Shown here: piece by piece, positions 1 to 42,684 of the stretch
Layout: each line of letters opens with the position of its first letter
Position numbering within the stretch: the first letter of the stretch is position 1
Assembly (NCBI GenBank): GCA_016930875.1
Contig: JAFGFW010000115.1
Coordinates: 1 to 42,684, forward strand
DNA: 42,684 nt
Source: Deltaproteobacteria bacterium
Lineage (GTDB): Bacteria > Desulfobacterota > Desulfobacteria > Desulfobacterales > C00003060
Reading direction: 5' to 3'
The notes under the pieces: generated by a model
What the model saw: the letters and a program-made list of their open reading frames with translations, nothing else
Told to the model about the DNA's origin: nothing
The model's database searches: none
Program-made: the position numbers and the translations under genes

Positions 1-430
1 AGGAATCTGGATAATAAATAGTGATTATTGTAGCGAGAATAGGTGGGTTCTGAGGTTTGCCTTTTTGTGCTTTATACCCAATTTCTTGCCACACGTTATA
101 CAAGCTTATCGCCGGATTTCATTATAGATATCTAACCATCCCCCCCGCCTCGAAGTACACAAGCCCTAGTCCGATGTCATTCTGATATCATGCCCGACGT
201 AACTGTCAACCCGTCCAAGATAATCTTGCCAGCAGCTTTACGAAGACAACAAGAGGATTTTCTTATAGATCTGTGAACAATATCCTAAATCCTGTCAGAC
301 TTTCTGGCGACATCTTGACGGATACTCACACCCACTTCACGGATGCCGAGAGAGACCGCCTGGATAGGACACTCATTAAGGAACGGGCAAACGTGACTTT
401 CCATCACATAGTGCGATAATCCTGCTGGGG
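1..430. other. gene-free stretch
   Basis: No convincing coding region, RNA gene or strong hairpin is seen here. It lies downstream of the minus-strand ExeA-like gene, so it may hold that gene's 3' untranslated region, but no clear intrinsic terminator was found. Confidence 0.5.
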
Positions 431-2083
431 CTACAGGCTTGAGATAAAGGCGTCATTGAACCCTTGCTTTCTGAGAGGTGGCATTTCTGTCCTGGCTGCT
501 GCAACACTTGCATAGCCCTGGAGACGAACACGGTGGAAAAGCCCCAGATTTTTTAGAGTTCGTATCTCCAAATAAACATCATATCCTTTTTTTTCAAGCA
601 ACCTTACCAAACGCTCGGCCGTTGCCCTTTCCCGAAAGGACCCCACCTGGATAACCACGTTTCCGGCTTTGGCAGCATCCTTCTTCAAATCTGGCACACA
701 GGCGGCAGCGCTGGTCGCTTTTTCATCGGGTTTTTCCTTAGACAAAATACTATGTTTCAACGTCGTGTCCGCTTTCTTTTTAAAATTGACCTGCCACGTG
801 TTTCCGTCAGGAGATTCATTCTTATCTCCGTAAGCTGCCTCAGTATTCACCGAAGACTCACCTTTCTTAGTTTCCAACAACACTCCGGCAGATCTCCGGT
901 GTTCGTAAATATGTGGCCTCACCGCATCCTTGTCATGTTTAATCTTTTCATCCGACAACCTTGCCATGGCAACCAGAGGAACCATTGAGGTCTGTCGATG
1001 AGCGACTTGCTGCCCCAGAGCCCAGGATTTATGGGGACCATTCGACTGGCTTGGACTGCCGACTCGGATTGTGGGATGACCTGGAAGGGGATCAGCGCTC
1101 TCCACCTTAAGCCGGTAATTTGCCACGAGAAGCCCAATAACAAAAAAGACGCAGACGGCGAGCATCAGGCTTGCAGCGAAGGCAAACCGAGCATGAGATA
1201 TACCGCGCTTTAACTGAGGGTCGGACTCCTCTAGGGAAAAGGTCGCTTGGCTACAACTAGACAAAAAAGAGGACTTCCAACAGAGATCTCCACAGGCTTT
1301 TTTGACTACACGTGCCTTGATTTTTCGCTCTCCCAGTGCATACGCAGTCAGGAGGGCATTGTCGCAAAGGGTATTGATATTGCGGGGTACCCCCCTAGAG
1401 TGTTGCCAGACCAACCGTTGAGCTCTGCGGGTGAAGAGAGACGGGGCCGTATAATCTGCCACGTCAAGGTAATGCTGGATGTACTCATATGTTTCTTTTT
1501 CATTCAGAGGGGTGATACGTCGTTTCACACTCACCGAATCATCGACAGGAGGCGCTTCAGCTTGTTTCAGCTTGTCGTCGAGTTTAGGCAGTCCGCAGAG
1601 GACGACTTGGATCAGTTTATGCCTGTGATATTCTTGGTTGGAAAGGAGCAGCAGGTTTTCCATAGCGGAGCCGTCGAGATTCTGGGCCTCGTCCACCATC
1701 AGCGCCACGTTGCCACCTCTTGCCAGTTGCTGGATCGCAAAATCGTTCAGCCGATGCGATGCCTCGACTTTAGACAGACCCTCATCTGGCTCTGCTATGC
1801 CCAGATCTACCAAGGCCATCGCCAGTATTTCCTCAAAGGTCATGGTGGTATTGGAAATGTAAGCTACCTTGGTTTTCTCATTGAGCTTGCCCAGCATCGT
1901 CTTGAGCAGTGTCGTTTTGCCAGCGCCCAGGTCACCCACAATCGTTATCAAGCCACGTCGCTCGCCAATCGCGCAGGTCAAGGCCGAGAGCGCCTCACGA
2001 TGTCCTGAGTTAAGGTAAAGAAATTTCGGGTTCATCGTGACATCAAAAGGCTTTTCCGATAATCCAAAAAAAGCGCAATACAC
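431..2083 (-). CDS. ExeA/GspA-like AAA+ ATPase with transmembrane segment and C-terminal SPOR domain
   Basis: The 550-residue protein starts with the ExeA/GspA-type N-terminus (GLSEKPFDVT near residue 8). It has a Walker A motif GDLGAGKT at residues 50-57 and a Walker B motif ALMVDEAQNL near 127-136. A single hydrophobic span at about 299-321 is followed by a long polar linker, then a SPOR-type peptidoglycan-binding domain at about 472-550 that begins VVIQVGSFRERATAERL. ExeA relatives use ATP to help insert secretion or pilus machinery through the peptidoglycan. SPOR domains bind denuded glycan strands at division or secretion sites. The inferred topology is a cytoplasmic ATPase with a periplasmic SPOR domain. 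The start is GTG, supported by GAGGAAA about 8 bases upstream. No secretion genes adjoin it here, so the partner machinery is unknown. It could also act as a DamX/MshM-like cell-envelope factor. Confidence 0.85.
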   Translation of the reverse strand: MYCAFFGLSEKPFDVTMNPKFLYLNSGHREALSALTCAIGERRGLITIVGDLGAGKTTLLKTMLGKLNEKTKVAYISNTTMTFEEILAMALVDLGIAEPDEGLSKVEASHRLNDFAIQQLARGGNVALMVDEAQNLDGSAMENLLLLSNQEYHRHKLIQVVLCGLPKLDDKLKQAEAPPVDDSVSVKRRITPLNEKETYEYIQHYLDVADYTAPSLFTRRAQRLVWQHSRGVPRNINTLCDNALLTAYALGERKIKARVVKKACGDLCWKSSFLSSCSQATFSLEESDPQLKRGISHARFAFAASLMLAVCVFFVIGLLVANYRLKVESADPLPGHPTIRVGSPSQSNGPHKSWALGQQVAHRQTSMVPLVAMARLSDEKIKHDKDAVRPHIYEHRRSAGVLLETKKGESSVNTEAAYGDKNESPDGNTWQVNFKKKADTTLKHSILSKEKPDEKATSAAACVPDLKKDAAKAGNVVIQVGSFRERATAERLVRLLEKKGYDVYLEIRTLKNLGLFHRVRLQGYASVAAARTEMPPLRKQGFNDAFISSL

Positions 2084-2414
2084 TGTTGCTTTCCTCGCAG
2101 GACACCATCAGGGGTTATTACGCAAAGGCTAATTAGGGATAAACATTTAACATCATTTTATGGGAAAATCAAGTGCAATAAAAGCAGGTTAGGCGTTCGT
2201 CAAAAAAATTGATAAACGTACTAGGCGTTGTGTGATGCCTCTCTGGTTTACGCAACATATTGGCTCTGAGCTCCGTAGTTAGGCTGCTATAATCCTGTAC
2301 AGGTCTTGGTGGCCGGGTTTCTGCCAAGAGTTGTGAAAACTCCGATGAAGGAGTTGGAGATATTTTGACCCATTACTAGCGCCACAGTCGTGCCACACCG
2401 CCCGCGAGGCCACG

Positions 2415-2455
2415 CCCCGTGCGGGGTTTTCACGGGTTCAAATCCCGTCTCGTGC
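2415..2455 (+). other. tRNA 3'-end-like remnant (T-arm plus acceptor-like strand)
   Basis: A perfect 5-bp T-arm (ACGGG at 2432-2436, loop TTCAAAT, CCCGT at 2444-2448) has a loop matching the T-loop consensus TTCRANY. It is preceded by a variable-arm-like hairpin (CCCC/GGGG, 2415-2426) and followed by an acceptor-like strand CTCGTGC. No matching 5' acceptor, D-arm or anticodon arm is found upstream. This therefore looks like a tRNA fragment, as left by integrases that use tRNA 3' ends, rather than a functional tRNA. An intrinsic terminator follows 25 bases later. Confidence 0.4.
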
Positions 2456-2479
2456 CTAGCAGGGGAAAACAAGGAGGTA

Positions 2480-2508
2480 GCCGCTTTGTAGGAAGCGGCC
2501 TTTCTTTT
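2480..2508 (+). terminator. intrinsic terminator
   Basis: The 7-bp stem GCCGCTT/AAGCGGC (2480-2486 with 2493-2499) has a 6-base loop and is followed by a T-rich run on the plus strand. It sits just downstream of the tRNA-like fragment and would terminate a plus-strand transcript. Confidence 0.7.
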
Positions 2509-2934
2509 GATTTTGGTAATGTTGTACCAGTCAGAGTGTCCGTGTATAGCCGTGTACGTGTTTGCAAGAAAGACGGACACGAATCACGCACACGCAAGAA
2601 AAACTTACCACCTATGAAGAAAAACCGGGAAATTTTTGCACTGTACCCACCTCGGTCCCTCTCTACATCAGGAAGGCATGAGTTTTTCGGACGGCGACTA
2701 ATCAATCGAAATAGTTAGCTATCCGTATCCACACCGAAACTTTTCCACCCCTTTCCCATCTTTCGGCACAACGGATGCACATAGGTGTCTGCAAGGCGAT
2801 CGAGACACATTGCCACATACGGCAACGTCAAAAATAAATCCGGCGACAATCTCGATGATTTCACTGGACTACCTTCGACAATGACGGAGCCCTGCGTTGC
2901 TGCACCGTGCGATATCCTTTTCTGAGGAAAGCAT

Positions 2935-3285
2935 TTGCTCATACAAAGAGAAAATACGGGCGACAGGCGCCCTTGCAAGCAGCGGCGAAGCGGCAAGGAT
3001 CGACGCAAACACATTGATCCCCGCTATCGAAATCCTGCCTATCCTGAATTTTGTGACAGGAGAAGGGGTGAGAGGCGAAAACCCGTGTACGAAGACCACC
3101 GTCCTCTTATCAAAGAACATCCTGATAGAAAGTGGATTACCCTGGTCGGCATCGTGGCGGCTGTTTTCCTGATGTCCGTCTCCATTTTAACGAACGCAGG
3201 TGTAAGCACGAAATTGGCAAGCAAGAAGATAGGCAATGTCAGTAATGCCCAATTGTTCCCATACATACTCCCTCGATTGTTCTAG
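2935..3285 (+). CDS. small hypothetical basic protein with one membrane segment
   Basis: This 116-residue frame uses a TTG start with GAGGAAA about 6 bases upstream. The first 60 residues hold repeated basic motifs (RRSGKDRRK, then DRRRGERRK), a pattern seen in short uncharacterised envelope-associated proteins of Desulfobacterota. A hydrophobic span follows (ITLVGIVAAVFLMSVSI, about 68-84) and then a short tail. The layout fits a single-pass inner-membrane protein with a positively charged cytoplasmic N-terminus. No function can be assigned. The basic motif repeat and the ribosome-binding site favour a real gene, but the length and TTG start leave doubt. A palindrome cluster follows within 40 bases. 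Confidence 0.5.
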   Translation: MLIQRENTGDRRPCKQRRSGKDRRKHIDPRYRNPAYPEFCDRRRGERRKPVYEDHRPLIKEHPDRKWITLVGIVAAVFLMSVSILTNAGVSTKLASKKIGNVSNAQLFPYILPRLF

Positions 3286-3314
3286 CTAGTTTCCATCCAG
3301 AAATGGCCCTTTTC

Positions 3315-3420
3315 TCCGCCTCCGGCGGATCAATCTGCGGGATCGCTTGTGCGGCGTACCAATGTACGCCTCCGCGCAATCCCTTGATTTCCTTGACCTT
3401 GCGAATCCGCCTCAGGCGGA
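3315..3420. repeat. clustered extragenic palindromes (REP/MITE-like)
   Basis: Two near-identical hairpins, TCCGCC-TCC-GGCGGA (3315-3329) and TCCGCC-TCA-GGCGGA (3406-3420), flank a larger imperfect palindrome at 3339-3383. The core of that palindrome is GGCGTAC-CAAT-GTACGCC (3353-3370), and its outer arms GGGAT/ATCCC close it. The symmetric arrangement resembles a paired REP or miniature element. Confidence 0.7.
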
Positions 3421-3437
3421 CTGAACTGGAGACTGAC

Positions 3438-3482
3438 GCCAGTGCCCAGTGTCTCAAGATCCGTTTATGTTCAGGCACTGGC
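3438..3482. repeat. 9-bp inverted repeat
   Basis: GCCAGTGCC at 3438-3446 is matched by its exact reverse complement at 3474-3482, 27 bases apart. It lies 33 bases upstream of the promoter of the GAF-ANTAR gene. It may extend the palindrome cluster or be an operator. Confidence 0.5.
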
Positions 3483-3514
3483 TACTGTTCATCTGACCAG
3501 AACCCCTCAGGTTA

Positions 3515-3542
3515 TTGACAACTTGCCGGTAAATGTTATAAG
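3515..3542 (+). promoter_or_regulatory. sigma-70-type promoter of the GAF-ANTAR gene
   Basis: A consensus -35 hexamer TTGACA (3515-3520) is separated by 16 bases from TATAAG (3537-3542). The predicted start site lies about 50 bases upstream of the ATG at 3601, which has AAGG as ribosome-binding site. Confidence 0.65.
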
Positions 3543-3600
3543 TACTTGAAGCCTTAAGAAAAAGTCCCGAGAGTATAATGAATGGGGAAAAGGTAAACTT

Positions 3601-4296
3601 ATGAAGGGAGACCAATCTTTTGAAAAACATATAGAAGCCCTAACGAAGATCAGCAAGGCGATCACGTCTGACCGGTATATTGAGGACATCCTCCGGCTTG
3701 TGGTCACCGTGACGGCCGAGACTATGCGCTCAAAGATATGCGCCCTCTGGCTCTTGGATAACAGCGATAACACCCTCAAACTGCGTGCCACCCAGAGTAT
3801 AAGCGAAGATTATCTGACGGAGCGTTCTCTGAAAATGGGGGAAGGGATTGTGGGGCAGGTTGCTCGTTCTCGCCAGCCCAGGTCGGTTCTAAATGTGCTG
3901 GAAGAGTCCGACTACAAGGAAAAGGAGTTGGCCAGAAAAGAGGGACTGGTGTCAATGCTCAGTGTGCCCATGGTGGTAAAGGACAGGGTTATCGGCGTAA
4001 TCAACTGCTACACATCATATACCCATGAGTTTACGGAAACTGAAAGAAATGTCTTGATCACCGTGGCCAATGAGGCGGCAGTTGCCATAGAGAATACCGA
4101 GTTGATAGTAAAAACCAAAGTGATTCAGGAGGAGCTGGAAACCAGAAAGCTGATCGAACGTGCCAAAGACATATTAATGACGCGCCGGGGTCTGAGCGGA
4201 CCGGACGCCTACCGTTGGATTCAAAAACGGAGCATGGATACCCGCAAATCGATGAAAGAGATCTGCGAAGCGATTGTGTTGACAGAAGAGATATGA
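3601..4296 (+). CDS. GAF-ANTAR transcription antiterminator
   Basis: The 231-residue protein has an N-terminal GAF sensor domain (about residues 15-165; MGEGIVGQVARSRQP and SMLSVPMVVKDRVIGVIN are typical GAF blocks). After a short coiled linker comes an ANTAR RNA-binding domain at about 170-228, with the typical RAKDILMTRRGLS and the C-terminal SMKEICEAIV helix. ANTAR proteins bind paired hairpins in nascent leaders and stop terminator formation, often for nitrogen-related genes (NasR, AmiR and EutV are known examples). The spacer downstream of this gene contains just such a hairpin pair and a terminator before the glutamate-synthase-like gene, so that operon is the likely target. The GAF ligand is unknown. 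There is no receiver domain, so it senses directly rather than through a kinase. Confidence 0.92.
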   Translation: MKGDQSFEKHIEALTKISKAITSDRYIEDILRLVVTVTAETMRSKICALWLLDNSDNTLKLRATQSISEDYLTERSLKMGEGIVGQVARSRQPRSVLNVLEESDYKEKELARKEGLVSMLSVPMVVKDRVIGVINCYTSYTHEFTETERNVLITVANEAAVAIENTELIVKTKVIQEELETRKLIERAKDILMTRRGLSGPDAYRWIQKRSMDTRKSMKEICEAIVLTEEI

Positions 4297-4349
4297 GATT
4301 ACAAAACCCTTGACATGAGAGAGGTTTTCGCATAAAAATACACATTAGC

Positions 4350-4394
4350 TTGAGAGATACAACGGCGTATTTCTCAAACGACGACAGCGACGTC
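4350..4394 (+). promoter_or_regulatory. candidate ANTAR target: two hairpins with A1/G4 loops
   Basis: Hairpin P1 has an 11-bp stem (4350-4360 with 4367-4377, one G-U pair) closing the hexaloop AACGGC. Hairpin P2 has a 4-bp stem GACG/CGTC (4380-4383 with 4391-4394) closing ACAGCG plus one extra A. Both loops have A at position 1 and G at position 4, the published ANTAR recognition feature. P2 shares bases 4392-4394 with the 5' arm of the following terminator, so P2 and the terminator are mutually exclusive, as in known ANTAR leaders. Confidence 0.65.
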
Positions 4395-4428
4395 CAACCG
4401 TCCCATGGGGAGAGTTGGACTTTTTTTT
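4392..4428 (+). terminator. intrinsic terminator in the leader of the GltB-like operon
   Basis: The 7-bp stem GTCCAAC/GTTGGAC (4392-4398 with 4414-4420), with an inner TCCC/GGGA pairing, is followed directly by eight T residues. It lies between the GAF-ANTAR gene and the glutamate-synthase-like gene. Its 5' arm overlaps the P2 hairpin, which fits conditional termination. Confidence 0.85.
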
Positions 4429-4470
4429 GTCGAAAAAATAAATTGTAACCGTTCACGGGCTGCGTCTGTT

Positions 4471-4541
4471 GTCATTGCGAGGAGCGTAGCGACGAAGCAA
4501 TCCTTGTAGATTAAGCAGGAGATTGCTTTGCTCGCAATGAC
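4471..4541. repeat. palindromic MITE-like element
   Basis: Perfect 11-bp terminal inverted repeats, GTCATTGCGAG (4471-4481) and CTCGCAATGAC (4531-4541), enclose inner sequence that is also partly complementary (GAAGCAATC with GATTGCTTT). This type of element is dispersed in many anaerobe genomes. Here it sits between the leader terminator and the GltB-like start codon, lengthening the leader. Confidence 0.75.
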
Positions 4542-4619
4542 TCCCCGGATATTGAACAATGATACAGCAGAGTTAGTGACTCCCTGAACGGCTACAATAA
4601 ATTAAAGGAGGAACAGGCA

Positions 4620-6200
4620 ATGTCATTTAGCAAACCGAATCGAAGTGCAGCAACCCTAACTACCACCAGATTAGACCCGGCTCCTGGTTCCGGAATCTGT
4701 GTGACCTGTGTGGATGGATGCGAAGGGCCGTGTGAAATCGGGCGCTCGGCGCTCAAGGGAAGAGAGGTCCTTTATCCTATCCCCTTTGGAAAAATCACAG
4801 CCGGCTCTGAAAAGGATTATCCTGCAGATTTTTCCCATTTCAATATTCAGGGCACGGCAGTCGGCGCCGTAGGGGTCGAGGCTGATCCGGACAAGGCCAC
4901 GTTTCCAGCTGTGGATACCACTACTGCCCTTGGCGCTGACGGGAGCATCAAGCTAAATTTTCCGGTGTTCACAGGGGCCGTTGGATCTACTGACATTGCC
5001 CGGATCAACTGGACAGAGGCTGCTGTTGGCGCGGCCATATCCGGTGTAATCGTGGTAGCCGGAGAAAACATCTGCGGTATGGACCCACAGGCCGAATTCA
5101 GTAATGGGAAAATATCGAAATCCCCTGAAATGGAACGTAGGATCAAGGCGTTCAAGGATTGGTATGACGGCACAGGAGGCATTATCATCCAGGCTAACGT
5201 GGAAGACACTAAGCTGGGCGTACCCGAATATGTAATTGAAAAGCTGGGTATGGAAATCTTTGAACTGAAATGGGGCCAGGGCGCAAAGGACATTGGCGGC
5301 GAGGTCAAACTCTCCTCCATAAAGCGGGCCCTTCAACTCAAGGAGCGTGGCTACATAGTGCTTCCGGATCCCACGAATCCCGCTGTCCAGGAGGCCTTTA
5401 AGGCTGGTGGTATTTCGGAATTTGAGCGTCATTCCCGCCTCGGCATGGTTGATGAAGATGCCTTCCATAAAGAGGTAGAACGTCTCCGGAGCGTGGGCGC
5501 CAAATACGTCACGTTGAAAACCGGGGCCTATCGGCCGAGTGATCTCGCCCGGGCCATCAAGTATTCTTCTGATGCGAAGATCGATCTTCTAACCATAGAT
5601 GGGGCCGGTGGAGGCACGGGGATGAGCCCGTGGCGTATGATGAACGAATGGGGCATCCCCACGGTCCAACTGGAGTGTTTGGCCTATCAGATGTGTGAAA
5701 AGCTTAAAGCAAAAGGGGCCTATATTCCGCCCATCGCTATTGCCGGCGGGCTTTCTCTGGAAGACCATATATTCAAGGCGATTGCCCTGGGAGCCCCTCA
5801 CGTAAAGGCGATTTGCCTTGGAAGGGCCATGTTGACGGCAGCCATGGTGGGAAAGACGCATGGCCGATTGATGGCAGAAAAGATGGAAGACGAAGGCGAA
5901 GATCCAAGCGAAGGATACGTCAGGCTCTTTGCTGTAGGCGCCGAGCTCAAAAAACGATTCGGCAGTGATTTTGCTAAACTCCCTCCAGGGGCCATTGGCA
6001 TGTATTCTTACATCGACAGAATGAAACAAGGGCTGCAGCAATTCATGGCAGGGGCCAGGAAGTTTGCCCTTCAGTACATTGATCGCAATGACCTTGTAGC
6101 CCTTACGAAAGAAGCGGCAGAAGTATCCGGCATCGACTATGTGATGGAAAGTGATGCCGTAGAGGTAGAAAAGATCTTGGGATACAACGGAGGGTATTAA
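4620..6200 (+). CDS. FMN-binding glutamate synthase-like protein without glutaminase domain
   Basis: The 526-residue protein corresponds to the FMN/glutamate-synthase central domain of GltB. Recognisable blocks are GGEVKLSS (near 228), LTIDGAGGGTGMSPWRMM (near 325-342) and IAIAGGLSLEDHIFKAIALG (near 375). The N-terminus carries a four-Cys motif, C27-x2-C30-x3-C34-x3-C38, which could hold an iron-sulfur cluster. The usual GltB 3Fe-4S Cys motif and the amidotransferase domain are absent. It may make glutamate from ammonia or from a partner-supplied nitrogen donor, or act on another substrate; the family is poorly characterised. AAAGGAGGAA precedes the ATG. The next gene starts one base after the stop codon, so the two are translationally linked. 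Expression is likely controlled by the upstream ANTAR leader. Confidence 0.85.
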   Translation: MSFSKPNRSAATLTTTRLDPAPGSGICVTCVDGCEGPCEIGRSALKGREVLYPIPFGKITAGSEKDYPADFSHFNIQGTAVGAVGVEADPDKATFPAVDTTTALGADGSIKLNFPVFTGAVGSTDIARINWTEAAVGAAISGVIVVAGENICGMDPQAEFSNGKISKSPEMERRIKAFKDWYDGTGGIIIQANVEDTKLGVPEYVIEKLGMEIFELKWGQGAKDIGGEVKLSSIKRALQLKERGYIVLPDPTNPAVQEAFKAGGISEFERHSRLGMVDEDAFHKEVERLRSVGAKYVTLKTGAYRPSDLARAIKYSSDAKIDLLTIDGAGGGTGMSPWRMMNEWGIPTVQLECLAYQMCEKLKAKGAYIPPIAIAGGLSLEDHIFKAIALGAPHVKAICLGRAMLTAAMVGKTHGRLMAEKMEDEGEDPSEGYVRLFAVGAELKKRFGSDFAKLPPGAIGMYSYIDRMKQGLQQFMAGARKFALQYIDRNDLVALTKEAAEVSGIDYVMESDAVEVEKILGYNGGY

Positions 6201-6201
6201 T

Positions 6202-6411
6202 ATGTTAAATATCATCTGCAAACACAACTGCAAGTCCTGTTTTGCCGAGCCCGTCTGCGCTGTGCATGCGATCATAGATCAGCAAGGCTCCATATATGTA
6301 GATACCGACAAGTGTATTGGCTGCGGAAGCTGCCGTACGGCATGTGTGGTCTTTGGCTATGACCAGGCCCTGAAAGAAAAGACCGTGGAGTGGCTTAAGG
6401 GAGCAGCCTAG
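6202..6411 (+). CDS. small 4Fe-4S ferredoxin-like protein
   Basis: The 69-residue protein has two cysteine groups. The first is an N-terminal set, C-x3-C-x2-C-x5-C (residues 6-19), and the second is a classical DKCIGCGSCRTACVVFG block (about 36-52). It probably carries two 4Fe-4S clusters, although the first set is not canonical in spacing. Its start lies one base after the stop of the glutamate-synthase-like gene, so it is the likely dedicated electron donor or acceptor of that enzyme. The 273 bases to the AOR gene are filled by an inverted repeat. Confidence 0.85.
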   Translation: MLNIICKHNCKSCFAEPVCAVHAIIDQQGSIYVDTDKCIGCGSCRTACVVFGYDQALKEKTVEWLKGAA

Positions 6412-6443
6412 GAAGCTCCGCCTCAAAACGACGAGGCTTCGCG

Positions 6444-6595
6444 ATACTGGATGCTGGATACTCGATTCTGGATGGATAAGAAAATGGCATTCCTTGCCCA
6501 CCTTGGCGCTTCCTGCTGCACGCGGGCTATCAAGCTCGCGATCCACAGGTCTGGGCCAGGGTTTCATCCAGTATCCAGAGACCAGCATACAGTAT
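6444..6595. repeat. inverted dispersed repeat (CTGGATGCTGGATA family)
   Basis: The segment 6444-6473 is largely the reverse complement of 6565-6595; both are built from ATACTGGATGCTGG-like units. The same unit recurs at 8501-8513, 8924-8936 and 8940-8953, always in spacers of this operon. Nothing coding is seen in the spacer. Confidence 0.7.
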
Positions 6596-6684
6596 CTGCT
6601 TATCTCTTGCACAAGAGTGTGTTACAAAAACCTGACTCCTTTTTGAAGTCCTTGGCTCATAAGGACCACTAGTGAGGTTATTTT

Positions 6685-8499
6685 ATGTATGGTTGTACCG
6701 GTCGTTGCCTTCGGGTGAATCTGTCCAAAGGTAAACACTCGGTTGAAGAAATAGACCCTGAACTGCTAGGCAAGTTCGTGGGCGGCCGGGGCCTCGGTGT
6801 GAAGGTATTGTCGGACGAGGTGGACCCCAAAACTGACCCCCTTGGGCCGGAAAACAAGTTGATCTTTGTTTCCGGTCCGCTGGTGGGCACAGGCGCCGTT
6901 ACAGGGGCTTCCTGTAATGCTGTAACAAAGAGCGCGCTATCCGGCGCCATTGCCTGCGCCAAGATGCGAGGTCACTTTGGGGCAGAACTCAAGTTCGCCG
7001 GGTTGGACATGATCATCATTGAAGGGAAGGCTGAATCCCCGGTGATCCTGTCCATCCTGGACAATAAAATCAACATCCGGCCAGCCCTTGAATCGTGGGG
7101 CCGCACTACATCGGAAACAGAAGTAGTGTTCAAAAAGAGTCTGGAGGACAAGTGGGCGGCCAGGGAAACATATCTGGTATCTATAGGTCCGGCTGGTGAG
7201 AAATCAGTCCCATTGGCGAACATCGTAAATGACGGCTTTCTGTCCGTTGGCGGGGCCGGAATTGGCGCGGTCATGGGTTCCAAAAACCTTAAAGCCATTG
7301 CTGTTAAAGGAAGCCATTCCCTGTCAGTAGCAGACGGTGATCGGTTTGTGCGGGTAGTCACCAACCTGATCAATAAGTTAAATAGCGCCCCCTTTACCTC
7401 ACAATCCATGCGGGCCTGGGGATCCGCCTTTTTTACAGGCATCTGTTATCAAAAGGGGGTACTCCCTTACAGAAATTTTCAGGCGGCCGCTTTTCCGGAA
7501 TCAAAGGATATCGGGACCGAGGCCCTGTCCAACGCCTTTGCCTTGAGAAGCAGGGGGTGTTTTGCCTGCCCCATCGCCTGCATCAAGAAGACCGACGTGA
7601 GTAATCCCCTTTTTAGAGCTAAAGGCATGGCGCCCACTTATCTGGCTATCGGAGCCCTTGGGCTGAACTGTGGTGTCACCGACCTGACCACCATTGGATT
7701 GGCCAATATGATCTGCGCCGAAATGGGCCTGGATCCCATAGCAGCAGGAGGGACCGTGGCTACAGCCATGGAATTGGTGGAAAAAGGGTTTACTGACAGA
7801 GACGCCCTTAAGCTTGAATTAAGGTTTGGACAAGGAGAAGATCTCCTTCAGGCCTTGACGCTTATGGCCACAAAAAAGGGGCATGCCAAGAGAATAGGAA
7901 AAGGGGGAGATGCCCTGGCCAAGGAATATGGCCAGTCGAAACGCTTTATGGGCGTCAAGGGAATGCCCGTGGCCCCTTTTGATCCCAGGTGTATTCAGGG
8001 CATGGGTCTCCATTTTGCCACATGCAATTACGGACCCCATCATCTTTACGCATACACCTTTTTTGAGGAGGTGTTGAATGTGCACGAGGGATTGGATCCC
8101 TGGAGTACGGAGGGCAAACCTGAACTGGTAAAACAATACCAGGATATGACTGCTATCATGGACTCCCTTGGTCTTTGCAACTGGACACTGATGGGGCTCA
8201 AGTTTAATAATTTCGTCCCCATGATCAACAGTTGCTTAGGCACTGAGTACCGTGCGGAAGATCTCTTGAGGATTGGAGACCGGATCTGGAACCAGGAAAG
8301 GCTGTTTAATATCTGGGCTGGATTTGACCATACTCATGACACACTCCCCGGCAGATTCTTTGATGAACCGATCCAGGATGGTCCGGCTCAGGGGCAAGTA
8401 AGCAAAGTGGACGAAATGCTTCCCGCGTACTATGAGCTTCGGGGTTGGAGCGAGAGGGGTCAACCGCTGACTGAAACCTTAAAGGCTTTGGGACTCTAA
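6685..8499 (+). CDS. aor: tungsten-type aldehyde:ferredoxin oxidoreductase
   Basis: At 604 residues this is a full-length AOR-family tungstopterin enzyme. The N-terminal domain shows the family signature GGRGLGVKVL (about 33-42) and GPLVGTGAVTGA. The 4Fe-4S ligands are visible as C292-x2-C295-x3-C299 plus C498; the 206-residue distance from first to last Cys equals that in the Pyrococcus enzyme as I recall it. Such enzymes oxidise aldehydes, or reduce acids, using ferredoxin and bis-pterin tungsten; related BamB enzymes reduce benzoyl-CoA. No substrate can be read from sequence alone. With the ferredoxin at 9029 and HdrA at 9460 it recalls the BamB-BamC-BamE/F layout and other AOR-Hdr complexes. 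GTGAGG about 10 bases upstream supports the ATG start. Confidence 0.93.
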   Translation: MYGCTGRCLRVNLSKGKHSVEEIDPELLGKFVGGRGLGVKVLSDEVDPKTDPLGPENKLIFVSGPLVGTGAVTGASCNAVTKSALSGAIACAKMRGHFGAELKFAGLDMIIIEGKAESPVILSILDNKINIRPALESWGRTTSETEVVFKKSLEDKWAARETYLVSIGPAGEKSVPLANIVNDGFLSVGGAGIGAVMGSKNLKAIAVKGSHSLSVADGDRFVRVVTNLINKLNSAPFTSQSMRAWGSAFFTGICYQKGVLPYRNFQAAAFPESKDIGTEALSNAFALRSRGCFACPIACIKKTDVSNPLFRAKGMAPTYLAIGALGLNCGVTDLTTIGLANMICAEMGLDPIAAGGTVATAMELVEKGFTDRDALKLELRFGQGEDLLQALTLMATKKGHAKRIGKGGDALAKEYGQSKRFMGVKGMPVAPFDPRCIQGMGLHFATCNYGPHHLYAYTFFEEVLNVHEGLDPWSTEGKPELVKQYQDMTAIMDSLGLCNWTLMGLKFNNFVPMINSCLGTEYRAEDLLRIGDRIWNQERLFNIWAGFDHTHDTLPGRFFDEPIQDGPAQGQVSKVDEMLPAYYELRGWSERGQPLTETLKALGL

Positions 8500-8500
8500 T

Positions 8501-8936
8501 CTGGATGCTGGATTGGATAGGACAGCGATAGAATGAGTTATAAGAATTTGAAAATTTGGCAATTAGCACGGGAGTTGGTGATCGACGTCCATAAAATGAC
8601 GCTCACGAAATTACCCAAGTTTGAGATGTTCGAAGAAGGATCTCAGATTCGCCGGTCAATAAAATCCGTGAAATCAACGATTGTCGAAGGCTGTGGCAGG
8701 CGAAGATACAAGCAGGAATTCATACGATTTCTAACCTATGCAATTGCCTCAAATGATGAAACTATCGATCACTTGGAAACGCTTTATGAAACTGAATCAC
8801 TAACGGACAAAGCAATGCACGAAGCAATTCATGATAAGCTGGAAGTTCTTGGCAAAAAACTGAATCTGTTCATTCAATCCGTGGAAAGGGGTCATAACAG
8901 TCAGGAATAGAGTGAAAAGCAACATCCAGCATCCAG
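8501..8936. mobile_element. four-helix-bundle gene cassette bounded by 13-bp inverted repeats
   Basis: CTGGATGCTGGAT at 8501-8513, directly after the AOR stop codon, is the exact reverse complement of ATCCAGCATCCAG at 8924-8936. Together they bracket the four-helix-bundle gene. A further copy of the unit lies at 8940-8953. The arrangement suggests an inserted cassette that split the AOR gene from its ferredoxin partner. No transposase is present. Confidence 0.5.
8533..8910 (+). CDS. four-helix bundle protein (S23/IVP family)
   Basis: The 125-residue protein matches the family first described from intervening sequences in 23S rRNA. It has the N-terminal block [19 protein letters not shown], the central [20 protein letters not shown] and the following helix with [20 protein letters not shown]. 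It is all-helical and probably forms oligomers; its biochemical role is unknown. Related Avd proteins assist diversity-generating retroelements, but no reverse transcriptase is present here. Its position inside a metabolic operon and the exact 13-bp inverted repeats around it suggest it arrived as a selfish insert and is not part of the redox pathway. Confidence 0.9.
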
Positions 8937-9028
8937 TGGCCAGCATCCAGTATTTGTTTGGAATAGAGCAGGAAGTCACATTTCCTGACAAAATCGATAA
9001 CCCCAAAATCTTTTTCTGAAATATTACC

Positions 9029-9403
9029 ATGCCAAGAATAAAAATCGACCATAACAAATGCACTGGTTGCAGGCATTGTGAGATAGCCTGCTCTCTGAAT
9101 CATGTGACCGGAGTAGCGAATCCCCGAAGGGCCCGAATTCGTGTTTTTCGTGAAGGCAATGTTTTTTTCCCCGTAATTGCCGGTCCCTTTGTGGATGCGG
9201 CCTGCACCTCAAAGCTTAACATAAAAGTAGGCGATCAAGTCTACGACATGTGTTTGCTCTGCCGGGCATCCTGTCCTCAGAAACCCTTTTTCATCGAAGC
9301 AGACACAGGCTTTCCCCTGAAGTGTGACTTCTGCGGCATCCCCCCCAACCCCTCCTGCGTGCGCTGGTGCAATTCAGGAGCCTTAGAGCTGATAGATGAC
9401 TGA
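9029..9403 (+). CDS. 4Fe-4S ferredoxin subunit for AOR (HycB/BamC-like)
   Basis: The 124-residue protein holds four cysteine groups: CTGCRHCEIAC (about 11-21), CTSK (59), CLLCRASCPQKP (about 75-86) and CDFCGIPPNPSCVRWC (about 99-114). These would support several 4Fe-4S clusters in the DmsB/HycB fold. AOR-type enzymes of bacteria often have such a small electron-transfer subunit, as AorA or BamC do. It lies between AOR and HdrA and most likely wires the tungsten enzyme to the flavoprotein. The cassette at 8501-8936 separates it from AOR, and a hairpin repeat separates it from HdrA. Confidence 0.88.
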   Translation: MPRIKIDHNKCTGCRHCEIACSLNHVTGVANPRRARIRVFREGNVFFPVIAGPFVDAACTSKLNIKVGDQVYDMCLLCRASCPQKPFFIEADTGFPLKCDFCGIPPNPSCVRWCNSGALELIDD

Positions 9404-9413
9404 AGATTTAGGG

Positions 9414-9443
9414 ATTGAGGAATTAATCCCTTAATTCCTCAAT
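9414..9443. repeat. 12-bp perfect hairpin between ferredoxin and hdrA
   Basis: ATTGAGGAATTA (9414-9425) pairs perfectly with TAATTCCTCAAT (9432-9443) around a 6-base loop. No T-run follows, so it is more likely a dispersed repeat or mRNA-stability hairpin than a terminator. It ends 16 bases before the hdrA start codon, which lacks a clear ribosome-binding site. Confidence 0.7.
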
Positions 9444-9459
9444 TCGACAGTGTTGTCAT

Positions 9460-12400
9460 ATGAATTACATCAACAAAAATCATAATATCGTTGGCGCAGT
9501 GATGGTCGTTGGCGGCGGGATTGCAGGCATTCAGGCCTCCCTGGATTTGGCTGATCTGGGCTTCTACGTCTATCTCGTGGAAAAAAAGGCTTCCATTGGC
9601 GGAGCCATGGCGCAACTTGACAAGACGTTTCCAACCAATGAATGTGCCATCTGAATCGTGTCTCCGAAATTGGTGGAGGCCGGTCGGTCTCCAAACATTG
9701 AGATCATCACAAAGGCAGAACTCTCATCCCTCCAGGGAAAAGCAGGCAACTTCACTGCCACGGTACATCGCCTGCCCCGCTATGTGGATCAGGATCGATG
9801 CACGGCCTGCAGGACGTGTGCCGATTATTGTCCGGTTCCCATCACAGATGACTATAACCAAGGGCTTTGCCAAACCAAGGCCGTACACATCGATTACCAG
9901 CAAGCCATACCAGCGGCCTTTCATGTGGATCCCAAGGCCTGTCTCTTTCTAACAAATCAGGAATGCAAACAGTGTGAGAGAGTCTGCCAGGCCAAGGCCA
10001 TCGATTTCAGACAGCAGGCCCAGGACATAGAGATCAATGTGGGCGGAGTCATACTCGCTGTCGGGTTTGGTCGCACAAGTAACGACGTGTTGTCAAGATA
10101 TGGTTATGGGATCTTTCCAAACATAGTCACGAGCACCGAGTTAGAACGCATCCTTTCCGCCTCTGGCCCTTTCCAGGGCCGCCTCATACGTCCTTCGGAC
10201 GACAAGAAGCCCAGAAAGATCGCCTGGCTCCAGTGCGTGGGCTCACGGGACATCAACTTTTCTAATAATGGTTACTGCTCAAGCGTTTGCTGCATGTACG
10301 CAATCAAACAGGCCCTTGTTGCAAAGGAGCATTCCAAAAATGGCCTGGAGACAGCCATCTTTTTCATGGATATGCGCACCTGTGGCAAGGAGTTCGAGCA
10401 GTATTACAACCATGCCAGGGGAAAAGGCGTGCGTTTTGTGAGGTGTCGGGTACACAGCATTGACCCGGTGCCTGGTTCGGATAACTTGCAGATTCGCTAC
10501 GTAACCGAAGATGGCAAAGTGCGACAGGAAGCGTTCGACATGGTGGCGCTTTCTGTCGGCCTTGAGCCTTCGGCTGGTGTGGCAGAACTGGCAGAAAGGC
10601 TCGGGATCGAGCTTAATCATTACAAATTTGCCAAGACCAGCAGCTTTGCTCCTGTAAGTACATCCATACCCGGGATCTATGCCTGCGGCGCCTTCCAGGG
10701 CCCCAAAGATATCCCCTATTCCGTAATGGAAGCCTCGGCAGCCGCAGGTGCCGCAGCATCCGTATTGGCGCCCGTGCGCAACACACTGGTGAAGGAGAAG
10801 ATTTTCCCCGAGGAAAGAGACGTCTCAGAGAAACCGCCAAGAATTGGAGTTTTTGTCTGCAACTGCGGTGTAAATATAGCTGGCGTGGTCAATGTCCCTG
10901 AAGTAGCCCAATACGCCAAAACAGTTGAGAATGTGGTCTATGTGCAGGAAAACCTCTTTTCCTGTTCCCAGGATGCCCTGAAGCAATTGGTTGAGGTAAT
11001 CAAGGAAGAAAATCTCAACCGGGTTGTGGTGGCCGCCTGCTCGCCTCGCACCCATGAGCCTCTCTTCCAGGAGACTTTGCGTAATAGCGGTCTGAACAAA
11101 TACCTCTACGAGCAGGCCAATATCCGCGACCAGTGCTCCTGGGTACATTCCGGAGATCCTGGTGCTGCCACTCAAAAGGCCAAGGACCTGGTACGGATGG
11201 CAGTTTCCCGGGCCTCACTCATCGAGCCTTTATCCATGACCTCGGCGCCGGTTACACCGGCTGCTTTGGTCGTAGGTGGCGGTGTGGCCGGAATGGTGTG
11301 TACCCTTGACCTGGCCCAGCAGGGATTCAAGGTACACATTGTCGAGGAGAAGGATCGCCTCGGAGGCCACGCCCTGAAGTTAAAGAACACCTGGAAGGGC
11401 GAAAGCATACCGGAGTACGTGAGCAAACTGGTTGATGACGTAACCGGTCACGAGAACGTTGAGGTCTATCTCAATACCAAGGTCAAGGAGGCATCCGGTT
11501 CTATTGGCAACTTCCAAACCACCATCGCCCTGAATGGGACAGGGGACGCCAAGAAGATCGAGCACGGGGTAGTGGTGCTTGCAACGGGCGCCCATTCCAT
11601 CAAACCGGATGAATACCTCTATGGCAAGAACGAGCGGGTCTTGCGTTGGCACGATCTTGATAAGGCATGGGACAGCGATCTTGTAAAAAACGCAGCCAGT
11701 GCGGTCTTCATCCAGTGTGTGGGTTCCAGGGAACCTGAACGTCCTCACTGCAGCAAGATCTGCTGCACCTTTTCGATTCAAAAGGCCTTGGAGCTTAAGG
11801 AACGGAACCCGGATATGGATGTCTACATCCTTTACAGGGACATTAGAACCTACGGGGAGCGTGAGGATCTTTACAGAAAAGCCCGCCGGCGGGGTGTGAT
11901 TTTTATTCGCTACGAGCTTCATAACAAGCCCGTTGTCAAAGAAACCGAGGGAGGCGGCCTGGAGATCACTGTGACTGATCACGTGCTGGGCCGGCCAATC
12001 ACCATCAAGCCGGACTTTGTCACCCTGGCCAGTGCCATCTACACCCGCGGCCTGGAGGAACTGGCCCAGCTCTTCAAGGTGCCTCTGAGTCAGGACAATT
12101 TCCTGCTGGAAGTCCACATGAAGCTTAGGCCCGTAGACTTTGCAACTGATGGCGTCTTTGTCTGCGGCCTGGCGCATTATCCCAAACCGATTGAGGAGAG
12201 CATTGCCCAGGCACAGGCGGCAGCGGCCCGGGCAGGGGCAGTTCTCTGTCAGGATTCTATCATCAGCGAAAGTGTCATCGCCCGTGTAAACGAAGAGGCA
12301 TGTCGGGGATGCGGCCTCTGTGTGGCGTTATGTCCCTTTAAAGCCTTAAGGATCGTCGAGGCACAAGATGGACGAAAGGTAGAGGTTATCGATGTGGCTT

Positions 12401-12513
12401 GCAAAGGTTGCGGAGTGTGCGCAGCCACCTGCTATCGACACGCCATGCGTATCAACGCTTTCACTGATGAGCAAATGGCTTCACAGGTCAGAGCTTTCTT
12501 GACGACTTCATAA
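9460..12513 (+). CDS. hdrA: selenocysteine-containing HdrA-HdrA fusion flavoprotein (UGA at 9652-9654)
   Basis: Read through one in-frame UGA as selenocysteine, the gene encodes 1017 residues. Residues 12-60 form an FAD-binding fold ([19 protein letters not shown]). The conserved HdrA segment follows as [16 protein letters not shown], with Sec65 replacing the second Cys of the usual C-x2-C. Ferredoxin ligands come next (C114-x2-C117-x2-C120-x3-C124 and CKQCERVC). From about residue 462 a second, complete HdrA begins: an N-terminal [13 protein letters not shown] domain, a second FAD site near 600 (VVGGGVAGM), and two C-terminal 4Fe-4S motifs from about 948 ([11 protein letters not shown] and [11 protein letters not shown]). 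HdrA proteins bifurcate or confurcate electrons at FAD. The SECIS-like hairpin after the UGA and the intact frame on both sides argue against a pseudogene. No hdrB or hdrC is adjacent; AOR and its ferredoxin are the likely partners. Confidence 0.9.
9674..9693 (+). promoter_or_regulatory. bacterial SECIS-like hairpin for selenocysteine insertion
   Basis: Starting 20 nt after the UGA, an 8-bp stem (TGGAGGCC, 9674-9681, with GGTCTCCA, 9686-9693, one G-U pair) closes a GGTC tetraloop at 9682-9685. The GGUC apex matches the SelB-binding loop of the E. coli fdhF SECIS as I recall it. The loop begins 27 nt beyond the UGA, within the range reported for bacterial SECIS elements. Confidence 0.8.
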
Positions 12514-12546
12514 GAACCCCGTCTGTCAGCCCCGGGACCATAGTGC

Positions 12547-12569
12547 GTTCCCACGCAGAACGTGGGAAC
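12547..12569. repeat. palindromic repeat downstream of hdrA
   Basis: GTTCCCACG (12547-12555) and CGTGGGAAC (12561-12569) form a perfect 9-bp stem with loop CAGAA. It lies between the convergent hdrA and Cys-rich genes. It has no T-tail, so it resembles a dispersed extragenic palindrome that could still act as a weak bidirectional terminator. Confidence 0.65.
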
Positions 12570-12625
12570 AAGCACAGCTCCAGTTTGAAACATCGTAATA
12601 TGCTAAGCGTGCAGGTCCAAGCTTC

Positions 12626-13042
12626 TCAGGGAAGCGCCACTTCCTGATGCTCGGCCGTGGCAGCCCTGGCCACCTTCCGTCGCTGGATGCGCGGCAGTTC
12701 GGTGACTTCCTTGTGGGAATAGTCCAATATCTTTTTGCCATCCAACAACGCCAAGAGCAGACCTTCTTCCCGGCAACGACCGGCATGAGCGCATTTCTTG
12801 CGGCTCCTTTCAAAGTAGTATAGCGGTGTCAGACAACTGAAGGCGCTAACGGCGATACTGTCTTCGGTTTGGTCGTTTCCGTATGCGATTTTCTTCTTCC
12901 CACGAAGGATTTCTTTTCCCATGACGAGATCCTGACAATCATCTCCAAAACGCGGGCACCTGGCACAATGCTCGAAAAATCTTAGAGGCGCCTGACATCC
13001 GAACTCCAATACACTGATTTTCCCAGGAATCCTCTTTGCCAT
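12626..13042 (-). CDS. Cys-rich small protein of unknown function
   Basis: The 138-residue protein starting MAKRIPGKISVLEFGC was not recognised. It holds eight cysteines, in an N-terminal group (C16, C27-x2-C30-x6-C37) and a second group (SCLTP, then KKCAHAGRC), which could bind zinc or an iron-sulfur cluster. A longer frame upstream is possible. The ATG at 13042 is chosen because GGAGGAGGAAA stands just before it and a consensus promoter lies 50 bases upstream. It is convergent with hdrA and downstream of the cupin regulator on the same strand, so a link with the AOR-Hdr system is plausible but unproven. Confidence 0.75.
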   Translation of the reverse strand: MAKRIPGKISVLEFGCQAPLRFFEHCARCPRFGDDCQDLVMGKEILRGKKKIAYGNDQTEDSIAVSAFSCLTPLYYFERSRKKCAHAGRCREEGLLLALLDGKKILDYSHKEVTELPRIQRRKVARAATAEHQEVALP

Positions 13043-13091
13043 AATTTCCTCCTCCACGCGAAGTCTAGTGTCAAAATATGGAATATAAAAT

Positions 13092-13120
13092 AACATACAT
13101 ACTAATACTACCCTTGTCAA
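13092..13120 (-). promoter_or_regulatory. sigma-70-type promoter of the Cys-rich gene
   Basis: Read on the minus strand, TTGACA (13120-13115) is followed after 17 bases by TATGTT (13097-13092). The predicted start is near 13085, about 43 bases upstream of the ATG, so the gene has its own promoter despite the regulator gene upstream. Confidence 0.6.
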
Positions 13121-13179
13121 CATTAGTTATACTAAATGCCCACAACAAAGTTATGCATATGTGGCATGTTCTTTCTGTT

Positions 13180-14478
13180 CTATCTTGACTTAATCCACAG
13201 TAATCTTGCCACGTTGGGGCCTGGGTTTCTCCATTGACTCGGCATCTCGGAGGTCAAATAGATCACATCCCCTGCCCGCACCGTATAGGTGGCTTTGTTG
13301 AGGGACATTCTAAGCTTGCCGGAAAGGAGGTAGCCTATCTCTTCGCCCTTGTGGATAAAAAAATGGGCGGGCAAGTGCTTATTAGGCATGATTTCAATAA
13401 GATACGGTTCCATTTTGCCGTCAAAATCAAGCGGTGTTAAAAGGTAGCCTTCCAGCGACCCTTTAGGTAGGTCAGGAAAACCCACACTCACGGCCTCTGC
13501 CGCAGGAAAGATGATCCGTTTTTCCAACTCCATGGCCTGTTCAAAGAGGGAGGTGATATCAACTGAAAGGACCTCGGCCATCTTGAGCAAGGCCGGTAGA
13601 GAAGGATAGATAATGTTCGCCTCCACCTGGGAGATGGTGCTGGGTGTTACGCCCACCAATTTGGCCAATTCTGCCTGTGACAGACCCCGCTTGGTTCTTA
13701 GCTCTTTGATGCGCAGTCCCAGGTTGAGCCGGGCTGCACCGTGTTTTTCTCCTTCAAACGTGACCGTAAGATCTTTGGTCCAGTAGCGATGGGGTTCGCG
13801 GATGTCCTCCGTGCCGCGATTTTCAGCCTTCAGGATCTTCAGTGTGGTGGTGCCTCTCTTTATGGAAAGGTCGATGGCAACCTGTGCAATCTGATTGATC
13901 TGGGCCCGGAGTTGTTGCGAGTGGGCTAATTTTTCCATAATCCAGTATGCAATGGTGTCCAGCTCATAGAGGCGGGGGCAGGAATGGGAATAGAATTTGA
14001 GGATGGCCTCCTCGCCTCCCCAGATTTTCTGCATGCCGGTCATACTTTCGAATATCAGGCGCACGTCTCCTTGCATGGTTTCATGGAGCCCGTAGATGGT
14101 CTCCATCACATAGTCTGTGTCCCTGGGCTTTTCCATCCTCTTGACGCTGCAAACTCGTTCCGGATCAGGCTCTTCATAGAATTTCATAAATATCGGGCTG
14201 CTGGCCCCCTTGCCGCAAGTAAAAGCGTCCAGAATTGTCAGGTCGGCGCTTTCGGCCAGGGCTCCAAGTTTATCAAGGAGGTTTTTGGGAGAACGATCAA
14301 AGCTGACGTATATGACAGGTTTTTGCAATAATAGGGAGGTTTGGAGAAAATTCAGGCAAAAAGTGACAGCCAGATTGCCCGAATCATCGTGCCAGACCAC
14401 GTTGTCTCCGATAAAAAGACCACCCAGAAGGCGATCCAACTGGCTTACTCCGGAACTGACCCGAACTTTTTGCGTCAT
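13180..14478 (-). CDS. KaiC-like (degenerate) - XRE HTH - cupin regulator
   Basis: The 432-residue protein has three parts. The first 230 residues resemble the RecA/KaiC ATPase fold (VSSGVSQLDRLLGG start, PVIYVSFDRSPKNLLDKLG strand-helix). The expected P-loop is replaced by GDNVVWHDDSGNLAV, which lacks GKT/S, so ATP hydrolysis is unlikely. A helix-turn-helix of the XRE type follows at about 255-295 (RGLSQAELAKLVGVTPSTIS), then a cupin domain at about 345-430 with KHLPAHFFIHKGEEIGYLLS. Cupin-XRE proteins are ligand-responsive regulators. A fused KaiC-like module suggests an extra sensory or oligomerisation input. ATG at 14478 is chosen (AAGGG about 10 bases upstream); a TTG seven codons earlier is possible. 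It probably regulates the convergent AOR-Hdr operon or the Cys-rich gene. Confidence 0.85.
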   Translation of the reverse strand: MTQKVRVSSGVSQLDRLLGGLFIGDNVVWHDDSGNLAVTFCLNFLQTSLLLQKPVIYVSFDRSPKNLLDKLGALAESADLTILDAFTCGKGASSPIFMKFYEEPDPERVCSVKRMEKPRDTDYVMETIYGLHETMQGDVRLIFESMTGMQKIWGGEEAILKFYSHSCPRLYELDTIAYWIMEKLAHSQQLRAQINQIAQVAIDLSIKRGTTTLKILKAENRGTEDIREPHRYWTKDLTVTFEGEKHGAARLNLGLRIKELRTKRGLSQAELAKLVGVTPSTISQVEANIIYPSLPALLKMAEVLSVDITSLFEQAMELEKRIIFPAAEAVSVGFPDLPKGSLEGYLLTPLDFDGKMEPYLIEIMPNKHLPAHFFIHKGEEIGYLLSGKLRMSLNKATYTVRAGDVIYLTSEMPSQWRNPGPNVARLLWIKSR

Positions 14479-15022
14479 AAAAGAAAGCCCTTGTAACAAA
14501 CAAGGTAATGTTGACCTATGGTCCTCGCCCAGCTATTGCATTCTACCGGAGCCTTGAGTAACTGTCAACTTTCGACCGGTCTTTTTGAGCCCATCGGCAC
14601 CGGGACCATCAGCAGGGGAAATACAAACTGGGAACGAAACCGGGAACATCCATAAGAACATAAGTAATTCAGCCTTCTCATGAGAGCATCACTAACCCAG
14701 CAGACTTATGTATTTATGTCCTGGTCCATTCTTCCGGTTCCATCTTGAAGTTTCGATCCTCCTCCCGTCTCAAGAGCGCAAAATGAGAATCGGTGACGGG
14801 CCATTCGACTTGAAGATAGCAAAACCATATCAGAACATTTTCTAGCGAGGACTGAGTTAAAAATTGATTGCAGATTTGCAGATCGCAAGATTGGGCAAGC
14901 TGACCGAGAATGGCCATGTGACGCAATATCTTCAATGCGCCGCTTCGGGGCCTATCGTCAATTGTGGCGGGAAATGAGTGATGAAGCGGCTCTAGTCTTG
15001 GTTTTGATGTCGGGTGGCAGGG
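14479..15022. other. gene-free stretch between regulator and exporter operon
   Basis: About 540 bases hold only short minus-strand frames near 14706-14935 with no recognisable domain or clear ribosome-binding site. These may be remnants of a lost gene. No tRNA, strong hairpin or terminator was found after the MacB permease gene. Confidence 0.45.
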
Positions 15023-16237
15023 CTATTCGTGACGCAACGCTTCAATCGGATCCATTTGTCCCGCCTGCCTAGCTGGAAAGTAGCCGAAGATGACGCCCAC
15101 CGCAGCTGAAAAAACGAAGGAGATGGCGACAATCCCCGGGTTAAAGACGAAGGGAACAGCAAGAAGGCGAGCTCCGACGGCGGCCGCCCCGACCCCGAGG
15201 ACGATGCCGATCAGCCCGCCGAAGGAAGAGAGCACCACGGCCTCGACCAGAAACTGCATCAGCACATCGCGTTCCAGGGCGCCAATGGCGAGCCGGATGC
15301 CGATCTCGCGCGTTCTTTCCGTCACCGAGACCAGCATGATATTCATAATACCGATCCCGCCGACAAGGAGACTAACCGCCGCCACTGCCCCGAGCAGTCC
15401 GGTAAGCACACGGGTTGTCCCTGTCATGGTGCTGACAAGTTCTTGCATATCTCTGACATGGAAATCATCTTCTTTGCCCGATACAATGTGCCGACGCTCG
15501 TGCATCAGTCGCTCAATATCCTGCTGGACTTTCTTGGTTGAGACGCCATCTCTTGCTGAAACGTAGATTCTGCTCACGTCTGTATTTCCGGCAATGCGCC
15601 GTTGAAATGTGCGGAGGGGAATAACCACGAAGTCGTCCTGATCCGTCCCGAAGCTGGACTGCCCTTTGGATTCGAGCACACCAATCACCTCAAACGAGAG
15701 CTTTCCCAGACGAATCGTAGCGCCTATAGGATTCTGGCCCCCAAAGAGTTCCTTCCGCACGGTAGCGCCCAGGATGCACACTGCCTTGCCGGCCCGTAGC
15801 TCGCCGCTCCTGAACCGGCGTCCGTTTTTAAGCGCCCAGTCCCGGACCTGCAGATAAGAATTGGTGCTCCCGGTAGCCGCGGTAGACCAGTTCTTATTTC
15901 CGAAAATAGCTTGTGTAGTCTGAGATGCGGTCGGCGCTACCGCAGCAAGTCCCGAGATCTCCCGGGCAATGGCTTCGGCATCGTCCTCCTTAAACATGTC
16001 ACCTGTTGAACGTGTGCCGCCAGGACCACGACGTGCTTGGCCGGGTCTAACTTGGAGCAAATTGGTCCCCAGTTTGGCGATATCGGAAGCCACCTGCGCG
16101 GTTGCCCCGCCGCCCAAGGTCACCATGGTGATGACGGCAGCAACACCGATCACGATGCCCAGAATTGTAAGCGATGAGCGCAAGACATTGCGGCGGATTT
16201 CGCGCAAGGCGAGTAAAACCGTTTCCCTCAACATCAA
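15023..16237 (-). CDS. macB: MacB-type ABC transporter permease
   Basis: The 404-residue protein begins with the MacB/LolE-type N-terminal helix (LALREIRRNVLRSSLTILGI, TM1 at about 20-42). A periplasmic MacB_PCD domain follows at about 45-240. The C-terminal FtsX-like domain has three helices (LTGLLGAVAAVSLLVGGIGI, then EAVVLSSFGGLIGIVLGVGA, then VAISFVFSAAVGVIFGYFPA) and ends DPIEALRHE. It is the last gene of the apparent operon and overlaps its ATPase gene by 4 bases. In E. coli, MacB has the ATPase fused at the N-terminus; here the two parts are separate. With MacA and an outer-membrane factor it would export substrates taken up from the periplasm, such as peptides, lipids, siderophores or drugs; the substrate is unknown. 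Confidence 0.92.
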   Translation of the reverse strand: MMLRETVLLALREIRRNVLRSSLTILGIVIGVAAVITMVTLGGGATAQVASDIAKLGTNLLQVRPGQARRGPGGTRSTGDMFKEDDAEAIAREISGLAAVAPTASQTTQAIFGNKNWSTAATGSTNSYLQVRDWALKNGRRFRSGELRAGKAVCILGATVRKELFGGQNPIGATIRLGKLSFEVIGVLESKGQSSFGTDQDDFVVIPLRTFQRRIAGNTDVSRIYVSARDGVSTKKVQQDIERLMHERRHIVSGKEDDFHVRDMQELVSTMTGTTRVLTGLLGAVAAVSLLVGGIGIMNIMLVSVTERTREIGIRLAIGALERDVLMQFLVEAVVLSSFGGLIGIVLGVGAAAVGARLLAVPFVFNPGIVAISFVFSAAVGVIFGYFPARQAGQMDPIEALRHE

Positions 16238-16962
16238 GCAGTTCCCCCGTTTTGCTCCTCTGAGTCGATAATTCCATCAAGGAAGCGAATGATTCGTTTT
16301 GCGTAGGCCGCCATATCGGCGTCATGGGTCACCAGCGCGATCGTGATGCCGCGCTCAGTGTTGAATGCAGCAAGCACCTCCATGATTTCACGACTGCAGA
16401 CAGAATCCAGGTTACCGGTAGGCTCGTCGGCTAGAAGCACCTTAGGATTAGTAACAATCGCCCGGGCGATGGCCACCCGTTGCTGCTGCCCACCGGACAG
16501 CTCGCTTGGCGTGTGTGTTTCCCATCCTTTAAGCCCGACCGCTTCAAGGGCTCGAAGGGCACACACTCGCCTCTCCTCGCTTGGTGTGCCGCGATAGATC
16601 AGGGGCAGTTCCACGTTTTCCAGAGCCGAGGTGCGGTTGAGGAGGTTGAAGCCCTGAAACACAAACCCCAGATAATTCCGGCGTAACAGCGCACGCTGGT
16701 CGCGAGACAGTTTTCCCGCGTCCACGCCTTCAAAGAGGTAAACCCCGGCGCTGGGAGTATCTAGGCAGCCCAGTATATTCATGCACGTAGATTTGCCCGA
16801 CCCGCTCGGCCCCATCACAGCCACGAACGCACCCTGGTCGATCCGCAGGTCAATGCCTCGGAGTGCGTACATGGCCGCGCGGCCCGTGCCGTATACCTTG
16901 GCCACGCCTTTCAGCTCAATAAGGGGAGATTTGCCGGTTTGCTCGGAGGGAGTGGTATTCAT
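16234..16962 (-). CDS. MacB-type ABC transporter ATP-binding protein
   Basis: The 242-residue ATPase has a Walker A motif GPSGSGKS (about 51-58), the Q-loop GFVFQGFNLL, the signature LSGGQQQRVAIARA (about 146-159), Walker B KVLLADEPTGNLDS (about 167-180) and the H-loop ALVTHD. It belongs to the LolD/MacB class, which drives mechanotransmission rather than transport through the membrane. Four-base overlaps with both the adaptor gene upstream and the permease gene downstream indicate tight translational coupling of the three parts. Confidence 0.94.
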   Translation of the reverse strand: MNTTPSEQTGKSPLIELKGVAKVYGTGRAAMYALRGIDLRIDQGAFVAVMGPSGSGKSTCMNILGCLDTPSAGVYLFEGVDAGKLSRDQRALLRRNYLGFVFQGFNLLNRTSALENVELPLIYRGTPSEERRVCALRALEAVGLKGWETHTPSELSGGQQQRVAIARAIVTNPKVLLADEPTGNLDSVCSREIMEVLAAFNTERGITIALVTHDADMAAYAKRIIRFLDGIIDSEEQNGGTA

Positions 16963-18254
16963 CGGCCCGCTCTCAGTGTATCGACCAGAAGCGCCATACC
17001 GGGCTTAACATCGCCCCCGGTGACCTCGGTCATGCTGCCATCAGTGACCTCTGTCGTGACAGTAATGGAGACAAGCTGTCCATCGCGTAGCATCCAGACG
17101 CGCTGTTGTTTGTTATTGGCGGTCGTGTCTTTGCGCCGTTTCGACGACGATCTGGGCCGACGCGGAAGGAGTTTACTAACCAGACTGCGGCTGTCGGAGG
17201 GATCATTATTTTCTTTGATCGGAGGTGTAAAGCGCAAAGCAGCATTCGGCACCAGGATTGCGTTTCTCACTTTCTTGACGGTGATCTCCGCTGTTGCCGT
17301 CATGCCTGGCCGCAGAGACAGATCCGAGTTGTCCACGTTCAATACCGTTTCATACGTGACCACGCCGTCTGCGGTCTGGGAGCCGAAACGGACCTGAGTG
17401 ATCAGGGCCGGGAAATTCCGATCCGGGTAGGCGTCCACTGTAAAAGTGGCTTCCTGTCCCTCTTTCACCTGACCCACATCGGCTTCGTCCACGCCCACGT
17501 GGAGCTCCATCTCGGTCAGATCCTCTGCCAGTATGAACAGCACCGGGGCCTGCAATGAGGCGGCAACTGTCTGACCGGGTTCCACGTTGCGCGTAAGGAC
17601 GATGCCGTTGATGGGCGAGCGGATGACCGCTTTCGATAGATCCGTCTCATTGGCTTCGAGGGCGGCTTGGGCCTGATTCACTGTTGCTTTGGCGCTGGCT
17701 TTGTCGGCCAGGGCGCGGTCAAGCGCTGCCTGTGCCGCGTCCAGGTCGTGCTGGGACACCGCCTTGTTATTGCTCAGTTTGCGAACTTCTTCTAACCGCG
17801 ACAGGGCATTGCGCGTTTCCTTGATGGTCGCCTCCGTCTGCAACACCTTGGCACGGGCCGATGCCAGGGCGGCTCTGGACTGTAAAACCTCCGCTTCGAG
17901 TTTCGATGTGTCCAGTTTCGCCAAAACCTGGCCAATCTTCACATGGTCGTTGTAATCGACTTCGACGGTTTCGATGATCCCAGACTGCTCACTGCCCACT
18001 TCAACCTGGTTGGTCGGCTCCAGGTTGCCTGTTGCAGTCACGGTTACGGTTAGGTCTCCCCGCTGAGCTGTCTCGGACTGGTACTGCATGGAATTGGACT
18101 TTTCTGTCCTCTTCCAAACAACAGCAGTTGTCACGCCCGCTATTGCCAGGAAGGCCACGATGAGCCACCGTTTCAGGTGCCTTCTGTGGCTTGAGGATTG
18201 ATCGATGCCCAGAGTTTGGCTGATGTCGGATTCTGGTTTCGTCTTGGATTTCAT
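16959..18254 (-). CDS. macA: MacA-like periplasmic adaptor (HlyD family)
   Basis: The 431-residue protein has one N-terminal membrane anchor at about 30-46 (LIVAFLAIAGVTTAVVW). The lipoyl half-motifs are VTVTATGNLEPTNQVEVGS and SPINGIVLTRNVEPGQTV. A long alpha-helical hairpin lies between them (about 115-200, rich in Ala, Glu and Lys), followed by beta-barrel and membrane-proximal domains. It would bridge the MacB permease to the outer-membrane factor encoded immediately upstream, 21 bases away. A low-complexity basic stretch (PRRPRSSSKRRKDTTANNKQ, about 361-380) interrupts the C-terminal domain, which is unusual for MacA. Confidence 0.9.
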   Translation of the reverse strand: MKSKTKPESDISQTLGIDQSSSHRRHLKRWLIVAFLAIAGVTTAVVWKRTEKSNSMQYQSETAQRGDLTVTVTATGNLEPTNQVEVGSEQSGIIETVEVDYNDHVKIGQVLAKLDTSKLEAEVLQSRAALASARAKVLQTEATIKETRNALSRLEEVRKLSNNKAVSQHDLDAAQAALDRALADKASAKATVNQAQAALEANETDLSKAVIRSPINGIVLTRNVEPGQTVAASLQAPVLFILAEDLTEMELHVGVDEADVGQVKEGQEATFTVDAYPDRNFPALITQVRFGSQTADGVVTYETVLNVDNSDLSLRPGMTATAEITVKKVRNAILVPNAALRFTPPIKENNDPSDSRSLVSKLLPRRPRSSSKRRKDTTANNKQQRVWMLRDGQLVSITVTTEVTDGSMTEVTGGDVKPGMALLVDTLRAGR

Positions 18255-18275
18255 GGCTTCTTTCTATATCTCAAC

Positions 18276-19742
18276 CTATTTTGTGTTATCAGGTACAAGG
18301 GAGTTCCACCCACCACCCAGGGCCTTGTATAAAGCTATCAGATTGGACGTCACTTCACCCTCGCTGACGGCTAGCTGGTCCCGGAGTGATAACAGCGACC
18401 GCTGCGCAACCAGGACATTGGTGAAATCAATCAGTCCGGACGAATACTGGCTTTGCGCAAGATCAAGGGCACGCTGGGCGGCCTGAGTCGCCTCGCTCAG
18501 TGACTCTCTGCGATGTTGTTCTTCAGCATAGGCGACAAGCGCGTTTTCGACCTCCTCCAGTGCCGTGAGAACCGCGGCCTCATGCCGGATCAGGGCTTGC
18601 TCCTGCAGGGCAGATTGCACTTCGATGTTGCTGCGGATGGCGCCGGCGTCGAATAGAGGCCAGGCAATAGTGGAGCCGATAGTATGGCTTCGGCTGCCAG
18701 ATAAAAACAGATTCCCTGGTGACAGGGCTTCAAGGCCTATGGATCCAAGAAGCGAAAGCTTGGGATACAGATCGGCGGTGGCAACACCTACCTCGGCAGT
18801 CTGGGCGGCCAGTTGGCGCTCGGCGCGTCGAACATCCGGCCGGCGTCGCAGGACATCGGCCGGCACACCAACTGCGACCTCAAGAGGCGTAACCGGAATG
18901 GCTTTGTGTTCGGCCAGGGTATTCTCCAGGGAACCCGGGTGCTGTCCCAGGAGCACGGCTAGGCGGTTCTTGGCCTGCTCAAGTCCGGTCTGTAAACTAG
19001 GTATCTCGGATCGTGTCCGCTCCAGACTGTACTTGGCCTGTTCTACGTCAAGCTGTGTTGTCAGGCCGGCTTGAAATCGCCATTGGGCGATGTTGTATGT
19101 TTCCTTCTGGGCGTCAAGGTTGGCCTCTGCAACCGACAGCCGGGTCTGAAATGAACGCACCTCAACATAATTCAGGGCAACTTCGGCAAGTAGGCTGACA
19201 AGTGCGTCTCGCAAATTCTCTTCACTCGCCTGCAGTTCAGCTTCGGCCGCCTCGACGGCGCGTTTTTTGCCGCCAAACAAGTCCAACTCCCAAATGGCAT
19301 CAAAGCCTGCGGCGTAGAGCTCTCTCTCACTGCCGCTGCCCGTTTCTTCGCTGCTACGGCTCAACCTGGCTGAGCCACTGGCGTCGATAGTTGGAAAACG
19401 ATCGGCCTCGCTGATGCCGCGCCGAGCACGGGCCTCACGAACTCGTGCACGGGCCTCCTTAAGACCGAGGTTTCCCGCGACCGCCCATTCAATTAGATTC
19501 GTTAGTACAGGGTCATCGAGTGTCGACCACCAACCGGCCAATGCTTGTCTATCCAAACCCTCCACGATCAAGCCACCTTTCAGTTGGGCATGCCATAGTT
19601 CCGGCGATGATGCATCGGGCGGCGCATAATCCGGCCCGACGGGTGCGCACCCGGCAAACACTGACATCATGACCGCCGCATGGATAACCGCCCTAAGTCG
19701 GATAGGGCTTCTCTTACTCGTTAATTTCATAGCTACTCGCAT
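18276..19742 (-). CDS. NodT/OprM-family outer-membrane efflux lipoprotein
   Basis: The 488-residue protein has a lipoprotein signal (helix AVIHAAVMMSV and lipobox FAGC) followed by GPDYAPPDAS, typical of NodT/OprM factors. Two OEP repeats follow. The first contains LKEARARVREARARRG and the second ends ALDLAQSQYSSGLIDFTNVL, a hallmark of the family. Together with MacA and MacB it completes a tripartite channel to the outside. The ATG at 19742 is chosen because GAAGG lies 7 bases upstream and gives a short signal peptide; an upstream frame of 25 codons is possible but would spoil the signal sequence. Confidence 0.92.
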   Translation of the reverse strand: MRVAMKLTSKRSPIRLRAVIHAAVMMSVFAGCAPVGPDYAPPDASSPELWHAQLKGGLIVEGLDRQALAGWWSTLDDPVLTNLIEWAVAGNLGLKEARARVREARARRGISEADRFPTIDASGSARLSRSSEETGSGSERELYAAGFDAIWELDLFGGKKRAVEAAEAELQASEENLRDALVSLLAEVALNYVEVRSFQTRLSVAEANLDAQKETYNIAQWRFQAGLTTQLDVEQAKYSLERTRSEIPSLQTGLEQAKNRLAVLLGQHPGSLENTLAEHKAIPVTPLEVAVGVPADVLRRRPDVRRAERQLAAQTAEVGVATADLYPKLSLLGSIGLEALSPGNLFLSGSRSHTIGSTIAWPLFDAGAIRSNIEVQSALQEQALIRHEAAVLTALEEVENALVAYAEEQHRRESLSEATQAAQRALDLAQSQYSSGLIDFTNVLVAQRSLLSLRDQLAVSEGEVTSNLIALYKALGGGWNSLVPDNTK

Positions 19743-19852
19743 CTCAATACCTTCAACTGAGAAGTGCCTCCATATCAATATCCGTATCTCCGTCGCCACG
19801 GTCATCACCTTGGCCAACTACAGGCTCTACCCATGCCGTTATTCCGCTCGGG

Positions 19853-20335
19853 TCAAGGCCCTTCATGATGCGGTGGTCTCGCATGGCGCGCAGTCCTGCT
19901 GTCCCGTTGAGGTCGTGGAGGACGCCTTAAATGGTGAGCCAAGGCTTTTCTTTCTTCCTGATCAAACTGTGTGGCCAGTTTAACGGTAGCATTTGCCAAC
20001 CTCCGTTTCATGCAACCTTTCAGTTCGTGTATCTTGTCCACCTTGGCTCGGTAGGCAGCTTCATCAAATTCAGGTGCGGTCAGAATCTTCATAGCTCTTT
20101 CTCTTGCTTCTCGGATCTGTTTGTGTACATCCTTATTGTCCAGATGGGCCCTTTCCACCGTCTCCCGAAACAACTCTGCCTTATCTTCGGACAGTTTCGA
20201 CGCAAGCTCTGGTGCATGCCTTCCAAGAAAATCTTTCCTATGCAAGCGATGAGACATATCTCCGATGATAACCCCAATAAGCAACACATTCAGGAGAAGT
20301 GAACCAATAGTGAGAACCTTCATCTTTTTGCTCAT
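19853..20335 (-). CDS. membrane-anchored heavy-metal-sensor-like protein (CnrR/Spy type)
   Basis: The 160-residue protein has one N-terminal membrane anchor (VLTIGSLLLNVLLIGVIIG, about 7-25). A helical periplasmic domain follows, with the LSEDKAELFRETVERA and IREARERAMKILTAPEFD blocks typical of the periplasmic metal-sensor/Spy superfamily, then a His/Arg/Pro-rich tail (HHLRRPPRPQRDSRTARHAR) that could bind metal. Such proteins act as periplasmic chaperones or as the sensing subunit of ECF systems. Its start overlaps the anti-sigma gene by 4 bases, so it is likely the sensory partner of the sigma/anti-sigma pair. Confidence 0.8.
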   Translation of the reverse strand: MSKKMKVLTIGSLLLNVLLIGVIIGDMSHRLHRKDFLGRHAPELASKLSEDKAELFRETVERAHLDNKDVHKQIREARERAMKILTAPEFDEAAYRAKVDKIHELKGCMKRRLANATVKLATQFDQEERKALAHHLRRPPRPQRDSRTARHARPPHHEGP

Positions 20336-20781
20336 AGAACATTTCCTTCGTAATACAGAGGCTCTTGTAGGTCTGTTTGGTATTGTTCGGTGGACACGGA
20401 CCCCATAGGATTTGAAAAACCTATGGCAAATCCGATTATCAAAACAAGAACGAGCGAAACAGAAACCGCTGTGACTGCCCGTTTAGATAAACTGAATTCC
20501 CACAGTAACCCTGAGAAGAACCCGCCAAGACTTCGCCGCACTTTTTTCCTCTTGGGTTGCGAGGCTGAGATAATTCGCTCTGCTAAATCACTACTTGGTT
20601 CTTCATACTTCCTCGTTTTGAGAACCAGTTCAAATCGTTCTTCATCTGCCAATAATGCCCGAAGCTCGGCAGAATTTTCCAGTGATTTCAACCCTGTCTG
20701 TCTTATGTCTTGTGGCCACGCATGAACATCGGCACCATAGACAAGTAACTTTTCTTTAAATTGTTTAAGGTTCATTGTCAT
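20332..20781 (-). CDS. membrane anti-sigma factor
   Basis: The 149-residue protein has a cytoplasmic N-terminal part (LKQFKEKLLVYGADVHAWPQ, resembling anti-sigma N-termini with a YGAD..WP motif). A basic segment (QPKRKKVRRS), one transmembrane helix at about 103-124 (VSVSLVLVLIIGFAIGF) and a short periplasmic tail follow. It overlaps the ECF sigma gene upstream by 4 bases and the sensor gene downstream by 4 bases. The layout matches the known pattern of an ECF sigma factor held at the membrane by its anti-sigma factor and released by a periplasmic signal. No zinc-binding H-x3-C-x2-C motif is present. Confidence 0.8.
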   Translation of the reverse strand: MTMNLKQFKEKLLVYGADVHAWPQDIRQTGLKSLENSAELRALLADEERFELVLKTRKYEEPSSDLAERIISASQPKRKKVRRSLGGFFSGLLWEFSLSKRAVTAVSVSLVLVLIIGFAIGFSNPMGSVSTEQYQTDLQEPLYYEGNVL

Positions 20782-21347
20782 ATTGAACCTCCACCTAGAT
20801 ATCGTTTAACCTTGTCTTTCAATGTCGTTTTGGCACGCATAATAAGAGACTGTACCGCTTTGACCTTCACGCCGATGATTTCCGCTGCTTGCGCATTGCT
20901 TGATCCTTCGTAAAAGCATAGGTTGAGGGCTAGTTGTTGCCTTTCCGGCAGCTCCTGAATAAGGCTGTCCACTAAAGCCTGCTTCTGATAAGTATCCAAT
21001 AATACGTCCTGCCCGCGATTGTTGTCTACGAGCTCCAGCTCTTCAGGTAATTCCAGCGGTTTTCTCTTCTTATTGAGATCCAAACATAGGTTTATGACGA
21101 CCTTATAGAACCACGTAGTGAATTTCGCCTGTTTGCTGGACTTCCAAAGCTGCGGCCTGTCCCATAGTTTTAAAAACGCTTCCTGCACAACGTCCTCTGC
21201 ATCGCCCTTATTGAAAAGAAGGCGGTAGGCAATACCATAAAATCGATTCGAGTGACGATTTACAAGCGCCGAGAATGCTTCATGACTTCCTTTCTGTATT
21301 TGCCGGATCAACGACTCGTCATCAAGGTGTGAGAAACCTGCATCCAT
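20778..21347 (-). CDS. ECF RNA polymerase sigma factor
   Basis: The 189-residue product from ATG 21347 shows sigma region 2 (SLIRQIQKGSHEAFSALVNR, then GDAEDVVQEAFLKLWDRPQL) and region 4 (LIQELPERQQLALNLCFYEG, then AAEIIGVKVKAVQSLIMRAK). Regions 1 and 3 are missing, as expected for the ECF class. A longer frame to 21425 exists, but the extra residues are not conserved-looking and AGGA precedes the chosen ATG. It lies between a Spy-like gene and its anti-sigma gene at the head of the exporter operon, so it probably activates its own operon under envelope stress. Confidence 0.92.
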   Translation of the reverse strand: MDAGFSHLDDESLIRQIQKGSHEAFSALVNRHSNRFYGIAYRLLFNKGDAEDVVQEAFLKLWDRPQLWKSSKQAKFTTWFYKVVINLCLDLNKKRKPLELPEELELVDNNRGQDVLLDTYQKQALVDSLIQELPERQQLALNLCFYEGSSNAQAAEIIGVKVKAVQSLIMRAKTTLKDKVKRYLGGGSI

Positions 21348-21439
21348 ATTTCCTGTTATCTTCCTGCCGCCATCATGTGGTTCAAAACGAACGATGCTGT
21401 GAGGGTGCAGGCATGCCACCCTCACGCGCTCATTGTAGT

Positions 21440-21886
21440 CTATTGATGCCTTCGTTCTCTTAGATGACGATGACGTCCTGGTTTGGGTGGAAGCAGTTCG
21501 GCCAAGATCTTGCGCTCATCAGCCGTAAACTGTTTTGCCAGCTTCACGACGGCCTCCTCCATGGTTGCCCGCGTCTTGCCGCGGAGCATCTCCAAACTGT
21601 TTGTCTTTTCACGGAAGAGAGCCTCCTCAAACCGATCCGCGGTAAGTATGCCTTTTATTTCTTCACGAAGGGCCTTGATTTGCGCACGAATTTCAGATGC
21701 CTTTTCCCTGGCTTCTCTCATAGTCTGATGGAAAAGCATCTCTTTGTCTGCCGGCAACTGAGCCAGCAGTTCCTGTCGTGAGCATCTGCCCCGAGATCCG
21801 CCCCGTCCAGTTCCCTCTGAAGCGTAAGCCACCGACCACATAGAAATTACGATAATCAGTGCCGAAACAGCCATCGTTCTTTTCAT
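21440..21886 (-). CDS. periplasmic Spy/CpxP-like protein
   Basis: The 148-residue protein has a signal peptide (ALIIVISMWSVAYA, cleavage near AYA-SEG). A helical domain follows with MREAREKASEIRAQIKALRE and ILTADRFEEALFREKTNSLE, the repeated LTxxxF motif of the Spy/CpxP/metal-sensor family. The tail is Pro/Arg/His rich. It likely works as a periplasmic chaperone or stress sensor. It is the first gene of the operon, with AAGGAGG before the ATG, and shares fold and motifs with the protein at 19853-20335, suggesting duplication. The expected feedback is release of the anti-sigma factor when this protein binds misfolded proteins or metal. Confidence 0.85.
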   Translation of the reverse strand: MKRTMAVSALIIVISMWSVAYASEGTGRGGSRGRCSRQELLAQLPADKEMLFHQTMREAREKASEIRAQIKALREEIKGILTADRFEEALFREKTNSLEMLRGKTRATMEEAVVKLAKQFTADERKILAELLPPKPGRHRHLRERRHQ

Positions 21887-21931
21887 GATTTATTCCCTCC
21901 TTTAAGTTTTTCTTCGCGTTTTTTCAAGGAT

Positions 21932-21947
21932 TGTAAACATGCTTACA
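21932..21947. promoter_or_regulatory. 16-bp near-perfect palindrome upstream of the stress/exporter operon
   Basis: TGTAAACATGCTTACA is symmetric except for one base pair and lies 46 bases upstream of the first start codon of the operon. On the minus strand a weak TTGTGA-17-TTATGT promoter-like pair overlaps its upstream edge. It could be an operator; the binding protein is unknown. Confidence 0.45.
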
Positions 21948-22306
21948 TAACCTTATACGAATGAATCTCACAAAGTATTCGCTATTTTTTGAAAGTTATG
22001 AGAAAAACAACGACTAAAAGGTGTGTAGATTTTATACGGTCAGCAGGAGCTCACAAAAATGGCGAACGATATTCTGAAAGGCTGTTTTCAGGGAAAGCGG
22101 GAAATTTAGGCCGGATTCTTTGGGGGCCACGGGTTAGAAAACAGTTTACAAACCCTCAATCTAGGAAAACATTTTTGTCGCCGGATCGTCCAGGTTGCCA
22201 GCAATGCCCTCATCATCGCTTTCATTACAGCCACTGAGCATGACTCCAGGCACAGCCTAAAGCCTGTGGCTATAAGATCTTGTGATTTCCTTTGAAAAAT
22301 TTCGGA
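21948..22306. other. gene-free stretch
   Basis: Between two minus-strand genes there is no convincing coding frame. The promoter region of the exporter operon probably occupies the left end. No clear terminator for the radical SAM gene was found. Confidence 0.45.
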
Positions 22307-23707
22307 TCATTCATATCTGCGAAGAATATCCCAGTATGCCCCGCGATATCCCTTGCCAATAGCATCCACCAGTCGTTGGTTGGCGTTATAGTTGTAATTT
22401 CTGTCAGGCCTTGATGGGTCAGAGAAGAAAAAACGCCCATCGTTGCCTACGAGCTCATCAAGCAGTTCAAAAGCGAAGCCCGCAACTGCCGGCTCTATGA
22501 AGAAAAGGGGTTCTGATTCGTCACGTGCTCCCACAAGACCCTCTCTGAGTTGGTCCCGGCTGACCAGATCCACAAGTTTCGTTCTCGGATAGACCCGGAC
22601 GCCCACAGTAACTCCCACCCGATCCGGGGCAGCTCGTCTCATCAAATCAATCGTAGCAATGATGCTGTCCCGTGTCTCCCCAGGCGAGCCAAGCAAAAGG
22701 TCGAACATCACGGCGATGCCCACCTTTTGACACGACTGCGCTGCATTCAAGATCTCATTTGGTCCAAAATCTCGTCTCAACCGACTCAAGATCTGCTCAT
22801 CGCCGTTGTCTACTCCAAAGTTAATCCCCACACATCCGGCCCGGTGCATCTCCTGAGCTAGTTCCAGTGAAAAGGAAGCTGGCGAGCAATAGGCATACCA
22901 GTGAACCTTGTGACCAAGATTGTGACGGAACATTTCCTTGCATACTTCGGAAGCGTGCCACGGCGGTAAATTAAACTCACTATCGCAGGTATGAATATGG
23001 TCAATCCCCTGCTCAAGAAGACTTTCCATCTCGTGAATCACATCTTTTGGCGGTCGAATTCGTATTTGTTTACCCTTGGCTAGCGGATCGGCGCAGTAAA
23101 TACAATGGCCAGAGCAGCCGCGCTTGGTTTCAATCCCAGCCTGCCCACCTTCACGGAAATACCGGGAGTTATCAAGCCACCTGCGGCTCATTGGGGGCAG
23201 CTCTGTCAGAGTCGGCGCGGAACGGGGGTTGTGGTGCCACCCGCGGTCATGGGGCCAAATCAGGCTGGGAACATCGTGCCATTCTTGCTTTGATTCTACC
23301 CTCTGGGCAAGCTGTACAAAGCCAACCTCGCCATCGCCCCACAGGCCAGCATCGGCTTTGCAGCACTCTAAAACCTCCTCAGGCATAACGGAAAATCCCA
23401 CACCACCGAGCACGATTAGGCCGTCGGTGTGCTTGCGAATGGTTTTAACCATGGCGGCAAACTCACCGAGAAAGGACTGGCGGCTTGTGAAGGCACAATC
23501 GTCTGTGTTGCGCAGTGTAACGCCAATTAAGCGAAAATCTTTCTTATCGAAAAAATTGGCTAAGGTAGCGCTCCAGTCGTCTGCCCAGCAAAGGTCAAGA
23601 ACCGCCACATGATGTCCAGCTACGCCCAGTGCCTCAGCAACATAATCCAGACCGATGGGTGCTATCGGGGGCTTGATCTGGTTCGTATTGATCAAGGCTA
23701 CGCGCAT
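22307..23707 (-). CDS. B12-binding radical SAM protein
   Basis: The 466-residue protein has an N-terminal cobalamin-binding Rossmann domain (about 1-145; PIAPIGLDYVAEAL and LIVLGGVGFSVMPEE). Unlike methionine synthase it lacks the DxHxxG motif. A radical SAM core follows with the cluster motif C198-x3-C202-x2-C205 in KRGCSGHCIYCADP, and a C-terminal extension. This class includes methyltransferases and ring-closing enzymes of secondary metabolism and lipid synthesis; the substrate cannot be told. It stands alone between the exporter operon and an outer-membrane protein gene. The ATG is preceded by GAGGA at about 11 bases. Confidence 0.88.
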   Translation of the reverse strand: MRVALINTNQIKPPIAPIGLDYVAEALGVAGHHVAVLDLCWADDWSATLANFFDKKDFRLIGVTLRNTDDCAFTSRQSFLGEFAAMVKTIRKHTDGLIVLGGVGFSVMPEEVLECCKADAGLWGDGEVGFVQLAQRVESKQEWHDVPSLIWPHDRGWHHNPRSAPTLTELPPMSRRWLDNSRYFREGGQAGIETKRGCSGHCIYCADPLAKGKQIRIRPPKDVIHEMESLLEQGIDHIHTCDSEFNLPPWHASEVCKEMFRHNLGHKVHWYAYCSPASFSLELAQEMHRAGCVGINFGVDNGDEQILSRLRRDFGPNEILNAAQSCQKVGIAVMFDLLLGSPGETRDSIIATIDLMRRAAPDRVGVTVGVRVYPRTKLVDLVSRDQLREGLVGARDESEPLFFIEPAVAGFAFELLDELVGNDGRFFFSDPSRPDRNYNYNANQRLVDAIGKGYRGAYWDILRRYE

Positions 23708-23889
23708 GATCGATCAAATCCTCTGCCAAAACATTCTACATTCCCTGTTAGGAATGACCTTCCAAACACCGCAAAGGGAATCTGATTGGAAGTTATCTAT
23801 CTCTGGCAGTCCCCCGGCAGAGCTGGTGCTTTACCCGTGATTATTAGCATCCAAGGGAGACAGCAGGAGCGAGTTTACCCTCAAGCGAT

Positions 23890-24798
23890 TCAGAATATCT
23901 TTGTGAGGATCAGCCATGTTCTGTTCCCTTCTGGGCGACCTAGCGGGAGCGGTGTAACGCCTCCGCCTTCAGTCGAGAACTCAAACTCGGACCTGAGAGA
24001 AACAAAAAACTTCATAGGTGGAATAAACACGGATACTTCTGGCCCAATTGCGTAACCGCGGTCTTTATCAGAACTCGATCCGCTTCCACTGTCTTCAGTG
24101 ACCTGCCATTGGCAATACCCGACCACACCAACATCCCAAACCTGTGCAAGTGTTTTGCCGACTCCCCACTCAAAATGGAAATCGTCACCAGGCTCTATAT
24201 CCGTATCAGCATAGTCACTGTGGTGAATCTCATACCGGCCAAGTATTGATGCCGACCATGTCTTTGCTTCATCAAAATAATAGGTTCCGCCTAAAGTGAA
24301 CATCGTCGTGTACATATTTTCACCAGGGTCAGCAGGCTCGTCATCATCGCCCGTCGGCAGAAAAAAGGCAATGGCTGTTGATGCGTCATAACGTGAGCCG
24401 TGCCAGGCCAGAACAAAGGGCTCGATTATGATATCTCCAAGATTCCACTTGCTATCATCGTAAGCCCCTACCTCAATGTCTTTATACCAAATTGGAATAA
24501 AAACGTCGGCACCATAATTCGCCCCAAACAATTTTATGTCCTCAGATATCCAAAGGAATCTATGCGCGTTTATGAACATCTTGGCATCAAAATCAATGGG
24601 TACTTCATCTCCGTCCGGGTCCATGACTTCATCGGCGGTAATATAAGCATTATACATCTTGTAATAAAAACCCGGCGGTGGCAAAGTTGCACATTTGATT
24701 CCTTCAGCACCATTCGGATAAGATTCACCAAAAGCAATCCCAAACAAGACTCCCGCCAGACCTAAACTAATGAATGTCATACTGATAAACTTTTTCAT
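23890..24798 (-). CDS. outer-membrane beta-barrel protein (MetA-pathway phenol-degradation/SphA-like)
   Basis: The 302-residue protein has a signal peptide (MTFISLGLAGVLFGIAFG) and a mature part beginning with NGAEGIKCATLPPPGFYYK, characteristic of the Phenol_MetA_deg/SphA-like outer-membrane family. Alternating aromatic-hydrophobic strands and a terminal phenylalanine (ILTKIF) fit a beta-barrel inserted by the Bam machinery. Members are linked to uptake of hydrophobic compounds, but none is assigned firmly. AGGAGGGAG precedes the ATG. It is transcribed alone behind a promoter at 24934-24962. Confidence 0.82.
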   Translation of the reverse strand: MKKFISMTFISLGLAGVLFGIAFGESYPNGAEGIKCATLPPPGFYYKMYNAYITADEVMDPDGDEVPIDFDAKMFINAHRFLWISEDIKLFGANYGADVFIPIWYKDIEVGAYDDSKWNLGDIIIEPFVLAWHGSRYDASTAIAFFLPTGDDDEPADPGENMYTTMFTLGGTYYFDEAKTWSASILGRYEIHHSDYADTDIEPGDDFHFEWGVGKTLAQVWDVGVVGYCQWQVTEDSGSGSSSDKDRGYAIGPEVSVFIPPMKFFVSLRSEFEFSTEGGGVTPLPLGRPEGNRTWLILTKIF

Positions 24799-24933
24799 CA
24801 GACTCCCTCCTCTTAGTCATGTGATAAGGTAAGTATTCTATCTCATAGCCGTACGCTTTAAACAGTAAGCTATATTAGGTCTTAGCGGTTGCTGGAATTA
24901 TTCCCCGACAGCGCCTCGCTTTGCGGTAGGGCG

Positions 24934-24962
24934 TCTGTAGTATAAATTGATTGGTGTGTCAA
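24934..24962 (-). promoter_or_regulatory. candidate sigma-70 promoter of the outer-membrane protein gene
   Basis: On the minus strand TTGACA (24962-24957) is followed after 17 bases by TACAGA (24939-24934), a weak -10. The leader would be about 130 bases. No other promoter-like pair is better placed. Confidence 0.4.
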
Positions 24963-25026
24963 GGATTGAGCTTGCGAGGACTATTCCATTATTTCAATTG
25001 CGGAGCGAAGCTAAGAGCACTCTGGT

Positions 25027-26406
25027 TTATCGTGTCTCCGTTGGGTTTTTTCCATCAAAACACATCAGGCAGAGATCCTCTTTGGGAAGCCCCAAACCTG
25101 CCACAAAGGCATCGAGGCTGTTGTATTTCACGGAATCTGCGCCGATCTCATCGGCTATCCGGGCTTCGAGATTCCTTAGCTCTTCCATGGATGTGATATC
25201 CCCGGACTTGAGATAGCGTCTGGCTGCCAGCTCTTCACGACTGCGCGTGGAAACGCCGAAACCACAGGGACACATGAAAGGCGGACAGGCAATGCGCACG
25301 TGGACCTCCTTGGCCCCTGCCATTTTCATCTCCCGGACCTTGTAGAAGATCTGGGTGCCTCGGACAATCGAATCATCGCACAGGACTATCCGCTTGCCTT
25401 TCACTGCATAATGCAGCACAGACAGCTTGCGCTTAGCCATCCTTTCACGGGCAAGCTGACTCGATTGCGTATAGCTCCGGTCTGCGTATCGATTATAAAG
25501 AAAGACCTCCTGGTAATTGATTTTTGAGCGTTTGTGATAGCCCAGGGCATGGCCAATCCCTGACATGGGCACGGCAGCCACAATATCAACCTCCAGCCCT
25601 CCTTCCTCGATGTCTCGTCTTGCCAGGCTCTCGCCCAGGTTGTTCCGGGCCTCCTGGACGTAAACACCATCTATTATGGAATCGAGGCTTGCCGTATAGG
25701 CCCATTCAAAGGCACAATGAGCGCTACGCGGGGAATCAAGCTGCGCCATGGTCTGAAATCCCCTGTCATTGATCAGGATAATTTCCCCCGGACGGATATC
25801 TCGAAAAATCTCCATCTCCAGGTTCTGAATCGGCCTCGATTCCGATGCCACCATATACCTTCCCTGGCCTTGCCCCATGATGAGCGGTCGAAACCCGTAG
25901 ATATCCCGGGCCGCATAGATGCCATCCTTGCACAACACCAGCAGGGAATAGGCCCCTTTTACCTTTTTGGCAAGGCTACGGATGCCGGCAACCACGTCCG
26001 GTTCTTCCATAATAACCTTAGAGATGACCTCAATATTGTACCCCTGGTAGAAAGACTTGCCCCGGGTTTTCATGTCCGCGATCAGCTCATCGGCATTCAG
26101 CACGTTGCCGCTGAACGCCACGGCAATCTCCCCCAGTTGGCATTGCCATCTGACGGGCTGGCGCTCCCACAGGCTCACATGCCCGATGCCCCACGTCCCG
26201 TTGAGATATTTTAACTCTTCACTTCTAAATGTAGAGGCCACCTTGCCGTAATGAGTGAGCTGACGGACGGTTCCGTCAAAAGTGGAAATGCCGCAGTACT
26301 CTTGTCCACGGTGTTGGAGAAAATCAATCCCCTCAAAAATGTCATGAACGCATTCGGTATCCGAATATAGGCCGAAGACCGCGCAGTTATCTCGCAATGA
26401 CTTCAT
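25027..26406 (-). CDS. PurF-like amidophosphoribosyltransferase with altered glutaminase site
   Basis: The 459-residue protein has an Ntn-type glutaminase domain (about 8-240) and a phosphoribosyltransferase domain with the PRPP loop VLCDDSIVRGTQ. Cys8 (MKSLRDNC) matches the catalytic N-terminal Cys after propeptide cleavage. Other glutaminase residues differ: the usual GHVRY is GHVSLWE (catalytic Arg lost) and the usual HNGN is FSGN (oxyanion Asn replaced by Ser). PurF makes 5-phosphoribosylamine from PRPP and glutamine, the first step of purine synthesis. This copy may use ammonia or serve another amidation, and a standard purF may exist elsewhere. ATG 26406 is chosen because GAGG lies 8 bases upstream. 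It is followed on the same strand by nothing nearby and preceded by carB. Confidence 0.85.
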   Translation of the reverse strand: MKSLRDNCAVFGLYSDTECVHDIFEGIDFLQHRGQEYCGISTFDGTVRQLTHYGKVASTFRSEELKYLNGTWGIGHVSLWERQPVRWQCQLGEIAVAFSGNVLNADELIADMKTRGKSFYQGYNIEVISKVIMEEPDVVAGIRSLAKKVKGAYSLLVLCKDGIYAARDIYGFRPLIMGQGQGRYMVASESRPIQNLEMEIFRDIRPGEIILINDRGFQTMAQLDSPRSAHCAFEWAYTASLDSIIDGVYVQEARNNLGESLARRDIEEGGLEVDIVAAVPMSGIGHALGYHKRSKINYQEVFLYNRYADRSYTQSSQLARERMAKRKLSVLHYAVKGKRIVLCDDSIVRGTQIFYKVREMKMAGAKEVHVRIACPPFMCPCGFGVSTRSREELAARRYLKSGDITSMEELRNLEARIADEIGADSVKYNSLDAFVAGLGLPKEDLCLMCFDGKNPTETR

Positions 26407-26473
26407 AGACTTGTCCTCACTGTGCTGGAGACCAGCCGCAATCTGCAATCGAAAATCCGCAATCCCAAATTAC

Positions 26474-29400
26474 TTACCCAATATCCCCATGATAACGTTG
26501 AAGAGACTTCACCCTGCCATGCCCGTCACGGTAAGCTGCAATCCCCCTGGCAGCGGCAATGGCCGCAGCCGTTGTCGTGATGTATGGCACCTTATACCTG
26601 ATCGCGGCCTTTCGGATGTACGAATCGTCGTGCTTGCTCAGTTTACCGCTTGGAGTGTTGATGATCAGTTGGATCTCATCGTTTTTTATCCCATCAACAA
26701 TATTTGGCCGGCCTTCGTGCACCTTGCGGATCGGTTCGGTCTCAATACCGTGCTCGGCGAGAAACTTGTGGGTCCCTTCAGTCGCTTTGATCCTAAAGGC
26801 AAGTTCGTCAAACCGCCTGACCACATCCAGAGCCGCATGCTTGTCTTTATCGGACACGGTGACAAGCACGGTCCCCTCCGAAGGAAGCCACTGTTGAGCC
26901 GCCTCCTGGGCCTTGAAAAAGGCGAGCCCAAAACGGTCGGCAAGCCCGAGGACTTCGCCAGTAGATCGCATCTCCGGCCCCAGAAGCGGGTCCACCTCCG
27001 GGAACATGTTAAAGGGGAAGACCGCCTCCTTGACACCAAAGTGAGGTATCGATCTCGGCTTGATATCAAGGTCTGCAAGCTTCTTGCCGAGCATGAGCTG
27101 GGTGGCCAATCGGGCCATAGAGATATTGCAGACCTTTGAAACCAGGGGTACGGTCCTTGACGCTCGGGGATTAGCTTCAAGGATGTATATCGTATCGTCT
27201 GCTATTGCATATTGGATGTTCATCAGGCCGACCACACCGAGTTCCACCGCAATCTTTTTCGTGTACTCGCAGATCGTATCAATATGCCTGGCAGGGATGC
27301 TGATCGGGGGAATCACACAGGCCGAGTCACCCGAGTGTATCCCTGCCAGTTCGATATGTTCCATCACAGCAGGCACAAAGGCATCCGTGCCATCTGAAAT
27401 GGCGTCTGCTTCGGCCTCAATGGCGTGTTCCAGAAACTTGTCAATCAGGATCGGCCGTTCCGGTGACACATCTACGGCCACAGCCACATAGTGTCTAAGC
27501 ATCTCTTCGTCATGCACCACCTCCATGGCACGCCCCCCAAGCACATAGGAAGGCCGGACCATGAGTGGATACCCGATCCTTTCAGCCACGCCAAGGGCCT
27601 CGTCCAATGTGCTGGCCATACCTGATTCTGGCTCAGGGATACCGAGCTTTGTCATCGTCTTGCGGAAGCGATCCCGGTCCTCGGCAAGATCGATGGTCTC
27701 AGGGGAAGTGCCGATGATCTTAACGCCAGCCTCAGCCAATTCATTTGCAATATTAAGCGGGGTCTGCCCGCCAAATTGGACGATCACCCCTTCGGGCTTT
27801 TCCTTTTCGTAAATGCTCAAGACATCTTCGACCGTGAGCGGCTCGAAGTACAGTTTGTCTGACGTATCATAGTCCGTTGAAACGGTTTCGGGGTTGCAGT
27901 TCACCATGATCGACTCGACCCCTTCGTCACGCAATGCAAAGGCGGCGTGAACACAACAGTAATCAAACTCGATCCCCTGCCCGATACGGTTGGGCCCGCC
28001 GCCCAGGACCATGATCTTGCGCCTCCTGCTCGTCTCGACCTTGTCAGAGGCATTATAGGTGGAAAAATAGTAGGCCGCATTCTCTACGCCGCTCACAGGC
28101 ACAGGCTCCCATGCCTCGACCACGCCCAGAGAAGTGCGCCGCTCCCTGATGTCCTTTTCGGGCAAGTCGAGAATCTCTGACAGGTACCGGTCTGAGAACC
28201 CATCTTTCTTGGCCTGCCTGAACAACTCGTCAGGCACGATGTTCCCCTTGTATTCGAGGATTTCCTCCTCAAGGGCCACCAGTTCCTTCATCTGTTCGAT
28301 GAACCAGGGCTTTATAAAGGTCCTCTCATAGAGCGTCTCCACGCTGGCTCCCTTTCTGAGGGCCTCGTACATGATAAATTGTCGCTCGCTGGAGGGCTCT
28401 GCCAGCAGCTCCATCAACTCATCCAGTGGCCTTTCATGAAAGTCCTTGGCAAAGCCGAGCCCGTAGCGGCCGTTTTCCAGGGAGCGAATCGACTTCTGGA
28501 AGGCCTCTTTGTAGTTCTTGCCAATGCTCATGACCTCGCCCACGGCGCGCATCTGGGTGCCCAATTTGTCTTCTGAGCCCTCAAACTTTTCAAAGGCCCA
28601 CCGGGCAAACTTCACCACTACATAGTCGCCCCACGGCGTATATTTATCCAGGGTTCCTTCCCGCCAGTAAGGGATCTCATCGAGCGTCATTCCTCCAGCC
28701 AGCATAGCGGAGACAAGGGCGATGGGAAAACCCGTGGCCTTGGAAGCAAGGGCAGACGAACGCGATGTCCTTGGGTTGATTTCAATTACGACCACACGAC
28801 CGGTCTTGGGGTCATGGGCAAATTGAATATTCGTGCCACCGATCACGCGGATAGCCTCGACAATGTCATAGGACCATTTCTGAAGCCGCTCCTGCAGTTC
28901 AGGGGCGATAGTGAGCATCGGGGCCGTGCAATAGGAGTCACCCGTGTGCACGCCCATGGCGTCCACATTCTCGATAAAACAAACGGTGATCATCTGGTTC
29001 TTGGCATCCCGCACGACTTCCAGCTCCAGTTCCTCCCACCCAAGGACGGATTCTTCTACCAGCACCTGACCCACCATGCTCGCCGAGAGCCCGCGGCTCG
29101 CAATGGTCCGCAACTCTTCCACGTTGTACACCAGGCCCCCGCCTGTTCCTCCCATTGTGTAAGCAGGGCGGATGACCACCGGGTAGTCGAGTTCAGCCGC
29201 GATTTTTTCAGCCTCCTTCACGCTGAAGGCAGGCTTGCTCCTGGGCATCTCGATCCCGAGCCGCTTCATGGTATCTTTAAATACGATCCGGTCCTCGCCG
29301 CGCTTGATGGCATCTATCTCAACGCCGATTATCTTAACCCCGTATTTTTCGAGCACGCCTGTACGGGCCAGCTCTGAGGAAAGGTTCAGACCTGACTGCC

Positions 29401-29674
29401 CACCCAGGTTGGGAAGGAGCGCATCCGGCCTCTCTTCTTCTATAATCTCGGTCATGACCTGGAGGTTCAAAGGCTCAATATAGGTCACGTCGGCCATGCC
29501 GGGGTCGGTCATAATGGTTGCAGGGTTGGAATTTACCAATACAATCTCATAACCGAGCTTGCGAAGGGCCTTGCAGGCCTGGGTGCCCGAATAATCGAAC
29601 TCGCAAGCCTGGCCTATAACGATAGGCCCTGAGCTGATAATCATTACTTTCTTGATGTCATCACGTCTTGGCAT
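26474..29674 (-). CDS. carB: carbamoyl-phosphate synthase large subunit
   Basis: At 1066 residues this is a full-length CarB. It has two homologous ATP-grasp halves, the carboxyphosphate half beginning KVMIISSGPIVIGQACEFDY and the carbamoyl-phosphate half beginning near residue 555 with KIMVLGGGPNRIGQGIEFDY. The oligomerisation region lies between them and the C-terminal allosteric domain (about 935-1066) has VLVTVSDKDKHAALDVVRR. It makes carbamoyl phosphate for pyrimidines and arginine, receiving ammonia from CarA. No carA is in the window. AAGGA precedes the ATG. It lies 67 bases upstream of the PurF-like gene on the same strand. Confidence 0.97.
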   Translation of the reverse strand: MPRRDDIKKVMIISSGPIVIGQACEFDYSGTQACKALRKLGYEIVLVNSNPATIMTDPGMADVTYIEPLNLQVMTEIIEEERPDALLPNLGGQSGLNLSSELARTGVLEKYGVKIIGVEIDAIKRGEDRIVFKDTMKRLGIEMPRSKPAFSVKEAEKIAAELDYPVVIRPAYTMGGTGGGLVYNVEELRTIASRGLSASMVGQVLVEESVLGWEELELEVVRDAKNQMITVCFIENVDAMGVHTGDSYCTAPMLTIAPELQERLQKWSYDIVEAIRVIGGTNIQFAHDPKTGRVVVIEINPRTSRSSALASKATGFPIALVSAMLAGGMTLDEIPYWREGTLDKYTPWGDYVVVKFARWAFEKFEGSEDKLGTQMRAVGEVMSIGKNYKEAFQKSIRSLENGRYGLGFAKDFHERPLDELMELLAEPSSERQFIMYEALRKGASVETLYERTFIKPWFIEQMKELVALEEEILEYKGNIVPDELFRQAKKDGFSDRYLSEILDLPEKDIRERRTSLGVVEAWEPVPVSGVENAAYYFSTYNASDKVETSRRRKIMVLGGGPNRIGQGIEFDYCCVHAAFALRDEGVESIMVNCNPETVSTDYDTSDKLYFEPLTVEDVLSIYEKEKPEGVIVQFGGQTPLNIANELAEAGVKIIGTSPETIDLAEDRDRFRKTMTKLGIPEPESGMASTLDEALGVAERIGYPLMVRPSYVLGGRAMEVVHDEEMLRHYVAVAVDVSPERPILIDKFLEHAIEAEADAISDGTDAFVPAVMEHIELAGIHSGDSACVIPPISIPARHIDTICEYTKKIAVELGVVGLMNIQYAIADDTIYILEANPRASRTVPLVSKVCNISMARLATQLMLGKKLADLDIKPRSIPHFGVKEAVFPFNMFPEVDPLLGPEMRSTGEVLGLADRFGLAFFKAQEAAQQWLPSEGTVLVTVSDKDKHAALDVVRRFDELAFRIKATEGTHKFLAEHGIETEPIRKVHEGRPNIVDGIKNDEIQLIINTPSGKLSKHDDSYIRKAAIRYKVPYITTTAAAIAAARGIAAYRDGHGRVKSLQRYHGDIG

Positions 29675-29754
29675 AAAGTTATCCTTTTACCATCTATGTT
29701 GCCGTCTGACATAAATGGCGTTTCTTGTCGAGTAAATTGTCCGATACACGGTGT

Positions 29755-29813
29755 TGGAGTATTGGAGTAATGGAGTCTTGCCCACCTCAGTACTCCATTA
29801 CTCCAGCACTCCA
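29755..29813. repeat. imperfect 22-bp inverted repeat (TGGAGTAATGGAGT family)
   Basis: The arm 29755-29776 (built from TGGAGT and TTGGAGTAATGGAGT units) is complementary to 29792-29813 at 20 of 22 positions, with a 15-base loop. It lies between hisF and carB and could form a strong mRNA hairpin. It resembles a dispersed repeat. Confidence 0.75.
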
Positions 29814-29838
29814 TAGCCGTCTGGAATTGTGATAAGGC

Positions 29839-30603
29839 CTATAAGCTAACCTGCAGACCCTTTCCTTGCAGGTACTCCTTAACCTGACCGATGCTAAAAA
29901 TGCGATAGTGAAAAACCGAGGCAGCCAGCAAGACCTGAGCGCCTCCCTGGACAACGGCCTCATAAAAATGCTCCAGGGTTCCCGCCCCTCCTGAGGCAAC
30001 TACCGGCACGTTAACAGCATCTGAAATGGCTCTTGTAAACTCCAAATCGTAGCCGGCCTGAGTTCCGTCACCGTCCATGCTTGTCGGCAGGATAGTCCCA
30101 GCGCCCAGCTCCTGGCATTGCTTGGCCCAGGCCACAGCATCCTTGCCGACTGGTTTGGTGCCACCTGAGACAACTAGTTCAAATCCGGATGGCATCTCCT
30201 TGTTCCGCCTGGCATCAACAGCCACGGTCAGCTTCTGCGAGCCGAATGCCTTTGCCGCTTCTCGGACCAGGTCCGGGTTCTTCACGGCAGCGCTGTTCAT
30301 GGAAACATTGTCAGCGCCAGCCTCCAAAACCAATTCAATGTCTTCCAGGCTTCCGATGCCGCCACCTACTGTCAAAGGGATGTCTATAACTGATGAGACA
30401 TTCTTAACCCATTCCAACCGGGTCTTTCGGTTTTCCAGGGTTGCTGCGATATCCAGCATGGCCAATTCATCGGCCCCCTCCTTCTGATACAATACTGCGT
30501 TTTCTACAGGATCGCCTGCGTCTTTTAAATCAACAAAATGAATCCCCTTCACTACCCTACCCTCTTTCATATCCAGGCAGGGCATGATTTTGATTGTATC
30601 CAT
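29839..30603 (-). CDS. hisF: HisF-like imidazole glycerol phosphate synthase cyclase subunit
   Basis: The 254-residue (beta-alpha)8 barrel keeps the HisF catalytic aspartates: one in PCLDMKEGRVVKG (equivalent to D11) and one in LTVAVDARR (equivalent to D130), plus the two phosphate sites GGGIGS and VVASGGAG. Compared from memory with the Thermotoga enzyme, three of the four ammonia-gate residues differ: Arg5 to Lys, Lys99 to Asn (DNVSMN) and Glu167 to Thr (GAGTILPTSM). No hisH or other histidine gene adjoins. It may be a HisF paralogue with ammonia-dependent or other activity, or a divergent true HisF. AAAGGAG is placed perfectly before ATG 30603, so the longer upstream frame is rejected. Confidence 0.8.
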   Translation of the reverse strand: MDTIKIMPCLDMKEGRVVKGIHFVDLKDAGDPVENAVLYQKEGADELAMLDIAATLENRKTRLEWVKNVSSVIDIPLTVGGGIGSLEDIELVLEAGADNVSMNSAAVKNPDLVREAAKAFGSQKLTVAVDARRNKEMPSGFELVVSGGTKPVGKDAVAWAKQCQELGAGTILPTSMDGDGTQAGYDLEFTRAISDAVNVPVVASGGAGTLEHFYEAVVQGGAQVLLAASVFHYRIFSIGQVKEYLQGKGLQVSL

Positions 30604-30798
30604 ACTGTCTCCTTTCTGTCCCCAAGAAGTGAAAATCGCTTGCGAAAAGAAACGCACGTCAACCAAACAATTTTGTGATAGATGCCTACCCGAAATCGTA
30701 ATATTTGTCAAACTCTCTGGCAGAAATGACGGTGAACGATTGAATGACTAGCTGCCAAGGTAGACAAATCTGAATTACGACTAGAATAAACGACGTTT

Positions 30799-30826
30799 TT
30801 GTAATTGTTCTTTCTGACTCTATACG
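30799..30826 (+). promoter_or_regulatory. candidate promoter of the NifA-like gene
   Basis: TTGTAA (30799-30804) is followed after 16 bases by TATACG (30821-30826). The predicted start near 30833 places the TTG at 30830 upstream of the transcript, supporting a later start codon for the gene. Confidence 0.35.
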
Positions 30827-30910
30827 CTATTGTATGAAATGTTGGACATTGTTGACGGACACTTGTTGAAATGCATAGATGGGAAAACTATCAGATCGCA
30901 TGGTGCAAAT

Positions 30911-32434
30911 ATGAAGAAGATCGAAGAAACAACCCTTCTTTATGAAATCAGCAAAGCGCTCAACGTGAGCCTGGACCTTAAAAAATCTCTTTACAGGGTA
31001 CTGGACATCCTGTCCCATTCAATGGACATGGTGCGGGGAACAATTACCATCGTTAATCCTTTGCGCAATGAGATTCGCATTGAGGTGGCTCACGGTCTGT
31101 CCAGGGCCGAAATGGAACGTGGAAAATACAAGTCTGGCGAGGGTATTACGGGCCGTGTAATCCAGACCGGCAAGGCCTTTGTGGTACCCAAGATCAGTGA
31201 GGAGCCCCTGTTCCTGAACCGCACAGCCACAAGAAAGGCAGCTCACCACAAGGAACTCTCCTTCGTGTGCGTGCCCGTGAAAAAAGGGAGTCAGGTGGTC
31301 GGGACACTGAGTGTTGATCGGCCCTTTGACGAATCGTACTCCCTGAAAAGCGGCAAAAGGCTCCTTTCCATCATTGCCGCCATGATCGCCCAGCATGTCA
31401 TTAATCTTGAGACCATAAAGCTCGAGAAAGACCAGTTGAGAGAAGAAAACCGTCGGCTTCGAGAAGAACTCACAAACAAATTCCGCATAACTAATATCAT
31501 CGGCAACAGCAATAAGATGCGAGAGGTCTTTCAAATGATCTCCCAGGTGTCCAAGAGCAATGCCACTGTACTTATTCGTGGAGAGAGCGGCACGGGAAAA
31601 GAGTTGGTGGCCAATGCCATTCACTACAACAGCCTGAGATCAAAAAGCCCCTTTGTGAAAGTAAATTGCGCGGCCCTGCCTTCCAATCTCATTGAGAGTG
31701 AACTCTTCGGCCATGAACAGGGGGCCTTTACCGGGGCAATGCGCCAGAAAAAAGGGAAGTTCGAACTGGCCAACAAGGGGACCATTTTTTTGGATGAGAT
31801 TGGTTCCATCGGCATGGACGTTCAGGTGAAGCTCCTGCGGGTCCTACAGGAAAAGGAGTTTGAACGTGTGGGTGGATACGAGACCATCAAGGCAGACGTT
31901 CGTATCATAGCGGCCACGAACAAGAACCTGGAGCAGGCCGTTGAGGATGAGGCTTTTCGGGACGACCTCTATTACAGATTGAATGTCTTCCCAGTCTACA
32001 TGCCCCCCTTAAGAGAACGAAAGACTGATGTCTTGCTTCTTGCGGACCACTTCTTGGAAAAATACGCCAAAGAAAATCAAAAGGACATCCGCCGCTTTTC
32101 AACGCCGGCCATCGACATGCTTATCCAGTACCACTGGCCGGGCAATGTGAGGGAACTTGAAAACTGCATTGAGCGGGCGGTGCTTCTGTGCGAGGAGGGC
32201 GTTATTCACAGCTATCATTTGCCTCCGACTGTCCAGACAGCGGAAGAGTCGGACACCCTTCCGGCAAAATCTCTGGAGGATGCAGTGGCAAGCCTGGAGC
32301 GCGAGGTCATGGTCGACGCCTTGAAAACCACGCGGGGAAACATGGCAAAGGCCGCCGAGATCCTGAAGACAACGGAGAGGAAGTTCGCTTATAAGGCCAA
32401 GAAGTATGGCGTGGACTTTCGCCTTTACCGGTAA
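30911..32434 (+). CDS. NifA-like sigma-54 dependent transcriptional activator
   Basis: The 507-residue protein begins with a GAF domain (about 10-170; [19 protein letters not shown], then [17 protein letters not shown]). A coiled-coil linker and an AAA+ domain follow, with Walker A GESGTGKE near 224, the sigma-54-contacting GAFTGA near 271, [20 protein letters not shown], and a C-terminal Fis-type helix-turn-helix ([20 protein letters not shown]). The order is that of NifA. There is no N-terminal receiver, so it responds to a small molecule, PII or redox state. ATG 30911 is chosen because conserved GAF homology begins 10 residues later. The frame is open back to 30830. It may act on the sigma-54 promoter at 35060 and on the nif remnants at 39.6-42 kb. 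Confidence 0.88.
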
Positions 32435-32521
32435 TCCGCATGACGTCTCAGGAGGTTGAGTGATTTCCCAGAAAATCCCGACTGTACGGTTTCCATGAGC
32501 GCCGGCAATGAAGGCAGGGGC

Positions 32522-33244
32522 TCAGGCCATGACAGAGATTTCAAGAAAAGCTGATGTGTAGGAAATCTCCTCTTCGTAAATGAGCTTGCTTTGTAAGGTA
32601 TCCTGGGCGCCGGTTAGTTCACCTTTGAGCAAGGCCATCCCTTTCATGACCAGATCGTAGGTCTCACGTATCATCCCTCCGATGTGCGGTGGGATGGCGC
32701 CTGTCAACTGCCGTGCCTTGCCAAAGGCCTTGTCTATGGCCTTGATGAGCTTCTGGATGAAGTGACCCAGTTTTTCCTTGTCGTCACCCTCCATGGCCAT
32801 AAACTTGTTCGCAAGCCCTTTTGCGCAACGCAGGATGCGTTCTGCTGTGGTTTTGGGACCAAGATAATCACCCACGGGATGTGGGTGGGCTTCAGATGTC
32901 TCTCCCAACCCTCTGACCGTTTGGGCGACTTCATAGTGGACCTTTCTTGAAATGGACACATAGCTGAAATGTATGAAGACGTTTGAGCCGTCTTTCCCCT
33001 CATATTCTATCTTTGTGTCCCCCATGAAAGCGCTGAGATCCTCCTGGTAGGCGTAGGATCTATCATAAATGCCGGAAGTGATAGCGCCGGTTTTCGGTGG
33101 AAACGAGGCAAGATCCACAACGTCAAGCAAGTTTCGTGATTCACGGACTTTGTCATCGGCGGGTCTTGTCTTCCAGAAATTGTCTTCCTCAATTAGAGGA
33201 CCGGGCATGGGATACGCCAGAATGGGACTGGTCTCTACGGTCAT
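32522..33244 (-). CDS. hypothetical protein, DUF5610-like
   Basis: The 240-residue protein begins MTVETSPILAYPMPGPLIEE and carries a strongly predicted soluble alpha/beta region. The segment YLGPKTTAERILRCAKGL resembles the DUF5610 family motif, seen in flagellar or cytoskeletal loci of some proteobacteria, but the match is only visual. The C-terminal part is helical (QKLIKAIDKAFGKARQL). AAAGGAGGT precedes ATG 33244, and the six-codon upstream extension is rejected. It stands alone, oriented opposite to the NifA-like gene and citrate synthase. Function is unknown. Confidence 0.7.
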   Translation of the reverse strand: MTVETSPILAYPMPGPLIEEDNFWKTRPADDKVRESRNLLDVVDLASFPPKTGAITSGIYDRSYAYQEDLSAFMGDTKIEYEGKDGSNVFIHFSYVSISRKVHYEVAQTVRGLGETSEAHPHPVGDYLGPKTTAERILRCAKGLANKFMAMEGDDKEKLGHFIQKLIKAIDKAFGKARQLTGAIPPHIGGMIRETYDLVMKGMALLKGELTGAQDTLQSKLIYEEEISYTSAFLEISVMA

Positions 33245-33599
33245 CCTTGACCTCCTTTGCAATATCCGGGGACTCGTAGATATCCTATCGACATACTCCC
33301 CAAGAATCTTGAATCACAGTTCCTTTATCACCAATCATGGCCCTGGCTCTGTTAAAATGTGCCAACCTCTGGTATATGAGGAAGGCGGAGAACCAAGATG
33401 AAAATGCCTAAAAGAAATATCCCGCCCCAGGCGGGACCAGATACATGATGCCAGATGCCGGATAAAGAAGAAAACACGCATCAGGTAACCGGCATAGGGT
33501 ATCTCGTACTTTAGGCTTTTCTGCCTCACGTGCGTTGTATGCCAAGAAAGATGACAACGTTGAAAGGAACGCAAAACATCTGAAGACCGAGGGGAAAAC
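33245..33599. other. intergenic region upstream of citrate synthase
   Basis: No coding frame is convincing. It contains a short ATGATGCCAGATGCCGGAT-type repeat near 33446-33465, related in style to the other extragenic repeats. The divergent promoters for the hypothetical gene and citrate synthase must lie here but are not obvious. Confidence 0.45.
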
Positions 33600-34904
33600 A
33601 TGGAAGAGACAGCAAAGCTCATCATAGATGGAAAAACCTTTGAGCTGCCAATTGTTACCGGCTCAGAAGGGGAAAGAGCCATTGATATATCCAAGTTGCG
33701 CCAGAAAACCGGCCTTGTAACTCTGGATCCCGGCTTTGTGAATACGGCCAACTGTCAGAGTCGCATCACCTTTGTGGATGGAGAAAAGGGCATCCTGCGT
33801 TACGAAGGCATACCCGTGGAACAGCTCGCAGAGCATTCCACCTTTGTGGAGACAGGATATCTTTTAATAAACGGTGAATTGCCCACCCAGAGACAGCTTA
33901 ACCGGTTCTCCGTGCTGCTGAATGACCACTCCCTTGTCCATGAGGATATGCGGACTTTTTTTGAGCACTTTCCCAGATGGGCCCATCCTATGGGCATCCT
34001 GTCATCAATGGTTAACGCCCTGCGGGCCTTCTATCCCGAAATCCCTGAGAGGACACAGGAAGAAGAAATCAATATTACTGTCACCAGGCTTCTGTCAAAA
34101 GTGCGGACGATGGCGGCCATGTCCTATAAAATTTTCAGAGGACACAGGGTAATTTTCCCAAGACATGACCTCACGTACGCAGCCAATTTCTTGAACATGA
34201 TGTTCGATTCACCGGTCCGGCCCTATGTTATCGACGAAGATGTCGTAAAGGCCCTGAACGTCTTCTGGATCCTCCATGCCGACCACGAACAAAACTGCTC
34301 CACTGCTGCGGTCCGATTAGTGGGAAGCGCAAAGGTCAATCTCTATGCGGCCATTTCAGCAGGCATATGTGCCCTTTGGGGGCCTTTGCACGGCGGCGCA
34401 AACCAGGCCGTGGTGGAAATGCTCAGCCAGATACATGAAAGTGGCGGGGATCTGGCCCCTTTCCTGGTGCGGGCCAAAGACAGAAGCGATCCCTTTCGGC
34501 TCATGGGTTTTGGTCACCGTGTGTACAAGACCTATGATCCAAGGGGCCGGATTATGAAAGAGGTGTGCGATAAGGTCTTGGGAAAAGCAACGCGCCAAGA
34601 TCCTCTGCTCGATATTGCCCGCAAATTGGAAGAAGTGGCCTTGAAGGATCAATATTTCATTGATCATAACCTCTATCCGAACATAGATTTTTACAGCGGC
34701 ATCCTGCTGCGGGCAATCGGGATTCCGGTCAACATGTTCACGGTCATGTTTGCCATCGGCCGCCTGCCCGGATGGATCAGCCAGTGGAAGGAGAGTATCG
34801 AAGATCCTAATTGGAAAATCCAGAGGCCTCGCCAGATCTATGTTGGGCGGAACAAGAGGGATTATGTCCCCATAAAGAAGCGGGGCAAGAAACGTAAAAT
34901 TTGA
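33600..34904 (+). CDS. gltA: citrate synthase
   Basis: The 434-residue protein is a type II-length citrate synthase. It keeps the active-site histidines in GPLHGGANQAVVEM and in GFGHRVYKTYDPRG, and the catalytic Asp in NIDFYSGILL. The HADHEQNCSTAAVRLVGSA block is typical. It condenses acetyl-CoA and oxaloacetate to citrate in the cytoplasm. In sulfate reducers it may serve oxidative acetyl-CoA metabolism or glutamate synthesis via 2-oxoglutarate, which fits its place beside nitrogen-control genes. GAGGGGAAAAC precedes the ATG. The C-terminus is unusually basic (KRGKKRKI). Confidence 0.96.
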   Translation: MEETAKLIIDGKTFELPIVTGSEGERAIDISKLRQKTGLVTLDPGFVNTANCQSRITFVDGEKGILRYEGIPVEQLAEHSTFVETGYLLINGELPTQRQLNRFSVLLNDHSLVHEDMRTFFEHFPRWAHPMGILSSMVNALRAFYPEIPERTQEEEINITVTRLLSKVRTMAAMSYKIFRGHRVIFPRHDLTYAANFLNMMFDSPVRPYVIDEDVVKALNVFWILHADHEQNCSTAAVRLVGSAKVNLYAAISAGICALWGPLHGGANQAVVEMLSQIHESGGDLAPFLVRAKDRSDPFRLMGFGHRVYKTYDPRGRIMKEVCDKVLGKATRQDPLLDIARKLEEVALKDQYFIDHNLYPNIDFYSGILLRAIGIPVNMFTVMFAIGRLPGWISQWKESIEDPNWKIQRPRQIYVGRNKRDYVPIKKRGKKRKI

Positions 34905-35059
34905 CCCTTCAGGTTCATTCATACCGGATGCCTGAAACTACGCTTTTGTAGAAAGTATTGCTATTTACCACGGTATCGTTCTATCATGTCCCTGTAATCC
35001 ATCGACCTTTTCGGTCTTATCCACCTGAATTTATTTCAACTTGTGTCTATTTCAAACTC

Positions 35060-35076
35060 TTGGCATATGTGTTGCT
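35060..35076 (+). promoter_or_regulatory. sigma-54 promoter of the amtB-glnB-glnD operon
   Basis: TGGCAT-ATGTG-TTGCT (35061-35076) keeps the invariant GG and GC elements at -24/-12 spacing, differing from TGGCAC-N5-TTGCW by one base. It lies 64 bases upstream of the amtB start codon. The NifA-like activator at 30911 or an NtrC protein would be the expected partner. Confidence 0.8.
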
Positions 35077-35140
35077 TTTATTTCTACAAGTTGGCTCATG
35101 ATAAAATGACAAACCTTGTGAATGCTAGGAGGATTGATAG

Positions 35141-36750
<1,610 letters not shown>

Positions 36751-36756
36751 CTGTCT

Positions 36757-39387
36757 GTGCCCATGACCCCACAGCAATCCCCAATAAGCATTCTGCAGAA
36801 AAAGAGGGAAGGGCTAATCGCCCGCTTCCTCAATGGCGATGAACCCTTCTTTTTGGAACGACAGGCAGAGATCCTTGACGAGTATTTTCGCGAGAGCTTT
36901 CTCAGGAGTTCCGTAGGGCCCCTGATACGCGTGGACAAAAATCCCTATGCAATCATTGCACTGGGTGGTTACGGCAGAAAAGAGCAGTGTCTTCATTCCG
37001 ATGTGGATGTGCTCCTTCTCTTTAAGAAAAAGATCCCGGACCAGGCCAAGGGTCTTGTCCATGAGATTTTTTATCCCCTGTGGGATATCGGTCTTGACGT
37101 TGGTTATGCCACCAGGTCCCTGAAAGAATGTTTAACGCTGGCCTCCCAGGATTTTGAGGTCTTAACCTCCCTGATCGACGCACGATTTCTCTGTGGCATA
37201 TCTTCCCTCTATTCAGATCTGAAGGAGCAGATACGCGGCAAAGCCCTCCGCAGGCACGGACGTGCTTACTTGGACTGGCTTTCAGAAAGAAATCAAGACC
37301 GCCACACAAGGTTCGGGGATTCCACTTATCTTTTGGAACCGAATATCAAAGAGGGACTCGGCGGCCTGAGAGACTATCACACGATGCTCTGGGTGGCCCT
37401 GACGACATATCACATCAGCGAACCAAGGGACCTGGAGTTCTTTGGACATCTGTCCCATGATGAGTTTCAGTCCCTGTGTGAGGCGCTAACGTTTATTAGA
37501 AACGTGAGAAACTGGCTACACCATTTGAGCGGACGCAAATGCGATCAACTCTACTTTGAATACCAAGTCAGGCTCGCCCAAGCCCTGGGATTTAAGCAAG
37601 AAAACGGACAACGGGCCGTCGAAGGATTCCTGGGGGCCCTGCACGGCCAGATGGAGTTCGTGAAACGACAGCACCTGATGTTTCTCGGCCATGCACTGAA
37701 GCCAAAGCAAAAGCCCGGCAGGAAAAAGGCGGTAGCAGCAGGCATCGAGGTCGTCCGGGACGCCCTGGACTTTGAATCTCCAGAAGCCATCCTCAGAAAT
37801 CCCCATCTTTTGATAAAAATATTCGAGATAGGTGCGGTTCTCGAAAAACCTCTAAGGGCAGGTGCAAGCCGGCTGGTCAAAGAGTTCTTATACTTAGTCG
37901 ATGAGAAATTCCAAAGGTCCCGTGCGGTCATTAGGTCTTTTCAGCGCATCCTGTCCGCGCCTCCCCAAACCTTTAATGTCTTAAATGCAATGTTAAACGC
38001 AGGCATGATGGCTGCCCTGATTCCCGAGATGAAGGGCATTGTCAACCGGATTCAATACGATCAGTATCATGTCTATCCTGTGGATAAGCACTCGCTGCGT
38101 ACCGTACAAATCTTGAAAGAATTGCGCGATGCAGGCCCCGAAACTCAAGAGGCCTTTTGCGCAGAGATCTTCAGAGAAATACGAAATCCTGAGGTCCTGC
38201 TGTGGGGAGGCCTTCTGCACGACGTGGGCAAGGGTGGAGACGGATATGACCATGACGACCATGCAACACGGGGAGCGCGGATCGTCAGGCATGTGTTCAA
38301 TAGGATGGACTTCGCCGACAAAGACATCGACACCATCTCTTTTCTGGTTCGTGAGCACCTTTTCTTAATTCACACTGCCACACGAAGAGACATCAACGAC
38401 GAAAAAATTGTCGTTCAATGTGCGAAAAAATTTCGCGACATTGATCGCCTCAGGATGCTCTATTTGCTTACGGTTGCTGACTCAATGGCTACTGGTCCAA
38501 AGGCGTGGAACAATTGGAAGGGAGCGCTCTTAAAGGAACTCTTTTTCAAGATCTCTCACATACTGGAAAAGGGTGAACTGGCCACACCAGCGGCTTCAGA
38601 AGTGGTAGAGAAAAAAAAGGAGAAAGTTTTTCAACGTGGGGTATCCATACCCACGAACACGTTGGAGACTCTCTTTGACGATATGTCGCCACGGTACCTC
38701 CTGTACACATCGTCGAAAAATATCCTCCGTCATATTGAGTTATTTCATAGCCTCGGTCAAGACCCCTGTGTGTTGGAGACAAAGGTCAATCCCAGGACGA
38801 ACTACAGAACCGCTACAATCTGTGCCAGAGACTTTCCCGGACTCTTTTCAAAAATTGCAGGCGTGTTCACCCTCAACAATTTTGATATCTTGAGCGCTCA
38901 GATCTACACTTGGAGAAATGACATCGCCCTTGACATCTTCAAGGTCAAGGCCCCACCCGACACTATCCTTGAGGACGAAATGTGGGAGAGGGTCAACAAA
39001 GACCTGAAAGCTGCCCTGAGGGGTGAGTTGGATCTTTCGACTGCTCTTGACCAAAAGGCGCTGGCCTATCAATCCTTGCAAAGAAAGACACCGAGAAGGC
39101 CGGACAAGGTCAACGTCGACAATGAGACCTCCGATTTTTTCACGATCATAGAAATCTACACGCACGATTTCCCAGGTCTTCTTTATAGGATCACCAATAC
39201 CCTTCTCCGGTGCGGACTGGACACCAGGGTTGCCAAGATCGCCACCAAGGCCGATCAAGTCGTCGATGTCTTCTACGTGCGGGACTTTGACGGCCAGAAA
39301 GTCGACAGCCCGGAGCAGGTGGCGGCCATCAAAAAGACAATCAAAGAGGTTTTGGCCAACGGAGCGAATAGCAAAGCTGAAAGCTGA
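36757..39387 (+). CDS. glnD: bifunctional uridylyltransferase/uridylyl-removing enzyme
   Basis: The 876-residue protein has the nucleotidyltransferase core (GGYGRKEQCLHSDVDVLLL, about 70-88), with its two acidic residues in SDVD. The HD hydrolase domain follows (LLHDVGKGGDGYDHDDHAT, near 487-505), then two ACT domains (about 690-760, DFPGLFSKIAGVF, and 800-870, DFPGLLYRITNTL). It uridylylates PII at Tyr51 when glutamine is low and removes UMP when glutamine is high. The start may be GTG 36757 or ATG 36763. It begins six bases after the glnB stop, placing enzyme and substrate in one operon. The C-terminus runs into an AGCTGAAAGC repeat. Confidence 0.96.
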   Translation: MPMTPQQSPISILQKKREGLIARFLNGDEPFFLERQAEILDEYFRESFLRSSVGPLIRVDKNPYAIIALGGYGRKEQCLHSDVDVLLLFKKKIPDQAKGLVHEIFYPLWDIGLDVGYATRSLKECLTLASQDFEVLTSLIDARFLCGISSLYSDLKEQIRGKALRRHGRAYLDWLSERNQDRHTRFGDSTYLLEPNIKEGLGGLRDYHTMLWVALTTYHISEPRDLEFFGHLSHDEFQSLCEALTFIRNVRNWLHHLSGRKCDQLYFEYQVRLAQALGFKQENGQRAVEGFLGALHGQMEFVKRQHLMFLGHALKPKQKPGRKKAVAAGIEVVRDALDFESPEAILRNPHLLIKIFEIGAVLEKPLRAGASRLVKEFLYLVDEKFQRSRAVIRSFQRILSAPPQTFNVLNAMLNAGMMAALIPEMKGIVNRIQYDQYHVYPVDKHSLRTVQILKELRDAGPETQEAFCAEIFREIRNPEVLLWGGLLHDVGKGGDGYDHDDHATRGARIVRHVFNRMDFADKDIDTISFLVREHLFLIHTATRRDINDEKIVVQCAKKFRDIDRLRMLYLLTVADSMATGPKAWNNWKGALLKELFFKISHILEKGELATPAASEVVEKKKEKVFQRGVSIPTNTLETLFDDMSPRYLLYTSSKNILRHIELFHSLGQDPCVLETKVNPRTNYRTATICARDFPGLFSKIAGVFTLNNFDILSAQIYTWRNDIALDIFKVKAPPDTILEDEMWERVNKDLKAALRGELDLSTALDQKALAYQSLQRKTPRRPDKVNVDNETSDFFTIIEIYTHDFPGLLYRITNTLLRCGLDTRVAKIATKADQVVDVFYVRDFDGQKVDSPEQVAAIKKTIKEVLANGANSKAES

Positions 39388-39994
<607 letters not shown>

Positions 39995-40393
39995 ATATCC
40001 TTGAGACTTCCAGGGGGGCGCCATCTTGCTATAGAAGAAAGGGCTCGCCTTCAAAAAGAATGAGCTTGATATAGCCAATTTCACAGAACTCAAGAGAGAT
40101 TCTGCAGAAAAATCAGCCTTCAAGCCCCCATCCACTTTCTCTGTCACTTGTGTTGCCTTGATAGTGTGTAAAACTTTCCATAAATTGTGGCATGTTATTT
40201 CACAGTAGTTGTGGTTTGGTACCGCAGCCGTGCTGTACACTTGAGTTGACTGTTTAGAATCTATCCCGATATTCTTAAGCTAAAGATGTTGCATGATTCT
40301 TGCATCAACTCAAATCCAGAGCCTTCAAGTCCATTATGATTCTGGACATATTGTCTAATATATTCATGCTAACGAATACGAAGGAAAGAGAAT
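39995..40393. other. gene-free stretch
   Basis: No coding frame or strong hairpin is convincing. Near 40287-40302 a TTGCAT-GATTC-TTGCA pattern resembles a sigma-54 site but lacks the GG dinucleotide, so it is not counted. This may be decayed coding sequence. Confidence 0.4.
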
Positions 40394-41731
40394 TTGGCGA
40401 TAGAAATCGATAAAGCGCTCCTGGAAAAGGCGTGCAAAAATATCATCGAGGTCATCTTGTTTTGTCTTCCCAGCGCCTATAAGGGGACCGTTTACGAAAT
40501 AGGTCCTCCTCCTGATATGATCGCAAAGCGGATTACCTCTGGCGTCATCAATGAGGAAAGGAAGACCATCTCCTGGGGTCTCCCGGAAACGTCCGATTAT
40601 AATCCTCCCGGCAAACCCTGGACTGAATACAGAGATGAAGCGGGTCGTCCCCTAGAAGCCATGGGATGGTGTGTGGAGAACCAGAAGAGTTGGACAGCAG
40701 AGGATCCCAGAAATGACACTCGGAGTGTCAGGCTTCAGATGGAAGGCGTGTGGGAAGATTCCCACCACATGGAACCGGTTTTAATCCCAAAAGAGGATTC
40801 ATACTCTGGAAATGGGCCGCCCCTGCAATACCCCAGAAACTGCAAAGGCAAAATCATCTGGCAGAATAATGAATATGTGGTGGTAGCTGTAATAAAGATC
40901 CATTTCCGCCCACACAGCATCGAAATTGGCAGCCCGGAGACCAGGGTCATCAAGAGACTGTCCCTATCCCTCGGCACTGAACTCCTTTCCTACCAGTTGC
41001 GCCAGCGGTCCCTTGAGGCGATGCGCGAACTGGCACAGGACAAGCTAAATTCCTGTAATGTCCTTGCGCACTCATTGCGCAATGCCATTGCCAAATCCGG
41101 TTTTGTTTTCTCGCTCATCAAACTGGAACTCGGATTCCTGAGAGATCAATGGGAGCGACTGGTGTTAGAGCACTCGGATCAACAAGGGATGAAGCAAAAG
41201 GCAGTTCATGCGCTAAATGAAGCGTTGAAGAACATGGGCAAAGGATCCGATGATCAGGGAAAAGATCTCCTGGGGATTCAGAACCGATTTTTGGACTTTT
41301 CCCCACCTGCTGAGCAGGGTGAAAAGTGGGTGTGCGCGCATATAGAGGAGAGGTGGAATGAACTGCTAGCCGAGAAGCCCCTGGATGAGGAACATGAAAA
41401 AGAGGTCCGACGTGGTATTGATGAACTGAAAAGATCCCTTTACCTCGGGAGAAATCCGGATATTCTTGCAGCCTACGACAAGATGCCAGAGAGTTTAAAG
41501 AAGGAGTGGGCTGACCTTATTTACAGAGACACGGGTCAACTGGATACACAATTCCTTGACAGATCAATCCAAATCCTCCAAAATCCTTCCCTCAACCTTC
41601 CCTACCGGGAGAAGTCTAGAAAGAGCCTGATCTACCTCAAAACCCTTGCTGAGACTATGGGTGAGCTGGAACAGAGCACGAATTCGGTTTTGCAACAAGT
41701 GCTCAACGGATCAAAAATACAGGAAAGATAA
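40394..41731 (+). CDS. unknown 445-aa protein with HisKA-like motif and no ATPase domain
   Basis: The protein was not recognised. The first 190 residues are mixed alpha/beta with a WTEYRDEAGRPLEAMGW segment that has a PAS/GAF-like look. Residues 200-250 are helical and hold LAHSLRNAIAK with His226. This resembles the H-box of histidine kinase dimerisation domains (typically H-E-L-R-x-P), but the Pro is missing. The rest is helical, and no ATP-binding N, G1 or G2 boxes are visible. It could be an orphan phosphotransfer or structural protein whose catalytic partner is separate. TTG start, with GGAAAGAG upstream. It lies between two decayed nitrogen genes. Confidence 0.7.
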   Translation: MAIEIDKALLEKACKNIIEVILFCLPSAYKGTVYEIGPPPDMIAKRITSGVINEERKTISWGLPETSDYNPPGKPWTEYRDEAGRPLEAMGWCVENQKSWTAEDPRNDTRSVRLQMEGVWEDSHHMEPVLIPKEDSYSGNGPPLQYPRNCKGKIIWQNNEYVVVAVIKIHFRPHSIEIGSPETRVIKRLSLSLGTELLSYQLRQRSLEAMRELAQDKLNSCNVLAHSLRNAIAKSGFVFSLIKLELGFLRDQWERLVLEHSDQQGMKQKAVHALNEALKNMGKGSDDQGKDLLGIQNRFLDFSPPAEQGEKWVCAHIEERWNELLAEKPLDEEHEKEVRRGIDELKRSLYLGRNPDILAAYDKMPESLKKEWADLIYRDTGQLDTQFLDRSIQILQNPSLNLPYREKSRKSLIYLKTLAETMGELEQSTNSVLQQVLNGSKIQER

Positions 41732-41762
41732 CGGTAGCAATCTGCTTTCACTCCACTTTTCC

Positions 41763-41778
41763 TTCCTACTGGTAGGAA
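41763..41778. repeat. short perfect palindrome after the 445-aa gene
   Basis: TTCCTAC-TG-GTAGGAA forms two 7-bp complementary arms 31 bases downstream of the stop codon. With only a 2-base spacer it is better read as a protein-binding or cruciform site than a terminator. No T-run follows. Confidence 0.5.
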
Positions 41779-41904
41779 CCACCCTCCCATCCCACCGCTG
41801 TGTAGGAAAGTCTCCTTTCATTATCTCAGGCAATAGAACCCGCATGCGCAGTTTTCAGTAATGGCGTTGGGTAGTTACAGCGTTTACTCGGGCGGGCCTC
41901 ACGC

Positions 41905-41921
41905 TTGGCATGCGTCTTGAT
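41905..41921 (+). promoter_or_regulatory. sigma-54-like site upstream of the nifH stub
   Basis: TGGCAT-GCGTC-TTGAT, preceded by CT, lies about 68 bases upstream of the nifH-like start. It shares with the site at 39644 the unusual GA instead of GC at the -12 element. It may be a decayed nif promoter or a shared variant. Confidence 0.4.
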
Positions 41922-41989
41922 ATGTATATCCGTAAAGCTCACACGATTATTTGCCGGCAAGAATACAACACATGTTGAGGATGCTCAGG

Positions 41990-42112
41990 ATGAGAAAAAT
42001 CGGCATCTATGGCAAAGGTGGCATTGGCGATGCCAAGCGAAAGGCACAGATTTGCGAGAACCGCCTCACAGGCCCCCTGCCCTTCAGCATCGGAGAAAGG
42101 ACAGACCCCTGA
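41990..42112 (+). pseudogene. nifH: 5' stub of nifH (nitrogenase iron protein)
   Basis: The frame begins MRKIGIYGKGGIG, the nearly invariant NifH N-terminus with the start of its P-loop, and then diverges at once (DAKRKAQICENR) to a stop after 40 codons. The Lys-Ser-Thr of the P-loop and everything after it are lost. The sharp switch indicates a recombination or deletion breakpoint at about 42028, not gradual decay. The upstream promoter-like site appears retained. Confidence 0.75.
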
Positions 42113-42401
42113 TAGAGGCGCCCGTGGAAGCAAAGCGGCGCGTATTGTTCAGCGATTAAGGTTCCTAAATAACGCCAAATATAAACATGTCGTGTTCACT
42201 TCCGATGTTCCTCTGCCACCTCACCTGATCTTTTCGGATACGCAATATGTCATGGAGCCGCTGCCGTGAATGTGGTATGGTCACGCGCAAATGGAATGGT
42301 AACCAGGCCGTCTCTTCCCTCCTTCTGTGTTATCTTAACCTGCTGTGATAATAGCGAACTGAATTGGCAACTTGCTGATTGCTTGACAAAATGGAGGACA
42401 C
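42113..42401. other. gene-free stretch
   Basis: A short plus frame runs through 42119-42269 without known domains or ribosome-binding site; it may be part of whatever sequence replaced nifH. Nothing else is recognisable. Confidence 0.4.
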
Positions 42402-42563
42402 ATGGCTGGCGTCTTTGAAGTCTACGTGAAAACCTATTTTTCCGCCACGAGAGGCTCTGGAGTATGTGTCGAGGTACGTCTCTATGGCGTCGCCATCCGT
42501 GTGGCCTCCTCCAAAGAACTGAAGGAGACCTTCACCGCTGCCAAGGAGTTCTTCAAAAACTGA
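42402..42563 (+). CDS. small hypothetical protein (53 aa)
   Basis: The frame encodes MAGVFEVYVKTYFSATRGSG and continues through VRLYGVAIRVASSKELKETF to KEFFKN. It is a compact mix of predicted beta strands and a C-terminal amphipathic helix with a single Cys. GGAGG is placed 4-5 bases before the ATG and a strong hairpin follows the stop by 8 bases, so it has the layout of a complete small transcription unit. No family was recognised. Confidence 0.6.
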   Translation: MAGVFEVYVKTYFSATRGSGVCVEVRLYGVAIRVASSKELKETFTAAKEFFKN

Positions 42564-42571
42564 CAGGAAGG

Positions 42572-42601
42572 TTTTCTGTAACCGTTCACGGTTACAGAAA
42601 A
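42572..42601 (+). terminator. 13-bp perfect hairpin after the small gene
   Basis: TTTTCTGTAACCG (42572-42584) and CGGTTACAGAAAA (42589-42601) pair perfectly around TTCA. Flanking A/T tracts let it work as a terminator, most clearly for minus-strand transcripts. The core GTAACCGTTCACGG also occurs as a half-copy at 4445-4458, so it is also a dispersed repeat. Confidence 0.65.
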
Positions 42602-42684
42602 ATGAACATCGAACATCGAACGTCCAATCGCTCGACCTTGAGGCTCTCGACAGGCATCGAACCTTGAATGGGAAAAGATGAAGA
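42602..42684. repeat. short tandem AACATCG units at the window end
   Basis: The segment begins ATGAACATCGAACATCGAAC, with tandem GAACATC units, and continues with CATCGAACCTTGAA. This is typical of low-complexity intergenic repeats. The window ends before any further gene. Confidence 0.5.

Follow-up and report, generated by a model that had tools for sequence, protein, structure and literature searches.

A conserved ANTAR-type antitermination leader predicted between a GAF-ANTAR gene and a GltB-like gene in an uncultured Desulfobacterales bacterium

We analyzed a stretch of 42,684 nt –here called the window– from a Deltaproteobacteria bacterium (Desulfobacterota; Desulfobacterales; C00003060), an uncultured member of a sulfate-reducer group. 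It covers positions 1-42,684 of the forward strand of contig JAFGFW010000115.1 (assembly GCA_016930875.1). On the + strand, the locus reads in this order: GAF-ANTAR gene, promoter-like sequence, a first hairpin (P1), a linker, a second hairpin (P2) overlapping a terminator, a run of eight T, and a GltB-like gene. The GAF-ANTAR gene (3601-4296) encodes a 231-aa protein and has a putative promoter of its own, TTGACA-16-TATAAG (3515-3542), which we read directly off the sequence. The GltB-like gene (4620-6200) is the first gene predicted to be controlled and encodes 526 aa with an FMN-type glutamate synthase domain (Pfam Glu_synthase, 9e-14). Directly 3′ of it, both the sequence and NCBIfam ferredoxin matches point to a 4Fe-4S ferredoxin-like protein of 69 aa (6202-6411).

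Further downstream on the same strand lie three possible operon members: an aldehyde:ferredoxin oxidoreductase (AOR, 6685-8499; Pfam AFOR_N and AFOR_C), an Fe-S protein (9029-9403; weak Fer4 matches), and an HdrA-like protein (9658-12513; NCBIfam HdrA2 1.3e-248, under that family's own cut-off). The Fe-S protein is kept in three related loci (L036, L038, and L086). Between the AOR and the Fe-S protein, we observed an ORF of the four-helix-bundle / 23S rRNA intervening-sequence family (8533-8910); it looks inserted, since no ORF is listed at that place in these three loci.

For the leader, the original prediction described an 11-bp hairpin with loop AACGGC 3′ of the GAF-ANTAR gene, and a second stem overlapped by the 5′ arm of a terminator. 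Both elements were found. P1 (4350-4377), TTGAGAGATAC[AACGGC]GTATTTCTCAA, starts 53 nt past the ANTAR stop codon and has 11 pairs, including one G-U; its hexanucleotide loop (4361-4366) carries A at position 1 and G at position 4 (A1 and G4). A linker of 5 nt (ACGAC, 4378-4382) separates it from P2 (4383-4394), the predicted antiterminator, with 3 bp and the loop AGCGAC, again with A1 and G4. The linker is as short as those in the eut leaders of Enterococcus faecalis, where it spans 5-12 nt (PMC3369931). The intrinsic terminator (4392-4428, -16.5 kcal/mol) has a 7-bp outer stem, GTCCAAC (4392-4398) with GTTGGAC (4414-4420), followed by T8 (4421-4428). The GTC at 4392-4394 is common to the 3′ arm of P2 and the 5′ arm of the terminator, and this sharing is also seen in other aligned leaders. 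The ribosome-binding site lies about 180 nt further downstream.

The leader fold beat 200 of 200 dinucleotide shuffles (z -3.4). A mechanical scan for two A1/G4 hairpins and a terminator overlapping the second arm gave a single site on both strands of the window; 4.27 Mb of sequence simulated by a Markov model with the same dinucleotide content yielded no site. The Rfam covariance models gave no match in the window at gathering score; ANTAR leaders are not defined by an Rfam match. Upstream of P1, our script predicted a leader promoter, TTGACA-17-TAAAAA (4310-4338), which the consensus scan also listed, with an 18-nt spacer.

For P2, the original prediction was right about a second A1/G4 hairpin, which is present in all 11 aligned leaders of the window's genus, but not about its register: it had read the loop as ACAGCG(A), with one extra base. 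The consensus is GAC[ANNGRN]GTC, with A1, G4, and all three pairs in 11/11 leaders, and the window has GAC (4383-4385), loop AGCGAC (4386-4391), and GTC (4392-4394). P2 is a canonical hexaloop and thus the supposed deviation vanishes; the linker becomes 5 nt instead of 2 nt. The heptaloop register, GACG[ACAGCGA]CGTC, also pairs in the window sequence, with an energy of -3.2 vs. -1.8 kcal/mol for the hexaloop when no protein is considered. However, only 5/11 leaders have A1/G4 in this register and only 6/11 all four pairs, and we rejected it as the recognized form despite the slight energetic preference. Since the energy rules favor it by 1.4 kcal/mol, it may exist as a competing fold. Within 4378-4394, the 4-bp heptaloop competes with P2 in 6 of the 11 congeneric leaders; it could be a decoy state, or arise by chance from the ACGACGAC repeat.

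Both-sided, compensatory changes were found at 8 of the 11 pairs of P1 in the 11 leaders of the genus, and at 5 of 7 counted pairs in 23 leaders of a wider group; sliding the pairing as a control lowered it to about 23-54% paired. The P2 pairs, together with A1 and G4 of this hairpin, are invariant in both sets of leaders, and because these pairs never vary, P2 neither strengthens nor weakens the covariation case. In the wider group the linker is more variable, and the loop-to-loop distance ranges from 11 to 35 nt.

To avoid circularity, we also searched with the loop letters left free, requiring a pair of AC...GT-closed hairpins with a terminator after them, in 102 non-redundant loci (921 kb). 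This loop-blind search retrieved 45 sites, and none in shuffled sequences. Within 700 nt after the ANTAR gene lay 35 of the 45, and 29 of these 35 presented A1 and G4 in both loops. A promoter-like TTGACA (CTGACA in one case), with a spacer of 16-18 nt, was found by script upstream of 29 of the 35 leaders. Some leaders deviate, such as L011 and L019, which lack G4 in P1. Homologous leaders without the hairpins or without A1/G4 had been named beforehand as the refuting observation; relatives keep both.

Five loci (L020, L030, L051, L054, and L060) carry a pair of consecutive hairpin/terminator units, either within a single leader or ahead of the following gene, resembling multi-site ANTAR regulons. 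In Omnitrophota, only three clear sites were found in 296 kb, with other closing pairs (none in shuffles). The Omnitrophota leaders of L071, L072, and L103, located 31-35 nt past the ANTAR stop, have AGC or GGC before the P2 loop and are possibly a variant of the site.

We then compared the occurrence of site and regulator across the window's genome and its relatives, 60 genomes in total, counting a site as present at a covariance-model E<0.01. The window's genome has one ANTAR protein (PF03861 once), encoded next to the leader, and one strong site (E 8e-10). Further sites in this genome had E 0.04 and weaker, with none near a known target gene, and were taken as chance. The covariance-model search proposed with the original prediction showed that the site follows the GAF-ANTAR gene: it was present in 36 of 37 genomes with the gene and in 1 of 23 without it (Fisher 4e-14). 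The Fisher tests used here make no correction for shared ancestry, several of the genomes compared are incomplete, and some 15 of the genomes with a site count as positive by construction, since the model was trained on their leaders. Because the GltB-like gene alone could explain the co-occurrence, we repeated the count among genomes carrying that gene, and the site was present in 32/32 with ANTAR vs. 1/10 without (Fisher 2e-8). The exception (G052), with a site and no GAF-ANTAR gene, is a genome that is 65% complete. Judging from these genome comparisons, the leader is conserved in relatives and inherited together with the GAF-ANTAR protein.

Outside the training set, eight sites showed no ANTAR gene beside them on the contig and still lie 5′ of a GltB-like gene (L121, L127, L128, L134, L135, L140, L143, and L144). 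For the linked sites of L122 and L146, the next gene is glutamate dehydrogenase-like. In one genome (G017, L162 302-420), the ANTAR gene is cut to its first 28 codons, with a T-rich stretch following immediately and then the GltB-like gene. Leader and terminator stem are missing along with most of the regulator; this could be a joint loss of regulator and leader, or a misassembly. In L166, from a genome lacking an ANTAR gene, a terminator and a P2-like stretch in degenerate form (GATAAGGCGTC) precede the start of the GltB-like gene, possibly the relic of a lost switch.

The GAF part of the regulator (Pfam GAF_2, 7.9e-21) precedes an ANTAR domain (PF03861, 1.3e-20; 73 bits vs. a cut-off of 27.3). 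In the AlphaFold model (pLDDT 86), a long helix (146-196) connects the GAF domain to an ANTAR end of three helices. The nearest likeness of the GAF part is to PtsP and NifA-type proteins, whose GAF domains belong to nitrogen-status signaling. This likeness is a lead for ligand identity, and the ligand may possibly be a nitrogen-status metabolite.

We aligned the protein to EutV (6wsh), using the RNA contacts published for EutV (PMC8934654). Six contact residues of EutV are kept: R142, K143, K149, Y164, M172, and R175 correspond to R182, K183, K189, Y204, M212, and R215. K147 is conservatively replaced by R, and G, Q, D, and S take the place of E160, R168, N173, and R177, respectively. None of R182, K183, K189, M212, and R215 varies among 33 homologs, and position 204 holds either Y or F. 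By this alignment, the RNA-contact residues of EutV are mostly kept in the GAF-ANTAR protein.

The leader shares its main traits with known systems. Like the eut leaders of E. faecalis read by EutV (PMC3369931, PMC8934654), it has two hexaloop hairpins with A1 and G4 in both, a short linker, and a P2 arm shared with an intrinsic terminator, and the key RNA-contact residues of the regulator are alike, apart from the four differing ones listed above. However, EutV is a REC-ANTAR protein with a phosphorylated receiver and targets ethanolamine utilization, whereas here a GAF sensor is in the same protein and the target is a GltB-like gene. NasR, which reads the nasF leader of Klebsiella oxytoca (PMC7496416), is closer in being a one-component ANTAR protein with the sensor in the same chain and in its nitrogen theme; it differs in its NIT (nitrate) sensor and in the operon. 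Desulfotomaculum reducens is a Firmicute. In this species, ANTAR dual-hairpin sites were predicted upstream of glutamate synthase genes (PMC3369931), a likeness at the level of glutamate synthase genes, as the GltB types may differ. Our locus differs in belonging to Desulfobacterales, in having the GAF-ANTAR gene beside the site, and, in this genome, in the AOR/HdrA cluster downstream.

An ANTAR antitermination leader is thus a known type, while the GAF-linked regulator has no characterized example in the literature examined. A study in 2012 reported that ANTARs linked to GAF or PAS domains were still uncharacterized (PMC3369931), and a 2020 paper counts two sensor-bearing one-component ANTARs as characterized, NasR (NIT) and PAL (PAS-LOV) (PMC7496416). 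Our literature search found neither a paper describing a GltB/AOR/HdrA operon nor one reporting GAF-ANTAR antitermination in this group.

We consider it very probable that the site is an ANTAR-type antitermination leader, acting in cis on the GltB-like operon and read by the GAF-ANTAR protein encoded upstream; all the available comparative tests support this central claim of the original prediction. RNA polymerase would start at the promoter at 4310-4338 and transcribe P1, P2, and the terminator in that order. Without active protein, the terminator –far stabler than P2– would form, and transcription would stop at 4421-4428. With the GAF domain in its signaling state, an ANTAR dimer would bind the A1/G4 hexaloops and keep P2 closed, withholding the GTC at 4392-4394 from the terminator. 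Read-through would then lead to transcription of the GltB-like gene, the ferredoxin, and perhaps the AOR, Fe-S protein, and HdrA. We infer both the binding of the protein to the leader and the direction of control, in which the protein would turn the operon on; the latter rests on the ANTAR model in the literature and on P2 and terminator being unable to pair at the same time. Control by a GAF ligand is suggested by the domain architecture. Counting against this mechanism, P2 has only 3 bp and the bare RNA slightly prefers the 4-bp heptaloop.

For the target, the original prediction of a switch over the GltB-like gene is well supported, as the unlinked sites still precede that gene. In Desulfobacterota, it is the commonest neighbor downstream of GAF-ANTAR family genes: the clustered set has 46 GltB-like ORFs downstream, of which 39 are the first gene past the ANTAR gene. 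Omnitrophota neighbors, named by reading the sequences, include ammonium transporter, PII, glutamine synthetase, glutamate dehydrogenase, and NAD synthase. These neighbors fit earlier reports connecting ANTAR sites to nitrogen genes (PMC3369931, PMC3369936). Predicted control is well supported for the GltB-like gene together with the adjoining small ferredoxin gene, and the AOR and HdrA genes may be co-transcribed with the GltB-like gene.

The strongest alternative, plausible although we lean against it, concerns the extent of the operon alone and leaves the mechanism unaffected: the switch would cover only the GltB-like gene and the ferredoxin, and the AOR, Fe-S protein, and HdrA would be a separate transcription unit. 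A gap of 273 nt separates the ferredoxin from the AOR, and in most relatives no AOR adjoins the GltB-like gene that comes after the ANTAR gene. However, the GltB-like/AOR gene order is identical in L036, L038, and L086, our scan listed no + strand terminator from 6200 to 6685, and neither a second leader nor a terminator was found in the window between the ferredoxin and the AOR.

Two other alternatives concern the mechanism itself. The dual hairpin could bind the ANTAR protein and act mainly post-transcriptionally, on translation or RNA stability. This may hold for many actinobacterial ANTAR RNAs, and few actinobacterial target RNAs sit upstream of a terminator overlapping the second stem (PMC8164766). 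At this locus we find it very improbable, given the P2 arm shared with a strong terminator, also in other aligned leaders, and the distance to the ribosome-binding site. Least credible of all is a mere end-of-gene terminator of the GAF-ANTAR gene with coincidental P1 and loops, which would fit the closeness of P1 to the stop codon and the good terminator ending the site, but not the promoter-like sequence just upstream of P1 in most leaders, the covariation of P1, or the conserved loops, and which is already contradicted by the sites that remain with the GltB-like gene where the ANTAR gene sits elsewhere.

For the antitermination leader, the value of the locus is that one regulator, one strong site, and one target are found together and kept across an order. 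It offers a compact test case for GAF control of ANTAR output and for finding the GAF ligand, and adds uncultured anaerobes to the known connection between ANTAR control and nitrogen metabolism. As a speculation that we hold to be rather unlikely as a whole, one-component antiterminators of the GAF-ANTAR type could form a family, present in Desulfobacterota and, judging by protein sequence, in Omnitrophota, whose PtsP/NifA-like GAF domain senses nitrogen status directly (2-oxoglutarate or glutamine, for example) and which, in this genus, ties an AOR/HdrA electron-transfer cluster to nitrogen assimilation.

Finally, between the terminator and the GltB-like start we observed an imperfect inverted repeat (4472-4541; GTCATTGCGAGGAGCGTAGCGACGAAGCAATC ... 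GATTGCTTTGCTCGCAATGAC). It is absent from L003 and other leaders of the genus, and a sequence close to its left arm, with one mismatch, occurs once more in the genome.
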